Below, piece by piece: positions 1 through 35,735 of a stretch of DNA of 35,735 nucleotides (positions are counted from its first letter, which is position 1; each line of letters starts with the position of its first letter). The stretch spans positions 1-35,735 of the forward strand of contig JACWAI010000039.1 of the NCBI GenBank assembly GCA_014874415.1, in the 5' to 3' direction. The notes under the pieces were generated by a model that did no database searches, was not told the origin of the DNA, and saw nothing but the letters and a program-made list of their open reading frames with translations. The position numbers were made by a program, and so were the translations under genes. The DNA is from Nitrososphaerales archaeon (GTDB lineage: Archaea > Thermoproteota > Nitrososphaeria > Nitrososphaerales > Gagatemarchaeaceae).

Positions 1-995
1 CAGTCGCTCACGTCCCTGAACTCCGTTATCGAAAGCAGCGGCACCGCCTTCAGGTAGTCCTCGAGCAGCTCCTTCTCCGTGGGCCTGTAGTACGAGTCGG
101 AGATCCCTATCGAGTGCCCCATCAGCATCTCCACGTTCGCCGGCTTCATCACCTGCTCCGCCTGCGTCTTGAACCACTTCCGAAAGCCGTGGGCGGCCTG
201 GAAGTCGTACCTCCGCCTCCTCTCCGTCCTGAGCCCGGACTTCGACAGTATCCTGCAGAACTCCCTCTCCACGAAGTCCGAGCGGAACCTCTTCACGACC
301 GACGCCGTCCCCTTCCGCCCTCTCGAGACCGCGAACTCGTCCCTGATGACAGGGGCGTCAGCCCTGACCGCCTCCCCGTGGAACCTCCTGTACTCCAGGT
401 ACTCCGAGAAGACGCCGTATGCCTCCGGGGTGACGAAGGTCAGGTACTGCTCCGGCTCCCCTTTGTACACGGTGACCCTCCCCGCCACCACCACCTCCCC
501 GCTCATCACCGGCTCCACGTCCCTCACGGAGAGGTAGTCCCAGGCTCCCACGCGGATCCCGCCCGAGGCCATGAACTCTGCCGCCACCTTCATCCTCAGG
601 GTGCAGAGGTTCAGTATCCTCCCTATCTCCTCTCTGGAGGGAGCCCTGTCGTTGGCGTACTTCCTCCCCTTCGGCAGGAGCTTCGAGAGAAGACCCCACT
701 CAAGCCTCAGCCTGTTCATCACGCAGTATAGCTTGATGGGCATCACCCTGCCCCGGACGTACCCCTGGGAGATCTCCCCCCTCTCCGCCCTCCCCTTCAG
801 GCTCGCGATGTAACCTGCCACCACGTCCTCCGCCTTCTCCGGGTCCCTCCGCGCCAGCTCCACGAATGCCACGTTGGACATGCCTGCCCGCTCGAAGAAC
901 ATCTTCGCCGCGTTGACGTACAGCTCCCGGGTCTGCCTGTTGGGGACGGCTGCCTCGAACCTGACCCAGTCGGGCGAGTCGGTCGCGACTTTCAA
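1..995 (-). CDS. Tyrosine recombinase / integrase (C-terminal end beyond left edge)
   Basis: Site-specific recombinase expected to join and cut DNA at an attachment site through a 3'-phosphotyrosine intermediate. 331 residues are visible. The N-terminal ~115 residues look like a helical SAM-like core-binding domain, and the catalytic domain follows. The catalytic set is readable: Arg148 in GGIRVG, a probable beta-hairpin Lys178, His269-x-x-Arg272 in HGFRKW, His294 in MGHS, and Tyr303 in SYYRP exactly nine residues later. The TTG start is chosen because a strong GGAGGTGA ribosome-binding site lies seven bases upstream. Only the extreme C-terminus is missing. The protein resembles the XerC/D-like integrases of archaeal integrated elements. 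Its neighbour at 1093-2094 is a truncated ATPase gene, so this end of the window is probably the edge of an integrated element extending to the left. Confidence 0.88.
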   Translation of the reverse strand, partial: MKVATDSPDWVRFEAAVPNRQTRELYVNAAKMFFERAGMSNVAFVELARRDPEKAEDVVAGYIASLKGRAERGEISQGYVRGRVMPIKLYCVMNRLRLEWGLLSKLLPKGRKYANDRAPSREEIGRILNLCTLRMKVAAEFMASGGIRVGAWDYLSVRDVEPVMSGEVVVAGRVTVYKGEPEQYLTFVTPEAYGVFSEYLEYRRFHGEAVRADAPVIRDEFAVSRGRKGTASVVKRFRSDFVEREFCRILSKSGLRTERRRRYDFQAAHGFRKWFKTQAEQVMKPANVEMLMGHSIGISDSYYRPTEKELLEDYLKAVPLLSITEFRDVSD

Positions 996-1002
996 CGTAG
1001 GC

Positions 1003-1010
1003 TCACCTCC
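1003..1010 (-). promoter_or_regulatory. Shine-Dalgarno site of the integrase
   Basis: GGAGGTGA on the minus strand, seven bases before the TTG at 995. It is a near-perfect anti-16S match and fixes the start. Most other genes here lack such a strong site. Confidence 0.75.
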
Positions 1011-1015
1011 GCTCC

Positions 1016-1024
1016 TGATATAAC
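1016..1024 (-). promoter_or_regulatory. TATA-like box before the integrase
   Basis: GTTATATCA on the minus strand, centred about 25 bases before the TTG start. Archaeal TATA boxes usually lie about 26 bases before the transcription start, so the leader would be very short and might not include the ribosome-binding site. A different transcription start is possible. Confidence 0.4.
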
Positions 1025-1092
1025 GGCCAAGCCCGGCAGTTGATTGCCAAAATAGCTGCCCGACTCGTCCGCGCTCGAGTTTGGGTTAGTGG

Positions 1093-2094
1093 TCATGCGC
1101 GGCAGTGAGGGGAGAAAATATCTGAAACCATTGCGATGTGCTCCACAGGGTCAGAGCCCGGCCCCATCTCCAGGGGGTTCAAGGAGAACTCGTCCTTGCC
1201 AGGCGCGAGCACCTTCCCCCCAGCGCCGGTGATCGTTGAGGAATACTCGTTGTGCCAGTCAAGGACAAGGGTGGGGAGGCCCAGCTCTGCGACCTGCCGC
1301 ACGATCGACTGGGCGGTGTTCGACTTCCCGGAGCCAGTCATCCCTAGCACGCTCACGTGCCTTTTCAGGTCGTCCACCTGAAGCCTGAAATCGTGATACT
1401 CTCTCCCGGCTGATTTCACCGGGCCGAGCAGGATTCCCTCGCTTCCAGATTCCTCTGCGTTGGGTATGTAGAATTCGGGCGACGGCGCAAGGCTGGCTGT
1501 GACGGGGGACATCTCGTCGAAGGTGCAGAGGGCACCCGCAACGGCGGGGGTGGCTGCCTGGGGGAGGGTCCGCATGCCTGGAAGGAGCGCAGATTTCACG
1601 AATTCAGAGAGATCCCTCCTTGCGAGCCTCACCACGGTGGCGGTCGGAAGGGCGACGCTCAGTGTGGCGGAAAGGATGCTCGCCCTCTGCTCGATAGCCT
1701 GGGTCCCGTCTTCCTTTTTCTTGATGTCGACCCACGTCCCGATGACGAGGTCGAACTCGAGCAGGGGCTTCTCCGCTTCCCGCCCTTCGGCTTCGTTCAT
1801 GAGCATCAGGTAGATGAAAGGGACCCCTGACCTACGTAGCCCTTCGAACAGCCCGTGCATCCTCTGCTGTTGGAGCGTTGTCTTAAGCGCGGCCGAGTAG
1901 TCGGACCTCGGGTCCTCGGAGAGGTCGGGGACGCCGACCCGGTACAGCGCCATGCAGCGGACCTTGGAACCGTTCGAAGCGACGACGTACTTTCCGTCCG
2001 CTATCCTCAGGTCTTCGAGGCCGATCCCTGTCTGAGGCCATAGTCGCCATGCTGCCCGTGAGACTAACTCTCGCGCGGGGTGCAAATGGCTCAC
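1093..2094 (-). CDS. Truncated HerA/VirB4-like ATPase
   Basis: Resembles HerA/DUF87-type hexameric ATPases that translocate DNA or power secretion and pilus machines. The GTG start at 2094 overlaps the upstream pilin stop (GTGA), suggesting translational coupling; an ATG at 2148 would overlap the pilin by 58 bases. From the GTG, the N-terminal ~230 residues are poorly recognised. The ATPase core then begins, with Walker A GMTGSGKS at residues 251-258 and an LVLDWHNEY strand near 276-284. The frame stops after SDIFS, about 95 residues past Walker A. The usual Walker B, sensor and arginine-finger regions are absent, so it should not be a working ATPase. The integrase lies immediately downstream, suggesting the 3' part was displaced by an insertion. 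Its original role was probably in the pilus locus it adjoins. Confidence 0.7.
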   Translation of the reverse strand: MSHLHPARELVSRAAWRLWPQTGIGLEDLRIADGKYVVASNGSKVRCMALYRVGVPDLSEDPRSDYSAALKTTLQQQRMHGLFEGLRRSGVPFIYLMLMNEAEGREAEKPLLEFDLVIGTWVDIKKKEDGTQAIEQRASILSATLSVALPTATVVRLARRDLSEFVKSALLPGMRTLPQAATPAVAGALCTFDEMSPVTASLAPSPEFYIPNAEESGSEGILLGPVKSAGREYHDFRLQVDDLKRHVSVLGMTGSGKSNTAQSIVRQVAELGLPTLVLDWHNEYSSTITGAGGKVLAPGKDEFSLNPLEMGPGSDPVEHIAMVSDIFSPHCRA

Positions 2095-2300
2095 CAGTGG
2101 AACAGCGACCCGAATATGCTGTTGAGGGAGCTCGTGATCGAGTTCCACACGTTAGATGTATACTGGGCGCTCTGGTTGAGGATGGACTCGATCCCTCCCA
2201 CCAGAAGGGAAAGGGCCACCAATGCCACGGAAAGCAGCAAGGCTTCTTCGATGAGCTGGGCCCCCCTCCGGCTTATCTTGAGCCTTCGACCTAACCGCAT
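2091..2300 (-). CDS. Small type IV pilin-like protein (class III signal peptide)
   Basis: A 69-residue probable structural pilin. A basic N-terminus (RRLKISRRGA) leads into QLIEEALLL and a hydrophobic helix to about residue 37. Class III archaeal prepilins are cut just before a Gln with Glu at +5; cleavage between Ala14 and Gln15 puts Gln at +1 and Glu at +4 and +5. The helix would form the filament core. The remaining ~30 residues are a short polar tail rich in Ser, Asn and aromatic residues. The gene lies directly after the two TadC-like genes and has its own TATA-like box, as expected for an abundant subunit. The exact cleavage site is inferred. Confidence 0.72.
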   Translation of the reverse strand: MRLGRRLKISRRGAQLIEEALLLSVALVALSLLVGGIESILNQSAQYTSNVWNSITSSLNSIFGSLFHW

Positions 2301-2320
2301 TGGCGATTGACTGGATCTGG

Positions 2321-2330
2321 CTATTTAACG
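2321..2330 (-). promoter_or_regulatory. TATA-like box of the pilin gene
   Basis: CGTTAAATAG on the minus strand, centred 26 bases before the pilin ATG at 2300 and overlapping the stop codon of the upstream TadC-like gene. It suggests the pilin can be transcribed on its own, with a leaderless message. Confidence 0.5.
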
Positions 2331-2956
2331 CCCCACAGGCTGACCGCGGGAACGCCGGCAAGGGGGGACGCCAAAGAGCTCACAAGTGCGTAGACGGCAA
2401 GTGACGCCAGCACGTTGACATAGAAACGCCTGCCAGACATGAAGAGCCCGAGCATGGTGGAGCTGATGGCGTCGAAGCCTGCCGCCCCGTACAGAAGCGA
2501 TACCTGGCTCCCATGAGAGGCGCCGAACAGTCCCAGGCTCCCAATCACCGGCCCCAGCGAGGCCATCATCGCAGTGACAGCGCCGAGCACGGCCGAAGTG
2601 ATGACGCTCCTGAAGCTCTGCACCTTCTGTTCCAGTTTGCTGTTCTCCCTTGCCTTTACCCAGCCTTCTAGCGTGCCTGCGAATGCCTTCCCGTTTCTCC
2701 CGATGGATGCCGAGCTGCTGCTGGGAGCAGAGACGATAAGCGAGGCAAGCATGGAGACCTCCTCTGATTCTCCTTCCGTCATTGGACCGAGCGAAATGCG
2801 CAGCGGGTACCCCAGCAGCAGGAGCCGTGCCGTCTCGCTCCCCTGGGGCCGGACCTGCCTAAGCTCCTTGACGAGGGACCTGGCCATCCCCATGCCGTCG
2901 CTCGCAGATTCAAGGACGCGTCCAAGGGAGTGGATGGCAGTTAGGTCAGGGTTCAT
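2321..2956 (-). CDS. TadC/GspF-like pilus membrane protein, second half
   Basis: A 211-residue inner-membrane platform protein. The N-terminal ~120 residues are cytoplasmic and helical, including GMGMARSLVKELRQ. At least three hydrophobic segments follow (about residues 120-145, 150-172 and 178-205). Archaeal TadC/FlaJ proteins usually carry two GspF-type domains in one chain of roughly 500 residues; here they appear as two consecutive genes of 232 and 211 residues. The ATG overlaps the stop of the preceding gene by four bases, consistent with coupled translation of two halves of one platform. Assignment rests on context, size and hydrophobic pattern rather than a diagnostic motif. Confidence 0.62.
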   Translation of the reverse strand: MNPDLTAIHSLGRVLESASDGMGMARSLVKELRQVRPQGSETARLLLLGYPLRISLGPMTEGESEEVSMLASLIVSAPSSSSASIGRNGKAFAGTLEGWVKARENSKLEQKVQSFRSVITSAVLGAVTAMMASLGPVIGSLGLFGASHGSQVSLLYGAAGFDAISSTMLGLFMSGRRFYVNVLASLAVYALVSSLASPLAGVPAVSLWGVK

Positions 2957-3651
2957 CCTGGTCCCCTATCGGCGGCGCTGAAGTAGAACGCCAGGTCGAC
3001 GGCGACGAACTCGAAGGCGGCAAGCTCCGCCAAGGTGGTCGGGTCATAGGAGTGGGTGAATACCGCGTAAAGGACTAGCATTATCGGGGTGAAGAAGCAC
3101 ACTGTCATGAACATGGGGAGCTTCGTTTCCCTGCTGAGTTCAGATGAACTGGCCAGACCTCGGGACTCTTCATCCCTTCCCTCGAAGTCTCTTTGGCTCA
3201 TCGCTGCGATGTTGAGGAGGGCGGTGGCCGCGGAGTACGAAGCCAGGCTCTCCGAGGCCTTCGCGACGGCGCTTTGCACCCTTGACCCGAGGAGGACCAT
3301 TCTGCCTGCGTCCGACGCGGTGGCCGCCAGCGTAGGGTCTCGGGGACGGAGCAGGATCAGAGTCTTGGCCCTCGACCCCGTCACTCCCAGGCAGGCTGTC
3401 GCGGAAGCCGCGATTAGCAGCGATTCCCGGGCCTGGGCAACTCGCTGCCTGTCGAGGACGCGCCGGGGCATGGACAGGACGATGTAGAATACGAGCGTCG
3501 CGATGACCAACAGCGTGGGAGCCCTCGCCTGCCCGAGAGAGTCACCCACTACAAGGCCCACAAGGGTCGCCGTCAGAAATGCGCACGCCGACCCGAGGGC
3601 GACGATCCTCCAGAAACCTACGCCAAAATGGTCCAGCGACGCGAATCTCAA
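2953..3651 (-). CDS. TadC/GspF-like pilus membrane protein, first half
   Basis: A 232-residue membrane protein with two hydrophobic segments near the N-terminus (about residues 14-36 and 44-60), a cytoplasmic helical region of about 110 residues with a GspF-like stretch (AVAKASESLASYSA), and C-terminal hydrophobic segments around residues 178-195 and 207-225. It lies between the TadA-like ATPase, whose stop its TTG start overlaps by four bases, and the second TadC-like gene. ATPase followed by TadC is the usual order in archaeal adhesion-pilus operons. It probably pairs with the next gene product to form the platform that couples ATP hydrolysis to pilin insertion. A frameshift splitting one ancestral gene is possible, but the overlap is a clean stop/start junction. 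Confidence 0.62.
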   Translation of the reverse strand: MRFASLDHFGVGFWRIVALGSACAFLTATLVGLVVGDSLGQARAPTLLVIATLVFYIVLSMPRRVLDRQRVAQARESLLIAASATACLGVTGSRAKTLILLRPRDPTLAATASDAGRMVLLGSRVQSAVAKASESLASYSAATALLNIAAMSQRDFEGRDEESRGLASSSELSRETKLPMFMTVCFFTPIMLVLYAVFTHSYDPTTLAELAAFEFVAVDLAFYFSAADRGPG

Positions 3652-5096
3652 ACATGCGCACCAACCAGGTGGGTCAACTTCTCCATGGCGAGGTCCGCCC
3701 TCCGCTGCAGCCTGTCCGCGTCCACCCCGTCAGGCGGGAGCGGCCACCCAATCCCTGCGACGTTGCGTAGCTTCAGGTCCCTGCCGCGGACAAAAATCTC
3801 CTTCAGCCTTGGCGCGCCGCCTTCATCTCTGACTTGGCAGATCCTCTGGACGTATCTGCTCTGCCTGAGCCTGTCTGGCCTCGCCATCTGAACCATGATG
3901 CCGAGGTCGAGGAGGCTCTGTTCCGCGATGTGATGCATACCCGTCCACCTCCTTACCGCCTGCTCTATCGTAGAAGCGTGGAACGTCTGCATCCCCCTTG
4001 CCCCCGACGCGAGCGCCTGAAAGAACGCGCGGCTGTGCTCCTCAGATTGGATCTCGCTGAGGATGACGATGTCCGGAGACCTGTGGAGCGCCTTCACTAT
4101 TTCAGACTCTTTTGTCCTCCCAGAATCATCCCCCCTTTCGAAGGGGTCTACCTTCACCTTCATCTGGTGGAACCCTAGGCCCAGCATGTCCCGAGTCTCG
4201 ACCGCGTCCTCTATGTAGAGGCGGCGCAGCCTCCGCTCGACCTGTTCGTCTAGGGCGTTAAGCAGAGTCGTCTTCCCCGTCCCCGTCTCCCCCACGATGG
4301 TGACGTTCCCGCCCACCTCCAGCCAACCGATGAGGACCACAGCCGCCTCGAGAGAGAGCACGCCCAGCTTGATTAATTGACCCAGGGGGAGGGAGGACAC
4401 GTTCAGCCTCCTCACGTCGAGGGCGAAGCGGTTCACCGAGACGGGCTCCAGGTCGAGGGACACCCTCAGGATGGCCCCGGCCACGACCATGTCGTTCTTG
4501 AGCGAGGGGGTCTTGAAATCAAGCGTGTACCCGCTGAAAGTGTCCAGGTGGGTTTCTAGCGCTGCCCTCTCTCTTTCTGTGAGGGTTATGCCCGACTCGC
4601 AGCGACCTGCCCCGGCGTGGTCCAGGTAGAGCGGTGTGAGTTCCGAGTCGACAAAGAACTCCGTGACGCGCTCGTCCTTGGCCAGGGCGAGGACCCTCGA
4701 AAGGCCAACGGCTTCGTAGGCAGCCAGCTCGGACAGCTCCCTTATCCTGTTCCTTATCCCCCTGGAGGCAAGGCTTTCGGCGGAATGCCGAGAAAGGACT
4801 TCGATGAGCCTCTGGAAGGTGAGGGGTTCGACCTCGCCGGGGTCCAGCCCTCGGGACACTTCGTCGACCGCCTCTCTCAGGGCCATCACGGTGTCCGTGG
4901 GCAAGGTACAGCATGCCTCGTAGTAGGGGACCGAGCTGTGGACCTCAACCCGGTAGGAAAAAGGATACCGCTCATATCCCGCGTCCCCTCTTCCGGCCTG
5001 CTTCGGGAACAGCTCGATCAGCAATGGGGGAGGTTCCGGGACGCGAGGTTTTCTCGCCGCCAGCCGGAGCAACATTGACTCCAGTCCTACTTTCAA
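3648..5096 (-). CDS. TadA/FlaI-type secretion ATPase for pilus assembly
   Basis: A cytoplasmic hexameric ATPase of the type II/IV secretion superfamily. In the frame beginning at 5138, Walker A GETGTGKTT is at residues 283-291, an Asp-box-like IEDAVETRD at 309-317, the Walker B strand DIVILSEIQ at 356-364, and a His box TFHAST at 385-390; the N-terminal domain covers about residues 20-250. Walker B has Ser-Glu where many relatives have Asp/Gly-Glu. The open frame extends to a TTG at 5138. TTG at 5096 (14 codons shorter) is preferred because AGGTGG lies four bases upstream and a TATA-like box lies 32 bases upstream, inside the longer version. It is the first gene of the minus-strand pilus operon. 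Confidence 0.86.
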   Translation of the reverse strand: MKVGLESMLLRLAARKPRVPEPPPLLIELFPKQAGRGDAGYERYPFSYRVEVHSSVPYYEACCTLPTDTVMALREAVDEVSRGLDPGEVEPLTFQRLIEVLSRHSAESLASRGIRNRIRELSELAAYEAVGLSRVLALAKDERVTEFFVDSELTPLYLDHAGAGRCESGITLTERERAALETHLDTFSGYTLDFKTPSLKNDMVVAGAILRVSLDLEPVSVNRFALDVRRLNVSSLPLGQLIKLGVLSLEAAVVLIGWLEVGGNVTIVGETGTGKTTLLNALDEQVERRLRRLYIEDAVETRDMLGLGFHQMKVKVDPFERGDDSGRTKESEIVKALHRSPDIVILSEIQSEEHSRAFFQALASGARGMQTFHASTIEQAVRRWTGMHHIAEQSLLDLGIMVQMARPDRLRQSRYVQRICQVRDEGGAPRLKEIFVRGRDLKLRNVAGIGWPLPPDGVDADRLQRRADLAMEKLTHLVGAHV

Positions 5097-5122
5097 CGCG
5101 CCACCTGACAATATGGCCCGGC

Positions 5123-5133
5123 GGAATAAAACG
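5123..5133 (-). promoter_or_regulatory. TATA-like box of the pilus ATPase operon
   Basis: CGTTTTATTCC on the minus strand, about 32 bases before the preferred TTG start at 5096. It would drive the ATPase, both TadC-like genes and the downstream genes. Confidence 0.45.
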
Positions 5134-5145
5134 ACCAAGGTGGGC

Positions 5146-5155
5146 CCTTAAATCG
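5146..5155 (+). promoter_or_regulatory. TATA-like box of the divergent minor-pilin operon
   Basis: CCTTAAATCG centred about 25 bases before the ATG at 5176, implying a leaderless transcript. It lies about 20 bases from the opposing box, so the two pilus operons share a compact divergent promoter region and may be co-regulated. Confidence 0.45.
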
Positions 5156-5175
5156 CGAACGACAGTAATTCGGTC

Positions 5176-5535
5176 ATGGCTGAGATTGTCGAGTACAGCC
5201 TCGTTGTCCTCGTCTCTGCACTGTTCGTGTCGGGCTCCGTCGTTGTCTACGGCTCGTTCACGTCGTTCGAGTCGGACCTCCAGCTCCGAGCTACCTACGC
5301 TGCAGTTTCGAACCTAGCTTCGCAGGCCGCTGAAAACGGAAGCGCCACGGCAAGCCTTTCGATGCAGGGGACGACCATCGGGTGCAGCGGGGACTCCTTG
5401 GTCGTCAGCGTCGGGTCGAAGGGTCTCGCTGGGAGCATCCCATCCTCCTGCGACTTCGTGCTCGACGTCCCTTCGGGCGTCCACGACCTTACATTCGAGG
5501 CCCTGGGCAAAGGGCTAAACCTCTCGGTGAGCTGA
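5176..5535 (+). CDS. Membrane-anchored pilin-like protein 1
   Basis: 119 residues, family not recognised. A short MAEIVEY leader precedes one hydrophobic helix (about residues 8-28), followed by an extracytoplasmic domain with two Cys (Cys73 and Cys96) that could form a disulfide. The layout resembles type IV minor pilins or archaeal secreted pseudopilins. The N-terminus lacks a strong basic prepilin cleavage motif, so it may instead be an uncleaved single-span anchor. First of five tightly packed genes divergent from the TadA/TadC/pilin operon; context suggests a pilus-associated subunit. Confidence 0.6.
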   Translation: MAEIVEYSLVVLVSALFVSGSVVVYGSFTSFESDLQLRATYAAVSNLASQAAENGSATASLSMQGTTIGCSGDSLVVSVGSKGLAGSIPSSCDFVLDVPSGVHDLTFEALGKGLNLSVS

Positions 5536-5536
5536 C

Positions 5537-5914
5537 ATGCCTGCCGCCTCAGTGGGTGCGACAAATTCGTGGGGCATCTATCTCATTGCCTCGGCCGTCT
5601 TGGTCGGTATCATGACCCCGCAACTCATGGGCGTAGCCGGGGACTCCCGCGAGGGCGCAGATTGGAGATGTGCAGACGGGGTACGGGCGGCCCTGGATGC
5701 CCTGCGCCCCGGTGTGACGATCGTGATGGCCTGTGAATCGTGGCCGGGAGGGGACCCAATCAAGCTCGGAGGCACGCAGGTGTCTGCAGCCTACGGGAGT
5801 GGCACAATTGTCTTTCCCAGCCGGTGGCGCCTCCCAAACGTAACCCTGGTTCCTTCCGCGACCTATCGCGCCTGGCTCGACGGGGCCCAAGTTCAGGTGA
5901 CCCCCATTGGCTGA
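5537..5914 (+). CDS. Membrane-anchored pilus-locus protein 2
   Basis: 125 residues with no recognised family. A hydrophobic segment covers about residues 13-34 (GIYLIASAVLVGIMTPQLMG), followed by a ~90-residue outside domain with two Cys (Cys45 and Cys65). It starts one base after the previous stop, and its own stop overlaps the next small gene by eight bases, so the cluster is almost certainly one transcript. The outside domain ends in a beta-rich stretch (TYRAWLDGAQVQVTP). It is probably a minor pilin or adhesin component; function is inferred from context only. Confidence 0.58.
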   Translation: MPAASVGATNSWGIYLIASAVLVGIMTPQLMGVAGDSREGADWRCADGVRAALDALRPGVTIVMACESWPGGDPIKLGGTQVSAAYGSGTIVFPSRWRLPNVTLVPSATYRAWLDGAQVQVTPIG

Positions 5915-6014
5915 GGTCGAAACCTATATCGACGTCGGAATCCTGTACTTCGTGATAATCGCACTTTCGCTCATCGCCCTTGCCATGCTCATGCCCGAGC
6001 TGCTCCCCAAATGA
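5907..6014 (+). CDS. 35-residue membrane peptide in the pilus cluster
   Basis: A TTG-started frame of 35 codons overlapping the previous gene by eight bases and the next by four (ATGA). It encodes a short acidic N-terminus (AEVETYIDVG), a single hydrophobic helix (about residues 11-31) and a Pro-Glu-Leu-Leu-Pro-Lys end. The overlaps on both sides and the clean membrane helix argue for a real gene despite its size. It could be a very short pilin-like core helix or a membrane assembly factor. No family is recognised. Confidence 0.5.
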   Translation: MAEVETYIDVGILYFVIIALSLIALAMLMPELLPK

Positions 6015-6373
6015 GATTCCTGGACCTAGGCTTGGCAGCACTGATAGGAGCCTCTGCCATAACGGGGATCGTGGCCTGGAACCCCACGGCGGGAGATTCT
6101 GCCGCGGCCTCTCTCGAGACGCAGAGCCATCTCAGGGACGACCTCCTAGGCCTGCTTCAAAGCCGAGGCATCATGTGGATAGCCTCCTCCACGCCCTCGG
6201 CCATATGCTCCTTCCTCGAATCGTCCTCGAACGCTTCGGTCGTCTATGGCGCAGCCATCGGCGGCCATGCATGCCCAGCAGCGCCTCCCCAGGGGCACGC
6301 CGCGGCCAACCTCACGCTCGAACTGATTCAGACAAGGGTGGTCCTGGAGGCATGGTCAGAAGGTCAGGGATAG
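6011..6373 (+). CDS. Membrane-anchored pilus-locus protein 3
   Basis: 120 residues. MRFLDLG is followed by a hydrophobic helix (about residues 6-23), then a ~95-residue outside domain with two Cys (Cys66 and Cys88). Each of the first two larger products in this cluster also has exactly two Cys in its outside domain, suggesting related disulfide-bonded minor pilins despite little visible sequence identity. The ATG overlaps the stop of the 35-residue gene (ATGA), and the 3' end overlaps the next gene by 22 bases. The family is not recognised. Confidence 0.58.
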   Translation: MRFLDLGLAALIGASAITGIVAWNPTAGDSAAASLETQSHLRDDLLGLLQSRGIMWIASSTPSAICSFLESSSNASVVYGAAIGGHACPAAPPQGHAAANLTLELIQTRVVLEAWSEGQG

Positions 6374-7143
6374 GCGCAACTTCTGCGTCCGCGGTGATCT
6401 TCTCGATCATACTATTGTCGAATTTCGCCGTGTACTTCGCTTCGCAGAGCAGGGAGAAATCGTACTTCCAATCTGATGTCGAGAACGCCTTCGTCGATTC
6501 TGCGGTCGCGCTTACGGGAGCCGGGGCAGCCGACATCCTCATGGGCGTCCAATCCTTCCTTGCTTCTAGGACCTTTGACTGCAGAGACGCAGTGGCGCAG
6601 GTGTCCAGTTGGGTCAACGGGACTTCCGCCTCCCAGAAAGATGGTGGCATTACGGTCGATGAATGGGTACAGGTGGCAGGGGCCGGACCGCCTCAGGACA
6701 ACCTCACCATGCTCGCCCCTTACAACGGCTTCTCCCAGGGGGGCCTCGACCTGGCCCTGAAGACTGAAGCCTTCGGATCTGACCCGGGGGCCGGGGTCTC
6801 GTATGCGAAGAACGAATCCCACATCGTCCATCTCCCAGTCAGGCTATGGGCCGAAGCGGCAGACTGCCTCCAAGGCGTGAGATACATCTCAGAGGAGATC
6901 GCATCCGAGAACGCAGCCAACTGCACGTCCTCGGAGGTGGCTCCGCTCATGCAAGCGGCTTCTCAGATTCCTGCCGGGGAAGCTTCCCGCGACAACTTCA
7001 CCTTCGGGCTGACCTACGACTTTGCCTATTCAGGCCAGTGCGTGGTACAATTCGACGTCTCCCTGACCCAGGGAGGAATCCTCGGCCCGGGAGGGACCTT
7101 CAGCGTGGCAGTGCAGGAAGCGGGGTCTGCAGCATTCGAATGA
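6352..7143 (+). CDS. Membrane-anchored pilus-locus protein 4 (large surface subunit)
   Basis: 263 residues from the ATG at 6352. The frame is open much further upstream, but that part overlaps the preceding gene, and this ATG directly precedes a typical anchor: basic MVRRSG, then a hydrophobic helix of about residues 10-29 (SASAVIFSIILLSNFAVYFA). The large outside domain has NxS/T sites (NGT, NLT, NES, NCT, NFT) that could be N-glycosylated, plus several Cys. It is the last and largest gene of the cluster and overlaps the convergent TFB gene by 44 bases. It could be the tip or adhesive subunit. No family recognised. Confidence 0.6.
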   Translation: MVRRSGIGATSASAVIFSIILLSNFAVYFASQSREKSYFQSDVENAFVDSAVALTGAGAADILMGVQSFLASRTFDCRDAVAQVSSWVNGTSASQKDGGITVDEWVQVAGAGPPQDNLTMLAPYNGFSQGGLDLALKTEAFGSDPGAGVSYAKNESHIVHLPVRLWAEAADCLQGVRYISEEIASENAANCTSSEVAPLMQAASQIPAGEASRDNFTFGLTYDFAYSGQCVVQFDVSLTQGGILGPGGTFSVAVQEAGSAAFE

Positions 7144-8077
7144 CCAACTTCTCCACGGCCGGCGCAAATATACTGGCGCACTGCTCTCTTATCGTGTATT
7201 CTGCCGTGTCTCCGCACTCCGCCAGCTCTCTCTGTGTCAGCCTCTTCCTCCTCGATTCGCACCGTGATAGAGCCAACTCCGCCGAGTAGACAGCCGAGGC
7301 TGCGAGAGCGCAAGGCCTCTTGCCTGTCATTTCGATTGAATCAGTGCTCCTGAGAATCTTGACGGCGGCATCCCGAAGCGAACTGAGAAACGCCGTCTGC
7401 GACGCCCGTTCGGAACGCAGCCTCTTCGAAAACTCGGGGATCAAGGAAAGGCGGGCAAATACACGTGACAGGTACTCCTCAGGGCTTCGGGCGAAAGTCT
7501 TGACGGGGGACTCGAGCCCCAGCTGGATTATCGAGGAGGAGCTCACCCTCCGTCCCATGGACACGTGAGCACCGACGATTTCTCTGACGCTGACCGAGCT
7601 TACCCCCTCCAATTTGCAGGCGCTGATGAGGGAGTAGGCTGATACCGCTGCGATTGTGATCCTTCGTCCGCGGCGCCGGGTCGTCAGGAGACTCCTGGCG
7701 ATGGACCCCGCCTCGTCGATCACCACCCTGGGGAGGAAGAGCTTCTCCCCCACCCGTTCCACCATCTTCTCACATGTTTCCTCGGCTCCCTCTTCCTTCC
7801 CGGCGAAATCCGAGAGCGTCTTGAGATACTCGTACTTGGAGTTCGACCCCGAAAGTCCTCGGGAAGCTCTTTCCCTCTGGGTGATCCTTTTTGTGCCCAT
7901 GTAGCTTCCCAGCGGCTCCTTCTTCGACCCGATGGGGAAACCGGGATACGAAGGGCCGGCCATTGGCGTTTCCTTCTCCTTGACAAGTCCGCATCTAGGG
8001 CAAGCAAGCTCGTCCCCCGCGTCCACTAGGGGGCTCGAACATTCCGGGCAAGACGGCCCAAGGTCAGTAGCTTGCAC
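7100..8077 (-). CDS. tfb: Divergent transcription initiation factor B (TFB) paralog
   Basis: TFIIB-like factor that would bridge the TATA-bound TBP and RNA polymerase. In the frame beginning at 8143, the N-terminal zinc ribbon has Cys32, Cys35, Cys48 and Cys51 (CPEC and CPRC). A B-reader/linker-like region follows, then two cyclin-like repeats (about residues 125-225 and 235-330); the first includes AAVSAYSLISACKLEG and the second AASAVYSAELALS. The repeats are recognisable but diverged from housekeeping TFBs, suggesting a specialised paralog. GTG at 8077 is preferred over the TTG at 8143 because a TATA-like sequence lies 27 bases before it and the zinc ribbon begins nine residues later. Convergent overlap with the last pilus-cluster gene raises the possibility of a link to pilus expression. 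Confidence 0.75.
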   Translation of the reverse strand: MQATDLGPSCPECSSPLVDAGDELACPRCGLVKEKETPMAGPSYPGFPIGSKKEPLGSYMGTKRITQRERASRGLSGSNSKYEYLKTLSDFAGKEEGAEETCEKMVERVGEKLFLPRVVIDEAGSIARSLLTTRRRGRRITIAAVSAYSLISACKLEGVSSVSVREIVGAHVSMGRRVSSSSIIQLGLESPVKTFARSPEEYLSRVFARLSLIPEFSKRLRSERASQTAFLSSLRDAAVKILRSTDSIEMTGKRPCALAASAVYSAELALSRCESRRKRLTQRELAECGDTAEYTIREQCASIFAPAVEKLVIRMLQTPLPALPR

Positions 8078-8100
8078 GGATTCGTCGGCGGGACTCGGCG

Positions 8101-8109
8101 CATTATGCC
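8101..8109 (-). promoter_or_regulatory. Possible TATA-like box for the TFB gene
   Basis: GGCATAATG on the minus strand, about 27 bases before the GTG at 8077. It is a modest match. An alternative is the TTTTAACC at 8207-8214, which would give a long leader. Confidence 0.3.
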
Positions 8110-8207
8110 AGGCGGGACCGGGGCGTCTGCATGGCGGCATCAACGCGTCGTCTCATGAGTAGGCTTTGCCTGGGAGAGGGACCGGTCGTCCGAAAGTATC
8201 CCCGAAT

Positions 8208-8217
8208 GGTTAAAAGC
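8208..8217 (+). promoter_or_regulatory. TATA-like box of deoxyhypusine synthase
   Basis: GGTTAAAAGC centred about 32 bases before the ATG at 8244. The leader would be very short. Confidence 0.5.
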
Positions 8218-8243
8218 TCAAGGAGGGCGCGTGGGGGCTTCTC

Positions 8244-9203
8244 ATGAGAGCCATCCCAGGCCTCCGCAAGGTCCGGGACTTTCATGCCTCCCCCTCGGAA
8301 GACTTGGCTTCGCTCATGGACGGGATGGGGAGAGGGGGCGGATTCATGGCCAAGAGCCTCTTTGACGTCTCCGAGACCTTCACGGCGATGTGCGACCGGG
8401 AAAGCTGCACGAAGTTCCTCTCCTTTCCCGCGGCGATCATGGCGACTGGGGCGCGGGGGATACTGGTCGACCTGGTCCGCGAGGGGATGGTCGACGTCGT
8501 TGTGACTACCTGCGGGACGCTGGACCACGACATCTCAAGGACCCTCGCCGACTACTACGAGGGAGACTTCGCCATGGACGACGTCAGGCTCAAACGGTCA
8601 GGGTACCATCGGCTGGGCAACGTCCTCGTCCCGCTGCAGAGCTACGGGCCCCTGATCGAGAAGAGGATGCAGTCGATCCTGTCCAGGCTTTACGAAGGGG
8701 GCGTACGGTCGGTGACCTCCGAGGAGCTCTGCGCCGAAATCGGCCGCGACCTCGGGTCGAAGAGCTCCCTCCTATATTGGGCTCAGAAGAAGGGGGTCCC
8801 CGTCTTCGTCCCGGGGCTGACCGACGGAGCGGTGGGGAGCCAACTCTGGCTCTTCTCGGAGAGCCATAGGGACTTCAAGCTCGACCTCATTGGGGACGAG
8901 AAGCGTCTATCCGACATCACGGCGGAGTCCAAGGAGACAGGGGCACTGGTTCTGGGAGGAGGGATATCCAAGCATCACGTAATCTGGTGGAATCTATTCA
9001 AGGGAGGGCTTGACTGGGCCTGCTACGTCACGACGGCTTCCGAGTTTGACGGCTCTCTCAGCGGCGCCCAGATCAGGGAGGCGGTTTCGTGGGGGAAGGT
9101 GAAGGAGAAGGCGAAGCAGGCGAGCCTCTACGCCGAAGTGACGATGGTCCTCCCCTTCATCGCAAGCTACGCCATGACGCGGAGGAAGAAAAGTCCGAAC
9201 TAG
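8244..9203 (+). CDS. dys: Deoxyhypusine synthase
   Basis: Transfers the aminobutyl group of spermidine to a lysine of translation factor aIF5A using NAD+, the first step of hypusine formation. The 319-residue length is normal for archaeal enzymes. Visible family marks: TTCGTLDHD near residues 88-96, the NAD-binding GLTDGAVGSQ at 191-200, GGGISKHH at 238-245 with the catalytic lysine Lys243, and the C-terminal ASEFDGSLSGA substrate/NAD segment. The ATG is supported by a TATA-like box 32 bases upstream. It is followed by the pyrophosphatase gene, which has its own promoter. The activity assignment is secure from the motifs; no other hypusine pathway gene is in the window. Confidence 0.93.
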   Translation: MRAIPGLRKVRDFHASPSEDLASLMDGMGRGGGFMAKSLFDVSETFTAMCDRESCTKFLSFPAAIMATGARGILVDLVREGMVDVVVTTCGTLDHDISRTLADYYEGDFAMDDVRLKRSGYHRLGNVLVPLQSYGPLIEKRMQSILSRLYEGGVRSVTSEELCAEIGRDLGSKSSLLYWAQKKGVPVFVPGLTDGAVGSQLWLFSESHRDFKLDLIGDEKRLSDITAESKETGALVLGGGISKHHVIWWNLFKGGLDWACYVTTASEFDGSLSGAQIREAVSWGKVKEKAKQASLYAEVTMVLPFIASYAMTRRKKSPN

Positions 9204-9220
9204 AGCACCTTCCGGGAGAA

Positions 9221-9230
9221 TCCTAATAAG
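9221..9230 (+). promoter_or_regulatory. TATA-like box of the pyrophosphatase gene
   Basis: TCCTAATAAG centred about 32 bases before the TTG start at 9257. Confidence 0.4.
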
Positions 9231-9256
9231 CCCAATTCCGAGGCGGCTGTTCGCGC

Positions 9257-11383
9257 TTGGCCCTTGACTACGGCTACGTTGCCCTCGGCCTCGCAGTAAT
9301 CTCCCTCCTGTATGCAGCAGTTCTGTGGTCATACATCAGACGTCAGAACCGGGGTTCGGCGAAGATGGTGGAAATCTCCGATGCCGTCAGGGAGGGGGCA
9401 GCGGCGTTCCTCAACAGGGAGTACCGGATCATAGCCCCCGTGGCGATTATCATCATCATCCTGATCTTCGGCCTGATCGATTACCCCAACAGCACCGGGG
9501 GCGCGACAGCCGCCGGGTTTGGGCTCGGGGCCCTGTTGTCTGCAGTCGCGGGCTACGTCGGGATGGCTGTGACCGTACGAACGAGCTCCAGGACAGCCGA
9601 GGCCGCGAAGTCCGGTCTCGGAAGCGCCCTGACCATGGCGTTCAGGGGTGGGGGAGTGATGGGGATGACCGTGATAGGCTTGGACCTTCTCGGCCTTTCA
9701 ACCTTCTACCTCATATTCTCCGGCACCATAGCCTCCTCGCCGGCGACCTTGGCTGGCCTGGGATTCGGCGCCTCGCTGATCGCGATGTTCATGAGGGTCT
9801 CCGGGGGGATCTACACCAAGGCAGCCGACGTGGGCGCCGACCTGGTTGGTAAGGTGGAGGCGGGCATCCCCGAGGACGACCCGAGAAACCCGGCCGTCAT
9901 AGCCGACAACGTCGGGGACAACGTAGGGGACTGCGCCGGCATGGGTGCCGACGTCTACGAGTCCTACGTAGTGACATCGATAGCAGTGATGATTCTCGGC
10001 GTGCTCATTCCCTCTGGGGTGGCAACCGGGCTCCTCGTCTATCCACTTCTCCTCGGGGCCGCCGGGGCAGCGGGGGCGATAGTGGGGAGCTTCTACGTCA
10101 GGAAGTCGATAAGGTCCAACCCGCTCAGGGCCCTGAACATCACACTCGTCATTGCAGCCTTCGTGACGGTGATTCTGGACCTGGTGTTCGGCCAGCTCCT
10201 CTTCGGCGGTTCTACCCTCGGGTACTATCTATTCGCCAGCGCCATCGTCGGGATAATCGTGGTAGTCGTCATCGAGAACGTCGCCAACTACTTCACCTCA
10301 TATCTCTACAAGCCCGTCAAGGAGATCGCGATCTCGAGCCAGACGGGGGCGGCCACCAACTTCCTTTCTGGTTTCTCCAACGGGCTCACTAGCACCGCCC
10401 CGTCGGCTGTGGTCCTAGTCGTCGCCATAATCGCGTCCTACTCGCTCGGGTACTACGGATCGGGAGGGGTTGTGCTGACCGGGATATACAGCACAGCGGT
10501 GGCTACAATGTCGATGCTCTCTCTCACCGGGATAATCATGTCCATCGACTCCTTCGGCCCGATAACCGACAACGCCGGCGGCATCGTTGAGATGGCAGGT
10601 CTGGAGAGCAGCGTCAGGGACGTGACCGACGAGCTCGATGCTCTGGGGAACACCACCAAGGCGACGACCAAGGCCTTCGCTGTGACTTCAGCCGCGCTCG
10701 CCGCCGTCGCGATTTTCGAAGCCTTCCAGAACGAGGCCAGCAAGATCATCCTCGGAGCCAGCGCCTCCGTCGTAAGCAAGTATTCTTCCCATATGGTCGG
10801 GGGTGAGCTCCAGTTCACCCTCTCCGACCCCTACGTCATCATCGGCCTCCTCATCGGGGGTCTGATGCCGTTCTACTTCTCGAGCTTCCTCATCAAGGCG
10901 GTGGGACGGGCGGCCTACACCATCGTCAACGAAGTGAGGCGGCAGTTCAAGGAGATACCTGGTATCATGGAGGGGACAGCCAAGCCGGACTACGCAAAGT
11001 GCGTCAGCATCAGCACCAATACGGCCATCAAGGAGCTCATCAAGCCCGGGGCGCTTGCGGTTGTCACCCCGCTAGTCGTAGGCTTCGTGCTGGGCCCGCT
11101 CGCTCTCGGGGGTCTTCTCATCGGAACCGTAGTCTCCGGGGTCTTCCTGGCTTACACCATGACCAACGGCGGGGCCGCCTGGGACAACGCGAAGAAGTAC
11201 ATCGAGACCGGACAGCTGGGAGGGAAGGGGTCAGACGCCCACAAGGCGGCCGTCATGGGGGACACGGTCGGGGACCCGTTCAAGGACACGGCGGGGCCAG
11301 CCATCAACTCTTTGATCAAGGTCGTCAACACGATATCCATCGTGTTCATATCCGCAATAGTGCTCTACGCCCTGATCATCTGA
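9257..11383 (+). CDS. hppA: K+-independent H+-translocating membrane pyrophosphatase
   Basis: Integral membrane enzyme that couples PPi hydrolysis to proton export. The 708-residue length and about 16 hydrophobic segments match the family. The PPi-binding DVGADLVGKVEAGIPEDDPR motif starts near residue 193, with DNVGDNVGD soon after. A second acidic site, SFGPITDNAGG, is near 433, and GDTVGDPFKDTAGP is near the C-terminus. The ion-dependence site reads GNTTKATTK (residues 464-472): Lys468 and Thr471 occupy the positions that are Ala and Gly in K+-dependent enzymes, so a K+-independent proton pump is expected. The TTG start has a TATA-like box 32 bases upstream. It probably salvages energy from biosynthetic PPi. 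Confidence 0.95.
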   Translation: MALDYGYVALGLAVISLLYAAVLWSYIRRQNRGSAKMVEISDAVREGAAAFLNREYRIIAPVAIIIIILIFGLIDYPNSTGGATAAGFGLGALLSAVAGYVGMAVTVRTSSRTAEAAKSGLGSALTMAFRGGGVMGMTVIGLDLLGLSTFYLIFSGTIASSPATLAGLGFGASLIAMFMRVSGGIYTKAADVGADLVGKVEAGIPEDDPRNPAVIADNVGDNVGDCAGMGADVYESYVVTSIAVMILGVLIPSGVATGLLVYPLLLGAAGAAGAIVGSFYVRKSIRSNPLRALNITLVIAAFVTVILDLVFGQLLFGGSTLGYYLFASAIVGIIVVVVIENVANYFTSYLYKPVKEIAISSQTGAATNFLSGFSNGLTSTAPSAVVLVVAIIASYSLGYYGSGGVVLTGIYSTAVATMSMLSLTGIIMSIDSFGPITDNAGGIVEMAGLESSVRDVTDELDALGNTTKATTKAFAVTSAALAAVAIFEAFQNEASKIILGASASVVSKYSSHMVGGELQFTLSDPYVIIGLLIGGLMPFYFSSFLIKAVGRAAYTIVNEVRRQFKEIPGIMEGTAKPDYAKCVSISTNTAIKELIKPGALAVVTPLVVGFVLGPLALGGLLIGTVVSGVFLAYTMTNGGAAWDNAKKYIETGQLGGKGSDAHKAAVMGDTVGDPFKDTAGPAINSLIKVVNTISIVFISAIVLYALII

Positions 11384-11404
11384 GATCGAGGGCATTGATA
11401 TCCG

Positions 11405-11491
11405 AGGTGGGGAGGGGATTCGAACCCCTGTTAATACGCTCGCTGACTCGCATCACTGCAGGCGTACGCGTAACCGCTCCGCCACCCCACC
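11405..11491 (-). tRNA. tRNA-Cys (GCA) with a 15-base intron
   Basis: Minus strand. A seven-pair acceptor stem (GGTGGGG with CCCCACC), a D arm with GCG/CGC, an anticodon stem TACGC/GCGTA, a five-base variable loop (TTAAC) and a T arm AGGGG-TTCGAAT-CCCCT are all readable. The anticodon stem encloses 22 bases instead of 7. Reading C-T-GCA-G, removing about 15 bases after position 37 and rejoining A gives a normal loop with anticodon GCA. The discriminator base is U, as usual for tRNA-Cys. CCA is not encoded. The intron sits at the usual archaeal 37/38 position, where splicing endonuclease cuts a bulge-helix-bulge; the exact boundaries may shift by one base. Confidence 0.88.
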
Positions 11492-11511
11492 GCAAGCCGC
11501 CCTGATTGGGG

Positions 11512-11523
11512 ACAATAATTAAG
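11512..11523 (-). promoter_or_regulatory. TATA-like box of tRNA-Cys
   Basis: CTTAATTATTGT on the minus strand, centred 26 bases before the tRNA 5' end, the spacing expected for archaeal tRNA promoters. Confidence 0.55.
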
Positions 11524-11586
11524 GACTATATTCGGAACCTTGCGGATACCCGCAAAATGTTCTGAAAGCCATGTCCGTTTTTCAAA

Positions 11587-11596
11587 GCTTATAACC
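11587..11596 (+). promoter_or_regulatory. TATA-like box of the terminal oxidase operon
   Basis: GCTTATAACC centred about 38 bases before the ATG of subunit II at 11629. It would drive the four oxidase genes with a leader of about 10 bases. Confidence 0.5.
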
Positions 11597-11628
11597 GATA
11601 TTAGTGCAGGAATCAACCGCACGACCTA

Positions 11629-12384
11629 ATGTATTCGGGCATTCTTGCGGTCCCCCCTACTGCCGGTACGTTCGATTCTCTGCTGAACTGGTATCTCTTC
11701 TTCGGGATAGGGGCGGCGATCGTCGTCATCACCATGCTTGTCGTCTTCATGGTCCGCTACCGGGACAGAGGCCAGAAGACACCGATGCCGACCCACAAGA
11801 CCGAAGGGTGGAAGATCGTCCTGATCACCGTCCTGATCAGCATCTCGATACTCACGACTGCAGAGTATCAGACATTTTCGAGCTTCGGCAACATCGAGAT
11901 TCCCACCACCGCGACCTGCATGGCCCAGACCCAACATCCATGCGTCCAGGTCTGCGTGCAGGCCTTCCAGTGGGGGTGGAACTACACCTACCCGAAGTCG
12001 GGCATGTCGTGCGCCCAGTCCTATTACAGCGGCCTCTATTCCGGAGGGTCGGGGAACCTCACCGTCCCTGCCGGGTGGGATGTGGTGTTGAACCTCACAT
12101 CCAAGGACGTCTTCCATTCGATGGGGATAACAATGCTCGCCGAGAAGGAGGACGCCATCCCCGGCAGGGTCAACCAAATGTGGTTCTCTGTCCCGACGGT
12201 CCAGATCACCGCTTCCCCTGACGTCGCAGCGGTGCACTGCAACTCAGGGGTGACCGCCTGCACCTACGTCGACGCTATCCGTTGCTTCGAGCTCTGCGGA
12301 ATAGGGCACGCGACCATGTGGGCCAACCTCACGGTGGTGAGCCAGGCGACCTGGAACGCCTGGGTGGGAGGCACAGGGGCCTGA
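11629..12384 (+). CDS. coxB: Cytochrome c oxidase subunit II (CuA subunit)
   Basis: 251 residues. Accepts electrons at a binuclear CuA centre and passes them to subunit I. Two membrane helices (about residues 24-44 and 62-82) are followed by an outside cupredoxin domain. The CuA set is complete: a first histidine in DVFHSMGI (His164) and CFELCGIGHATM near the C-terminus, giving Cys-x-Glu-x-Cys-x3-His-x2-Met. Several additional Cys (CMAQTQHPCVQVC and CNSGVTAC) in the outside domain are unusual and could form disulfides. The stop overlaps the next gene's ATG by one base. First gene of the oxidase operon. Confidence 0.93.
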   Translation: MYSGILAVPPTAGTFDSLLNWYLFFGIGAAIVVITMLVVFMVRYRDRGQKTPMPTHKTEGWKIVLITVLISISILTTAEYQTFSSFGNIEIPTTATCMAQTQHPCVQVCVQAFQWGWNYTYPKSGMSCAQSYYSGLYSGGSGNLTVPAGWDVVLNLTSKDVFHSMGITMLAEKEDAIPGRVNQMWFSVPTVQITASPDVAAVHCNSGVTACTYVDAIRCFELCGIGHATMWANLTVVSQATWNAWVGGTGA

Positions 12385-14771
12385 TGAACGAGTGGCTGAA
12401 GCGGTGGCTCTTCACCACCAACCACAAGGACGTCGGGGTGCTCTACTTTTTCACCTCCTGCTATTTCGGCATAGTCGGCGCGATACTCGCCCTCATGATG
12501 AGGGTCCAGCTCTCGGTCCCTAACAACAACTTCCTCAACGCATTCTACTACGATCAAGCTGTGACGATGCACGGCCTGATCATGATCTTCTGGTTCCTCT
12601 CCCCCATAGCCATAGGGCTCGCCAACTACTTCGTGCCGCTGCAGATAGGGGCGAAGGACCTGGCTTTCCCGCGGCTCAACGCCATGAGCTACTGGCTCTA
12701 TCTCTCGGGGGGCGTCCTGGCCGTGTTGAGCTTCTTCGTACCAGGAGGGACGGCAAGCGCCGGCTGGACGACCTATCAGCCCCTGGCGGTGCTCACTTCC
12801 GGGAGCGGGACGACGCTTGCCTTCCTCGGAATGGTCCTCCTCGCCGCATCCATAACGCTTGGTAGCGTGAACTTCCTCGTCTCCATCATATGGCTCCGGG
12901 CGCCCGGGATGTCCCTCTCCAAGCTGCCTATGTTCACCTGGTTCATGCTATTCACCATCATAGCGATGCTATTCGCCTTCCCCACCCTGATAGCCGCCTT
13001 CGCGCTCGCCTCTACCGACAGGATACTAGGGACTACCTTCTTCACGACCCCGGGTATACAGCCTTCGATCCTTTGGGACAACCTTTTCTGGTTCTTCGGG
13101 CACCCCGAGGTGTACATCGTCCTCCTGCCTGCATTCGGCGTCGTGGCCAACGTCCTCCCGCAGTTCACCGGCAGGCCCCTCGCCGCCAAGAACGCCATCC
13201 TGATCGCGACGGGCCTGATAGTCCTCCCGCTAAGCTTCGGGGTATGGATGCACCACATGTTCCTCACCGGCATCCCCGTCTCCCTACAGGGGGCGTTCAG
13301 CATTGCCACCATCGCCATCTCGATCCCATTCGACGTGATCACCCTCTCGTTCGTAGAGTCACTGATTAGGGGGAGGGTGAAGTTCGCGACCCCCATGCTC
13401 TTCGCACTTGGAGCGGTGATACTCTTCATCATCGGGGGGATCACGGGCGTCTTCCTGTCTTCCCCTGTCCTCGACAGGGTCTTCAGGGGGTCGTACTTCG
13501 TCGTGTCCCACTTCCATTACGTGATGGTGGGGGCTGCGATCTTCGGGATTATCGCGGGAATCTACTACTGGCTTCCCAGGATGACGGGCAAGATGTACAA
13601 CGAGAAGCTCGGAAAGATACACTTCGCGATCTCCTTCATTGGTTTCAACGTCCTCTACTTCCCGATGAACCTCCTCTATGACATGCCCCGGCGCATATTC
13701 ACCTACCCGAACGTGGGGGACTGGGGGATCTTGAACGGGCTCGCATCCGTAGGCGCTTTCGTCTTCGCCCTGGCGCAGATCCTGCTCGCATACAACGTGA
13801 TCAACACGTGGTTCAGGGGGCCCCTCGCACCGGCGAACCCGTGGGGATCCCCCGACCTGGAATGGACTTCGCAGGCAGAGGGGATGTCACCGGCGCTCGG
13901 CTCGGATGCCACCCCGCCGACCGGAGGGTGGATCGGGCAGCTGGCCACAGCGTCTGACCCGCATGCTTCGGCCGCATCGTACACCCCAGAGGGTCACTCG
14001 GGGCACCTGAGCTCCCGACCGCTGGAGCTGTCCATGGGGGCGCTCGTCTTCCTGGCAGGCGCCGCATTCTACCCCGCCGCGGGGGGAGTGGCGCTCATGG
14101 TCGTGGGGGCCCTGATCGCGTTCTACGCATTCTGGGGGTGGGGGAAGGACGACCTCCACGACAAGTTCGTCGTCCCTCCAGAGGAGGAGGGAGACAGGTG
14201 GCCTTTCTCTGCGGTACCAAAGCTCAAGCTCGGAATGTGGGTCTTCATTTCTTCGGAGGTGGTGCTGTTCGGTAGCTTCCTCGGTGCCTACATATTCATC
14301 CGCGCCGCGACCTCGTCCTGGCCCATCACCGGGAGCGTCCACGAGATACCTCTGGGGACTTTCAACACCCTGGTCCTCGTCACCAGCGGCCTGACCATGT
14401 TCCTCGCCATGCAGGCGATCAGGCAGGGGGACCAGAGGAAGCTGCTCACCTGGCTCGCGGTGACATTCGTCCTGGGCTCGATATTCATGGGCGTCAAGGT
14501 GGCCGAATGGACGAACCTGGGGAGCACAGGCTTCGTCCTCGGGAGTGCCAATCCTGTCACTTCTCTGGCCGCCAGCGCGTATTACGTCATAGTGGGTCTG
14601 CACGGAGCCCACGTCACCGCCGGGCTCATAATGATGCTCTACCTGATGAAGAAAACCACGAGGGGGCACTACACCAAGGGCTCCCACGAAGCCATCGAGA
14701 ACTTCGCGCTCTACTGGGCGTTCGTCGACATCGTGTGGTGCTTCGTGTTCCCGCTCTTCTACCTACTATAG
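12384..14771 (+). CDS. Fused cytochrome c oxidase subunit I-III
   Basis: 795 residues from the ATG at 12384, which overlaps the previous stop; an open frame upstream is inside subunit II and is rejected. Residues 1-~520 are the 12-helix subunit I: heme ligands His63 (TMHG), His376 and His378 (SHFHYV), CuB ligands His240, His290 and His291, and crosslink Tyr244 within GHPEVY, which also carries Glu242. D-channel residues Asp92 and Asn99 (KDLAFPRLN) are present. The K-channel positions are not: the usual PTGxK after the CuB histidines reads PFDVI (Phe316, Ile319). A loop of about 60 residues leads to a subunit III-like half (about 560-795; LGMWVFISSEVVLFGSF). It reduces O2 to water in the cytoplasmic membrane and pumps protons. 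Confidence 0.94.
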   Translation: MNEWLKRWLFTTNHKDVGVLYFFTSCYFGIVGAILALMMRVQLSVPNNNFLNAFYYDQAVTMHGLIMIFWFLSPIAIGLANYFVPLQIGAKDLAFPRLNAMSYWLYLSGGVLAVLSFFVPGGTASAGWTTYQPLAVLTSGSGTTLAFLGMVLLAASITLGSVNFLVSIIWLRAPGMSLSKLPMFTWFMLFTIIAMLFAFPTLIAAFALASTDRILGTTFFTTPGIQPSILWDNLFWFFGHPEVYIVLLPAFGVVANVLPQFTGRPLAAKNAILIATGLIVLPLSFGVWMHHMFLTGIPVSLQGAFSIATIAISIPFDVITLSFVESLIRGRVKFATPMLFALGAVILFIIGGITGVFLSSPVLDRVFRGSYFVVSHFHYVMVGAAIFGIIAGIYYWLPRMTGKMYNEKLGKIHFAISFIGFNVLYFPMNLLYDMPRRIFTYPNVGDWGILNGLASVGAFVFALAQILLAYNVINTWFRGPLAPANPWGSPDLEWTSQAEGMSPALGSDATPPTGGWIGQLATASDPHASAASYTPEGHSGHLSSRPLELSMGALVFLAGAAFYPAAGGVALMVVGALIAFYAFWGWGKDDLHDKFVVPPEEEGDRWPFSAVPKLKLGMWVFISSEVVLFGSFLGAYIFIRAATSSWPITGSVHEIPLGTFNTLVLVTSGLTMFLAMQAIRQGDQRKLLTWLAVTFVLGSIFMGVKVAEWTNLGSTGFVLGSANPVTSLAASAYYVIVGLHGAHVTAGLIMMLYLMKKTTRGHYTKGSHEAIENFALYWAFVDIVWCFVFPLFYLL

Positions 14772-14780
14772 GCGAGAGAA

Positions 14781-15038
14781 TTGAGAACAATAGTAGCATT
14801 GGGGGTCTGGGCATACATGGTCGTGGCCGTCCTCACGGAGGTAATCGCGTTCTACGAAGTCCCGGCGTACTCGACCAAGGCGACGGTCGTGTCGATACTC
14901 GCCACGAGCCAGGCGGTCGCCGTGGTCCTGTTCTACATGCAGCTGAAGGACGAGCCTGGGTCCGTCCGCCTCTTCGCCCTCATCCCGATAATGTTCCTGT
15001 CCGCTCTCCTGATAGCCATGCTGGCATCCCTCGGGTGA
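14781..15038 (+). CDS. Cytochrome c oxidase subunit IV-like small membrane protein
   Basis: 85 residues from a TTG ten bases after the preceding stop. Three hydrophobic helices (about residues 3-24, 34-52 and 60-82) with the loop QLKDEPGSVR match the size and topology of prokaryotic subunit IV (CtaF/CoxD-like) proteins that stabilise the CuB site or the complex. Its position directly after the subunit I-III fusion is typical. Sequence similarity alone is weak; the call rests on topology and operon position. Confidence 0.72.
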   Translation: MRTIVALGVWAYMVVAVLTEVIAFYEVPAYSTKATVVSILATSQAVAVVLFYMQLKDEPGSVRLFALIPIMFLSALLIAMLASLG

Positions 15039-15042
15039 AATA

Positions 15043-15768
15043 GTGGAGACAGAAGAGAGAACAGGCGCGCCGCGGGGCCTCATCCTGAGCCTGGGGCTGG
15101 TGGGACTGGTCCTTGGTGCGGCACTGGCGGGGGAGTTCATATTCAGGCTGCAGCCCCAGCTCGCTGCACCTTCGGTAACCGTTGCAGCCGGGGTGTCCTC
15201 AGTCGTGATGCCTGCGAACGCCGCAATAAACAACTTCGACCCGGTGAACATTACCGTCGTGATAGGCACCAACAACACGATCCAATGGACAAACGAGGAC
15301 ACCATCCCGCACACGGTGGTGATCTGCCCCGTGGGCGGAGGCGTGATCTGCTCCACCTCGGCCGCCGTCGCCAGCTCCCCGATCCTTTCGCACGGGGACA
15401 CGTTCGAGGTGACCCTGAACTCCTCGGGGGTATACCACTACTACTGTTCGATCCACCCCAACACGATGCGGGCCACCATCGTCGTCAAAGGAGGAGCCAC
15501 GGTCACAATCCCGTCAGGGACAGCGGCCCAGGGGCTGAACTACTCCCCCTCGGACTTCACGGTGGTCATCGGAGTCAACAACACCGTGACGTTCGTCAAC
15601 CAGGACTCGGCCACCCACACGGTCACTGCGGACGACGGCAGCTTCAATTCGGGAGACATACTCGCCGGCCACAGCTGGACCTACACCTTCGCCACGCCAG
15701 GGACGTACTCGTTCCACTGCAAGTACCACTCCTTCATGAAGGGCGCGGTAATTGTGAAGTCAGCCTAG
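15043..15768 (+). CDS. Membrane-anchored two-domain cupredoxin (plastocyanin-like)
   Basis: 241 residues from a GTG four bases after the previous stop. An N-terminal hydrophobic helix (about residues 12-34) anchors two blue-copper domains outside. Each has a full type 1 copper set: His90, Cys135, His138 and Met142 (HYYCSIHPNTM), and His192, Cys226, His229 and Met232 (SFHCKYHSFM). Last gene of the oxidase operon, so it is the probable electron donor to CuA in place of a cytochrome c, a common arrangement in Thaumarchaeota and relatives. No bc1 complex is in the window. Confidence 0.9.
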   Translation: METEERTGAPRGLILSLGLVGLVLGAALAGEFIFRLQPQLAAPSVTVAAGVSSVVMPANAAINNFDPVNITVVIGTNNTIQWTNEDTIPHTVVICPVGGGVICSTSAAVASSPILSHGDTFEVTLNSSGVYHYYCSIHPNTMRATIVVKGGATVTIPSGTAAQGLNYSPSDFTVVIGVNNTVTFVNQDSATHTVTADDGSFNSGDILAGHSWTYTFATPGTYSFHCKYHSFMKGAVIVKSA

Positions 15769-15781
15769 TCTAACTGCGAGT

Positions 15782-15791
15782 GCTTTATTAG
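15782..15791 (+). promoter_or_regulatory. TATA-like box of the di-iron protein gene
   Basis: GCTTTATTAG about 40 bases before the TTG start at 15826, just after the oxidase operon. Confidence 0.4.
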
Positions 15792-15825
15792 AGGTATGAG
15801 GCGCGTAGGCGAACCGGTGTCCTGA

Positions 15826-16812
15826 TTGGGAGAAGGCGATGCCGGCAACGTCTTCCCGGGGAACTGGGACGTTGTGTCGGAGACGTTGCTTCGGACCTAC
15901 GAGCTCTGGTTCCCGCAGAACTGGAGCCCCGTCGACCTCCCCTGGGACGAGTGCGACGCGAAAAACTTCTCTTCAGACGAAGGGGTGGCCCAGGCTTACT
16001 GGCTATCGAAGCTCGCCCTCTTCGAGAAGTCGGGCATCGGCGCCTTCGGAGCGGCGGCGGTCCAGGCGGCCACGCACAACTTCGAGGACCCGACAAAGAA
16101 GTTCCTTTCCGCCGTGGCCTTCGACGAATGCAGGCACGACGAGGTCTGCAGGAGGGCCTGCTCGCGGGTCTGCCCGAACTTCCCCTACAGGTTCAAGCCC
16201 AAGTCTACCCTCGAGGAGAAGGCGCACAGGAACATCATGGCGCTATACGACAACGGGGCGCGCTACTGGAGCGCGTTCAACCAGGCCTGGGGGAAGTATC
16301 CCCTAGAGCTGATATTCTCTTCCTTCTTTTTCGCCGAGATCGGGGCCCAGCTGATATTCAGGGAGGTGGGGGAGCGCTCGACCAACAAGGTCTACGCCAC
16401 CGCCTTCAGGAACATCACGAGGGACGAGTCCCGCCACCTGACCGGCACCCTGGCGATGCTGGAGCGACTGGCGGAGCGGATGTCAAAAGACGAAAAGGCG
16501 ATGATATCGCGCCAGCTCAAGCACGGCTTCATCTACCTCTCCCCGCTGCTCTTCAAGCCCATGAACGACTTCTGGAAGCTCCCAGACGACTTCTTCGAGT
16601 ACGACCAGAAGCTGGAGGAGCTGGCGGCGAAGTCCGGCCTGGGGGTGCCGAAGGTGGAAGACAGGTCCGAAGCCTGGATGCAAGCCATAACGCGGCACCG
16701 TTCCAAGATCGAGGAGCTCGGCATCCCGGTCCCTGAGATCAAGGAGATAGGACTGGCGGGACTCGAGGTCAACGTAAAGAAAGGGGACGAAATAATCGCG
16801 ACCCCCCTCTAG
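15826..16812 (+). CDS. Ferritin-like di-iron carboxylate protein (R2/R2lox-like fold)
   Basis: 328 residues from a TTG. Six metal ligands fit the ribonucleotide-reductase R2 superfamily pattern: Glu67, Glu101-x-x-His104 (FDECRHDE), Glu171 (FFAEIGAQ) and Glu201-x-x-His204 (RDESRHLTG). Length and spacing resemble R2-like ligand-binding oxidases. The Val and Tyr that form the ether crosslink in canonical R2lox are not at the equivalent positions (Ser69 and Ser166 by spacing from Glu67 and Glu171), and no R1 partner is in the window. It may be an R2-type radical protein or, more likely, an uncharacterised di-iron oxidase. Its position next to the oxygen-reducing oxidase is suggestive only. The 3' end overlaps the convergent MFS gene by four bases. 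Confidence 0.72.
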   Translation: MGEGDAGNVFPGNWDVVSETLLRTYELWFPQNWSPVDLPWDECDAKNFSSDEGVAQAYWLSKLALFEKSGIGAFGAAAVQAATHNFEDPTKKFLSAVAFDECRHDEVCRRACSRVCPNFPYRFKPKSTLEEKAHRNIMALYDNGARYWSAFNQAWGKYPLELIFSSFFFAEIGAQLIFREVGERSTNKVYATAFRNITRDESRHLTGTLAMLERLAERMSKDEKAMISRQLKHGFIYLSPLLFKPMNDFWKLPDDFFEYDQKLEELAAKSGLGVPKVEDRSEAWMQAITRHRSKIEELGIPVPEIKEIGLAGLEVNVKKGDEIIATPL

Positions 16813-17981
16813 CGCCGCCAGTTCTCGACCATCAAGACCACGAACGGGATGAAAGCCAGGGTCAGCGCCCCGCTCCAGAGCCACGCCTGTGAGTATCCCA
16901 GCCACCCGGCCACGAACGAGAAGAAGAGGGGCGGGAAGAACTCCCCGGTGAGCTGGATGCTGTTGACCCAGGCAATGGCGAGGCTTTCGTACTCTTTCCC
17001 TGCCCTGTTGAAGTCCCTTGCACCGGCGAAGGCGAAGGTGAACCCGATCCCCGCAACGACCCCGGCCAGCACGGCCGCGGCGGCCGCGGCGTACAGAGAA
17101 CCCATGCCCACGACGGCCAACGAAGCGGCGCTCCCGAGCATCGATGCGACCATCAGCAGCCTGTGCTTCGAGGCCGTGTCATAGAGCCTGCCCCCCCATA
17201 TCGAAGTGAAGATGGGTACCACGGTGACGAGGGACGTGACCGCTCCCGCGGTCGCCGGCGCGATGGACAGGCTCGTCTCAAGATAGTACACCATGAACCC
17301 CGAGATCAGGGTGTTGCCTATGGAGAACCCAAGGACCCCGAGCCCCAGGAGCACGATCTGCCTGTCGAGGAGGATCGCGTAGAGGGATTTCTTCTGAATC
17401 ACGAACCCTTCGCCCGCATCGTCCCGAGGGACGAACGCCATCACCAGGAATCCCGTGACGAGGTAGACGCACCCGCTTAGGACGAGGCTCGGCCTCCATC
17501 CCGTCGCCGTGGCGATGACCACCCATCCAAATATCGCGAGGATCCCCCCGATCTCGAAGGCCGAGTTGAACAGACCTACCCCCATCCCAGACTTCCCCCC
17601 GCGGAGCAGCCGGGTGACGATCACGAGCCCCGGAGCAAAGACGAACGCCATGCCAGTCCCGGCGATGAACCTCAGCGCCTCGAGCTCGGGGATCGTCGAA
17701 GCCGCCGCTGTCCCCAGGACGGCGAGAGAAGTCAGGAATATCCCTGCGACGACGACCCTCTTGGGGCCGTACTTCGCGGCGAGCAACCCCCCCGGGACTT
17801 GCAGCAGGCCGAGGCCGAGGTAGAACACTGCCGTCACGTTCCCCAGCGCGGAGACCCCGGCTCCGACGTCGGTGCTCAGCAGATAGAATATCGCCCCAAA
17901 GTTGAACCAGTTCGCGGCGTAGACGATCCTGGCGAGGATCAGGGACCAGAGCGCCTTGGAGTTCTGTGGGGAGGTTGGCAA
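16809..17981 (-). CDS. Major facilitator superfamily transporter
   Basis: 390 residues with about 12 hydrophobic helices in two halves, the usual MFS size. The A-motif-like loop between helices 2 and 3 reads GGLLAAKYGPKRVV (about residues 62-75), and its counterpart in the second half is GGRLYDTASKHRLL. The substrate cannot be read from sequence; the protein resembles generic nitrate/sugar-phosphate/cyanate-type MFS members without specific marks. The TTG start at 17981 has a TATA-like box about 32 bases upstream. Single gene, convergent with the di-iron protein. Confidence 0.85.
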   Translation of the reverse strand: MPTSPQNSKALWSLILARIVYAANWFNFGAIFYLLSTDVGAGVSALGNVTAVFYLGLGLLQVPGGLLAAKYGPKRVVVAGIFLTSLAVLGTAAASTIPELEALRFIAGTGMAFVFAPGLVIVTRLLRGGKSGMGVGLFNSAFEIGGILAIFGWVVIATATGWRPSLVLSGCVYLVTGFLVMAFVPRDDAGEGFVIQKKSLYAILLDRQIVLLGLGVLGFSIGNTLISGFMVYYLETSLSIAPATAGAVTSLVTVVPIFTSIWGGRLYDTASKHRLLMVASMLGSAASLAVVGMGSLYAAAAAAVLAGVVAGIGFTFAFAGARDFNRAGKEYESLAIAWVNSIQLTGEFFPPLFFSFVAGWLGYSQAWLWSGALTLAFIPFVVLMVENWRR

Positions 17982-18007
17982 GCCGCGTCAACGGCCCCGT
18001 TGGGTCT

Positions 18008-18017
18008 GTCTATAATC
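18008..18017 (-). promoter_or_regulatory. TATA-like box of the MFS gene
   Basis: GATTATAGAC-like sequence on the minus strand, centred about 32 bases before the TTG at 17981. Confidence 0.45.
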
Positions 18018-18315
18018 CAATCGCCGTCGAGCACCCGGTTCGTTTGGTTTCTGGCGTTCTGGGAACCGCGCGACCAGAATAGAGCCTTTTCGAAAGAAAT
18101 CGGCGAGGTCACCGCTTGGCCCAAAGCCGGCCTCTTGTGTGGGCCACTCCTCAATTCGCCAATAAGGCTTTGGCACACGGTAGAGGCGACCGTTTCCCGC
18201 CTATTCCTGAAGAATCGGGAGAGCCTTCACCACGCGTCGTAGGCGCTGGGCTCCCCAATCGCCCTCAAATCAGTATATGACGCGAAAAAACCCCAATTTG
18301 AGCCCCGTTACGAGG

Positions 18316-18325
18316 GTTTATATAG
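18316..18325 (+). promoter_or_regulatory. TATA-like box of the zinc-ribbon peptide gene
   Basis: GTTTATATAG, one of the best TATA matches in the window, about 39 bases before the GTG at 18360. Confidence 0.55.
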
Positions 18326-18359
18326 CAAATCGGGCGAATCGGGGGCGAGGCAACTCGCA

Positions 18360-18509
18360 GTGGTAACAGGATACTGCGTCTACGAGAAGAAGAAGAATCG
18401 GGAGATAAAGAATCCCAAGCAAATCAAACTGAAGAACGGCAGGCCGGCTATCAAGGGGACGTGCGCCTCTTGCGGCAAGCAGATCTTCAGGATTGGCAAG
18501 CTGAAGTAG
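18360..18509 (+). CDS. DUF5679-like small zinc-ribbon protein
   Basis: 49 residues from a GTG. The sequence has the hallmark order of DUF5679 peptides: YCV, then Lys-rich KKKNREIKNP, LKNGRPAIKGTC, CASCGKQIFRI. These short proteins normally have two Cys-x2-Cys knuckles and are found in archaea, bacteria and viruses, with unknown function. Here the second knuckle (TCASCG, Cys35 and Cys38) is intact but the first reads CVYE, leaving a single Cys6. Strong TATA-like box upstream and a highly basic composition suggest a small, well-expressed, perhaps nucleic-acid-associated protein. It ends 58 bases before cysS. Confidence 0.8.
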   Translation: MVTGYCVYEKKKNREIKNPKQIKLKNGRPAIKGTCASCGKQIFRIGKLK

Positions 18510-18526
18510 ATCCTACTCTCCCGCTC

Positions 18527-18536
18527 CTTTTTATTT
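18527..18536 (+). promoter_or_regulatory. T-rich TATA-like box before cysS
   Basis: CTTTTTATTT about 36 bases before the cysS ATG at 18568. The same T-run lies 18 bases after the zinc-ribbon stop and could also terminate that transcript. Confidence 0.4.
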
Positions 18537-18567
18537 CAATTTCTACGACCAACGTGCAGACCGCGCC

Positions 18568-19971
18568 ATGTTGAAGCTCTACAACAGCCTTGGGAGGAAG
18601 GTCCAGGCCTTTGAGCCGATAAAGAAGGGGGAGGTCAGGATGTACACCTGCGGGCCGACTGTCTGGAACTACGCGCACATCGGCAACTTCCGGACGTTCG
18701 TGTTCTACGACATCCTGCGGAGGTATCTGAAGTTCAAGGGGTACAAGGTCGTCCAGGTGATGAACATCACAGACGTGGAAGATAGGATAATCAAAGGAAT
18801 CAAGCTGTTCGGGAAACCAAGGTCGGAACTCGCGACATTCTACGAGCGAGCGTTCATGGAAGACCTCACTACCCTCGGGATTGAGCGCGCAGAGCAGTAC
18901 CCTCACGCGACGGAGAACCTTGACGACATAGTGAAACTTGTGAAGGTCCTTATTGCCAACGGGTACGCCTACAAGGCCCAGGATGGGTCGGTCTATTTTG
19001 ATGTGTCCAAGTTCAAGAACTACGGAGCCCTGTCAGGGGTGAAACTCGGGACGGGCAAGGAAGCAGGGCGTGTTTCCAGAGACCACTATGAAGAGAAGAA
19101 GGCGGCTACAGACTTCGCGTTGTGGAAGGCCTGGGACCCGGAGGACGGGGATGTCTTCTGGGAGAGTGAGCTTGGCAAGGGCCGGCCGGGTTGGCACGTC
19201 GAATGCTCGGCGATGTCGATGAAGTATCTGGGGGAGTCGTTCGACATCCACACAGGAGGCATGGACCTGAAATTCCCGCATCACGAGAACGAGATAGCCC
19301 AGTCCGAGGCGGCAACGGGTAAGAAGTTCGTCAACTACTGGCTACACTCGGAGTTCTTGAACATTGGCGGGGAAGAGATGCACAAATCCCTGGGGAACGC
19401 GGTCAATCTACGCGACATGGTCAAGGCCGGATGGGAACCGATGACCATCCGAACATTCCTTATCAACTCGAGGTACAGAGACCTGATGGACCTCACGGAC
19501 AACGCCCTCGACCAGGCCCGATCCCAGCGGTCCCGGCTGCAGGAATTCATTGCGAGACTCAAGGCGGTTCCACAATCAGACGGAGGCTTTTCGTCGGCGT
19601 CCGACGAACTTCTGCGTGACTTCGAAGAGGCAATGGACGACGACCTGAACACCCCGAGGGCGTTCTCCGCGATCTTCACATTCGTCAAGAAGATGAACGG
19701 GAAGATAGATTTGAACGCGGTGGGCGGCAAGGAAGCTTCGAGAGCCCTGATGGCGCTCGAGCGCGTGAACTCGGTGCTGGGGATAATGGACTTTGGCGAA
19801 GATAAACTATCACCGCACCTGGCCGATTTGATCGCGAGACGTGATGAGGCGAGGTCTCGCAAGGACTTCGCGGCCGCCGACAGGCTGAGGAGGGAGCTCC
19901 TGGCCTCCGGGATACTAGTGGAAGACACCCCCACGGGGAGCCGATGGAAGCGGGCTTCGAAGGTTAACTGA
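18568..19971 (+). CDS. cysS: Cysteinyl-tRNA synthetase
   Basis: 467 residues, normal for the family. Attaches cysteine to tRNA-Cys. The class I catalytic domain shows TCGPTVWNYAHIGN (Cys28 zinc ligand; HIGN signature at 37-40), MNITDVEDRI, WHVECSAM (zinc Cys), and FPHHENEIAQSE (zinc His and Glu). The KMSKS loop reads EMHKSLGN, so the first lysine and the serine are replaced while the catalytic second Lys-Ser is kept. The C-terminal helical DALR-like domain follows (about residues 310-460), ending RRDEARSRKDFAAADRLR. The cognate tRNA-Cys gene is about 7 kb away on the other strand; no functional coupling is implied. Confidence 0.95.
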   Translation: MLKLYNSLGRKVQAFEPIKKGEVRMYTCGPTVWNYAHIGNFRTFVFYDILRRYLKFKGYKVVQVMNITDVEDRIIKGIKLFGKPRSELATFYERAFMEDLTTLGIERAEQYPHATENLDDIVKLVKVLIANGYAYKAQDGSVYFDVSKFKNYGALSGVKLGTGKEAGRVSRDHYEEKKAATDFALWKAWDPEDGDVFWESELGKGRPGWHVECSAMSMKYLGESFDIHTGGMDLKFPHHENEIAQSEAATGKKFVNYWLHSEFLNIGGEEMHKSLGNAVNLRDMVKAGWEPMTIRTFLINSRYRDLMDLTDNALDQARSQRSRLQEFIARLKAVPQSDGGFSSASDELLRDFEEAMDDDLNTPRAFSAIFTFVKKMNGKIDLNAVGGKEASRALMALERVNSVLGIMDFGEDKLSPHLADLIARRDEARSRKDFAAADRLRRELLASGILVEDTPTGSRWKRASKVN

Positions 19972-20038
19972 ACGACTCCTCCAGCTCAAATTCAGTAAAT
20001 CTCCCCCGTCATATCTGTCAGTTTGGCTGATTCGACCC

Positions 20039-22354
20039 GTGGTCGCCACAGCGGAGTCGCTGCCAGCCAAGGCCCAGGGCCTGAGGTCGTCCAGCCTACG
20101 GCGTCCCCTCGCTCTGCATGCCCGTGGGTGCCGTATCTTTGTCGGGCCCGACGGCTCGGTCATGTCCTTTGACTCCCTTTCGGAGAAGCGGTCGCTGTTC
20201 GGCTACGAACAGCTCTGGTTCTTCAAGATACAGGCCGGGATAATCATCCAGGCGCAGAGGCAGGACTGGATGATCAGGGCAACACCGCGCTCAGCTCAGC
20301 TCGCGGGGAAGGTCTTCGAGGCGGTCGATGTCGCCCAGGAGGTCGATTTCTACTGGGGCCGTTCTCTTGGTTATGTCAGGAGGGTGAAGCTTAGGAACGC
20401 CGGCGCATCGCAGCTGAAGCTGCGCGTCCTCGAGCTCCTCGACCCGAGCGCCGCCCATTTCGGAAGCGGGGGGGAACGCTGGGGGTCGCTGGGGGTGAAC
20501 GCGTTCAACAGGGAAAGCCACGTGGTCATGGACGAAGTCTCCGACCCCCCTACTGCGAGGGTGGTAGGCTCCGCGCCCTCCCCTTCGAGGGTGTACATGA
20601 CGAGCAACAGGGCTAGGGCGCAGGAGCTGATTTCAGCGGGGGAGCTCCCCGAGGCAACGGCAGGCATGTCGGGGCAGGTGCTCGTGATTTGTTCATACGA
20701 CATCGAGCTCCCTCCGGGGGAGGGAAAGGAGCTCCTCTTCGTCTCCCTATATAACGCTGGGAAGCTAGAAGAAGTCCTCTCGGACTTTGGGCGTCTCTTA
20801 TCGGGCGAAAGACAACCCGCCTCCCCCCGGACTTTCGTTGCCTGCTCCGACCAGGCGGTGGGCGAAGCTGCTGCCTGGGCCATGGCCGGCGCCGAAGGCG
20901 GCGCGCATTCCAAGAATCCGCTCGAGATGTACGAAACCATGCGCTGCCTCGCGTTCCTGGAGCCGGCAGAAACGAAACTCCTCCTGGCCTCATGCAGGTC
21001 AGCCCTCAGAAAAGACGGCTCTCTTCCGCACGCCCTCGACCCTTCCAAGCCAGGTGTGCTGGAGACGGCAATCGCGCTCAGGGGCACGGCGTGCTACCTC
21101 GCCCTGACTCAGGACAAGAAGCTTGTCAGGGGGACGTACCCCCTCGTACGCAGGCTGGCAGGTTACCTGATGTCGTGTTCCAAGGAGTTCCGCATCGAGA
21201 CCGACCCGAGCATTCCCCAGGGCTGGCGTAGGAGCATGGGGAGCGGGTACCCCACCGGGGAGATACCCGAGGTCTCGCTCGCCGTGGCGGGGGCGCTCGA
21301 AGCTGCGTCTCAGATCGCAAGGTTCGTTTCCAAGGCAGACGACGCGACCAAGTTCAGGGAGCGCTGCGAGATGATCACGGAGCGGGTTAGGAAGGGGCTC
21401 CTCGATGAACGAGGCTTTCTGGTGCTCTGCCGGGACTCCTCCGGAAGGCTTCGGAGCGACGAGACTGTCGACATGGCGGTCTCTGCCTACAGGCACCCCT
21501 TCCATACGGCAGCCGAGCAGTCGGGGGTACACAGGCTCATGGAGAAGGACTTCGACACGAGATACGGCCCCCGGTGCGTCCCGACGACCAATCAGGTCTA
21601 CTTCAACCCGGCCTACGGAGAAGGGCAGCTTGGAGGGGTCTGGACCCGCGCTGCGCTCTCCCATTCCATCGCCTGCTACAGGGCAGGCCTCGCCGGCCTG
21701 GGGAGCCTCGCCCTCACCAAGATATCCAGGCTCGTTACGGAAGATGCTGCCAAGCTCGGAGGCTCTCCCGGATGCTTCCCTAGGTGGATCGACGTCGATG
21801 CAGGGGAAGCCCACGGGGAGGACAGCGACCCCGTGGCTTCGGCACGTTTCGTGGAAGCGATCCTGGAAGGGGAGCTCGGGTTCCCTGCAGGCGCCGAGAA
21901 AGCGAGCCTGTCCCCTCCTTCCTCGTCCAGCCTCACATGGCTGATGGTGTCAGACATGTGGGCAGGAGAAACATCATCGGCCTTCCTCGGGCGCGGAGCC
22001 GGCAAGACCCATCTCTTCTTCAGCGGAGGGAAGCTGGAGGCGAAGTCGGGGTTGAAATTCTCGAAGTCGGAGAGGTTGGAGCTCCCCGCCAGGGGGGTGT
22101 ACGGGATCACATTCCACAATCCCGGGCAGGTGGTGTGTTTCGGAAACAGCACGGGCAGCAAGGTACGCGTAACAGTCAGCTTCCCACCGAGGGCGGCAGA
22201 GCTCGCCAGGCGCTTGAGTACTCCGTTGGAATCATACGATCCCTCGAAGGAAACCTGGTCCAAGGAAGGGAGCTTGCGTGTGACAACGAACATGAGTTTC
22301 GAAGCGGCGCTGCAGCCGAACGACTGGAAGTGTTACCGAGTCTCAAGTCCTTAA
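20039..22354 (+). CDS. Six-hairpin (alpha/alpha toroid) glycosidase-like protein
   Basis: 771 residues from a GTG. No exact family is recognised. The N-terminal ~260 residues look like a beta-sandwich with SLGYVRRVKLRNAG and ELLDPSAAHFG, similar in style to the N-terminal domains of GH94/GH36-like and debranching enzymes. Residues ~275-630 are helical with repeated acidic and aromatic patches (HSKNPLEMYETMRCLAFLEP, ALRKDGSLPHA, FPRWIDVDAGEAHGED), as in (alpha/alpha)6 toroid glycosidases. A C-terminal beta domain follows. No signal peptide is visible, so it is probably cytoplasmic. It could act on storage or surface glycans. Catalytic acids cannot be assigned with confidence. Confidence 0.6.
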   Translation: MVATAESLPAKAQGLRSSSLRRPLALHARGCRIFVGPDGSVMSFDSLSEKRSLFGYEQLWFFKIQAGIIIQAQRQDWMIRATPRSAQLAGKVFEAVDVAQEVDFYWGRSLGYVRRVKLRNAGASQLKLRVLELLDPSAAHFGSGGERWGSLGVNAFNRESHVVMDEVSDPPTARVVGSAPSPSRVYMTSNRARAQELISAGELPEATAGMSGQVLVICSYDIELPPGEGKELLFVSLYNAGKLEEVLSDFGRLLSGERQPASPRTFVACSDQAVGEAAAWAMAGAEGGAHSKNPLEMYETMRCLAFLEPAETKLLLASCRSALRKDGSLPHALDPSKPGVLETAIALRGTACYLALTQDKKLVRGTYPLVRRLAGYLMSCSKEFRIETDPSIPQGWRRSMGSGYPTGEIPEVSLAVAGALEAASQIARFVSKADDATKFRERCEMITERVRKGLLDERGFLVLCRDSSGRLRSDETVDMAVSAYRHPFHTAAEQSGVHRLMEKDFDTRYGPRCVPTTNQVYFNPAYGEGQLGGVWTRAALSHSIACYRAGLAGLGSLALTKISRLVTEDAAKLGGSPGCFPRWIDVDAGEAHGEDSDPVASARFVEAILEGELGFPAGAEKASLSPPSSSSLTWLMVSDMWAGETSSAFLGRGAGKTHLFFSGGKLEAKSGLKFSKSERLELPARGVYGITFHNPGQVVCFGNSTGSKVRVTVSFPPRAAELARRLSTPLESYDPSKETWSKEGSLRVTTNMSFEAALQPNDWKCYRVSSP

Positions 22355-22358
22355 AAGC
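22349..22358 (+). promoter_or_regulatory. TATA-like box of the beta-lactamase-fold nuclease gene
   Basis: CCTTAAAAGC, centred about 29 bases before the TTG at 22382. It spans the TAA stop codon of the preceding gene. Confidence 0.45.
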
Positions 22359-22381
22359 GCCACGCGCGTCTGACCTTCGTC

Positions 22382-23380
22382 TTGGCGGGCGCCACGGTCA
22401 CGGCCAACGGGGGCATTCAAGTCGAACTTGGCAGGACGCGCTACGTCCTTGACCCTCATTCGCACGTGAGGGCTGACTACACTTTTGTTTCGCACGCCCA
22501 TCTCGATCACATGCACAGCCCGTCGAAGAGCGAGCGCGTCGTCTCCTCCTCCCTCACGGCCGAGCTCGCAAAGGCGCGGGGGTACGACCTTGGCACGACC
22601 ACGGAGGAGGCAGAAGGGCTCGAGCTCCTCGACTCCGGACACATACTCGGTGCGAGGGCCATAAGGATCCAGGACGAGGTGTACTATACGGGGGACGCGT
22701 CCGGCCGGGCCAGGGCTTTCCTCGGCAAGTGCAAGACAAGGCAGGCGAGGATACTCGTCATGGAGACCACCTACGGCGTCCCCGAGTACGTGTTTCCGTC
22801 GACGGCGAAGCTGGTCAAAGAGGTCAACGGTCTGATCGCGTCGGCCTACGACCGCGGGGTGCCGGTGGTGCTGATGGGTTACCCCCTCGGCAAGGCGCAG
22901 CTCCTATCATACTTCTTCTCGAGCTGGGATCCCATATTCTACCACGAGAGCGTGGAAAAGATGAACAGGATCCACATTGAGCACGGGGTCGCGCTGAAGC
23001 CAGGCACCAGGTTCGACCCTGCGAGGGACCAGGACAGGCTGCCGAAAGGGCCCTGGGTCATGGTCAGCCCCATGTCGAGCGGTCGGAGCAGGGTGATGGC
23101 CCACCTCAAGAAGGAGTACGGGGCGATACTGGTGGCGTTCAGCGGCTGGGCTCTGGGGAAGGGATACAGGTACACCATGGGGGCAGACTACTCCTTCCCC
23201 CTGAGCGACCACTGCGACTATCAGGAGCTCGTCAACCTGGTGCAGGCAGTGTCCCCGGAGATGGTCTATACCGTGCACGGGTTCGCGGCCGAGTTCGCCA
23301 GGGACCTGAAAAAGATGGGTTTCTCGGCCAGGCCACTCGCAGCCTACCAGTCGTCCCTTTCCGACTATGTGAAAGTGTAA
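22382..23380 (+). CDS. Metallo-beta-lactamase-fold exonuclease-like protein
   Basis: 332 residues from a TTG. Zinc-dependent phosphodiesterase fold: motif 2 SHAHLDH (His38, His40, Asp42, His43), motif 3 DSGHILGA, motif 4 YTGDAS, and LSDHCDYQEL plus VHGFAAEFA near the C-terminus. The layout resembles archaeal SNM1/Exo-like and mRNA 3'-end-processing (beta-CASP-related) proteins. The region between the two metal motif groups contains a GYPLGKAQ stretch as in beta-CASP-type enzymes. Probably a DNA or RNA exonuclease in repair or RNA processing; whether it prefers DNA (SNM1-like) or RNA is open. Its own TATA-like box suggests separate transcription. Confidence 0.8.
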   Translation: MAGATVTANGGIQVELGRTRYVLDPHSHVRADYTFVSHAHLDHMHSPSKSERVVSSSLTAELAKARGYDLGTTTEEAEGLELLDSGHILGARAIRIQDEVYYTGDASGRARAFLGKCKTRQARILVMETTYGVPEYVFPSTAKLVKEVNGLIASAYDRGVPVVLMGYPLGKAQLLSYFFSSWDPIFYHESVEKMNRIHIEHGVALKPGTRFDPARDQDRLPKGPWVMVSPMSSGRSRVMAHLKKEYGAILVAFSGWALGKGYRYTMGADYSFPLSDHCDYQELVNLVQAVSPEMVYTVHGFAAEFARDLKKMGFSARPLAAYQSSLSDYVKV

Positions 23381-23384
23381 GCCC

Positions 23385-23394
23385 GCTTAAAATA
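23385..23394 (+). promoter_or_regulatory. TATA-like box of the GtrA-like gene
   Basis: GCTTAAAATA centred 29 bases before the ATG at 23419. Confidence 0.5.
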
Positions 23395-23418
23395 GGGCAC
23401 CCGGGCGGCCCGCCTTCG

Positions 23419-23850
23419 ATGGACCTTCGCCGAGTTCGCTCTCTCGACTACTGGCTGAGTTTCATCAAGTTCGACCTAGTCGGACTCTCGGGCATCGTAG
23501 TCAACGAAGGGGTGCTGGTGCTGCTCGTAAACGGAGGGATGTACCTCCTCTATGCGAGCGCCATAGCCATCGAGGTGTCCATCATATCCAACTTCGTCCT
23601 GAACGATTTCTGGACTTTCCGTGACAGAAGGCATGGGCACATCGCCGTCAGGATGCTGAAGTTCAACGGGCTCATGCTGATCGGGTTGGTGGTGAACCTG
23701 GGCATACTCTTCGTAGGCACCGCCTACCTTGACTTGCCGTACACGATAGCGAACCTCGTCGGCATAGGGGCGGCGTTCCTGCTGAGGTACTGGCTGAGCA
23801 TACGACTCACTTGGATAAAGAAAGAGGAGGAGTCGGTGGAGCCGACCTAG
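23419..23850 (+). CDS. GtrA-like membrane protein
   Basis: 143 residues with four hydrophobic helices. Family marks: FDLVGLSGIVVNEGVLVLL in the first helix, ISNFVLNDFWTF (the Asn-x2-Trp-Thr-Phe signature, with Asp between) and a final FLLRYWLSIRLTW. GtrA-like proteins are thought to help move lipid-linked sugars across membranes or take part in surface polysaccharide synthesis. In archaea they are often fused to or beside a glycosyltransferase; none is seen here. The positively charged-then-acidic tail (KKEEESVEPT) is cytoplasmic. Confidence 0.82.
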   Translation: MDLRRVRSLDYWLSFIKFDLVGLSGIVVNEGVLVLLVNGGMYLLYASAIAIEVSIISNFVLNDFWTFRDRRHGHIAVRMLKFNGLMLIGLVVNLGILFVGTAYLDLPYTIANLVGIGAAFLLRYWLSIRLTWIKKEEESVEPT

Positions 23851-24000
23851 GTAGATGACCTGCGCAGCTCTCGAGTCTCTCCGATTGCGCCAGGAGCAAA
23901 GTCCGCCCTCAACTCTGCAAGACTCCTGCCATGACCGCTTCATCCCCCTGACACCGCCTGAAAAGAAAGGACAAAAGACCATGCGTTGGGTGCTCGAGGG

Positions 24001-24288
24001 TTGAGCGAGGAGCAGTTCAACGAGTGGGTCAACAGGAGGTCGAACCTGCCTCTATCGGTGAAGGGGCACACATTCGTCCTGAAGGGGGATAACCTCGTCG
24101 TCGTAGACGGGGGGAAGTTCCTCTACGAAGACGCCCTGCGACTGGTGAAGCTGATCAACTCAGGGAACCCCTTCGACCAGATCAACGCAAGCGTCATGAT
24201 CGCAGAGAGGAACGGCGCCCTGAGGTTCATCGTCCTGGCCCTGGTGGCAGCAATCTTCATCGTCGCGATCCTCCTGGCGCTCCGCTAG
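24001..24288 (+). CDS. Small tail-anchored protein of unknown function
   Basis: 95 residues from the TTG at 24001; a TTG five codons earlier (23986) is also possible. A soluble N-terminal part with SEEQFNEWVNRR and alternating hydrophobic strands (HTFVLKGDNLVVVDGG) is followed by a C-terminal hydrophobic helix (about residues 73-93) ending in a single Arg, the layout of a tail-anchored membrane protein. No family is recognised. It converges on the UPF0182 gene with a five-base gap between the stops. Confidence 0.55.
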   Translation: MSEEQFNEWVNRRSNLPLSVKGHTFVLKGDNLVVVDGGKFLYEDALRLVKLINSGNPFDQINASVMIAERNGALRFIVLALVAAIFIVAILLALR

Positions 24289-24293
24289 CGCTG

Positions 24294-27029
24294 CTATGCG
24301 CTGATCGTGACGTAGAACAGCTCGGTGACGCCTGAGGTGGGCACTCTGAGCACCCCGAAATTCAAGTTCCCCGAAGAGTCTGTCCAGGCGTAAACCGTAT
24401 TGCCCGCGCTCCCAGGTCCGTAGTTCTGGAGGAGGGCGCCGACCGCTGCGATGGTCTCGTTGGCGCCTGCCCTGCTCAGGGATACGCTCCCGACGCTGAC
24501 CCAGACGGTGGGGTTGACCGAAGTGGCGTTCACCAGGGCGTACCCCTTCGACGTGATGAGCGAGTCTATCTGGTGGGTGACAGCCTCCAACGTCGGGCTC
24601 GCGACCGCGGTGGAGTTCGTGATTCCGAGATTTTCGAATGCGGCGGTCGCGTCAGCGCCGACCGCCACTGTCCCGGTCGACGGGTTCACGGCTGTCATGA
24701 AGGGGAGCTGTGTGACCACCCCCGAAGTCCCGGGGTTCGTATAAACGGCCACAAAATAGGTCAGCACCCCGCCGACAGAATAGAGGAGGTACGAGCCGAA
24801 CCTGTTGTTGGGGAGGAGGGTGAGTTGCGTCCTCACCTGCTGGTTGGTGGTGAGTGCGTTCTCGGCGGCCGCAGGGCCTATAATCAACGACGACTGCGAC
24901 GGGTTCTGATAGACGTAGATCTGGCCTAGCCTGTCCCCGCCGTAGGCCACGTAGAGGGCCCCGAGGTTCTTGCTCACAACCCCCTGGTACTGGACGAGCT
25001 GCAGGCCCACGAAGTAGGTGCTGTTCCCGACAGCGAACGGAATGTACTGCAGCGTGCTGTTCGCCGCCCGCTCATAGAACTGGGTCCCCGACCTGAACAC
25101 GAAGGGGTCGCTCACGTGGTAGACGAAGTCGTAGTCTAGCTGCCCCGGGACGTTGGGGGAGCCGAGCAACTGCTCAGGGTACCGCAGCTGGGGGACGAGC
25201 CAGGCGGGAGGCGCCTTCCAGCTCGAGTAGTAGTTCTGGTAGAACTGCGTGAGGAAGTCGGAAGAGTTGGTACCGAGCAGGTTCGAAACGGTGTACCCCT
25301 GCATGGACCCGTCCTGGATGTTAACCAACACCACTCCGAAGAACCTGAGGTACGGGCTCGCGGAGAAGCCCGACTGCAAGGGATAGTTGATGTAGACCTG
25401 GACCGCGTAGTAGAGGTTCTTCCCATCGGAGACGATGTACGAAGAGGGGTCCATGGTGAGGCCGGAGATGAGTATGTCCCCCACCCTGGAGAATACGTTC
25501 CTGTTCCAGAGCATGTTGATGGATTGCCCCGAGAACGCGAACCCGAGTTGCCCCTCCGCGAAGGTGAACCACATCGTCTTCTGCCATCCGCTGAGCGTGT
25601 AATCCGGAGCCCCGCCGTAGGAGACGTTCTGGACCTCGTCGTATCCTGGGACGTTGACGTAGACGCTCCCCGAGAAGCCATCCCCCTCGCCGTAGTAGAT
25701 TGGAGGCTCAGACGCGATGCCGAAGGCGCTCGTGGTCGGGACGACCGTGCCGTTGTGGGTGTTGATTACAAGGACCTTGGCCGCATGGGTGTAGATGAGA
25801 TGCGTGCTGATCCAGTCGCTCGAGGGGAAGGACGGCGTGGTGGGGGAGACCCAATATTCGGTCCCGTTGTAAAAGACGATCTCCGAGCTCGCGAGCTGCA
25901 TCCAGTTGTAAGCCCCTATCTCCTTCGTATTGATGACCGTGGCAGCCTGCTGGTCCCACTGCCTGACCAGGTCAAGGGTGGTCGTCGGGTTGCTGGTGGG
26001 GAGGCTCGATATGTTCTCGACCTGGATGTTGTCTAGGCCCGCGGCCCATCTCGTGACAGTGATCTGCTTCTGAGTCTGGGGGTACCACTGGTAGGCGAGA
26101 TAGTTGTTGTTCCAGTTGAAGTAGTAGAACGCCCCTATGCCCACCTGGACCACAAGGATGACAGCCAGCACTACAGCCAGACCTTTGAAGAGGGCACGCC
26201 TCGGATCCTCAACCCTCCTCCTGTAGAGGTAGAAGACCCCGACGAGGTTCAGGAGGAACGCGCTCCAGGCTATCCCGTAGACGTAGGGGGTGGCCACGTT
26301 CATCAGCCAGTAGGGAGCGCCCACAATGACTTCGAGCAGTATCAGCGCAGTCAGGGTGAGGAGGTTCCTGGTGGGGACGTCGCTCTGTCTGATGGCCAGG
26401 TTGGAGAGAAGGCGCAGGACCACCCTGATAGCGAGGACGGCCAGTATTGCAGAGATTACGTACGAGAGGAAGGCATACTGAATCGAGAGGGAGGGCATCA
26501 TGTTGACGAAGCCCGCGCCCGTCGTCGAGGTGATGGGGAGGGCGAAGATGCCCGGGACGGCTCCCCAGCTTCCGAGGCCCATGGACATCATCATTATGGG
26601 GTTCATTATCGGTCCGAGGAAGAGGAAGCCTCCGTAGTTCACGAAAAGATAGAAACCCAGGGCCCACTTTACGGCCTGCCAGAGTCCCCAGAGCCAGACG
26701 TTCATCTTCTCGCTAGGCCTGTTTTCGTTGGCCTCGTAGGGCCTCATGAGACGGTAGGCGACGGTGCCCAGCCTCCAGAGGTCGCTCCCTCCGGGGCGCG
26801 GGTAGACCAGCAGCAGGGCGAAGAGAGCCGCAGCCACGAAGGTGTAGTCGTGGTAGAAGTTGATTCCGAACCAGTCGAGGCCCGCCTTCGACGAAAAGAC
26901 GTGCTCCGCTATCGACCACTGGAGCACGACCCAGGCCACGGCCAGAACTGCTATGGCGACGACGATCGCGACTACTAATATCGACAGCCGTCTGAAGAGC
27001 CTCGGCTGACCCTCGTCTTTGGCTTCCAA
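24294..27029 (-). CDS. UPF0182 family large membrane protein
   Basis: 911 residues from the TTG at 27029. The open frame reaches a TTG at 27080, but a TATA-like sequence at 27050-27061 sits 27 bases before the chosen start. The N-terminal ~320 residues contain about seven hydrophobic helices, with the family-typical DWFGINFYHDYTF segment after the first. The remaining ~590 residues are an outside domain with many Tyr-Asn patches (ENISSLPTSNPTTTLDLVRQWD, YWVSPTTPSFPSSDW and similar). UPF0182 proteins occur in actinobacteria, cyanobacteria, clostridia and archaea; their function is unknown. It lies 120 bases downstream of ileS on the same strand and may be transcribed separately. Confidence 0.85.
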   Translation of the reverse strand: MEAKDEGQPRLFRRLSILVVAIVVAIAVLAVAWVVLQWSIAEHVFSSKAGLDWFGINFYHDYTFVAAALFALLLVYPRPGGSDLWRLGTVAYRLMRPYEANENRPSEKMNVWLWGLWQAVKWALGFYLFVNYGGFLFLGPIMNPIMMMSMGLGSWGAVPGIFALPITSTTGAGFVNMMPSLSIQYAFLSYVISAILAVLAIRVVLRLLSNLAIRQSDVPTRNLLTLTALILLEVIVGAPYWLMNVATPYVYGIAWSAFLLNLVGVFYLYRRRVEDPRRALFKGLAVVLAVILVVQVGIGAFYYFNWNNNYLAYQWYPQTQKQITVTRWAAGLDNIQVENISSLPTSNPTTTLDLVRQWDQQAATVINTKEIGAYNWMQLASSEIVFYNGTEYWVSPTTPSFPSSDWISTHLIYTHAAKVLVINTHNGTVVPTTSAFGIASEPPIYYGEGDGFSGSVYVNVPGYDEVQNVSYGGAPDYTLSGWQKTMWFTFAEGQLGFAFSGQSINMLWNRNVFSRVGDILISGLTMDPSSYIVSDGKNLYYAVQVYINYPLQSGFSASPYLRFFGVVLVNIQDGSMQGYTVSNLLGTNSSDFLTQFYQNYYSSWKAPPAWLVPQLRYPEQLLGSPNVPGQLDYDFVYHVSDPFVFRSGTQFYERAANSTLQYIPFAVGNSTYFVGLQLVQYQGVVSKNLGALYVAYGGDRLGQIYVYQNPSQSSLIIGPAAAENALTTNQQVRTQLTLLPNNRFGSYLLYSVGGVLTYFVAVYTNPGTSGVVTQLPFMTAVNPSTGTVAVGADATAAFENLGITNSTAVASPTLEAVTHQIDSLITSKGYALVNATSVNPTVWVSVGSVSLSRAGANETIAAVGALLQNYGPGSAGNTVYAWTDSSGNLNFGVLRVPTSGVTELFYVTISA

Positions 27030-27049
27030 CCTTCGGTGGCCCGTTGCTC

Positions 27050-27061
27050 CTCTATTTACGC
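27050..27061 (-). promoter_or_regulatory. TATA-like box of the UPF0182 gene
   Basis: GCGTAAATAGAG on the minus strand, centred 27 bases before the TTG at 27029. It supports that start over the upstream TTG at 27080. Confidence 0.4.
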
Positions 27062-27149
27062 AGGAGCAAATCCCGAACAAGTCTCTACTGATGCTTCGTG
27101 GGATGCGGGGACTGCTTGGCTGGACTGCGCAGACCTTCTCCAGAGCATG

Positions 27150-30100
27150 CTACTCGACCTTCAGAAACACTGGCTTCCCGTCCAGGTCTGCCTCGGACCA
27201 GTTTCTTGCCCCGGTCCTCTCCTTGGTCAGGTACACCTTCCTGACCCTTACGAGATAGGCCAACTGTTCCGCCAATGGCTCCACCAGGCCGAGATCGTCT
27301 TCCTCGAGCCCCGCCACGCTGGCCGACCGGAGCATCACCGTCGGGACGAAACCTCTTTCCTTCCTGAGCGCCTGGAGCCTCCGCGCCAGGTCTCTGACGA
27401 GCCCCTCCGCTACGAGCTTGCTGTCCCTCTCTTTCTTCAGGGCGACGAAGACACCCGACTTCTCTGCCACTTCGTATCCTTCCATCGGAGTCGCGACTAA
27501 CTCGAATGCGGAGAGGGGCACCTCTGCGGCCCCCGCTTTCACCGGCCGTCCCAACCAGTAGATGCGCAGCGCCTCGCTCCCTTCGAGCTTCCCAAGCGCG
27601 CCCAGGACCTCCCTCGTCCTCTCTTTGAACAGGGCGCCGACCCTGGACGGGTTGGGTCTCAGAGCGAAAGCCGCAGGGAATGTCTCCGCGCTTGTAGTCA
27701 CTCCGACGTCCTTGACGTTGCATAGCAATGAAACGGTCTCCCTCCCCCTCTTCGCGACCTTTGCGTCAGCAGGCTGGACAAGCACCTTCAGAGACCGGAG
27801 TGGCCACCTCCGTTTCAGCCTCGCCTTCATCCTCGCAGAGTTGCACGCCTCTTCAACCTTGAGCGAGTAGTCTACCAGAGCCTCGGCGGAGGCGGACCCT
27901 GCCGATCTCTTCTCCTCCCACCCCATCGCGAGCAGCGGAGTCCCCCATTTCCTTCGGGCGAAGACCTCCTGGAAGAGGAACTCGGTGGCGAAGGGCGCTA
28001 TCGGATGGAGCAGCTCGTCCGCAGCCCTGAGGGCGTGGCCAAGGACCGCGTAGATCGCCAGCCGCCTCTTCCTTTCTCGAGGGTCGTCATTCCAGAGCTC
28101 GCCTCTGACGAGCCTGACGTAGGTCTGGCTCAGGTGAGAGATCACGAGCTCTTCCATCGACTTTGCGCTCTCATTGAACCTCCCCTTGCCGAAGCCTTCG
28201 AGGACGTCCTCCTCTGCCGATGCGAGTTTTCGGAGCAGCCATCTGTCGACCGAGGTGAGGAGCCCGTTCTTGGACGCCCAGGCGACCGTGTGCTCGACCG
28301 GGTCGTACCCGTCGACGGCCCCGTTCTGCTGGAGGTAGAGGTGGAGATGGTACAGGGTGTTCATCACCTGGTAGGGCCTCCCAACCATCTCCTTCATGTC
28401 GAAGTTCACCGAGTCCTCGGGGGAAGCCTTCGCGATGGTGTAGAACCGCGCCACGTCCACCGAGTTGTTCCGAAGAAGGTCCAGCCCCTCTATTCCGTTG
28501 CCGAGGCTCTTGCTCATCTTCTGCCCCTTCTCGTCGAGCACGTGCCCCTGGAACAGGAACATCCTGTAGGGGGAGATCGCCTTCCCCGTCCGTATCACGT
28601 TGAGGAGGAGGAGCGTATATGCCCACCCCCTCGTCTGGTCTATCCCCTCGGTGAGAAACTTCACAGGCACCAGGGTTCTGAACTCCTCGTCTGTGAACGA
28701 GGAGTAGGGAGCGGAACCGCTGTTGTGCCATGGGTCCAGGACGAAGGGCTCTCTGGTCGCCCTCCCCCCGCACTTCGGGCATTTCAGGACCACCCTGTCG
28801 ATCCACGGCCTGTGCAGCTCGAACCTGGGCCCGTCGGGGAGCTTCGACGCTGCGCCCACTATCGCCTTCCTTGAGAAAGCTCCGGTCTTCTCGCCGCACT
28901 CCTCGCAGACCCATATCGGGAGGGGTGTCCCCCAGACCCTCTCCCTGGTAACACACCAGGGCGGAGAGTCGGCCAGCCCAGCCAGAAACCTGTTCCTGGG
29001 GCCGTCGAAGAAGTATTCGACCTGCTCGGCCGCCTTTACAACGTCCGCCCTTATCTTGTCCACCCAGTAGAAGTACTCCCGCCTCGCCAGCCAGACCAGC
29101 CTGTCGTTGGACCTCCAGCAGACGGGATAGTCGTGCACCAGCTTCCCGGCGCTGACCAGTGCCCCCTTCTCCCTGAGCGCATCTACCACAGGTTCGTCCG
29201 CGTCCCTCGCGAACATCCCGGCGAACCTGCCTGCTTCGGCGGTGAACCTGACCCTGTCGTCGAAGGGGGCGAACACAGGGAGCCCGCGCCGCATGGCGAC
29301 GGCGAAGTCCTCCTCCCCGTTGGCCGGTGACATGTGGACGAGGCCCGTGCCTGTGGTCACGTCGACGTAATCTTCGGCGACGACCCTATGGGCCCCTTCC
29401 CTGAACTCCTCCTTCTGAAGGCCAGGTATGAAGTCGAGCAGGGGATGCTCGTACTTCAGCCCCTCCATCTCCTTCCCCGTCACCCGCTTCCTCGTCTCCC
29501 CGAACTGCACTCCCAGCTCCTCAGCGAGCGCCTCCTTCCTGGAGGCGTTGACGACCCACACCTCGTCCCCGACCTGGACGTACTCATATTCAGAATCGGG
29601 CTTGACCCCGACCAGCTCGTCTGTCACGACCGTGAAAGGCATGGTCGTCCAGAGCACGAGGAACGCCCCGTCCTCGGTCCTCGCCTTGTAGTAGAGGCTC
29701 GGGTCTTCGAGCTTCTCGTATCCACCGAGCGACACCTCTCCCGCGCTGAGGGCTGTCTGGCACCTGGGGCAGTAGGGGACGACCTTGAACCCCTCTCCGA
29801 GGAGGCCCCTCTTCCAAGCGGTCTCAAGGTATGTCCACTCCCTCTCGATGTATGAATCTCTGTATGTCATGTACGCCTTGTTCTTGTCCAGCATCAGGCC
29901 GAGGAGCCTGTCCGCCTCCTCCCAGTCCCGCCTGTACTTCCCTATGATTAGCTTGCACTCGGCGACGAGCTTGTCGACCCCGACCCTCTCCAGGTCCTCC
30001 CACTTGTTCCCCGAGAGGCCTAGCTCCTTCTCTGCCTGGAGCTCGACAGGGAGCCCCTGGGTGTCCCAGCCTCCGCGGAATACTATGTTCTCCCCTTCGA

Positions 30101-30350
30101 GGGTCCTGTACCTGTACCACAGGTCCTTCATCATCCTCCCCCTGACGTGGCCCACGTGGGGCTGGTTGTTCAGGGTGGGGGGGCCCTCGACGTAGCCCAC
30201 CGGCTTGTTCTTCGATACTCTCCTGGCGATTTGGCTCTTCACCGAAGGGGACGCGTAGAACCTCCTTACCCTCGCTTCGATCTTCTTCCAGCCGTACTCA
30301 GAGCTGAGTGTCTCGCGCTTCCTAGAACGACGGCTTAATTTTGCGACCAC
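27150..30350 (-). CDS. ileS: Isoleucyl-tRNA synthetase
   Basis: 1066 residues from a GTG, normal for archaeal enzymes. Attaches isoleucine to tRNA-Ile and edits valine. HIGH signature HVGH at residues 65-68 in GPPTLNNQPHVGHV, GGWDTQGLP soon after, a CP1 editing domain with the TTMPFTVV and TGTGLVHMSPANGEEDF segments that separate IleRS from ValRS, zinc-type CEECG and CPKCG pairs, and a perfect KMSKS at 611-615. The anticodon-binding helical domain and the C-terminal extension follow. A TATA-like box lies 31 bases before the start. Confidence 0.96.
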   Translation of the reverse strand: MVAKLSRRSRKRETLSSEYGWKKIEARVRRFYASPSVKSQIARRVSKNKPVGYVEGPPTLNNQPHVGHVRGRMMKDLWYRYRTLEGENIVFRGGWDTQGLPVELQAEKELGLSGNKWEDLERVGVDKLVAECKLIIGKYRRDWEEADRLLGLMLDKNKAYMTYRDSYIEREWTYLETAWKRGLLGEGFKVVPYCPRCQTALSAGEVSLGGYEKLEDPSLYYKARTEDGAFLVLWTTMPFTVVTDELVGVKPDSEYEYVQVGDEVWVVNASRKEALAEELGVQFGETRKRVTGKEMEGLKYEHPLLDFIPGLQKEEFREGAHRVVAEDYVDVTTGTGLVHMSPANGEEDFAVAMRRGLPVFAPFDDRVRFTAEAGRFAGMFARDADEPVVDALREKGALVSAGKLVHDYPVCWRSNDRLVWLARREYFYWVDKIRADVVKAAEQVEYFFDGPRNRFLAGLADSPPWCVTRERVWGTPLPIWVCEECGEKTGAFSRKAIVGAASKLPDGPRFELHRPWIDRVVLKCPKCGGRATREPFVLDPWHNSGSAPYSSFTDEEFRTLVPVKFLTEGIDQTRGWAYTLLLLNVIRTGKAISPYRMFLFQGHVLDEKGQKMSKSLGNGIEGLDLLRNNSVDVARFYTIAKASPEDSVNFDMKEMVGRPYQVMNTLYHLHLYLQQNGAVDGYDPVEHTVAWASKNGLLTSVDRWLLRKLASAEEDVLEGFGKGRFNESAKSMEELVISHLSQTYVRLVRGELWNDDPRERKRRLAIYAVLGHALRAADELLHPIAPFATEFLFQEVFARRKWGTPLLAMGWEEKRSAGSASAEALVDYSLKVEEACNSARMKARLKRRWPLRSLKVLVQPADAKVAKRGRETVSLLCNVKDVGVTTSAETFPAAFALRPNPSRVGALFKERTREVLGALGKLEGSEALRIYWLGRPVKAGAAEVPLSAFELVATPMEGYEVAEKSGVFVALKKERDSKLVAEGLVRDLARRLQALRKERGFVPTVMLRSASVAGLEEDDLGLVEPLAEQLAYLVRVRKVYLTKERTGARNWSEADLDGKPVFLKVE

Positions 30351-30376
30351 TCAACAGGGACCCTCTCCCTTTGCCC

Positions 30377-30386
30377 ATATTTTAAC
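30377..30386 (-). promoter_or_regulatory. TATA-like box of ileS
   Basis: GTTAAAATAT on the minus strand, centred 31 bases before the GTG at 30350. Confidence 0.5.
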
Positions 30387-30441
30387 GATGACGGCCGGTG
30401 GACGCGCGAACGGAGATGGACCTCGCATTACGGAGGATGGA

Positions 30442-31380
30442 CTATACCAGCGTGATTGAAAGGAGGTTGAGGCTGAATGTCGAGTCGAATAACGATGAAG
30501 TGCTGCTGCTCGAAGACGCCACGCTGAATTCTGTGAGCACCGTCCCCCCCGATAACGAGCCTAGGTCAATCTTGATGCTCCCGATATTCGCCGAAACACC
30601 GCAGTAGGTCTCCGTGTACGGGACGGAATTGGGCGAGTAGGTGGTCACCGGCATGGAGGTAGACCCATAGGTCACCGTGCTAGAGTTAGCTGCGTGGAGG
30701 TTCCCCCCGGAGATAAAGAGGGTCGATATGTAGGAGCTGTCGGTCACCAGGCCGAAGAAGTCTGCAATGAAACCGAAGCTCTGGGCTTCGCTACTGGTCA
30801 GGTTCTGAGTCTGTCCAGAGTATTGCGCCTGTGCTGCGGCGAACGTTCCGTCCTGGGCCACATAAGCCACCACGTTCTCGCCGGGCGTGTTCGAGCCCGT
30901 TGCCGTGATGTTGAACGCGATCTTGTCATAAGTTGACCCGTTGACCGTCGCAGGCCCCAGGGAGGTGAAGCTGTATGTCCCAGAGCTCGGAGGGCCCGAT
31001 GAGTTGCCCGTGGTCGCGCTCGAGAAACCTATTGCCATGGCTGAATACTCGTTCACAATCGTGGCCATGTTGCTGGTGGGTGGAGCGGAGCTGTTAGCGC
31101 ACGAACCAGAGGTCGTCTGGGTCGTGGACTGGGCGCTCGTGGACGTCGAACCCTGGGACGAAGTCGCGGACGTCGACTGGGAGGGCGTGGTGGAAGTCGT
31201 AACTGCTTGACTTGAAGTCGTGGAACTAGAGCTTCCTGAACTATTGGACGAGCTTGACGACGGAGCCAGGGCAAGGAAATACACCCCGACCCCCGCGGCG
31301 GCGACGATGACTATGATGACAGCTATCGCCGCGGCAGGATTTATCCCTCGTCTCGAGCTTAACTTCACAGAATCCGACAA
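30442..31380 (-). CDS. Membrane-anchored Ser/Thr-rich surface protein
   Basis: 312 residues from a TTG. A basic start (KLSSRRGINP) and one hydrophobic helix (about residues 16-38) are followed by a low-complexity linker made almost wholly of Ser, Thr and Gln (about 40-95), as in heavily O-glycosylated archaeal surface proteins. A ~215-residue outside domain follows with several NxS/T sites and two Cys (in GSCANSS and TYCGVSA). The C-terminus is again Ser-rich, then hydrophobic (FDSTFSLNLLSITLV). The family is not recognised; probably a cell-surface or binding protein. Confidence 0.65.
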   Translation of the reverse strand: MSDSVKLSSRRGINPAAAIAVIIVIVAAAGVGVYFLALAPSSSSSNSSGSSSSTTSSQAVTTSTTPSQSTSATSSQGSTSTSAQSTTQTTSGSCANSSAPPTSNMATIVNEYSAMAIGFSSATTGNSSGPPSSGTYSFTSLGPATVNGSTYDKIAFNITATGSNTPGENVVAYVAQDGTFAAAQAQYSGQTQNLTSSEAQSFGFIADFFGLVTDSSYISTLFISGGNLHAANSSTVTYGSTSMPVTTYSPNSVPYTETYCGVSANIGSIKIDLGSLSGGTVLTEFSVASSSSSTSSLFDSTFSLNLLSITLV

Positions 31381-31394
31381 TGGGCCCAGGATTC

Positions 31395-31404
31395 CCTTAA
31401 AAGA
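31395..31404 (-). promoter_or_regulatory. TATA-like box of the surface protein gene
   Basis: TCTTTTAAGG on the minus strand, centred about 20 bases before the TTG at 31380, slightly closer than usual; a start further downstream is possible. Confidence 0.3.
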
Positions 31405-31487
31405 GTTGCTGAGAATCTTGCCACGAAGGCGTCAAACGTTTAGGGCGAGCGCAGCGCTGAACGCGAAGGAGATGCCCCCTGCATTCC

Positions 31488-32177
31488 CTAGGTGCCTGCG
31501 AAGAGCCTGTCGGAGTTTTGTGAAGGGAGCCCGGCCTCCCTTATCTTCGAGGCAGCTTCCTCCAAATCGTAGCTCGCCCTCCTGATTTCGACCCTTACGT
31601 CCGTTCCTTCGACCGTCAACAGCGCGAAGGACGCCCTAGGATCTCCGTCTCTGGGCTGTCCCACCGACCCCGGGTTGAAGACAACCCCTTCCGTCCCCTT
31701 CCACACGTAGGGGATGTGAGTATGCCCGAGACCTATCATGCTTACCCGGAGCTTTCCGAGGTAGTGGCCGAACAGGTCCGAATGGGTCCTGGGGTCGGCG
31801 TATTCCCAAAGCCTGTCGTCCGGGGTGCCGTGCACGAAATAGACCTCCTTCGACCCGATCATCACCCGCATCTCCTGCGGAAGTCGTCTGAGGTAGTCGA
31901 AGCTGTCTACGGTCAGCATCCGGGATGTCCACTTCGAGGACATCGCCGCCTTGACGCTGAATAGCGAGACGTCTCCAGTCAGCGCAGCTGCGTCATGGTT
32001 CCCGAGGATGCACTTCGCCCCCCGCGCCTTCACCGTCGAGATGACCTCGTTGGGCTCGGCTCCGTAGTCGACGAGGTCTCCAAGACAGTAGAGCTCCAGC
32101 CCGCCCGCCTCCTTGAGGACCGCATCCAGTGCCTCCATGTTCGCGTGGACGTCAGAGATCACGGCTATCTCTTGCAA
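31488..32177 (-). CDS. Calcineurin-like metallophosphoesterase (YfcE/MJ0936 type)
   Basis: 229 residues. All family blocks are present in order: DVHAN (residues 9-13), GDLVDYG (33-39), GNHD (59-62), VHGTPDD near 115, and GHTHIPY near 151, followed by NPGSVGQPR. These residues bind two metal ions for phosphodiester or phosphomonoester hydrolysis in a cytoplasmic enzyme; the natural substrate is not readable. The ATG has a TATA-like box 28 bases upstream, so the message is probably leaderless. It is divergent from the ESCRT-III cluster. Confidence 0.88.
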   Translation of the reverse strand: MQEIAVISDVHANMEALDAVLKEAGGLELYCLGDLVDYGAEPNEVISTVKARGAKCILGNHDAAALTGDVSLFSVKAAMSSKWTSRMLTVDSFDYLRRLPQEMRVMIGSKEVYFVHGTPDDRLWEYADPRTHSDLFGHYLGKLRVSMIGLGHTHIPYVWKGTEGVVFNPGSVGQPRDGDPRASFALLTVEGTDVRVEIRRASYDLEEAASKIREAGLPSQNSDRLFAGT

Positions 32178-32200
32178 CGCGGCTCCAGATGCTGTTCGGA

Positions 32201-32210
32201 GGTTAAAGGT
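32201..32210 (-). promoter_or_regulatory. TATA-like box of the metallophosphoesterase gene
   Basis: ACCTTTAACC on the minus strand, centred 28 bases before the start at 32177. Confidence 0.5.
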
Positions 32211-32334
32211 CTAGCATCGCGGCCATCGCATGAAAGGCCGTTGTCAAAAAGAACAAATCTTAATGCGGTTGTGAAGAAGATTATACTACCCCCCACTTAG
32301 AGAATTTGAGAGCGCGTGATATTCGAAGCTATCC

Positions 32335-32988
32335 ATGTCTGCGTTCGCAGGTAAATGGGAAAAGCAAAACAGCCAGAGTCTGGGCGGAAGGGTCAGGGAC
32401 TCCGTAAGGAACCCCGGTCCCCTGAAGCCAAGGCTCGACCTCGCAGTCCGACAAATCCAGGTCCAGGTCGCCAAACTCGACTCCACATCCACAAAACTCA
32501 GAGAGAGAGACAACTCGATCTTCGCAAAGGTCGTTAGCTCTCTACAGAAGCACGACACACAGCACGCGTCTGTCTTCGCCAACGAGCTTTCCGAGATCAG
32601 AAAGATGAACAAGATGGTCACGCAAGCAAAGCTCGCGCTCGAACAGATAGTGCTCAGACTCAACACAATCACGGAACTGGGCGACATCGTCGTCACCCTG
32701 ACCCCGGCCATGTCGGTGATACGCGGCGTCAAGCAAGGCTTGGTGGGCGTGTTGCCGGAGGCGGAGAGCGAGATCGGAGAGATCTCTGGTTTGCTGAGTA
32801 GCATCCTGGTAGACGCGGGGACAGTCGGTGGATATTCGCTGAACTTCGAAGCTGCAAACGAGGACGCGGAGAAGATCCTAGCAGAGGCATCCGCGGTCGC
32901 GGAGACTCGTATGCGCGAGAAGTTCCCCGAAATCCCTTCGACGCTCCCGGCTACCGAGACTACATCTACCGAGGGTACCTCGTACTAA
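32335..32988 (+). CDS. ESCRT-III-like CdvB paralog (short form)
   Basis: 217 residues. A basic N-terminus (GGRVRDSVRNPGPLKPRLD) leads into the long helical hairpin of the Snf7/ESCRT-III core: RQIQVQVAKLDSTSTKLRER, then FANELSEIRKMNKMV and ALEQIVLRLNTI. These blocks closely match the neighbouring CdvB (YANEWAELRKVGKVV, LTQVVLRLESI), so the two are paralogs. It lacks the C-terminal winged-helix domain of full CdvB, as in the shorter CdvB1-3 forms. It would polymerise on membranes for division or vesicle budding and be remodelled by CdvC. It ends in a Thr/Glu-rich tail, and its stop codon lies in the loop of a terminator hairpin. Confidence 0.85.
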   Translation: MSAFAGKWEKQNSQSLGGRVRDSVRNPGPLKPRLDLAVRQIQVQVAKLDSTSTKLRERDNSIFAKVVSSLQKHDTQHASVFANELSEIRKMNKMVTQAKLALEQIVLRLNTITELGDIVVTLTPAMSVIRGVKQGLVGVLPEAESEIGEISGLLSSILVDAGTVGGYSLNFEAANEDAEKILAEASAVAETRMREKFPEIPSTLPATETTSTEGTSY

Positions 32989-33013
32989 AGCGAGTACCCT
33001 CTCCTCTGTTTTT
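32971..33013 (+). terminator. Hairpin-plus-T-run terminator spanning the stop codon
   Basis: The arms GAGGGTACCTCG and CGAGTACCCTC pair as an 11-base-pair stem with one bulged base, closing an 8-base loop that contains the TAA stop of the short ESCRT-III gene. A TGTTTTTC run follows about eight bases after the stem. This looks like an intrinsic terminator separating this gene from the cdvB-cdvC pair. Confidence 0.6.
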
Positions 33014-33222
33014 CAGTTTCGGGAATGCCACACTGCAACCTTTGGGTAAGCGCCTCGAGTTCGGAGTCCCCTCTCCTCTCGCTTGCCGACGGCCTGCAAT
33101 GCCCGTGCCAGCTCCCTGCTTCCAACGGTCGGAAAGCGAAATCGAAACAAACATTCACCAACTTGTATCGCTTTTCTTGACCTAGCCCGTGATTATCGTG
33201 ATGCCAATTTGAAGCGTCGTAT

Positions 33223-34083
33223 TTGTCCGCCCGCGCCCCCCTGAGGTTCATCGGACTTGGTGGAGGAGACAGCATTAGACCGAAGATCGCCTCGACCATC
33301 AAGGAGATAGAGTATCACAGGAAGGAGCTCGAGAACCTGCGACTGCGTTTGGAGCAGAGGCGCAAGGCGCTCTTCGACACGACGGTCAAGGCGATGATGA
33401 CGAAGGATGACTCGAAGGCGACGGTGTATGCGAACGAGTGGGCCGAGCTCAGGAAGGTGGGGAAGGTGGTCTACGCCAGCGAGCTGGCCCTGACTCAGGT
33501 CGTCCTCAGGCTTGAGAGCATCGTCGACGTGGGCGACGTCATGGCCCACATGAGCACCGCCTTCAAGGTGTTACGGAAGGTGAACAAGACTGTCCAGGGC
33601 CTCGTCCCGTCTCTCGACCAAGCTTCCGACGACATCAACAACGCGCTATCCGAGACCATGGTGGGGATGGGGAACGTCTCCCCTTCGATCTCGCTGAACG
33701 TGCAGACAGGGAGCGGCGAAGAGATAGTCGAACAGGCGCGGAAGCTTGCCGAGGAGAGGGCCGAGGAGATGAAGCGCACGCTCATGGTGTCCCCCCGCAC
33801 CATCCAGCGGGAGGCGCCCGGGTTCTCACCGAGGGTCGCCCTTCTGGAGGGGATGGGGGAGGACGACGATGCAGACGCCATCCTGGGGACAATCTACCAA
33901 CCGAAGCCGGCCGAGGACACCGAGGAGCAGGTCCTCAAGTACGCGGCGATCCACAACGGCAACGTCGACATAACGGACGCCTCGACAGTCCTCAAGATGC
34001 CGTCGGACGAAGTGGAACAGGCGATGCTCACGCTGATGGCCCGGGGCAAAGTCAAGGTCAACGAAGGAGTTTCTGAGAAATGA
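33223..34083 (+). CDS. cdvB: CdvB, ESCRT-III-like division protein with winged-helix tail
   Basis: 286 residues from a TTG; the frame is closed by a stop 24 bases upstream, so this is its first usable start. The ESCRT-III core covers about residues 18-185 with helix 1 (IEYHRKELENLRLRLEQRRK) and the paralog-shared YANEWAELRK block. A Pro-containing linker (about 190-230; SPRTIQREAPGFSPR) could hold the MIT-interacting motif for CdvC. Residues ~233-286 form a small winged-helix domain (EQVLKYAAIHNGNVDITDAS, DEVEQAMLTLMARGKV), the part that in known CdvB binds CdvA. It overlaps cdvC by four bases (ATGA). No cdvA is in the window. Confidence 0.92.
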   Translation: MSARAPLRFIGLGGGDSIRPKIASTIKEIEYHRKELENLRLRLEQRRKALFDTTVKAMMTKDDSKATVYANEWAELRKVGKVVYASELALTQVVLRLESIVDVGDVMAHMSTAFKVLRKVNKTVQGLVPSLDQASDDINNALSETMVGMGNVSPSISLNVQTGSGEEIVEQARKLAEERAEEMKRTLMVSPRTIQREAPGFSPRVALLEGMGEDDDADAILGTIYQPKPAEDTEEQVLKYAAIHNGNVDITDASTVLKMPSDEVEQAMLTLMARGKVKVNEGVSEK

Positions 34084-35735
34084 GCGTCGTCGCGGCGAAG
34101 GAGCTTGAAGACGACGCCAAGAAGTACGCCTCCGAGGCGATCAGGCTCGACTCCCAGGGCGCCCACGGGATGGCCATCCAGATGTATCAGAAAGCCATAT
34201 CCACCCTTGTGAAACTCGTCCACCTTTACCCCGACTATCGGCTCAACAAGCAGTACACCGAGCGCGCCATGGCATACCAGGAGAGGGTCAAAGCGATTCA
34301 ACAGGCCCACGGCCTGCTCCCCCCGGACCAGGCTCCCGAAATGGACTGGACACCACCTGCTGCGAACGGCAACGGAGTGGGCATCAGCTCAAACCAGAAC
34401 TCCGCGAAGGGGCCCCAGGTGGTGCAGCAGCTCAAAGCCTCCTTCAGCGAGCTCGTGATAACAGAGAAGCCCGACGTGAAGTGGGACGACGTGATAGGCC
34501 TCGAAGACTGCAAGATGGCGATACGCGAGTCCATAGTGTTCCCATTCCTGCGGCCGGATCTGTTCAAGCTAGGATGGCCCAGGGGAATCCTACTTTACGG
34601 GCCGCCCGGCTGCTTTGATGAACAAACGGAGATCCTCACCAAACAGGGCTGGAAGAAGCACACCGAACTTGCCGACGACGAGGCCGTGGCCACGCTCAAT
34701 CCCAGCACGAACGAGCTGGAGTACCACCCGATTGTAAGAAAGATCCAATATCACTACGAAGGCAAGATGTACCACCTGGAGTCTACCCAGGTTAGCCTGA
34801 TGGTGACACCGGACCATCAGCTCTGGGTAGGGAAGAAAGCGCAGCAAGGGAAAGTGAACTACGACTTTGCACACCCCAACGAGGTGTTTGGAAAGGGCAA
34901 CGGCACGACCTACCCCTACTACAAGAAAGATGCCAGGTGGTGCGGTATCAACAGGGAATTCATACTTCTGCCCCAGCGCGAGGAAGGGAGCGGGCCGAGG
35001 CACAAGAAGATCAGGATTCCGATGTCCGAATGGGCCCCTTTCTTCGGACTGTGGCTGGCCGAGGGTTACACAGCGTACAGCGGGGGCAATTATCACGTCG
35101 GGATCAGGAATTTCGACCAAAGCCTGCTCGACTTCGCGTACGACAGCTTCAAGAGGTGGGGGCTGAATCCGCATTACTCGTCGGACGGACGCGTGACCGT
35201 CCTCAACAAACAACTGTACGAGCTTCTCCGCCCAATTGGCGACAAGTACACCAAATATATCCCAGCCGAGATCAAGAACCTCCCCCCAACGTTCCTACGG
35301 AGCATCTTAGAATATTACGCGAGAGGCGATGGGATTCACGAAGACGACGAAGCCGAGGTAGGCACCACCAGGGTGCGTTGCCAGACTTCCTCGCCGCGCC
35401 TCCGGGACGATCTGATGGAGCTGGCGCTCAAGGCGGGCCTGGCGTGTAATTACGTGGTCCACACGGAGGCCGGTTCCACAGCCACCATTGTTGGGACGGA
35501 CGGAAACGAGAGGACGATTACTCGGACGACGGCGAACTACAGGCTGAGCATCCTGTACCGCAGGGGCGAAACAAGGGTCGACAAACCCAGCTTGGAACAG
35601 TGGGAGGACTACTCGGGGACGGTCTGGGACGTGACCGTCCAGAATCACGTCATCTACGTTAGGCGCAACGGCAAGGCGATGTGGAGCGGCAACTGTGGGA
35701 AGACGATGATCGCAGCGGCGACCGCTGCCGAAATC
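34080..35735 (+). CDS. cdvC: CdvC, Vps4-like AAA ATPase interrupted by an intein (3' end beyond window)
   Basis: 552 codons visible and open to the right edge. Residues 1-~75 form an N-terminal MIT domain (AKKYASEAIRLDSQGAHGMA, YTERAMAYQERVKAI) that binds ESCRT-III tails. A linker (~80-130) follows, then the AAA start VKWDDVIGLEDCKMAIRESI and RPDLFKLGWPRGILLYGPPG. Exactly inside Walker A, after GPPG, the frame enters a 361-residue intein (residues 178-538) and resumes with CGKTMIAAATAAEI, restoring GPPGCGKT. The mature ATPase would disassemble ESCRT-III polymers. The ATG overlaps the cdvB stop, so the two are translationally coupled. It cannot hydrolyse ATP until the intein splices out. Confidence 0.93.
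   Translation, partial: MSVVAAKELEDDAKKYASEAIRLDSQGAHGMAIQMYQKAISTLVKLVHLYPDYRLNKQYTERAMAYQERVKAIQQAHGLLPPDQAPEMDWTPPAANGNGVGISSNQNSAKGPQVVQQLKASFSELVITEKPDVKWDDVIGLEDCKMAIRESIVFPFLRPDLFKLGWPRGILLYGPPGCFDEQTEILTKQGWKKHTELADDEAVATLNPSTNELEYHPIVRKIQYHYEGKMYHLESTQVSLMVTPDHQLWVGKKAQQGKVNYDFAHPNEVFGKGNGTTYPYYKKDARWCGINREFILLPQREEGSGPRHKKIRIPMSEWAPFFGLWLAEGYTAYSGGNYHVGIRNFDQSLLDFAYDSFKRWGLNPHYSSDGRVTVLNKQLYELLRPIGDKYTKYIPAEIKNLPPTFLRSILEYYARGDGIHEDDEAEVGTTRVRCQTSSPRLRDDLMELALKAGLACNYVVHTEAGSTATIVGTDGNERTITRTTANYRLSILYRRGETRVDKPSLEQWEDYSGTVWDVTVQNHVIYVRRNGKAMWSGNCGKTMIAAATAAEI
34611..35693 (+). mobile_element. Intein with LAGLIDADG endonuclease in the CdvC P-loop
   Basis: 361 residues, Cys1 to Asn361, followed by Cys+1. 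Splicing block A is CFDEQTEILT; block B has VTPDHQ with Thr66-x-x-His69; block F covers SGTVWDVTVQNHVIYV with His346; block G ends MWSGN. The penultimate residue is Gly360 rather than the usual His, a known but less common variant. The homing-endonuclease domain shows two LAGLIDADG-type helices: FFGLWLAEGY (144-153, Glu151) and LRSILEYYARGDG (229-241, Asp240), so it is probably able to home. Boundaries are set by restoring the Walker A motif in the host. Confidence 0.93.

What the first reader, a model, noticed from the sequence alone, without database searches (positions are those of the whole stretch)
1..2094. Integrase beside an ATPase gene broken mid-domain: candidate integration boundary
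The HerA-like frame is recognisable up to SDIFS (near 1110-1125) and then ends in a short unrelated tail. An integrase with its own ribosome-binding site begins about 100 bases later on the same strand. The simplest reading is that an integrated element entered the ATPase gene, with its integrase at this end and the rest of the element and the lost gene part to the left. Integration inside a protein gene rather than a tRNA is less usual in archaea.
Basis: inference. Interest (0 to 1): 0.65.

Follow-up and report, generated by a model that had tools for sequence, protein, structure and literature searches.

The report
Mobile element splits archaeal DNA-translocase gene
In this soil/acid-site archaeon a large mobile DNA element has inserted itself into the middle of a gene for a motor resembling DNA-import motors, and the same gene has been hit independently in related species, much as bacterial prophages knock out their hosts' DNA-uptake genes.

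Summary
The ATPase is broken after SDIFS (core TTCTCC, window 1111-1116, minus strand), and a complete-looking tyrosine integrase starts about 115 bases downstream. Intact orthologues run to about 562 residues from the same alignment start. Two related MAGs have the same break followed by an orthologous integrase (74% and 67% identical). In one (G023) both gene halves lie on a single 1.1-Mb contig, 91.5 kb apart, flanked by the direct repeat TTCTCC; rejoining the halves in G022 and G023 gives an uninterrupted 562-residue frame. A fourth genome (G024) carries a 78-kb element in the same gene at another site (core TGGCACA), with a divergent integrase (about 35% identical). The G023 and G024 elements share about 26 collinear genes (VirB4, VirD4/TraG-like, FlaI/TadA ATPase, pilins, TFIIB, ArdC-like): Thaumarchaeota-type integrative-conjugative elements. 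The target is the last gene of a conserved Tad-like pilus operon; its best family match is CedD, a DNA-import ATPase of Sulfolobales, below cut-off. The broken genes sit on separate branches of the gene tree. I infer that the elements switch off DNA import (or pilus function) and can restore it by excision. In the window's own genome the other boundary and element body were not found.

The parts
1..1110 (-). Element-derived DNA: the integrase-side end of the integrated element, cut by the contig end at position 1
   Evidence: Downstream of the core the sequence leaves the ATPase family; the same arrangement is seen in G022 and G023
3..995 (-). Tyrosine recombinase (integrase), TTG start, 331 residues present; C-terminal tail missing at contig end (orthologues are 363-384 residues)
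   Evidence: Pfam PF00589 E 0.001, PHROG 1 E 9e-6; orthologues 74% (G022) and 67% (G023) at the same site
1003..1010 (-). Shine-Dalgarno GGAGGTGA of the integrase
   Evidence: Sequence
1017..1032 (-). Element-end signature GCTTGGCCGTTATATC (TATA-like, probable integrase promoter)
   Evidence: Exact 16-mer found in 3 of 151 genomes of the order, each time at this junction; reversed-pattern control 0
1111..1116 (-). att core TTCTCC (codons for F-S of SDIFS)
   Evidence: Present at both junctions of G023 and G022 (TTCTCCGA in G022) and once in the intact gene of G020, at codon 308
1111..2094 (-). N-terminal half of the CedD/HerA-like ATPase (N-terminal domain and Walker A); the reading frame continues to the stop at 1093 with a 5-residue element-encoded tail
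2091..2300 (-). Small pilin-like gene (Tad/Flp-like), overlapping the ATPase start
   Evidence: Next to the ATPase in about 20 relatives, 62-84% identical
2321..2956 (-). TadC-like membrane protein 2 (assignment by operon position; no significant curated family match)
   Evidence: Conserved synteny
2953..3651 (-). TadC-like membrane protein 1 (assignment by operon position; no significant curated family match)
   Evidence: Conserved synteny
3648..5138 (-). Type II/IV secretion (FlaI/TadA-type) ATPase, first gene of the interrupted operon
   Evidence: T2SSE E 3e-18, FlaI and TadA NCBIfam matches, synteny
5176..7143 (+). Divergent pilin-like genes (5176-5535, 5537-5914, 6011-6373 and a fourth frame ending at 7143)
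   Evidence: ORFs; conserved in relatives

Best explanation
Window 1-1110 is the integrase-bearing end of a large integrated mobile element, most likely an integrative-conjugative element (ICE) as in its relatives, inserted by site-specific recombination at TTCTCC inside the gene of a CedD/HerA-like DNA-translocating ATPase, the last gene of a chromosomal Tad-like type IV pilus operon. The insertion separates Walker A from Walker B and so inactivates the motor. Because the 6-bp core is duplicated and both gene halves are kept, precise excision would restore an uninterrupted gene. SHOWN by sequence comparison: the site, the core, the far boundary in relatives, recurrence at two sites by divergent integrases, and the ICE-type gene content of two elements. 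INFERRED: that the ATPase imports DNA, that inactivation benefits the element (for example by preventing its removal through recombination with imported element-free DNA), and that excision happens in nature.
For: Break at the same residue with an orthologous integrase directly downstream in G000, G022 and G023. C-terminal halves in G023 (C3:466931-467689, 91.5 kb from the N half on the same contig) and G022 (C5:94490-95254). Core TTCTCC at both ends; rejoined halves give 562 residues without a stop in G022, G023 and G024. Independent G024 element (78.4 kb) at WHNEY, core TGGCACA, integrase about 35% identical. About 26 collinear genes shared by the G023 and G024 elements although they run in opposite orientation: VirB4 89%, FlaI/TadA ATPase 91%, T2SSF protein, VirD4/TraG-like protein, TFIIB, ArdC-like, pilins. 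Element GC 58-59% against 62-66% in host flanks. Gene tree: the broken genes are not grouped; G023 pairs with intact G025 (99/95) and G022 with intact G001 (98/93). CedD is the best NCBIfam match of the intact gene (1.3e-51) and this gene is the strongest CedD match of nearly every genus member searched that keeps it intact. Structure model (pLDDT 81) matches HerA and VirB4. Empty-site order TFIIB-pilins-TadA-TadC-TadC-pilin-ATPase|kinase-msrA conserved in about 20 genomes.
Against: The C-terminal half, the downstream msrA gene and VirB4 were not found in the window's own genome, so the element body behind this integrase is unknown; only a 156-aa fragment related to an ICE protein was seen on another contig. 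VirB4 was also not found in G022 (64% complete), whose visible element ends carry metabolic genes and IS elements. The ATPase scores 176 bits against a CedD cut-off of 600, no CedA/CedB partner is in the operon, and DNA import has not been tested in these archaea. A 6-bp core is short. No junction-spanning reads could be examined.
Confidence: 0.85

Rival explanations
1. Site-specific integration as described, but choice of this gene is incidental: the integrases use a strongly conserved coding sequence as attachment site, and loss of the pilus ATPase is neutral or mildly costly rather than advantageous to the element.
For: The site lies in a nearly invariant motif (SDIFSD.YHFTHPQAYMF), as expected for integrases tracking conserved DNA. 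Related integrases in the order lie beside tRNA genes, another conserved target. Some genomes with close VirB4 homologues keep the gene intact (G004, G005).
Against: Two integrase lineages hit two different sites of the same gene, and the insertions inactivate it, whereas reported protein-gene insertions in Thaumarchaeota are 3'-distal.
Confidence: 0.4
2. The element is a reversible on/off switch of the pilus/DNA-translocation system, excised under particular conditions.
For: Precise frame restoration; both halves stay under purifying selection (dN/dS 0.02-0.13, like intact pairs); in G000, G022 and G023 the integrase is co-directional with and directly downstream of the truncated operon.
Against: Low dN/dS is equally explained by recent insertion. 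Co-orientation is fixed by the att site and need not be selected. The G024 integrase is at the other end and opposite in direction. No excised form was seen.
Confidence: 0.2
3. Assembly chimera or ordinary pseudogene formation.
For: The window is a MAG contig ending inside the integrase.
Against: The same junction occurs in two other MAGs, one on a 1.1-Mb contig that also holds the far junction, with a shared 16-nt element-end motif.
Confidence: 0.03
4. A naturally short ATPase or split two-gene form.
For: None beyond the short frame.
Against: 24 orthologues are full or near full length; the truncated form occurs only beside an integrase.
Confidence: 0.01

Closest known systems
Integrative-conjugative elements of Thaumarchaeota (Krupovic et al. 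2019, PMC6563490)
   Same: Tyrosine integrase, short att sites, VirB4 and VirD4/TraG-like ATPases, TadC/FlaI, pilins, TFIIB genes, no relaxase recognised; the G023 element also carries a family B DNA polymerase, as a DNA polymerase is reported there for NitEve-E6
   Different: Integrates mid-gene and inactivates the target; the target is a HerA/CedD-like translocase; two sites in one gene; host family not mentioned in the passages of that survey that I read
Prophages and islands that disrupt competence genes (comK, comYC, comFA, comM; Croucher et al. 2016, PMC4774983)
   Same: Mobile elements repeatedly inserted mid-gene into DNA-uptake genes at orthologous sites; divergent integrases (about 34% identical for comFA) using two sites in one gene
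   Different: Archaeal host and ICE-type elements instead of mostly prophages; a role of the target in DNA uptake is inferred, not shown
CedD of the Sulfolobales Ced DNA-import system (PMC11868833)
   Same: Best family match of the target ATPase; HerA/VirB4-type motor; pilus genes nearby (Ups-like situation)
   Different: Below the family cut-off; no N-terminal transmembrane segment seen by eye; no CedA/CedB in the operon

Membership tests
Thaumarchaeal integrative-conjugative element | Tyrosine-family integrase at the element end | tested here: met
   Window 3-995 and the orthologues in G022 and G023
Thaumarchaeal integrative-conjugative element | Direct-repeat att sites at both boundaries | tested here: met
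   TTCTCC in G023 and G022, TGGCACA in G024; the second boundary is missing for the window itself
Thaumarchaeal integrative-conjugative element | VirB4 and VirD4/TraG-like ATPases, pilins, TFIIB and ParB-like genes | tested here: inconclusive
   Met in G023 and G024 except that ParB is by resemblance only; VirB4 not found in the G000 or G022 assemblies
CedD | NCBIfam NF053655 curated score | tested here: not met
   176 bits against a cut-off of 600; E 1.3e-51 over the ATPase domain
CedD | HerA/VirB4-type ATPase domain | tested here: met
   Pfam DUF87, Foldseek matches to HerA and VirB4
CedD | N-terminal transmembrane segment | tested here: inconclusive
   None seen by eye in the N-terminal residues; no predictor run
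CedD | Essential for DNA import | not testable with these tools
   Needs genetics
Suicidal (SSV-type) integrase | attP inside the integrase gene, so integration splits it | tested here: not met
   The core lies about 115 bases upstream of the integrase start; integrases in G022 and G023 are uninterrupted

The most novel reading that the evidence does not exclude
Archaeal conjugative elements have convergently evolved to inactivate a host DNA-import motor by inserting into it, reversibly: host induction of the pilus operon would read through the truncated ATPase gene into the adjacent integrase, trigger excision and restore import, an archaeal counterpart of the comK prophage switch.
Probability: 0.15. 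Interest if true: 0.82.

Novelty: new variant of a known kind. Interest (0 to 1): 0.6.

Why it matters
Bacterial mobile elements that break competence genes are a main argument that DNA uptake serves to purge parasites (PMC4774983). Recurrent, convergent insertion of conjugative-type elements into a HerA/CedD-like translocase gene would extend that conflict to archaea, point to this Tad-like pilus operon as a candidate DNA-exchange system in uncultured Gagatemarchaeaceae, and give an exact 6-bp site at which excision can be looked for in existing metagenome reads.

Tried and rejected
The C-terminal half, msrA and VirB4 were sought in the own genome and not found; only a 156-aa ICE-protein fragment on contig C28. 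Viral-contig scans with the integrase and VirB4 found nothing; three 16-mer matches in viral contigs have no integrase nearby and are taken as chance. The first structure model (8 sequences) was poor, pLDDT 54, and was not used. Natural truncation and assembly artefact were rejected. One literature search for disruption of archaeal DNA-import genes by integrative elements returned nothing relevant. The integration sites of the G004, G005 and G019 elements were not worked out. Whether insertions are enriched in this gene relative to the rest of the genome was not tested.

Full report
OBSERVATION. The window is the whole of contig C21 of a 1.69-Mb, 114-contig MAG. On the minus strand, GTG 2094 to the stop at 1093 encodes a HerA/DUF87-type ATPase frame (PF01935, E 3e-17) with Walker A. 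It ends SDIFS-PHCRA-stop; F-S is encoded by TTCTCC at 1116-1111. An integrase frame starts at TTG 995 behind GGAGGTGA (1010-1003) and runs off the contig. Its family matches are weak (Pfam E 0.001, PHROG 9e-6), but the catalytic residues can be read in the sequence.

INTACT RELATIVES. Searching the family gave 24 full or near full-length orthologues, in which SDIFS continues as D(I/V)YHFTHPQAYMFRNALQ and on to a Walker B-like VEEARN. The genomes belong to the family that contains Ca. Gagatemarchaeum stordalenia, i.e. Gagatemarchaeaceae (PMC10640624). In about 20 of them the order is TFIIB - divergent pilins - TadA - TadC - TadC - pilin - ATPase | kinase - msrA: the empty site.

THE BREAK RECURS. 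G022 and G023 have the ATPase broken after the same residue, followed by an integrase 74% and 67% identical to the window's. The missing half is at G023 C3:466931-467689, 91.5 kb from the N half on the same contig, and at G022 C5:94490-95254. N-side junction of G023: GACATC-TTCTCC-CCTATGCG; C side: CTAGG-TTCTCC-GACATCTATC; G022 shares TTCTCCGA. Joining the halves gives an open 562-residue frame, the same length as intact G020 counted from the same position. The element-end motif GCTTGGCCGTTATATC occurs in 3 of 151 genomes of the order, only at these junctions. In G067 the contig carrying the C half starts exactly at TTCTCC, which suggests but does not prove a further case in another genus.

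A SECOND SITE. In G024 the same gene is split at LDWH|NEY by a 78.4-kb element with core TGGCACA; its integrase is about 35% identical and sits at the other end, in opposite orientation. A 44-residue remnant similar to the G024 integrase lies near the far end of the G023 element.

INDEPENDENCE AND SELECTION. In the gene tree the broken copies do not group: G023 pairs with intact G025 (99/95) and G022 with intact G001 (98/93); G000 pairs with intact G010 (86/84, below the starred level), and G024's place is not resolved. This implies repeated insertion or repeated loss. dN/dS for the broken halves is 0.02-0.13 against the nearest intact copies, in the range of intact pairs, so there is no sign of decay; recent insertion and reversible insertion both fit.

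THE ELEMENTS. G023 and G024 elements have lower GC than their flanks and share about 26 collinear genes, including VirB4 (89%), FlaI/TadA ATPase (91%), a T2SSF-like protein, a VirD4/TraG-like protein, TFIIB, an ArdC-like protein and pilins. G023 also has a family B DNA polymerase and molybdenum-hydroxylase genes; G024 has a DrmA-type defence gene. This matches the ICE class described for Thaumarchaeota (PMC6563490). VirB4 was not found in G000 or G022, so I do not claim the window's element is shown to be the same kind; that is by analogy.

THE TARGET. The intact ATPase has CedD as best NCBIfam match (E 1.3e-51, 176 bits; cut-off 600), well ahead of HerA (57 bits), and is the strongest CedD match in nearly all genus members searched that keep the intact gene. 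The second structure model (pLDDT 81) matches HerA and VirB4 motors; the break falls in helix 297-312, before the Walker B strand at 435-439. CedD is essential for DNA import in Saccharolobus (PMC11868833). Neither CedA nor CedB was seen in the operon, so a DNA-import role is a plausible inference, not a result.

READING. The most economical account is site-specific integration of ICE-type elements that inactivates a DNA-translocase gene in a way that excision can undo. The parallel to bacterial elements that disrupt comK, comYC, comFA and comM is close, including two sites in comFA used by integrases 34% identical (PMC4774983). Whether the choice of gene is adaptive was not tested. Reported thaumarchaeal insertions into protein genes are 3'-distal, so mid-gene inactivation is the new feature.

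Noticed in passing
window 34080-35735 (+): A Cdc48-like AAA ATPase frame appears to carry an in-frame intein (PPG|CFDEQTE...SGN|CGKTM), cut by the contig end; identified by eye only.
   Followed up: no
L077:6752-9862 (-), G024 element: DISARM DrmA-type defence gene (PADLOC PDLC02573, E 1.5e-268) carried by the integrated element.
   Followed up: partly
L072:1808-1939, G023 element far end: Remnant (44 residues, 77% identical) of an integrase of the G024 type near the end opposite the active-looking integrase, suggesting an earlier or exchanged integrase.
   Followed up: partly
G067:C10 (L182, L136): The contig with the ATPase C-terminal half begins exactly at the att core TTCTCC; the genome has five VirB4 copies.
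   Followed up: partly
L178 (G000:C28), 1291-1761 (-): 156-residue frame, 74% identical to part of an ICE-associated protein, beside an IS transposase and molybdenum cofactor genes.
   Followed up: no
L157, L161, L162, L163, L168: Related integrases in other genomes of the order lie close to tRNA genes (Asp, Lys, Arg, Ile, Arg), so the ATPase-targeting clade seems to have changed target.
   Followed up: partly
window 11404-11491 (-): ARAGORN reports a tRNA with a four-base anticodon; probably a false or unusual call.
   Followed up: no
L082, L081 (G022 element ends): Visible ends carry CysK- and cystathionine-synthase-like genes, IS transposases and a catalase-peroxidase gene.
   Followed up: no
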